Origin: a virus
Length of the DNA stretch: 20,251 nucleotides
Strand: one strand, 5' to 3'
Virus record (IMG/VR): IMGVR_UViG_3300045789_000319
Span: 1-20,251 of that record
The position numbers and the translations under genes were made by a program. This document shows positions 1-20,251 of this stretch, piece after piece. The notes below the pieces were generated by a model that saw only the letters and a list, made by a program, of their open reading frames with translations, ran no database searches and was not told the origin of the DNA. How positions within the stretch are numbered: position 1 is the stretch's first letter; each line of letters begins with the position of its first letter.

Positions 1-2
1 TT

Positions 3-815
3 GTTATCCCTCAGCACCTTGCTGATTACTTTGAAGAACTAAAAGTAAATCACGGCATTGAGCTAACTCAGTTACAAAAGAATTGGTACGCGAAGAAAGC
101 TGAAACGCTCATGGATGACATGAAGCGTGAATACCCATCTCGCCCAGAGGAAGCATTTGAGCAAAGCGCTGAAGGTGCTTACTTCATCAAGCAGATGATG
201 TTCCTTCGCAAAAATAAGCGCATCACCAAAAAAGTTCATTACAACCCGCAATACCCAGTGGTTACCGCATGGGATTTGGGCATGAACGATGCAATGTCTA
301 TCTGGTTTGTTCAGATTATTGGCCGTGAGATCCATGTAATTGACTATATGGAGGACTCAGGTGAGGGCATTCAATACTACGCCGCTGAATTAAATAAGAA
401 GGGTTACAACTACAGCTATCACTTTGGGCCGCATGATTTATCGGTTCGAGAGCTAGGCGCTGATGGTAAAACCCGACAAGAAGACTTTGCTAAATATGGC
501 ATCAAATTTGAGATCGTTCCTCGAGTAAGCAACCAGATGGAAGGCGTGAACGCTGTACGTCAATTCCTTCCTCAGTGCTGGTTTGATGAAGAGAAGGTGT
601 CTCGCGGCATTGATTGTCTCGATAACTACCGGAAAGAGTGGGACGTAAGACTAGGAACGTATAAAAGCACGCCACGTCATGACTGGGCTTCACACGGGGC
701 CAAGGCGTTTGAAACACTGGCACGATCTGAATTATTCGAACTATCTAGCGCCGCAAGCGCACCACTCCCGCAAAAGTCATCCAGCTCAGGTAGAGGCTGG
801 AGAGGTCATACATAA
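3..815 (+). CDS. Terminase large subunit, C-terminal nuclease part (5' truncated by window edge)
   Basis: The reading frame is open from the first bases, so the gene starts upstream and only its last 270 residues are visible. The visible part begins just after the ATPase domain, with the linker motif YPSRPEEAF that is common in phage large terminases. An RNase H-fold nuclease follows. Three acidic positions fit the family metal-binding triad: D91 in TAWDLGM, D145 in HDLSVRE and D227 in RHDWASHGA (numbering of the visible fragment). The enzyme pumps DNA into the prohead through the portal and makes the packaging cut. The C-terminal tail is Ser/Gly-rich and low complexity. The stop codon TAA (813-815) directly abuts the portal ATG, so the two are probably translationally coupled. 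An internal ATG at 111 is not the true start, because similarity-type sequence continues upstream of it. The family call is strong; the subfamily (P22 gp2-like or Terminase_6) is inference. Confidence 0.92.
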   Translation, partial: VIPQHLADYFEELKVNHGIELTQLQKNWYAKKAETLMDDMKREYPSRPEEAFEQSAEGAYFIKQMMFLRKNKRITKKVHYNPQYPVVTAWDLGMNDAMSIWFVQIIGREIHVIDYMEDSGEGIQYYAAELNKKGYNYSYHFGPHDLSVRELGADGKTRQEDFAKYGIKFEIVPRVSNQMEGVNAVRQFLPQCWFDEEKVSRGIDCLDNYRKEWDVRLGTYKSTPRHDWASHGAKAFETLARSELFELSSAASAPLPQKSSSSGRGWRGHT

Positions 816-3095
816 ATGCAAAACGGTCTAGTTAATTTTAAAACGAATGCTGATATCGAAGCAGAGGAAGAAGCTGTACGTCTTGCTGAGCATCAATTAC
901 AGCAGCAGCGCATGTATGAGCAGACGATCGCAGGGCAAATTCGCAAAGACTGGGAGAGCGCAAAGCGTACAAAAGAGCCAGTTGAGCGCAGGATGCTTGA
1001 CTGTCTTCGCCGCCGCAAGGGTGAGTATGACGAGACAAAGCTTGCAGAAATAAGAGAGCAGGGCGGCTCTGAGATATATATGCAGCTAACGGCTACTAAA
1101 TGTCGCGCAGCGTATTCGTGGATCCGCGATGTATTAATCCCCAGTAATGAAAAACCGTGGGGCTTAACACCTACACCGGTTAGCGATATTCCGCTGGAGG
1201 TTCAGCAGGCGATTGTCCAAGAAATCCAAATGGCCGCGCAGCAATCAATACAGCAAGGGCAGGGCCAGCCGGTCGATATTAGATCGATGATGAAAGACGC
1301 AATTGATGATTTGCGAGATAGAGCAAACGCTGCAGCTAAGGAAGCTGCCAAAAAAATGGAGCTGACTATTGAAGATCAGCTTAGCGAGGGCGGCTGGAAT
1401 GATGCTCTTGATCAGTTTATAGATGATTTTGTTACATTCCCTGGATCAGTGCTTAAAGCGCCTGTTTTAAAAAAGAAAGCAGTTTTATCGTGGGCGGAAG
1501 GGTGGCAGGCGGTTAAAACGTATGAAGTTGTTCCGCATGTAGAGCGTGTATCCCCATTTGATTTATACCCCAGCCAAGATGCTACCGACCCTGATGATGC
1601 CGCTTTTATCTTCGAGCGTGCGCGTTTTACTCGAAGCGATCTAGCTGCAATGCGCGGCGTTCCAGGCTACAGCGAAGATGCGATTAATGATGTTCTTACT
1701 GAGTATGGGCAGGGCGGTTTGCGTGATTGGCTATGGACTGACACTGAAAGAGCTCACATTGAAGGCCGTCATGCAGATTGGTTATCCAGCGACTCAACTA
1801 TTGATGGCCTAATTTACTACGGCAGCGCACTAGGTCTGTCTTTGCTTCAGTGGGGCGTTCCTCCTAGTCAAGTTGACCCTCTTGAGGAATATCAAATAGA
1901 AGGAATTTTGATTGGTCGTCACCTTATTCGCCTGACTCTTCACAGTGATCCGCTTGAGCGCAGACCTTACGGCGTATCCTCTTTCCAAAAAATACCCGGT
2001 TCGTTTTGGGGGCAGTCTCCCCCTGAGTTGATGGCTGATATTCAGGATACATGCAACGCTACGGCTAGGGCGCTAATAAACAATTTAGCAATGGGTTCTG
2101 GCCCAATGATTGAAATTAACTATGATCGACTAGCCCCAGGTGAAGATGGTGAAATCTATCCTTGGAAGGCTTTTCAGACCAAATCTTCAAAAGTTTCCGG
2201 TAATGATGCAGCAATTCGATTCTACCAGCCAAGCCTTCATGCCGCCGAGTTAATGGGCGTGTATGAGAAATTTGAGCAGAAAGCCGATGACGTAACAAAT
2301 ATACCTCGCTATATGTACGGATCTGAAAAGATTGGCGGCGCTGGCGCAACAATGGGCGGTCTTTCAATGCTCATGGAGTCGGCAAATAAAGGGATTAAGG
2401 CGGCGATAGGGCATATCGACAAAGGCACTATCCGAAGAGTGATAGAAGGCTTTTGGATGTACAACATGCTCTATAACCCCGATAGAAGCATAAAAGGCGA
2501 CTGCAAAGTTATCCCTCGCGGTTCCAGTGCCATGCTAATGCGCGAACGCACACAAATGATGAGAAATCAGTTCTTGCAAAGCACAGCAAATCCAATGGAT
2601 TCGCAAATTGTCGGCAATAAGAATAGAGCGCGTATTCTCTCAACGATAGCCAGGGAGCTAGATATTAATGATCTGGATGACCTGGAGGATATGGCTGAAC
2701 AGGCTGGCAAGGCGAACTCTGAATCTGCGCAGCTGCAGCAGATAATCCAGCAGCTAGAGCAGGCAGATAGACAATCTAAAATAGATGAGCGTAACGCTAA
2801 AGCGCAGAAGACGCTTGCAGAGGCCCACTCCCAGCCACTCGAAAATGAAAAACTAATTGCTGAGGTGAAACTTCTTATTCAGCAGTTGGCACGCAACCAA
2901 GAGGCAACCAATGCAACCAACCCGGCAACAGCTCGCAGCAATGTCGCGCATCAAGCAGTCACAGGACTTACAGGCATTCCTAGAATACCTAGAGAACAAC
3001 CTAGAGAGCCTGAAGGACGATCTGACCTGCATGATCAATATGGACGATCTGAAAACAACGCAGGGGCGATGCCAGGCCTTGCAGGACATTATTGA
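816..3095 (+). CDS. Portal protein (P22-size head-tail connector)
   Basis: This 759-residue protein has the size of P22-type portals. It would form the dodecameric ring at the unique capsid vertex through which DNA enters and leaves. The N-terminus is charged and helical. It is followed by a portal-type core containing the segment KCRAAYSWIRDVLIPSNEKP, a stem/wing region, and a conserved-looking stretch around residues 400-520 (GSFWGQSPPELMADIQ, then IPRYMYGSEKIGGAGATMGG). The last 150 residues are Gln/Glu/Ala-rich and predicted helical, like the barrel region of long podoviral portals. The start is ATG 816, immediately after the terminase stop, with a GAGG-type SD near 801-804. Its 3' end overlaps a second ORF in another frame (2911-3138). 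The family assignment rests on position after the terminase, length and motif pattern. Confidence 0.92.
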   Translation: MQNGLVNFKTNADIEAEEEAVRLAEHQLQQQRMYEQTIAGQIRKDWESAKRTKEPVERRMLDCLRRRKGEYDETKLAEIREQGGSEIYMQLTATKCRAAYSWIRDVLIPSNEKPWGLTPTPVSDIPLEVQQAIVQEIQMAAQQSIQQGQGQPVDIRSMMKDAIDDLRDRANAAAKEAAKKMELTIEDQLSEGGWNDALDQFIDDFVTFPGSVLKAPVLKKKAVLSWAEGWQAVKTYEVVPHVERVSPFDLYPSQDATDPDDAAFIFERARFTRSDLAAMRGVPGYSEDAINDVLTEYGQGGLRDWLWTDTERAHIEGRHADWLSSDSTIDGLIYYGSALGLSLLQWGVPPSQVDPLEEYQIEGILIGRHLIRLTLHSDPLERRPYGVSSFQKIPGSFWGQSPPELMADIQDTCNATARALINNLAMGSGPMIEINYDRLAPGEDGEIYPWKAFQTKSSKVSGNDAAIRFYQPSLHAAELMGVYEKFEQKADDVTNIPRYMYGSEKIGGAGATMGGLSMLMESANKGIKAAIGHIDKGTIRRVIEGFWMYNMLYNPDRSIKGDCKVIPRGSSAMLMRERTQMMRNQFLQSTANPMDSQIVGNKNRARILSTIARELDINDLDDLEDMAEQAGKANSESAQLQQIIQQLEQADRQSKIDERNAKAQKTLAEAHSQPLENEKLIAEVKLLIQQLARNQEATNATNPATARSNVAHQAVTGLTGIPRIPREQPREPEGRSDLHDQYGRSENNAGAMPGLAGHY

Positions 3096-3138
3096 GCGAA
3101 TAGATACATCGACTGACGTTATTCGCAAGCAGCAATAA
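2911..3138 (+). CDS. Small coiled-coil protein overlapping the portal 3' end (out of frame)
   Basis: This 75-residue ORF lies in a different frame from the portal gene. It shares 185 bp with the portal's end and runs 43 bp beyond it. It has a well-placed SD, GAGG at 2901-2904, six bases before ATG 2911; a second in-frame ATG at 2941 has a weaker SD. The protein looks like a genuine helical/coiled-coil polypeptide (QAFLEYLENNLESLKDDL, then QGRCQALQDIIERI). The pattern 'QGR..aL..ii' recalls small proteins that many phages encode between portal and prohead genes; that comparison is from memory. A strong terminator begins 17 bases after its stop, so this ORF, not the portal, defines the end of the transcription unit. 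Function is unknown, possibly a head-assembly accessory. Overlap of an unconstrained portal tail could also create a chance ORF, hence moderate confidence. Confidence 0.62.
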   Translation: MQPTRQQLAAMSRIKQSQDLQAFLEYLENNLESLKDDLTCMINMDDLKTTQGRCQALQDIIERIDTSTDVIRKQQ

Positions 3139-3154
3139 AAGAAACCAAATTAAA

Positions 3155-3181
3155 GAGCCCTCCATTGCGAGGGCTTTTTTG
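3155..3181 (+). terminator. Rho-independent terminator after the packaging genes
   Basis: AGCCCTC (3156-3162) pairs perfectly with GAGGGCT (3169-3175) around the loop CATTGC. The stem runs straight into a T-tract (3175-3180). It lies 17 bases after the small overlapping ORF and 90 bases before the scaffold start. Confidence 0.92.
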
Positions 3182-3270
3182 TGTGGTTTTTGGCTCAACC
3201 AGATCAGTTGAACCCCAAAAACTTAACCGTGAATCCCGCACGAATGCGGCTCACACCTAAGAGGCTAGAC

Positions 3271-4245
3271 ATGACTGTACCTACAAGCGTAAGAGAGCAA
3301 GCTAAACGAGCTGAAGAGCTTCAACAGCAATTAGTGAATCCATCGAAAGATGCTCACAAAGAACCAGAGATTAAGCAGGAAGAGCTGCCAAGTGCTCAAG
3401 AAATTGAACCCACTCCGGCAAAACAAGAGCAGGCACAACCGAAACCCGAAGAGCAACCCGCCGCACCCTCGCAGGAAGAAGATTATTTGTACTGGAGAAA
3501 CCGCTTTCAGGTTATCCAAGGTAAATACAATGCGGAAGTTCCGGCGCTGCGAAAACAGGTTTCCGAACTGGAGCAAGCTTTATCTGAAGCTAAAGCAAAT
3601 CAATCACAAAGCCCTGACCAATCGGCACCTCAGCAGGTTGCTAATGCTCTCGGTGATCTTTCACAAGATGAGATTGATGAGTTTGGCCCTGAGTTAATTG
3701 ACCTGGTTAAACGTATTGCTGGCGCACAGGTCAACCAGTCAAGCGAGAAAGTAGATAGCTTGAATGAGAAATTATCCCAGACTCAAGATGAGTTAAAGCA
3801 GATCAAGGATGATCAGCAGGATGATCAAACGTCACGATTTTGGGCCGGCGTTCAGCGCCTTGTGCCTGATTTTGTGTCGATCAATTCAAACCCTAACTTC
3901 CTTGCATGGCTTGACGGAGTTGATCCAACAACAGGCATACAGCGTCAATCTATCCTTAACAACCATCAAAAACGGCTAAATCCGCAAGGTGTTGAAGCCG
4001 TTTTTAACGCATTCAAGCAAACGGTTACTAATACACAAACGCGCAACCCTGAAGAACTGCAACAGCCCTCGCAATCTAACGGCTTCGAACCCAATAGCCC
4101 TAGTGCTAATGCTCGAATCTGGACGGGTGCAGAGATTAACCAGTTCTATAAAGATTGCTCGATGAATAAGTATAAACCGGAAGAAAAGAGAGCCATCGAA
4201 TTAGAGATATTCGAAGCCTCTAACACGGGGCGAGTCCGAAAATAA
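3271..4245 (+). CDS. Scaffolding protein (prohead assembly)
   Basis: This 324-residue acidic, Gln/Glu/Pro-rich protein lies directly between the portal and the capsid gene, the usual place for a scaffold. Residues 1-70 are low complexity (KPEEQPAAPSQEEDYLYW). Residues ~75-115 and ~165-200 are heptad-like coiled coils. A compact segment follows (FWAGVQRLVPDFVSINSNPN), then a disordered linker and a short charged C-terminal helix containing RIWTGAEINQFYKD, which would be the capsid-binding part by analogy with P22 gp8. The start is ATG 3271, chosen because GAGG at 3261-3264 sits six bases upstream. The frame is open back to a GTG at 3181, but that lies in the T-tract of the preceding terminator. 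The protein would be an internal template for capsid assembly and be lost on maturation. The role is inferred from composition and position. Confidence 0.82.
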   Translation: MTVPTSVREQAKRAEELQQQLVNPSKDAHKEPEIKQEELPSAQEIEPTPAKQEQAQPKPEEQPAAPSQEEDYLYWRNRFQVIQGKYNAEVPALRKQVSELEQALSEAKANQSQSPDQSAPQQVANALGDLSQDEIDEFGPELIDLVKRIAGAQVNQSSEKVDSLNEKLSQTQDELKQIKDDQQDDQTSRFWAGVQRLVPDFVSINSNPNFLAWLDGVDPTTGIQRQSILNNHQKRLNPQGVEAVFNAFKQTVTNTQTRNPEELQQPSQSNGFEPNSPSANARIWTGAEINQFYKDCSMNKYKPEEKRAIELEIFEASNTGRVRK

Positions 4246-4263
4246 CGGACTTGTTTATTTTTT
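4231..4263 (+). terminator. Terminator/attenuator overlapping the scaffold stop codon
   Basis: CGAGTCCG (4231-4238) pairs with CGGACTTG (4246-4253), one G·T included, around loop AAAATAA. It is followed by a U-rich run (4254-4263, interrupted once by A). The loop contains the scaffold stop codon TAA (4243-4245), so a ribosome finishing the scaffold would sit on the hairpin. It probably tunes scaffold versus capsid transcription; read-through must occur unless the capsid gene has its own promoter. Confidence 0.75.
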
Positions 4264-4292
4264 AGCGTCCTAAACTCATGAGGTGACTCAGC

Positions 4293-4442
4293 ATGGCAGG
4301 ACCAACTCGCGCATCGGGATACGCAGACGTATCCTCCTCAAGCACGTCAGGTTTCATCCCAGAAATCTGGTCGGGCAAAATGGTAGAGAAGCTTTACGCT
4401 TCTACTTGTTTCAGTGAAATCGCCAACACTGATTACGAGGGT
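4293..4442 (+). CDS. Major capsid protein, exon 1 (residues 1-50)
   Basis: The 5' exon of the capsid gene encodes 50 residues, from MAGPTRASGYADVSSSSTSG to NTDYEG. The start is ATG 4293 with a very strong SD, GAGGTGA (4280-4286), spaced six bases away, as expected for the most abundant virion protein. The reading frame closes at TAA 4443-4445, the first three bases of the intron. Without splicing only a 50-residue fragment would be made. The exon's last six bases, GAGGGT, form the intron's P1 helix with the internal guide. The joined protein reads DYEG|EIKQKGDTVNIR, a continuous motif typical of podoviral HK97-fold coat proteins. Confidence 0.92.
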
Positions 4443-4679
4443 TAATTTTAGCTCTCATTAAATCCCGTGAATTGCTGGGAAGCCCTTAGAGCCTTATCAC
4501 CACATCGAAGCCGGTAACGGCAAGCGCGAAGGTTTAAAAAGATAAGGATTGGGCAATCAGCAGCAAAGCACCCTGGGGACAGGGTGAATGTTCAACGACT
4601 AGGTCAAGGAGTCCAGTACGGACAGTAAAGGCCCACGAGTGCGGGACACTGCTTGCATAGATGGCATAGTAAGGTGATA

Positions 4680-4698
4680 CTGTTTATATAAACAGGAG
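4680..4698 (+). promoter_or_regulatory. Palindrome overlapping the SD of the intron endonuclease ORF
   Basis: CTGTTTATATAAACAG (4680-4695) is a perfect 16-base palindrome. Its last two bases are part of the endonuclease SD AGGAG (4694-4698), which lies six bases before ATG 4705. It could fold as a short hairpin that limits SD access, or serve as a dyad-type DNA site. Regulation is inference. Confidence 0.55.
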
Positions 4699-4704
4699 AA
4701 TGCT

Positions 4705-5286
4705 ATGGCAGCTAAAAAGTTTTTTATCACCAAAGATCAGCTTGAAGCTGATTATCAAAAATTGAATTCAATGCTAAAGATTGCCAAAAAATACGGTGTA
4801 TCAAAAAAACTGGTCATGAACTACATGAACAGGTACGGCATTGAAAGAAATAAACGCCCCAAATGGAGTGATACTGTTGACAAAATCAGCGCTCACTTCA
4901 AGGAAGGTATTACGACGGCAGAGGTAGCAGAAGAAACGGGATATTCTCTTTCTTCTGTTCTCATGGTTGCCAAGAAGGTCGGCTTTAAGCTAACCGATAC
5001 TTACCATACAGGCGAGATAATCACTCATAATGGATACAGGATGATCCCTGCCCCACTTGATCATCCTGGAGCCGATAGTAAAGGCTACATAAGAGAGCAC
5101 CGATTAATAATGGAAAAGAAGCTTGGCAGGTATTTAAAACCTGACGAGATTGTTCATCATATTAATCACAACAAGCTCGACAATGATCCAAATAATCTTG
5201 AGCTGACAACACTGGCCGATCATACACGCCATCACCATGTCGGTAAGACTGGTAGAGGGCCTGATTTAAAGCCTAGAAAGCGCTAG
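4705..5286 (+). CDS. Intron-encoded HNH homing endonuclease
   Basis: This 193-residue protein has a C-terminal HNH nuclease domain (about residues 106-178). Visible motif parts are YIREHRLIM (E131-H132), IVHHINHN (H151, H152, N154), and DNDPNNLELTT with the terminal N163/N164. A His-rich end (HTRHHH) follows. The N-terminal half looks like two helix-turn-helix units (about residues 14-46 and 56-93), probably for DNA binding. The size and layout recall the HNH enzymes of phage introns such as SPO1 I-HmuI, whose ORF also sits in P8. It would cut intronless capsid alleles near the insertion site and drive intron spread. AGGAG at 4694-4698 gives a well-placed SD. The stop TAG (5284-5286) overlaps the 3' strand of P8, so ORF and ribozyme share bases. 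The specific target site is not determined. Confidence 0.94.
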   Translation: MAAKKFFITKDQLEADYQKLNSMLKIAKKYGVSKKLVMNYMNRYGIERNKRPKWSDTVDKISAHFKEGITTAEVAEETGYSLSSVLMVAKKVGFKLTDTYHTGEIITHNGYRMIPAPLDHPGADSKGYIREHRLIMEKKLGRYLKPDEIVHHINHNKLDNDPNNLELTTLADHTRHHHVGKTGRGPDLKPRKR

Positions 5287-5375
5287 CAGTGAAGATATAG
5301 TCTGGACTATCGGGAAACCGGTAGGAGCCTGGATAAAGAGCCAGGACGACACCCGAAAGGGTTGAAACAAAATCG

Positions 5376-6164
5376 GAAATTAAACAAAAAGGCGATACCG
5401 TAAACATCCGAACCACGCCAAGTATCACAATCAATGATTATGAAATTGGTATGGATCTGGATTATGAAACCCCTACGTCCGAAAAAGTTCAGTTGCAGGT
5501 CAACAAAGCTAAGTACTTTGGCTTTAAATGTAACAGTGTTGACGAATACCAATCTGACATTGATTTAATGGATGACTGGTCGGCGGATGCAGGCAAGCAA
5601 ATGTCGATTCAGATTGACCGAGATATTCTTGGTTATATCTACGCAGATGCGGCAGCTGAAAACGCAGGCTTAACCGCAGGCAAAATCTCAGGCGCTTATA
5701 ACATGGGTGTTACTGGCACCCCCGTTGAAATCACAAAGAGCAACGTTATCGACTTTATTGTTGATACAAGCTCAGTGCTTTACGAGCAGGATGTTCCTGA
5801 AGAGCATCGCTGGATTGTGTTACCTGTTTGGATGTGTAACTTAATCAAGAAATCGGAGCTTAAAGACGCTTCAATGTCTGGTGATGGCACATCTATGATG
5901 CGTAACGGGCGCATTGGCATAATTGATCAGTACACAGTGTACTCATCTAACAATATGTCTCACGTCACGGACGGTTCCGCAAAAGTAGCAAATGTCGTAT
6001 TTGGTCACAAAAAGGCGCTTACATTTGCGTCTCAAATGACTGAAATGGATACGCTGCCTAACCAGAAGGACTTTGGTAAGTTGGTTCGCGGCCTTAACGT
6101 ATTTGGATCAAAAGTAATTGATTCAAGCGCGATTGGTCACGGCTACTGCACTAAAGGCGCCTAA
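5376..6164 (+). CDS. Major capsid protein, exon 2 (residues 51-312)
   Basis: The 3' exon encodes 262 residues starting EIKQKGDTVNIRTTP. The frame is open upstream of the splice site only as intron sequence. The internal ATG at 5451 is not a proper start, since the conserved capsid sequence begins before it. The joined 312-aa product fits podoviral HK97-fold coat proteins. It has an N-terminal arm in exon 1, then an E-loop/P-domain-like region (ITINDYEIGMDLDYETP), a spine-helix-like segment (DDWSADAGKQMSIQIDRDIL), an A-domain-like part (PEEHRWIVLPVWMCNLIKKS) and a C-terminal beta region (DTLPNQKDFGKLVRGLNVFG). It would form the icosahedral shell around the scaffold. The stop (6162-6164) lies 16 bases before the next terminator stem. 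There is no linked decoration or protease gene. Fold assignment is inferred from sequence pattern and gene order. Confidence 0.9.
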   Translation, partial: EIKQKGDTVNIRTTPSITINDYEIGMDLDYETPTSEKVQLQVNKAKYFGFKCNSVDEYQSDIDLMDDWSADAGKQMSIQIDRDILGYIYADAAAENAGLTAGKISGAYNMGVTGTPVEITKSNVIDFIVDTSSVLYEQDVPEEHRWIVLPVWMCNLIKKSELKDASMSGDGTSMMRNGRIGIIDQYTVYSSNNMSHVTDGSAKVANVVFGHKKALTFASQMTEMDTLPNQKDFGKLVRGLNVFGSKVIDSSAIGHGYCTKGA

Positions 6165-6176
6165 CCACCCCCCCAC

Positions 6177-6210
6177 CAAAAGGGCTGCTTCGATAAGCAG
6201 CCCTTTTTTA
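6177..6210 (+). terminator. Strong terminator after the capsid gene
   Basis: AGGGCTGCTT (6181-6190) pairs perfectly over ten bases with AAGCAGCCCT (6195-6204) around loop CGAT, then a T-tract (6205-6209). Flanking A4 (6178-6181) and T-tract extend the pairing, so it could work on both strands. It is the strongest hairpin-plus-T signal in the window. Confidence 0.95.
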
Positions 6211-6230
6211 TTTAATAGGTCGAGGTTTGT

Positions 6231-6617
6231 ATGAACAGTATTTTAAATTTACTCCTTGAAGCTCTTGAGGGCGCAGATCGCAAGTCGCTTAACGAAATAG
6301 CACTTGAAGAATTTGAAAAAGACTACAGCAAGGTGAAGATGAAAAACGATGACATTCGTGCCGAACTGATCGCGCTTGCTAATAAAAAATATGGCGAATC
6401 GGATGAAAATGAGTCTAACGAAGACTCTGAAGCAGAAGCAGAAGCAGAAGCAGAAGCAGAAGCAAAGGCTGCGTTTGCCGCAAAGGTTCGAGAAGAAGCT
6501 ATTGCAAAGGCGGCAGCAAAACGCAAGGTCCGAAAACTAAAACATCGAAAGACTGGCCGTATTATGACGTGGACCCCAGCGCTGGCGAAGCTTGACGATC
6601 TGGACGAGGTTGAATAA
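6231..6617 (+). CDS. Small acidic/basic structural-region protein with (EA)6 repeat
   Basis: This 128-residue protein is encoded first after the capsid terminator. The start is ATG 6231 with GAGG (6222-6225) five bases before it. The N-terminal ~60 residues are helical (LNLLLEALEGADRKSLNEIA). The middle is a Glu/Asp-rich then EA-repeat helix (residues 60-78), encoded by six exact GAAGCA copies. A Lys/Arg-rich helix follows. The end has the pattern KHRKTGRIMTWTPALAKLDD, like the 'GR.f.wT.aLak..dm' motif seen in small proteins near head-completion genes of other podovirus-like phages (from memory). Function is not recognised. The charge-segregated coiled coil and the position suggest a minor head or connector component. 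Confidence 0.75.
   Translation: MNSILNLLLEALEGADRKSLNEIALEEFEKDYSKVKMKNDDIRAELIALANKKYGESDENESNEDSEAEAEAEAEAEAKAAFAAKVREEAIAKAAAKRKVRKLKHRKTGRIMTWTPALAKLDDLDEVE
6429..6464 (+). repeat. Hexanucleotide microsatellite (GAAGCA)6
   Basis: Six exact tandem GAAGCA units encode (Glu-Ala)6 at residues 67-78 of the gene at 6231. Unit length is a multiple of three, so slippage would change the length without a frameshift. Confidence 0.97.
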
Positions 6618-6619
6618 AA

Positions 6620-7273
6620 ATGACGGTTACGGTCGGTGATATCGTTACTGGTGCAAGAAAGATACTGAGTGATGATGACGAAGTTCGGTGGACTAATGCT
6701 GAGCTAATCTTATGGCTTAATGATTGTTACTCGGTTCTTCCTCAAGTGAAGCCGAGTGAGTGCACTGTAGGTGAAGAACTGACCTTAATCGCAGGCACAA
6801 AGCAATCAATCCCAAGCGATGCGGAGCGACTGGTTGATATTACCCACAATACCGCCGGTGAGTTAGACGCTATCGAAGTCATTACTAGAAAAGAGCTTAA
6901 TTCAGCTCTGCCCGGATGGCATGGAGAGCCAGGTACTGAGGACATCGAGCGCTATGTGTTTGACGAAATGGCACCTAAAGAGTTTTTTGTTTACCCGCCC
7001 GCACTAAGCACCGCAAAAGTCTACGCCTATACCATCAAAGTGCCTGAAAGCCATAGTCGCATATTTGCAGTATCAGAAGACTTGCCCATATCGGTTAAAG
7101 ACTCATTAGCACCAATGCTGATTGATTACATACTGTTTCGGGCGTTCTCCAAGGATGCAGATAACGCCTCTTATGCCAACAGAGCAGGCCTACACCTCAA
7201 CTCATTCAACATGCAGGCTGACGCAGGCTTTAAGCTTGAACTGGCAACCAGTCCTAATGCCGAGGCAAATTAA
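6620..7273 (+). CDS. Head-tail connector/adaptor protein (DUF6682-type)
   Basis: This 217-residue protein begins with TVTVGDIVTGARKILSDDD and RWTNAELILWLNDCYSVLP. That pattern is typical of phage adaptor proteins of the DUF6682-like family and related gp6-like adaptors: a helical bundle whose N-terminal helices pack on the portal. A central beta part (GEELTLIAGTKQSIPSDAER) and a C-terminal helical part (PMLIDYILFRAFSKDADNAS) follow. In such phages the adaptor forms the ring under the portal that continues the DNA channel. ATG 6620 lies two bases after the previous stop, with GAGG at 6605-6608 inside the previous gene. Its stop overlaps the next start (TAATG, 7271-7275), indicating coupled translation. 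The family name is from remembered pattern; the connector role is likely. Confidence 0.8.
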   Translation: MTVTVGDIVTGARKILSDDDEVRWTNAELILWLNDCYSVLPQVKPSECTVGEELTLIAGTKQSIPSDAERLVDITHNTAGELDAIEVITRKELNSALPGWHGEPGTEDIERYVFDEMAPKEFFVYPPALSTAKVYAYTIKVPESHSRIFAVSEDLPISVKDSLAPMLIDYILFRAFSKDADNASYANRAGLHLNSFNMQADAGFKLELATSPNAEAN

Positions 7274-7824
7274 TGAGTATTGATAGCATCACAGAGAGCA
7301 TTCAGCTTGAGATAGGCATGGTACCGAAATCGCTTATTAAAAAAACAGCGCTGAAGGTAGCGAGAGAGTTTTCCAGTGAAACCAATGTATTGAAGGCTTC
7401 TTTGTCAGTAACGGTGGCAGCTGGAGAGCATACAGTCTCACTGCCAAATCCTAGCGCCGACCTGCTGACATTGCGAGTATTTGATATTGCAGAGCTTCAG
7501 CCTCGACAGTATTCGCAAACTGAATTTAACGAACTCTATCTTAATCAAACACCAATCAATGATCTTGATCTAAATATTACGGTCGTTTGCCGCACGTCCC
7601 CTAGCGCAACAGATCTTCCATCTGAGCTTAATTTATGGGACAGAGCTATCGAGGCTGGCGTTTTGTATGAGTTATATAAAACGCCAAAAAAAGAATGGAC
7701 TGACCTGAATATGGCGGCAGTTAAAAAAGCCGAGTTTGACGGTTATACCCATAGCGCCAAACAGTTATCAGCAATGAATCATCAAGCCGGTGGCCGAAAG
7801 CTGAGATTTAGAAAGTTTATCTAA
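7273..7824 (+). CDS. Putative neck/tail-completion protein
   Basis: This 183-residue protein starts in a TAATG overlap with the adaptor. The N-terminus is helical (ITESIQLEIGMVPKSLIKKT). A beta-rich middle (VTVAAGEHTVSLPNPSAD, LTLRVFDIAELQPRQYS) and a C-terminal helical part (YELYKTPKKEWTDLNMAAVK) ending in the basic tail GGRKLRFRKFI follow. The helix-beta-helix arrangement parallels the preceding adaptor, suggesting a second ring of the neck or tail tube connector. No specific family is recognised with certainty. It ends 22 bases before the next ATG. Confidence 0.7.
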   Translation: MSIDSITESIQLEIGMVPKSLIKKTALKVAREFSSETNVLKASLSVTVAAGEHTVSLPNPSADLLTLRVFDIAELQPRQYSQTEFNELYLNQTPINDLDLNITVVCRTSPSATDLPSELNLWDRAIEAGVLYELYKTPKKEWTDLNMAAVKKAEFDGYTHSAKQLSAMNHQAGGRKLRFRKFI

Positions 7825-7846
7825 CTTTTACAGAGAGATCCTAACA

Positions 7847-8092
7847 ATGACAACGCGCAACGTAGATCTAGTTCCAAGTGAATATCGACTAATTACCGAT
7901 GAAGACAATTTTCTAGTTCATAACACAAGCGATAGTAATATTTACTTTGTGTTTGCTGATTCGCTACCCGCATTTAACTCTATTAAGCCACACATCCTAA
8001 AAAGCGGTGAGGCACTTGTTCGTAGCGGCTTGTCTGGCAATGTTTATGGTTATAGTTACAGCTCTACTGCAAAAATACCGGTATCCGAGTAA
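7847..8092 (+). CDS. Small beta-rich protein of unknown function
   Basis: This 81-residue protein has an SD-like AGAGAG (7832-7837) nine bases before its ATG. Its stop overlaps the start of the next gene (TAATG, 8090-8094). The sequence is short and predicted all-beta: LVPSEYRLITDEDNFLVHNT, then IYFVFADSLPAF, LKSGEALVRSG and a Tyr/Ser-rich end. The pattern of a charged start, 'vhN.s...iy.v..' and 'l..Ge.l.r' recalls small phage beta-sandwich proteins that sit before fibre genes, but no family is claimed. It could be a tail accessory or assembly factor for the next protein. Confidence 0.7.
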   Translation: MTTRNVDLVPSEYRLITDEDNFLVHNTSDSNIYFVFADSLPAFNSIKPHILKSGEALVRSGLSGNVYGYSYSSTAKIPVSE

Positions 8093-9414
8093 TGAAGATT
8101 TTAGGTAAGGGAATGTTCTCTAATGTTCTCAATAGCCCGTTTGGATTAAATACTCTCTATCGCTACATAACCGAGCTTAGTGCTGCTGGCAGCATGTACG
8201 ATCAGTTCAGTTCCCCCGTAGTATTGGAGGGAGACTTTGAGTGGGAGATGGAGTACTTCGGAAGTGCGGAGGGTTATGCTACATTGATAGCCTCTAGTGA
8301 TGATACCACTAGGGTGGCACGAGTTGATCCAGATGGTACTGCTAGAGCTTATGCTGGGTCTTTCTCTGTAGGATCATCAACAGTAATCACAGACAACAAA
8401 TCCCATGTATTAGGTGCAAAGCGTGCAGGTCAGGTGTTTTCTTTGTATGTAGACAGGGATCTTGAGGACAGTGTAGATGATGCCAATACCTTGGGTCCTG
8501 TTGATATTCTATATCTACTTAAAAGAGGGGGCACCTACACAGATGGCGGATGGCTAAACCTTAAAATCTGGACTGGCGGTGACAGAACTACAGGCACCCT
8601 AGTAGTGGATGCTAAGAAAGATGAAGATGGCTCTACTAAGGTAATAGGTAATGCAGCGGCTACGCTTGGTGCTGAAGAATCTCAAAACATTTTCGTAAGC
8701 ATAGACACAACTGATGCCTACACTGACTTTGAAGTTACATCTACCCTGTCCACTCAAAAGACATACTTAATAACTGTAGATGTTCAAAGTAGAGAGGCTG
8801 GCAGTTTTAAGATAAATACAGCTACGACTGACTCCTCTCAACTGTTTGATATTGGGGTGACTGAGCTAATAGTTACAGGAACTACTTTCAGTAGTATACA
8901 GACAGGAGGGACAGGCTTTACAGGAGTAGCTAAAATATCCACTAGAGAAATACCTTCATCAACTCCGCTACTAACCAGAGTCAATCAGACTACAGCTGAG
9001 GTTACTAAGTACGCTGTTACGGATGATGGCTACTTAGGACCGGAACTTGAACCACAGCCCCTAAATCTCAATACTTGGAATATTACGACTACAGCCTCTT
9101 TAGTGTCTGACACTGAAATTAATCTAGGCAGTGGCCCTGTAGGTAACGTAGCAGGAGGTGCGTACAAGGATTATGAGGTAGAAGGCACATATAGAGTTCA
9201 GGTTGAAGCTGACTCTGAAGGAACGGTTCTTCAATTAAAAGATTCACCAAACGGTTTAGTAGGAGACCCTGTTATTGTGGATTCCAATCCTATAGACCAA
9301 ACATTGGACTATTCTTTTACTCTCGGTGGGTTGTACTTTAGATCAATAGGGTCTGAGGGGGATAGAATCACAGTAGATAAAGCCTCAGTCAAACGCATAA
9401 TAGAGGTAGCTTAA
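8092..9414 (+). CDS. Putative tail fibre/adhesin with lectin-like domain
   Basis: This 440-residue protein is almost entirely beta-rich and Gly/Thr/Ser-rich. After a short helical head (SPFGLNTLYRYITELSAAGS), residues ~40-165 look like a concanavalin/LamG-type jelly roll (VVLEGDFEWEMEYFGS, HVLGAKRAGQVFSLYVDR, GGWLNLKIWTGG). Two further beta-sandwich-like repeats (~residues 200-300 and 320-438) follow, with phrases such as YKDYEVEGTYRVQVEADS. Such modules often bind surface glycans, so it may be a receptor-binding or decoration protein. Arg codons are mostly AGA/AGG (about 11 of 15 counted by eye), unlike several neighbours, which suggests separate ancestry. It starts in a TAATG overlap and ends directly at the next ATG (9415). 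No catalytic motif is seen. Function is inferred from composition and position. Confidence 0.72.
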   Translation: MKILGKGMFSNVLNSPFGLNTLYRYITELSAAGSMYDQFSSPVVLEGDFEWEMEYFGSAEGYATLIASSDDTTRVARVDPDGTARAYAGSFSVGSSTVITDNKSHVLGAKRAGQVFSLYVDRDLEDSVDDANTLGPVDILYLLKRGGTYTDGGWLNLKIWTGGDRTTGTLVVDAKKDEDGSTKVIGNAAATLGAEESQNIFVSIDTTDAYTDFEVTSTLSTQKTYLITVDVQSREAGSFKINTATTDSSQLFDIGVTELIVTGTTFSSIQTGGTGFTGVAKISTREIPSSTPLLTRVNQTTAEVTKYAVTDDGYLGPELEPQPLNLNTWNITTTASLVSDTEINLGSGPVGNVAGGAYKDYEVEGTYRVQVEADSEGTVLQLKDSPNGLVGDPVIVDSNPIDQTLDYSFTLGGLYFRSIGSEGDRITVDKASVKRIIEVA

Positions 9415-9888
9415 ATGTGGTCAATGTATCTAATACCTGAGTCCTTACGTAGCCTAACTCCCCTGTCGCCAGAGTGGGTTGCTGCTGTAGGTGAGCTGCC
9501 GGAGTCTGAAATTAAGGACCAGATCCTAAAGTGGCCTAATGCTGCACGTCATGACAATCTAAATTTTGTGTTTGTTTCGACCCATCCAGAAGCCTTTGAT
9601 CCTGTTGATTTATCTGTATCTGAGTATGAGACAGTCGATCAATTGATAGCACTCATAGCTAACGTACTGTTTGCAGAAGATCGAAGTCGAGCAATTCATA
9701 TGACTAAGAGCCAAGCGATTGAACTATATGCACATGTCGTATGGCGACTGTGGTGCGGTCGTTATGAGGATAAAGAAAAACTTGAATCGGATCATGAGTT
9801 GTTTTTCGGCGATGGCGTAGATAGACGCAAATCACTCGATACGCTAATAGCTGAAGCCCGTGAAGAGATAAAAGCGTTGCTATCGTAG
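9415..9888 (+). CDS. Unknown protein between fibre and nozzle genes
   Basis: This 157-residue protein begins immediately after the preceding stop (9412-9414). I do not recognise it. The N-terminal half has several Pro and acidic residues (TPLSPEWVAAVGELPESEIK) and a beta-type stretch (LNFVFVSTHPEAFDPV). The C-terminal half is helical (VDQLIALIANVLF, QAIELYAHVVWRLWCGRYED, TLIAEAREEIKALL). There is no signal peptide or obvious membrane segment. It could be a chaperone or assembly partner of the upstream beta-rich protein, since small proteins following fibre genes often have that role. That is only positional inference. Confidence 0.68.
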   Translation: MWSMYLIPESLRSLTPLSPEWVAAVGELPESEIKDQILKWPNAARHDNLNFVFVSTHPEAFDPVDLSVSEYETVDQLIALIANVLFAEDRSRAIHMTKSQAIELYAHVVWRLWCGRYEDKEKLESDHELFFGDGVDRRKSLDTLIAEAREEIKALLS

Positions 9889-9945
9889 TATTTGGAATAC
9901 CCCTCTTCTTTCGCAACAACCCTCTCACAAACACCAAGGCCTAAT

Positions 9946-11535
9946 ATGTCAGCCATATTTATAAACCAGTTCTTCGGTGAAGCAACAGGCGTTACGCCTC
10001 GCCTAATCCCGCAAGGGTTCGCTCAGCGCTCAATTAATGCAGACACCAGAAAGAAGACGTTAAAACCGCTCAGATCGACGCTCGTTTCGACCGAAGACAC
10101 TCAAAAGCTATCAGCTCAGTCAATTTTCAGGTATCCAAATGGGAAATGGTTTGCATGGGATGCTGATGTTGATGTGGCCAGATCCCCATTAACGGATGAT
10201 TCGTGGGAGCGAATTTACTGGACTGGCGATGGTGCGCCAAAGATGGCAGGCATAGATCATGCAACGGCAGGTGTCGGTCCTTACCCTGAAGCGAGCTACT
10301 ACCTCGGTGTTCCTGCGCCAGATAATCTTTTGACTGTATCCGGCCCAGAAGGTGAAGATCCAGACACGGCGGTTACCGCATTCTATTCTCATGCTTATAT
10401 CACCGCTTACGATGAAGTAGGCCCGTTAAGCCTTCCAACTGAGGCGGTAACTCGATGGGATAATGGAGGGGATGTAGAAATTACCATTCCTGCAGTAACG
10501 GCAACGGATAGAAATATAACCAAGGTTAGGATATTCAGGTCTGAAAGCGGCGGTGAGTTTAACTTCGTTGCTGACGTGGTGGCTGGTACAGCAAGTTTTA
10601 CTGATAACGTAAAAACAGAAGACCTTCTTTATTCTGCAGAGTCGATTACTTGGGATATTCCGCCTGAAGATTTAAAAGGCTTGATTGCTGGCCCAGGCGG
10701 TGCAATGTATGGGTTTTTCGATAATGTGGTTTGCGCCAGCGAGCCGGGTTATCCGCACGCCTGGCCAGTAGAGTACCGGTACGCATTCCAACATGATGTT
10801 GTTGCGATAAAAGAATGCGCTATTGGGATAGTCGTTGGCACGACAGGTGAACCTTATCTGCTAATTGGCAGTACGCCGTCCTCAATGAGCCCAACGAAGA
10901 TAGAAACAGCGGAGCCTTGTGTATCAAAGCGCTCAATGGTGGATATGGGCGACTATGTTATTTATGCGTCACCGAACGGACTGGTTGGCATAGGTAGCGA
11001 GGGCTCAAACCTAATGACAAAAAACCTTCTAATCAGGGAGGAATGGCAGAATATAAACCCGTCCAGCATTACCGCTTATCGAGACAGGGATAAGTATTTA
11101 GCGTTTTATACCGATATGGATTCTAACGCTGGCGCATTCATGTTTTCGGTCGCATCGGGTTTTGAGTATATCGATGAAACTGTTAGCGCGGCGTTTTATT
11201 CCAGCGAGCATGATTCGATGTATGTGCATGTTGGTACCGCTCTTCTCAGTAAATGGGATGAGGGTGCCGGTAAAGAGATTACATGGCGCAGCGGGATATT
11301 TGAAGTACAGCCAGGCACGTCATTTTCTTGCGGCAAGATAATCGCAGAAAATTATCCGCTAACACTTAATGTTATTGCGGATGGCGAACAGCAATACTCA
11401 ATACAGATCTCCAGCTCTCAAATGTTTAGGTTGCCAAAGCTTTCTACTGTCGTCAGGGAGTGGGAAGCAGAGATTGTAAGTGATTATGAAGTCTTTAGTC
11501 TGCAAATAGCAGGATCGCCGCAGGAGCTTGTCTAA
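9946..11535 (+). CDS. Tail nozzle-like protein
   Basis: This 529-residue protein starts MSAIFINQFFGEATGVTPRL, with AAGG (9936-9939) six bases before ATG 9946. The frame is open to a TTG at 9892, but that start has no SD and gives an unlikely N-terminus. The protein is beta-rich. An early part has FRYPNGKWFAWDADVDV and a central part resembles a fibronectin/Ig-like insert (SHAYITAYDEVGPLSLPTEA, TKVRIFRSESGGEFNF). Propeller-like blades follow (AGPGGAMYGFFDNVVCASEP, AIGIVVGTTGEPYLLIGS, MGDYVIYASPNGLVGIG). This organisation matches podoviral nozzle-type proteins, which close the short tail tube beneath the adaptors. Its stop overlaps the next start (TAATG, 11533-11537). The assignment rests on pattern memory and gene order. 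Confidence 0.78.
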   Translation: MSAIFINQFFGEATGVTPRLIPQGFAQRSINADTRKKTLKPLRSTLVSTEDTQKLSAQSIFRYPNGKWFAWDADVDVARSPLTDDSWERIYWTGDGAPKMAGIDHATAGVGPYPEASYYLGVPAPDNLLTVSGPEGEDPDTAVTAFYSHAYITAYDEVGPLSLPTEAVTRWDNGGDVEITIPAVTATDRNITKVRIFRSESGGEFNFVADVVAGTASFTDNVKTEDLLYSAESITWDIPPEDLKGLIAGPGGAMYGFFDNVVCASEPGYPHAWPVEYRYAFQHDVVAIKECAIGIVVGTTGEPYLLIGSTPSSMSPTKIETAEPCVSKRSMVDMGDYVIYASPNGLVGIGSEGSNLMTKNLLIREEWQNINPSSITAYRDRDKYLAFYTDMDSNAGAFMFSVASGFEYIDETVSAAFYSSEHDSMYVHVGTALLSKWDEGAGKEITWRSGIFEVQPGTSFSCGKIIAENYPLTLNVIADGEQQYSIQISSSQMFRLPKLSTVVREWEAEIVSDYEVFSLQIAGSPQELV

Positions 11536-13055
11536 TGGCTAAAGCTATCCCCAAGGTCACAACAAAAAACATTGCCGACCGCAGATTACTGGAAGCCATC
11601 AAAGAGGCTATCGAGGTAGGGGAAGGCGTAAGCGGCAACCCTTTGGATCGAAAGCTAACAGTAAGAGATCTAGTTGACTCTGGAATGGCAACGCTGACGG
11701 TAAATAACACCGCGTCATATGTTAAACCGAGCAGCATAAATCCAAATTATCCAGATCCAGTTGTTGTAAATGAAGACGGGAGCGTGATCGATCTTACGCC
11801 GCCGGGAGAGCCTGAAAGTTTTGTTGCATTTAAAGGTGTTGGGTCTGTATTTCTTACATGGGGCAAACCTGATTTTAGTAACTACGCTCATACCAATATC
11901 TACAGAGCGACAACCGATAACTTTTCAAATGCCGTAATTATCTCAAACGTACTTGGTACCACTTATGCCGACTACGTTCCGGTTGAGATTCTTGATGAAG
12001 AGACTGGAGATATCCGCGGCTATTACTACTGGTTAACATTCACCACTACAGCGGGTGTCGAGGGGGCGCCTAATGCCACGTCAGGCACATATCAGGAGCC
12101 TACTAAAAACGGTGATGATGCAATTTTTCAATTAAGCGTCAATTTACTGGTTGGCGATACTGCGAATTTTGTTACTGCAAACATTAATGACGCGAGCATT
12201 TCAAGCGCAAAAATAGCGCAAATTATCCAATCAGATAACTATGATGCGGATAATGGCTGGATGATCAATAAAAACGGCCTCATGGTCATAAATAATATCT
12301 ATGCCAGAGGCGTCATTGAGGGATCGAGAATAATAGGGTCCGTCATTGATGGAGGGATATTTATTGGCGGGACTGACTTTACAATTCCCACTGAATACGA
12401 TACTGGAGCCGCACCCAGGTATTTATGCTATGCAGACTCCATATCATTTTCAGGGTCAATAACACAGTCAACCGTAAACTACACGAACTCAGCGCCGCCA
12501 TACAAAAGCGTAGAAATAGACATAAAAAGTTCCAGTTATACAGGTGACGGAACGGAGTCATATGACGGATACACTATATACAGCAACCTTATCCGCTATT
12601 ACCCAAACAGCCCTAGGCCAAACATAAGCATTACAGGAAATGCGACTCTAAGCTCAGATAACTATCACGGGCCAAACGCTAGAATTGTTTTATATGTTCA
12701 GGAGTATAATGGCGCAACACTGATAGCAACTCATTCTGTTATTAGTAGTTATTATTCTTCAAACAGCCCTTCAATGTACACAAATGGAATAACCTTCCCT
12801 TTTTCCGGTGACGGGTACCAAGGCACGGCTTTTTTGCGATCAACAAAAATAACCGGGAGCGATGGCGAGGGTGGCGATACAGTTGTGTATGAATGGTCGT
12901 CTTATCTTGTAAACGTGAGATCAACAGGGATTAGCTTTTCGGGCAACAACCTTTTAACTATAAAGGTCAAGGCTTACTTGCAGGCGCAATATACTGGTCT
13001 TATAGGGTATGGACACACAATTACCATCACGGATAGTAACGCGGATTATTTATGA
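11535..13055 (+). CDS. Tail fibre / host-specificity protein with fibronectin III and J-like stem
   Basis: This 506-residue protein has three parts. Residues 1-85 are a likely attachment region, with a helical start (ADRRLLEAIKEAIEVGEGVS). Residues ~88-188 form a fibronectin type III domain (PPGEPESFVAF, VFLTWGKPDFSNYAHTNIYR, GYYYWLTFTTTAGVEGAPN). Residues ~217-282 resemble the stem of lambda-J-type tip proteins (SISSAKIAQIIQSDN, GWMINKNGLMVINNIYARG, IEGSRIIGSVIDGGIFIGG). The remainder (~283-506) is Ser/Tyr/Thr-rich beta sequence, probably the receptor-contacting tip. The stem motif is common to central fibres of siphoviruses but is also found in short-tailed phages. Its stop overlaps the start of the next gene (ATGA, 13052-13055). 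Confidence 0.82.
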   Translation: MAKAIPKVTTKNIADRRLLEAIKEAIEVGEGVSGNPLDRKLTVRDLVDSGMATLTVNNTASYVKPSSINPNYPDPVVVNEDGSVIDLTPPGEPESFVAFKGVGSVFLTWGKPDFSNYAHTNIYRATTDNFSNAVIISNVLGTTYADYVPVEILDEETGDIRGYYYWLTFTTTAGVEGAPNATSGTYQEPTKNGDDAIFQLSVNLLVGDTANFVTANINDASISSAKIAQIIQSDNYDADNGWMINKNGLMVINNIYARGVIEGSRIIGSVIDGGIFIGGTDFTIPTEYDTGAAPRYLCYADSISFSGSITQSTVNYTNSAPPYKSVEIDIKSSSYTGDGTESYDGYTIYSNLIRYYPNSPRPNISITGNATLSSDNYHGPNARIVLYVQEYNGATLIATHSVISSYYSSNSPSMYTNGITFPFSGDGYQGTAFLRSTKITGSDGEGGDTVVYEWSSYLVNVRSTGISFSGNNLLTIKVKAYLQAQYTGLIGYGHTITITDSNADYL

Positions 13056-13675
13056 ATATATTGGTTTTATTTGAAATCAACACAGATTTGGTTGTTGATG
13101 TGGTTAATCACATTGCCGATTCAAATGAGGGATCTGCAATTTCTCTTGCGTCAGAGTACCTTTATTCGGACAGAGGGGTAGCTTATGGAGACTCTGGTGA
13201 TGTCGTAATATACACAGAAAACTCACTGCCTGAAGGCGCCAGCGTAGAATTTGTGTACGTTGTTGGCCCGTATGCGCTGCCTGAGAGCGAGATTTGTAGT
13301 AAATACAATGCACCATGCAGTAGGTTTAAGTCGCATCCGCTTTCTTCCGTGACACTAGCTAAGAAGCTAAGCTGGTACGCGAAACGCAAAGCATCCTTTG
13401 AAAAGGGTTTCGTTTGGAGCGGTAAGTCATATCAAACAGCTGAAGTAGATAGAATAAACATAGAAGGTCGAGCCGCAAAACTAACCGCGCTATTAGCAAT
13501 AGGGGATATAGCTCTAACAGATACAGCATATACCGACAGCTCAGGTACTACCCGAACACTAATGTGGCGCGACCTAGATAATACCGAATCATTGTTTACC
13601 GTAGAGCAGTTTTTGAGGTTTGCTATAGCGGTTGATGAATACATTGAGGATAAATATATAGAAAGTTGGACTTAA
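13052..13675 (+). CDS. Tail-fibre-associated DUF4376 protein
   Basis: The C-terminal half of this 207-residue protein (about residues 108-205) fits DUF4376, a domain found at the end of phage tail-fibre loci. Visible elements are GFVWSGKSYQTAEVDRINI, an alanine-rich helix (GRAAKLTALLAIGD), MWRDLDNTESLFTVEQFL and a final helix. The N-terminal half (LVLFEINTDLVVDVVNHIA, YGDSGDVVIYTENS) is alpha/beta and not recognised. It starts inside the fibre gene's stop codon (ATGA), suggesting coupled synthesis with the fibre. Proteins of this kind are often called fibre assembly or tail-tip accessory proteins, but their biochemical role is not established. The transcription unit ends downstream at the terminator at 13732. 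Confidence 0.8.
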   Translation: MNILVLFEINTDLVVDVVNHIADSNEGSAISLASEYLYSDRGVAYGDSGDVVIYTENSLPEGASVEFVYVVGPYALPESEICSKYNAPCSRFKSHPLSSVTLAKKLSWYAKRKASFEKGFVWSGKSYQTAEVDRINIEGRAAKLTALLAIGDIALTDTAYTDSSGTTRTLMWRDLDNTESLFTVEQFLRFAIAVDEYIEDKYIESWT

Positions 13676-13731
13676 ATTAATAGCTGTTTTTTTGGTCAAT
13701 TTTGCTAGTATATTACCACACTCCCTTTCTA

Positions 13732-13758
13732 CGCCCAGCCTCCTTGCTGGGCGTTTTT
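13732..13758 (+). terminator. Rho-independent terminator closing the tail module
   Basis: CGCCCAGC (13732-13739) pairs perfectly over eight bases with GCTGGGCG (13746-13753), loop CTCCTT, followed by TTTTT (13754-13758). It lies 56 bases after the DUF4376 gene and 16 bases before the ATG of the next gene. The ejection genes therefore need read-through or a promoter I could not identify. Confidence 0.94.
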
Positions 13759-13774
13759 GTTTCTGGATTTCCTT

Positions 13775-14224
13775 ATGAAGAAAATCAAGCAGCATGAATT
13801 TCTAATGCATGTTCTTCGCGGTAACGCTGACGCTGTTAATATGTGTGAACAGATCTTTCATGTTTCCCAGGTGCTTGATGACTTGGTTGATCAAGATAAG
13901 CCGGTTACTAGCCCGACAATAATCAAATCTTACTGGATAGCCTTGATCGAGCTTCCTTTAAATCCATTTTACCGTAGGCATGAGCTAACAATTAGGCCGC
14001 TTATGGCTGGTGCGCTTCAGGATTGGACTGATAGCGCAACACTAGAAAGAGAGCCTGATTCGCACAGCAAGCATTTAGCATTTGTTTTGCGCGACCAACT
14101 TACATCGTTAGTTATTCAGTGCGCGAACCTGGTTGGCGGATACGACTGGATGCAGAAAGTCTCTGTTGAAATACGGAAATACTTTCACGATGAAATACTG
14201 ATTGATTATATAAACGATTTATAA
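13775..14224 (+). CDS. Conserved helical phage protein, function unknown
   Basis: This 149-residue protein is predicted almost all helical. The frame is open from a TTG at 13757, but that lies in the terminator T-tract, so ATG 13775 is chosen; only a weak SD (GGA, 13765-13767) precedes it. Notable features are HVSQVLDDLVDQDKPV (residues 29-44), PLNPFYRRHELTIRPLMAGA (61-80) and VLRDQLTSLVIQCANLVGG (104-122). I recall similar proteins before the internal virion genes in other podovirus-like phages, usually annotated as hypothetical. The acidic DDxxD segment within a helix, with a later charged helix, is superficially like isoprenoid-synthase-type all-alpha enzymes, but no second Asp-rich motif is clear. 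It may equally be a structural or assembly protein. Confidence 0.8.
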   Translation: MKKIKQHEFLMHVLRGNADAVNMCEQIFHVSQVLDDLVDQDKPVTSPTIIKSYWIALIELPLNPFYRRHELTIRPLMAGALQDWTDSATLEREPDSHSKHLAFVLRDQLTSLVIQCANLVGGYDWMQKVSVEIRKYFHDEILIDYINDL

Positions 14225-14227
14225 CTA

Positions 14228-14241
14228 ACGCTGCGAAGCGT
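14228..14241 (+). other. GNRA-loop hairpin abutting an SD sequence
   Basis: ACGCT-GCGA-AGCGT forms a 5-bp hairpin with a GNRA tetraloop, ending one base before GAGAGG, the SD of the gene at 14253. It could protect the 5' end of a processed mRNA or shape ribosome access; function is inference. Confidence 0.5.
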
Positions 14242-14252
14242 GAGAGGTAAAC

Positions 14253-14903
14253 ATGAGCGGTGGATCTCCAGACACTACTATCAAGGATACGCCGGAACAG
14301 AAGGCGCTGGCTAAGGTTGCGGCTGAAGAGTGGAACTATGCCCAAGAGGTCTTGGCACCACTTCAAGACCTTTACATGGAGCAGGTTGATGACTTCAACA
14401 GTGAAGACAGAAAAGACTATGTGACAGGCAAGGCTAACTTAGGCGCCCAAAACGCAATCGGGCAGGGCAGCTCTGAGCTTGTAACAAATGCTACGGCTAA
14501 TGGATTGGATATGAGTTCAGGGAAGTTTAAGTCTGCGCTGTCTGATTCAGTTACCGATACCGCGGCTATCGGGGGTGAAGTTGCGTCTCGCGGCTTAATG
14601 GATCTTGAGAAAGGAAAGGCACAAGGACTTCAAAATGTAGTCGCTATTGGTGCCGGGCAAGAAACGCAAGCAATAGCCGGCTTGTCAGATATTTCAAGCC
14701 TATCAGCTCAGACAGCAAGATCTGATGCGTACAACGCTTTCAATCGCAATTCTGCAAACCTTCAAACACTAGGCACTGTCGCTGGTGCTGGTGCAAATTA
14801 CTATATGAACAGCATGCAGCCTGCAACTACGGCAACTCAAATGATGGCGCAGGACGGGGGCGGAGCAATGGTCAATAACGGCAATGATTGGGGTAGCTTC
14901 TAA
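14253..14903 (+). CDS. Internal virion (ejection) protein A
   Basis: This 216-residue protein starts at ATG 14253 with GAGAGG (14242-14247) five bases before it. The SD is directly abutted on its 5' side by a GCGA-loop hairpin (14228-14241). The protein is Ala/Gly/Gln/Ser-rich and mostly helical. It has a charged N-terminus (TPEQKALAKVAAEEWNYAQE) and a middle containing ASRGLMDLEKGKAQGLQNVV. The C-terminus is glycine-rich and small-residue-rich (TLGTVAGAGANYYMNSM). Composition and position match podoviral internal virion proteins, which leave the head with or before the DNA and help form the entry channel. Its pattern W..a...laP...L resembles the start of the next protein, suggesting a duplicated pair. 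The stop overlaps the next start (TAATG). Confidence 0.77.
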   Translation: MSGGSPDTTIKDTPEQKALAKVAAEEWNYAQEVLAPLQDLYMEQVDDFNSEDRKDYVTGKANLGAQNAIGQGSSELVTNATANGLDMSSGKFKSALSDSVTDTAAIGGEVASRGLMDLEKGKAQGLQNVVAIGAGQETQAIAGLSDISSLSAQTARSDAYNAFNRNSANLQTLGTVAGAGANYYMNSMQPATTATQMMAQDGGGAMVNNGNDWGSF

Positions 14904-15331
14904 TGACTTACTTAGTTAATCCTGGAAATGTTTATTCTAGCGATCAAGGGGCTTCAGCTGTCCTTGGCGAAATTAGTCGCGCCCAATGGGATGACTGGGA
15001 AGAGCGGTTTGCGCCAAAAGTAGAAGAGCTTGCCGCTATCGCTACGGACACCGGTTTACCTGGCGAGCTTGCTGATCAATCAATGGAGGCTGTTGGTAAT
15101 AGCTTTGACAATGCAAACAAGTCATTAGCAATGAAGCAGGCCGGATTAGGTCTTCAGCTTGATGCGACAGAGCAGGCGTCGCAGGACAGGGTGATGGCGT
15201 TATCAAAAGCTTCAACTCAAGCAGACCAGGCAAACAGCACAAGAGTGGCAACCCAAGACATGCAGCAGTCAATATTGGCGGGCGACATGGGTCTTCAAAA
15301 CCTTCCGTCTGAAATGATGCAAAATTTATAG
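14903..15331 (+). CDS. Internal virion (ejection) protein B
   Basis: This 142-residue helical, Ala/Gln/Asp-rich protein starts in a TAATG overlap with protein A. The N-terminal segment (ISRAQWDDWEERFAPKVEEL, residues 24-43) is followed by amphipathic helices rich in Ala, Gln and Ser (MKQAGLGLQLDATEQASQDR, then ALSKASTQADQANSTR). There are no Cys residues and no transmembrane segment. The 'QW..w..rfaP....L' segment and the repeated 'qa...d.aN..R' pattern are characteristic, from memory, of small proteins in podoviral ejection blocks. The role is inferred: virion-internal protein or assembly partner of protein A. Confidence 0.74.
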   Translation: MTYLVNPGNVYSSDQGASAVLGEISRAQWDDWEERFAPKVEELAAIATDTGLPGELADQSMEAVGNSFDNANKSLAMKQAGLGLQLDATEQASQDRVMALSKASTQADQANSTRVATQDMQQSILAGDMGLQNLPSEMMQNL

Positions 15332-15339
15332 GGGATCCC

Positions 15340-15588
15340 ATGGGATACGGATTGATCGGACTCAAGCAACACATGGAAGGCAACAGCCTCAACGCAATGC
15401 GCGGGCTTGCTGACTCCCAAGAAAAAAACAAAATCGCTAATGAACAGCTCGAACAAGCAGCTAAAGCGCAAAAAACGAGCAATATTGGTATGGGCGCAGG
15501 TATCGGCATGATGGCTGGCGCTCAAGCAGGATCTGTTGGCGGTCCAATGGGTATGGCTATCGGCGCATTGGTTGGCGCGTTATTTTAA
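15340..15588 (+). CDS. Small glycine-zipper protein of the ejection block
   Basis: This 82-residue protein has AGGGG (15330-15334) five bases before ATG 15340. Residues 1-48 are a charged helix (ADSQEKNKIANEQLEQAAKA). Residues ~50-82 are a glycine-zipper hydrophobic hairpin (NIGMGAGIGMMAGAQAGS, then GPMGMAIGALVGALF). Glycine zippers pack helices closely in membranes and often oligomerise into pores, so it could sit in the host inner membrane during DNA entry. That is inference; the protein could also be a holin-like or internal virion component. A 12-base palindrome spans its start codon. Confidence 0.76.
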   Translation: MGYGLIGLKQHMEGNSLNAMRGLADSQEKNKIANEQLEQAAKAQKTSNIGMGAGIGMMAGAQAGSVGGPMGMAIGALVGALF

Positions 15589-15600
15589 GAGGTTTTTATT

Positions 15601-16938
15601 ATGGCTAATGGTTTAGATACGCGCGGCGTTGCTGACGGCTTCATGAAGGGCTACAGCTTCATGCAGGGAATAGAGGACAAGAAGGATAGTAAGAGCAGGC
15701 AGGAGAGGTTAGATCAGGAAAATCGTGATTATCGCGCCCAATCCCAACAGAACTGGGAAACAACGCGTACTGATAATTTAGCAGCAAGAGAACAGTCGCA
15801 AGCAAATACTGATAGAGCGTTTGGGTTAAATATGCAGCAGTTTAACCAAACGAAAGAGCACAACCAATGGTCACGAAATCGTACAGACAGTCAGGACGCT
15901 ATTGCGGCAGCGGATAGAGAATACCAAAAGAAAGTAGAAGAAGTATCAAGAGTCCTTATGTCGGGAGATCCGACACTGCTCGATGATCGCTATGATGAGC
16001 TCATTAATTCTGATCCACGTCTTAGACCTATGAGTATTGGTTTTTATGCGGACCCTAAAACGCAGGAAGCACTGGATTATTACGAAAAAGTAAAAGACCC
16101 AAATGATCCCGCTTCCTTTATGGATGATAAGTCAGCCGCCGTCGCTAGTCATTTATTAGAGCAAGATATAAATACTGATCGAAACGGGAGGCCGTTAGAA
16201 GGGAAGCGGTCAATTTACAAAATGCTTCCAGGCAAGAAAGAGGGGACAATCACTTCTGGCTTACTAATGGAGGATGGTAGAAAAACAGTAATGACGGAGG
16301 GGAGAGGAACAGAAGAAGAAGGGGACAACATAGTTCATCAGCAAGAAATTAAGCCAATGATTCAAAAGATCGAAGCTATGCTCATGACTAACAAACAACT
16401 AAAAAGCACACCGAAGGGCCGAGCAATTCTTGCAGCAGAGATGCAGCGTAAGGGCCAAAGATTAGGGATTATCCCTAAAGATAAGGCACCGAACTGGGAG
16501 ATAATAAAAAGGACAATTACTGACGATAATGGAAATAAGCTAACAGTTCCTGTTGCTCGTCACAACAAAACCACAGGCGAGTACGTTCCTTTCAATGAGC
16601 CTAATTCGGCACCAACTGACATTAACCCAAACCTCGAAGCTAAAGCAGAGGATTATGCGGATAGGAGAATAAGTGAGCTTGCGAGTCCTTTTAGTTTAGA
16701 CTCTTCTGACTTTAAGCAATGGGGTGGGAGTAGAGAAAAAGCCCGTGAAGCGCTTAAAAAAGAGTATATCGAACTCCAATCTAATGCCAAGGCGAAAGGA
16801 CTGAACATTCCATCCAGTCAGAAATCCTCACCTAACCCAACAAAAGACATATCCCCGCTTCAAGCTATTCTTGATGCTAATCCTTCTTGGTCACAAACCA
16901 AGGCCGAAGCTTATCTAGCCCACTTAAATAAGCGCTAA
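15601..16938 (+). CDS. Internal virion protein with coiled-coil N-terminus
   Basis: This 445-residue protein has AGAGG (15588-15592) eight bases before ATG 15601. Residues ~20-125 are a highly charged, Gln/Arg/Asp/Asn-rich helix (KKDSKSRQERLDQENRDYRA, AAREQSQANTDRAFGLNMQQ), likely a long coiled coil. The remaining sequence is mixed (GDPTLLDDRYDELINSDPRL; MIQKIEAMLMTNKQLKSTPK) with a basic/polar linker and a short C-terminal helix ending in SWSQTKAEAYLAHLNKR. There is no signal peptide or transmembrane helix and no catalytic motif. It lies between the glycine-zipper protein and the giant ejection protein, with an SD-linked junction (CCGGAG, 16942-16947) to the latter. By position it is an internal virion or ejection protein. 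Confidence 0.8.
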   Translation: MANGLDTRGVADGFMKGYSFMQGIEDKKDSKSRQERLDQENRDYRAQSQQNWETTRTDNLAAREQSQANTDRAFGLNMQQFNQTKEHNQWSRNRTDSQDAIAAADREYQKKVEEVSRVLMSGDPTLLDDRYDELINSDPRLRPMSIGFYADPKTQEALDYYEKVKDPNDPASFMDDKSAAVASHLLEQDINTDRNGRPLEGKRSIYKMLPGKKEGTITSGLLMEDGRKTVMTEGRGTEEEGDNIVHQQEIKPMIQKIEAMLMTNKQLKSTPKGRAILAAEMQRKGQRLGIIPKDKAPNWEIIKRTITDDNGNKLTVPVARHNKTTGEYVPFNEPNSAPTDINPNLEAKAEDYADRRISELASPFSLDSSDFKQWGGSREKAREALKKEYIELQSNAKAKGLNIPSSQKSSPNPTKDISPLQAILDANPSWSQTKAEAYLAHLNKR

Positions 16939-16952
16939 ACTCCGGAGCTATA

Positions 16953-19900
16953 ATGTCTGATTATGATTTCTCTGATGCGGTTAATCCGTTTGATCAGAAT
17001 AATTACTCTCGTCCTGAAGAAGTTGATTATGACTTTTCTGATGCGATTAATCCGTTCACGGATAAGCAGTCCGACACTACCCAATCAAAAGGTCTTTCTA
17101 TACCGGAAAAGATGCAAGCTGAAGATGACTACAACGAAAGAACAGGGGATAGTTTCTTTGGTCGATTAGGTGCAAACGCGGAGATCGCCGGACTTAACAC
17201 CTTAAACACGATGGATGGTGCTCGCCTCAGTGAATATGGCGAGCTGCTCTCCTCATATAACGAGAAAGATCTCGAATCAAATCCTGAGCTTCGCAACGAG
17301 TACGCAACAACAAGAGGTAACTTTGAGAAGACACTGAAGGATATTGGTGATAGGCAGCAGGAAATACAGTCACTTCCTCAGCGCCCAGAAACGCAAAGAA
17401 TGCTTAATCCAGAGGGTGACGTTTGGTACGAACAAGCTGGTAACTCTATTGATGCATTTACGGATGATCCGTTTGGTGTAGTTGGTGATGTAACAGTTCA
17501 AAACCTACCAGGAATGGCTGCATCTATGGGTATGTTCATTGCCGGTAAAGGAGCAGGTCTAGGAAATAAAGCGTCTGCTGGAATGGCTGGCGCAACTAGC
17601 GGCCTGCAGGAGTCATACAATAACTACATCAAACTAAGACAAGACGGCCTTGATCACGATACGGCATGGGAGAAATCGGTAGTTAATGGCAGTGTTGTTG
17701 GTCTGCTTGACGCTGTAAGCTTCGGTACTGCGGGCGGCACTGTTCGCCGCATGGCTGGCGGAACCATTCCGTCTAAGGCTGTGGCTACTGCGAAAGAAAC
17801 ACTAACACAAGGCGCTTTAGGTGCGGCAGGTGCGGCAGGCGGAAAATACGCCAGCAACCAAGAGATTGAAGTTGGCGAAGTTATGGGTGAATTTGTTGGT
17901 GAGGCTGGCGGTGCGCCACTAACAATGATTACAACCAAAGTTGATCCAGTATCAAGAAGCAAAACTTCAGTAGACGAAGGGCTTAACGAACTAAGGGCGG
18001 AGCAAGAAAAGGTCAATCGACAGCAAAGAACAGGCGTTATAAGCGGCGAAGATCTTGGTCTAAAAATACCTGAACAGCAGGATTATAGTGACTATGACCG
18101 ACCATCTGTTTCCCGAAAGCAAAATCTTGGACCGATGCCTCAGCGAGGCCGAAGCGAAATTCTTTCTGATATTGGCATTGCTCGCCGCATGGGGTTTGAG
18201 GAAGAAGCGCAAGCACTAAGTCAGGCGCGCGAGCTTTACATGCAAGCAGATCAGGCAAAGTCTGCAGGAAATGAAGGCCTTGCTGTCGAATTGATTAATC
18301 AGGCCAACCAGCTTCATATGTCTGCTATCGACACATCGCCACGAATGGCAGAAACGCTGGACAACTTACCAGTACCGTATGTAAGTGAAGGTGAGGTTCA
18401 GGGTGGAGGGTTATCAGTACCTGAAAGCCAACCAAACTTCACGATGCCAGAAGATCCAATACAGGGCCAAGCAAGAGAGGTCGATCCAATAGATAATCGC
18501 CTCACACAAGACAATACGAATAAGCTACCGCAAGGCACCGGCCAGATAAACTTAGGCCGCGAACACACGCCTCCAGAATCCATACCTGCGGATTCTATTT
18601 ATGACGGCGTTGGTGAAAACATCACAACGCGCCAAGCACCAAACGGCTTAGCGCTTCCTAATCAGTCATCGGTATCGCAAGAGCAAATCATAGACCAGCA
18701 GCGCGCTGATAACCCTGCAGCAATCCGCAAACCAACAATTGAACAGATAGATCAAGCAGCGCTAGAAACGGCAGAGGCACCAACAGAGGCCCAGATAGAA
18801 GCGGATAACTATAAGAAGGGTCGCATTAAAATCGCCGGTCTAAATATTGCCATTGAAAACCGCAAAGGGGGAACTCGATCTGGCACGGACGAGTCCGGTA
18901 AAAAATGGACTTCAACAATGGCCCATCATTACGGAGATATTAAGGGCTACAAGGGCGCAGACGGTGATGATATTGATGTGTTCATTGGTGACAATCCAGA
19001 ATCCAACCAGGTGTTTATTGTTGACCAGGTTGACCCGAAGACCGGAGTGTTCGATGAGCACAAGGTGATGATGGGATTTAATTCTCTTGATGAGGCTAAA
19101 GCCGGATATCTCGCAAACTATGAGGATAATTGGCAGGGTGTCGGGGCTGTCACCGCAATACCTGAGTCTGATTTTAAGCAGTGGCTCAAAGGTGATACAA
19201 CCAGGCCTTACAGACTGCAACCTAAGCCTGCGGAAGGTCTAGTGCTTCGACCAAATGGGTTGCCATATAAAACCGAGAACGGGGCTAAGTTTAATCAGGC
19301 TTTCCGTAACAACAAGGGAGCGAAGGTTGTTAGGGTGCCAAACGGCTACGCCATACAGTTGCCCGATGAAAGCAAGAAAGCAGAAACAGCAGCTAACGCG
19401 AGAAAAAAAGCAAAAGCAATATACACTCGCGATCCAGATCCTCAGAATGACGACTTAATGGCTGCAATTGCGTTAGGCGGTGGTATTCTCAGAGAGTACG
19501 CTGAAGGCGTTGATCCTGCAGATTATAGCCGAAGAGCCGCAGGCATTCGTTTGGTGTTCCCGAAAAGTAGCGGGCTTTCGCTTGATGAAATGACGGAGTA
19601 CTTGCGTCAATTTGGCTATGTTCAATCCGTTGAAGAGCTTCAATCTAAGCTTGATAGCTCGCTGCGCGGAGAGGAAGTGCTAACTCCTGAAGCACAAATG
19701 AGCAAAATGGATGAGCTTCAAGCTGAGTTAGATCAGGAGCATGCGCCAGTTGTTGAAGGACAAACCAGTGAAGAGAGTTTTCTTTCTGTTGCAGCGGAAG
19801 AAGCGCGACAGGCTGGGGTTGATGAAAATAGAATCAAAGCCATCATCTATGCTAATGTTGACGAAGGCGAACTAGCGGCAGCAATGGAGCTGAGTAATGA

Positions 19901-20251
19901 AATCCAAAGAATACAAGCCGAAGGGCTACCGACCGGAAATGGTGCTGAAAGGGGCGGACAAGCTGAAGAAGGATTCCCAGAAGGGCAACCAACAACACCA
20001 GAGTCAGTCTGGGGAGCAGAAGAAGATCTCTTAACCTCCTATTCTGAGGAGGATTTGCAGGCGCGCGAAGCAAGTGAACAAGCTGAGCGCGACCGTCAAT
20101 CTGCCGCTGATTCTAAAGCTGAATCTAAAGCGCAGGCCGATTTAGAAGCCAATGACTTTACCTTGTCAGGATCAAACCGTCCTGCCGATATTGCCGCTTC
20201 CCGCGGTCAGAATGATATGTTTGGTCAGTCAAACCAAGACACTAAATACAA
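16953..20251 (+). CDS. Giant polyvalent ejection-type protein, 3' truncated, with pyrophosphatase-like domain
   Basis: The frame is open from ATG 16953 (SD CCGGAG 16942-16947) to the window edge: 1,099 codons, no stop. Residues 3-13 and 25-35 are a duplicated DYDFSDA[V/I]NPF motif. Residues ~180-330 are Gly/Ala-rich and amphipathic. Residues ~330-610 are a polar linker. Residues ~620-748 match the inorganic-pyrophosphatase-like domain of phage polyvalent proteins: IENRKGG (E635, K638), HYGDIKG (Y660), DGDDIDV (D670, D672, D675, the metal-binding triad of family I pyrophosphatases), then KTGVFDEHKVMMGF. Residues ~764-805 and ~840-889 are further small modules (LPYKTENGAKF; PADYSRRAAGIRLVFP). 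Residues ~1069-1090 carry LSGSNRPADIAASRGQNDMF, a recurrent polyvalent-protein motif. Known family proposal: multi-domain proteins carried in the capsid and injected to act on the host. Enzyme activity here is inference. Confidence 0.9.
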   Translation, partial: MSDYDFSDAVNPFDQNNYSRPEEVDYDFSDAINPFTDKQSDTTQSKGLSIPEKMQAEDDYNERTGDSFFGRLGANAEIAGLNTLNTMDGARLSEYGELLSSYNEKDLESNPELRNEYATTRGNFEKTLKDIGDRQQEIQSLPQRPETQRMLNPEGDVWYEQAGNSIDAFTDDPFGVVGDVTVQNLPGMAASMGMFIAGKGAGLGNKASAGMAGATSGLQESYNNYIKLRQDGLDHDTAWEKSVVNGSVVGLLDAVSFGTAGGTVRRMAGGTIPSKAVATAKETLTQGALGAAGAAGGKYASNQEIEVGEVMGEFVGEAGGAPLTMITTKVDPVSRSKTSVDEGLNELRAEQEKVNRQQRTGVISGEDLGLKIPEQQDYSDYDRPSVSRKQNLGPMPQRGRSEILSDIGIARRMGFEEEAQALSQARELYMQADQAKSAGNEGLAVELINQANQLHMSAIDTSPRMAETLDNLPVPYVSEGEVQGGGLSVPESQPNFTMPEDPIQGQAREVDPIDNRLTQDNTNKLPQGTGQINLGREHTPPESIPADSIYDGVGENITTRQAPNGLALPNQSSVSQEQIIDQQRADNPAAIRKPTIEQIDQAALETAEAPTEAQIEADNYKKGRIKIAGLNIAIENRKGGTRSGTDESGKKWTSTMAHHYGDIKGYKGADGDDIDVFIGDNPESNQVFIVDQVDPKTGVFDEHKVMMGFNSLDEAKAGYLANYEDNWQGVGAVTAIPESDFKQWLKGDTTRPYRLQPKPAEGLVLRPNGLPYKTENGAKFNQAFRNNKGAKVVRVPNGYAIQLPDESKKAETAANARKKAKAIYTRDPDPQNDDLMAAIALGGGILREYAEGVDPADYSRRAAGIRLVFPKSSGLSLDEMTEYLRQFGYVQSVEELQSKLDSSLRGEEVLTPEAQMSKMDELQAELDQEHAPVVEGQTSEESFLSVAAEEARQAGVDENRIKAIIYANVDEGELAAAMELSNEIQRIQAEGLPTGNGAERGGQAEEGFPEGQPTTPESVWGAEEDLLTSYSEEDLQAREASEQAERDRQSAADSKAESKAQADLEANDFTLSGSNRPADIAASRGQNDMFGQSNQDTKY
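16959..17057 (+). repeat. Duplicated N-terminal motif in the giant protein
   Basis: Two copies of DYDFSDA[V/I]NPF are encoded at 16959-16991 and 17025-17057, 66 bases (22 residues) apart. Both copies also share an acidic context. DNA differences between the copies are mostly synonymous changes. Confidence 0.9.

Follow-up and report, generated by a model that had tools for sequence, protein, structure and literature searches.

How can a phage make its major capsid protein when the gene for it is closed by a stop codon after only 50 codons, and what is the 933-nt stretch that begins there? The question is raised by the window, that is, the whole 20,251-nt stretch of viral DNA analysed here (IMG/VR record IMGVR_UViG_3300045789_000319, positions 1 to 20,251). 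We propose that the gene is almost certainly occupied by an intact, mobile group IA intron, which parasitises the invariant DYEG/EI motif (the slash marks the insertion site) of an HK97-fold major capsid gene. The parts of the interrupted gene, and the hairpins on either side of it, are as follows:

4228..4256, plus strand: terminator-like hairpin upstream of the capsid gene (consensus match)
4293..4442, plus strand: exon 1 of the major capsid gene, codons 1–50, the last two being GAG GGU (the intronless relative L001 aligns unbroken over 1–311)
4443..5375, plus strand: group I intron of 933 nt with a terminal G (Rfam RF00028; covariation over 26 same-site introns)
4443..4445, plus strand: in-frame UAA abutting exon 1 (stop codons counted over 28 introns)
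5376..6164, plus strand: exon 2 of the major capsid gene, codons 51–312 and the stop (Pfam and PHROG matches)
6178..6207, plus strand: strong terminator-like hairpin downstream of the capsid gene, 13 pairs and a T tail

Joined, exons 4293–4442 and 5376–6164 translate in the same frame into an uninterrupted protein of 312 aa. Gly50 (GGU) is the last codon of exon 1 with UAA immediately 3′ of it, and unspliced capsid RNA encodes a 50-aa stub only. An intein was rejected as the explanation, as the UAA right behind exon 1 is joined by many in-frame stops across the insert. A preliminary description of this DNA had placed the splice sites at 4442 and 5376, with an intron of 933 nt and a product of 312 aa, and all of these coordinates proved correct when checked against the sequence.

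Pfam assigns the joined protein to Phage_capsid_4 (3.9e-10) and PHROG to family 267, major head protein (6e-57), and by both collections the genes flanking it (portal, structural proteins) are phage genes. The closest intronless relative, L001, is 87% identical, a figure equalled by a protein from a Neptuniibacter MAG (L261), and further intronless copies occur in Halomonas, Salinicola, Pseudomonas, Marinomonas and many others. A structure model of the L001 protein (34 sequences, mean pLDDT 80) has the HK97 fold, with Z scores of 17.8 to HRP29, 16.3 to Che8 and 13.8 to HK97. By our reading of its modelled secondary structure, codons 50/51 would lie behind the N-terminal helix and ahead of the long E-loop region. 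Residues I43, T46, Y48, E49 and G50 account for five of the 14 positions that are invariant across 34 capsid relatives. The capsid protein is continuous across the site at 127 loci, where the junction reads NTDYEG/EI with few exceptions; the comparison of the 312-aa protein with intronless relatives, which had been put forward as a check on the splice sites, therefore runs unbroken over DYEG/EI, and none of the 127 loci naturally holds the intervening residues. No insert at codon 50/51 appeared among 46 capsid relatives from a genome search, and in the isolate phage collection 371 of 373 capsid relatives match over at least 80% in one place, i.e., contiguously.

Several features of the surrounding DNA may be recorded here. 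Exon 1 (4293–4442) is about 90–94% identical to L001, against ~60–66% some 200–400 nt upstream and 70–80% downstream, and synonymous divergence from L001 is 0.23 in exon 1 and 1.9 in exon 2; being far lower in exon 1, it indicates that a recombination boundary may sit at the insertion site. The small gene directly behind the capsid gene (6231–6617) holds six perfect copies of GAAGCA at 6429–6464, and a change in copy number of this repeat would preserve the frame. An open frame of at least 1099 aa (16953–20249) runs off the record and contains a domain that matches Pfam InPase (9e-57) and PHROG 10089, a DarB-like antirestriction family.

As regards the nature of the insert, a cmscan of the window against all 4227 Rfam families gave a single match above the gathering score, to RF00028 (4433–5324, plus strand, full model 1–253, E 1.2e-12, 58.1 bits for a cut-off of 50). 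The search with this model had likewise been proposed as a check, and the helices claimed at the outset (P1 with a U-G at the 5′ site, P10, P3–P8 and P9) do form in the window, all on the plus strand:

4437..4456, plus strand: P1, exon GAGGGU (4437–4442) with guide GCUCUC (4451–4456), U-G at the splice site (U4442–G4451)
4443–4449/5376–5382, plus strand: P10, 7 bp
4463–4469/4640–4646, plus strand: P3, enclosing P4, P5, P6a, P7.1 and P7.2 (4463..4646)
4472–4478/4557–4563, plus strand: P4, inside P3
4482–4485/4551–4554, plus strand: P5, inside P3
4569–4575/4580–4586, plus strand: P6a, inside P3
4597–4601/5298–5302, plus strand: P7, the catalytic helix (130 of 130 cells paired over the family)
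4602–4605/4630–4633, plus strand: P7.1, inside P3
4611–4614/4620–4623, plus strand: P7.2, inside P3
4647–4653/5285–5291, plus strand: P8, whose loop contains the endonuclease gene
5307–5313/5318–5324, plus strand: P9, with a GAAA loop
5328–5332/5341–5345, plus strand: P9.1
5351–5354/5359–5362, plus strand: P9.2

Using an alignment of 26 introns from the same site, with the endonuclease gene taken out, we compared each helix with controls in which the partners were slid by 1–3 nt. The paired share is 97% for P3, 98% for P4, 92% for P6a, 100% for P7, 94% for P7.1, 99% for P9 and 90% for P9.1, as against at most 70% in the slid controls. It is 69% for P7.2 and 67% for P8, the latter being near its controls (maximum 64%) because the gene-bearing loop aligns poorly. 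Compensatory changes are found in 2/6 pairs of P1, 6/7 of P3, 7/7 of P6a, 2/5 of P7 (both in L135), 4/4 of P7.1, 6/7 of P9 and 5/5 of P9.1. In P1 the exon and the guide covary, with CAGGGU/GCCCUG in L085 and GAAGGU/GCCUUC in L128, L216 and L233, while the splice-site U-G is present in 26/26 aligned introns and the terminal base of the window intron is G5375. P10 has 5–7 bp in several introns and is short in about half of the relatives; its pairing summed over introns is 90, above every one of 500 shuffles (66.6 ± 5.4). As P7.1 and P7.2 lie between P7 and the 3′ strand of P3, the predicted fold assigns the intron to subgroup IA. Covariance model, covariation and intronless relatives hence agree that the major capsid gene contains a group I intron which is complete and has exactly defined splice sites. 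From sequence comparison, the presence of such an intron inside the gene is near certain, and its active splicing is very likely.

The site is shared. We found 28 distinct introns (41 sequences, the window included), all at the identical codon of DYEG/EI; the other phages bearing them share about 32–68% capsid protein identity with the window. They came from a first capsid search (L023, L070), from two DNA patterns and from a search with the endonuclease alignment; the patterns were derived from members of this same family, and relatives elsewhere may have been missed. Gly50 is encoded by GGU in 28/28 intron alleles as against 28/85 of the empty alleles (Fisher 3e-11), a codon choice that the U-G at the splice site imposes; the count is somewhat biased in that some loci were found by a pattern containing the junction, those found through the endonuclease or the core pattern having GGU as well. 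In 21/28 the intron opens with an in-frame stop, and in 28/28 one occurs within six codons, as compared with 0/28 at the first codon of the other two frames; stops of this type are described in a review as keeping ribosomes off the intron (PMC3073962). Nine of the 28 introns are only 303–420 nt long and lack a full endonuclease gene; L147 and L158 retain remnants of one, and L070 has a short open frame resembling one.

One further possibility is that the intron entered the capsid gene as a fragment fused to it during metagenome assembly. The record is indeed a metagenomic or viral contig fragment, but the same junctions occur on independent contigs and the splice-site pairing covaries with the exon, and we regard such a chimera as practically discounted.

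Some of these loci carry other insertions. A capsid-gene insert at residues 121–124 is present in L117 (6173–5154, minus strand), L096, L190 (586–1668), L140, L175, L185 and L206; the L117 and L190 copies code for a protein that has a pair of LAGLIDADG-like motifs, and the insert of L190, at capsid residues 121–122, matched no Rfam family. A group I intron (57.8 bits) near capsid residue 292 of L140 (8224–8541, minus strand) and L190 (2138–2455, plus strand) marks another position at which this gene family takes inserts.

The main clue to the mobility of the intron is the gene in its P8 loop, which the preliminary description had left unmentioned:

4705..5286, plus strand: gene for an HNH homing endonuclease of 193 aa, with a pair of helix-turn-helix units at the N-terminus and the HNH at the C-terminus
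4665..4707, plus strand: predicted hairpin over the endonuclease start, outer stem 4665–4671/4701–4707, inner palindrome CTGTTTATATAAACAG at 4680–4685/4690–4695

Its product matches Pfam HNH_3 at the C-terminus (3.3e-11, 43 bits, cut-off 24.8) as well as PHROG HNH families, and H151, H152, N160, N164, H173 and H177 are invariant over 22 endonuclease sequences. A structure model predicts two N-terminal helix-turn-helix units and an HNH fold, and the best homing-endonuclease match of this model is I-HmuI (1u3e), with a probability of 0.99 but an E of 0.09; a PDB sequence search with the endonuclease returned helix-turn-helix regions only and not I-HmuI. Purifying selection on the gene is strong (dN/dS about 0.08, window/L023), and its stop codon overlaps the 3′ strand of P8. 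The outer stem of the predicted hairpin would include the endonuclease AUG, and the Shine-Dalgarno (4694–4698) lies partly within the inner palindrome (4680–4695). This hairpin has a z of −3.4 in the window and a mean z of −2.6 over 12 same-site introns, between which the hairpins differ in sequence, with a few weak cases and one intron without a hairpin.

The relatives of this enzyme lead back to the same site, as 27 of its 28 best relatives (L208–L235; L212 could not be judged) sit beside a capsid gene with a break near residue 50/51. No capsid match lies beside the weaker relatives (L236–L260), which have mainly the HNH part in common. Full-length relatives in the isolate phage collection reach about 30% identity at best, and a search of 391 genomes from the order of the Halomonas relative gave one match, to the HNH part only. 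With the intron itself, the isolate phage collection returned only a short conserved core, mostly outside annotated capsid genes and never covering 80%. Plasmids returned only short fragments. The endonuclease gene runs antisense to the capsid gene in L214, L228 and L231, and positions imply the same for L221 and L230. An antisense HNH gene was also noted in L215 and L229 and, by position, in L222, both orientations thus occurring in the lineage. In L087 the first 199 intron nt are 86% identical to those of the window, the endonuclease 41% and the capsid protein 42%; intron core and endonuclease may therefore have separate histories.

These observations allow us to consider whether the intron is a splicing-dead relic, with the capsid gene a pseudogene and the phage fragment defective. 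Purifying selection on the capsid gene is strong across the interruption (dN/dS about 0.07 for window/L001 and 0.04 for L023/L004), which argues that the intron is not dead unless a second capsid copy lies outside the fragment, as it could, the record being a virus fragment of 20 kb (20,251 bases). However, the core helices are all intact, both exons are open and the value against L001 means that selection still acts on the joined protein, the endonuclease frame is likewise under selection, and the same architecture recurs in L023 and L193. We consider a relic very improbable.

The distribution of the intron is that of a mobile element. In a capsid tree of 113 rows the intron state changes at least 18 times, 10 of the changes being forced by well-supported branches, and carriers have close intronless sisters (window/L001, L023/L004, L193/L003 and L274, L207/L068). 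Patchy presence, intronless sister alleles and copies with and without the endonuclease gene are all found, and homing by the HNH enzyme is likely when judged from this distribution. Distances between intron cores are correlated with those between capsid proteins (Mantel r 0.48, p 0.0015), which points to much spread among related phages or to partly vertical descent, and high identity of the core may reflect constraint. Outlier pairs are L194/L211, with 88% nt identity in the core and 48% aa identity in the capsid protein, and L070/L194 (81% and 44%); supported branches in the intron tree are too few for a formal test of incongruence. A scan for exon co-conversion in L023/L004 gave a raised number of differences between −75 and +300 relative to the site (4/200), which is suggestive only, and no such signal was seen in window/L001.

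An alternative is that the element is kept for its benefit, splicing efficiency being tuned by growth state or translation to gate capsid output. The terminator-like hairpins on both sides suggest that the capsid gene would be transcribed as a unit of its own (an excess of promoters was not found), the stop codon couples the splice site to translation, and splicing of T4 introns is reported to depend on translation and growth state. Nevertheless, close sister phages do without the intron, the 46 relatives from the genome search showed no insert at the site, and patchiness with loss is what a parasite predicts. Such a device is improbable. The preliminary description had held that intron activity gates capsid supply: this is trivially so, in that unspliced RNA gives the stub, but we saw no sign of regulation and the intron is dispensable, as its close intronless sisters indicate.

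The parasitic intron, by comparison, is supported by repeated patchy occupancy, by copies with, without and with degenerate endonuclease genes, and by purifying selection on both genes. The steps that we propose (ribosome stop, splicing, endonuclease translation and homing) are inferred from the anatomy of the locus together with established group I and T4 biology. Ribosomes would translate exon 1 and halt at the UAA by the 5′ splice site, and with that halt the ribozyme would stay free of ribosomes. The RNA would then fold, an exogenous G would attack after U4442, and exon 1 would be ligated to exon 2 at G5375/G5376, giving the mRNA for the 312-aa capsid protein. Unspliced or excised RNA may occasionally be translated into the 193-aa HNH endonuclease, its yield limited by the hairpin over the ribosome-binding site and AUG. 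In a mixed infection this enzyme would cut or nick intronless capsid alleles at the same motif, and repair would copy the intron in.

It is also conceivable, though we hold it to be doubtful, that the endonuclease is a weapon of competition, which lowers the yield of co-infecting intronless phages by cutting their capsid gene. Suitable targets exist, since close sister phages have this essential gene in its intronless form, and there is a precedent in the intron endonuclease of PhiPA3 (PMC11620839). This role would, however, add to homing rather than replace it. A wider proposal, which we put forward only tentatively, is that a dedicated intron/HNH lineage tracks DYEG/EI, where the E-loop region begins, through tailed phages from many bacterial groups and in both gene orientations, and may in addition serve against the capsid gene of co-infecting intronless phages.

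Comparison with known systems places the mobile intron described here in context. In mycobacteriophage LittleE (Cluster J) the major capsid gene intron was shown by RT-PCR and protein sequencing to be spliced in vivo (PMC3706429). It resembles the present case in combining a probable group I intron and an endonuclease gene in the major capsid gene, with a U before the intron, a G at its end and intronless relatives (PMC3706429). The LittleE intron differs in its length of 819 bp and in lying in another HK97-type capsid protein (PMC3706429), and its endonuclease is LAGLIDADG-like and antisense (PMC3706429), whereas the window enzyme is of the HNH type. Recurrence at a single site across distant phages was not reported for LittleE, in contrast to the 28 distinct introns at one site here. 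Lactococcal phage Tuc2009 also has a group I intron in a capsid gene, as cited in PMC3706429; the likeness drawn here is one of description, and as far as known its host clade and site are different. The td, nrdB and nrdD introns of T4 (I-TevI, I-TevII, I-TevIII) similarly carry an endonuclease gene in a peripheral loop of a group I intron (PMC2988022), with a hairpin over the endonuclease ribosome-binding site (as for I-TevI) and, close to the 5′ splice site, a stop codon in frame (PMC2988022). However, they reside in nucleotide-metabolism genes, with I-TevI being a GIY-YIG enzyme encoded in the P6 loop (PMC2988022), as opposed to a capsid gene, the P8 loop and HNH in the window. I-HmuI, from the DNA-polymerase intron of SPO1, is likewise a homing endonuclease of the HNH type from a group I intron of a phage, but correspondence is expected in the HNH part only (84 aligned columns), as the window enzyme has two helix-turn-helix units before the HNH. 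The PhiPA3 enzyme is intron-encoded and acts on a co-infecting relative (PMC11620839), for the window phage a candidate role only, and differs in belonging to a jumbo phage and in its target gene (PMC11620839).

A capsid host gene had at first been called less common, with no verdict on whether the present case is described. The former has to be qualified, since introns of capsid genes are already known from LittleE and Tuc2009; as to the latter, neither this allele nor its site-specific lineage turned up in the literature consulted, which included few subscription journals, or in the phage genome records searched, and no description of a recurrent intron at the DYEG/EI capsid motif was found there. 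What was not found described is therefore one intron/HNH lineage repeatedly at an invariant capsid motif, capsid-gene introns as such having been known before.

Gene finders split capsid genes that bear such introns, and capsid-based surveys of uncultivated phages will consequently miss or truncate them. The locus provides a clear and comparatively well-supported case of a homing intron in the gene for the virion's most abundant protein, the production of which requires highly efficient splicing. Carriers and non-carriers at the same codon, with and without the endonuclease gene, form a natural series for the study of homing, loss and phage interference.
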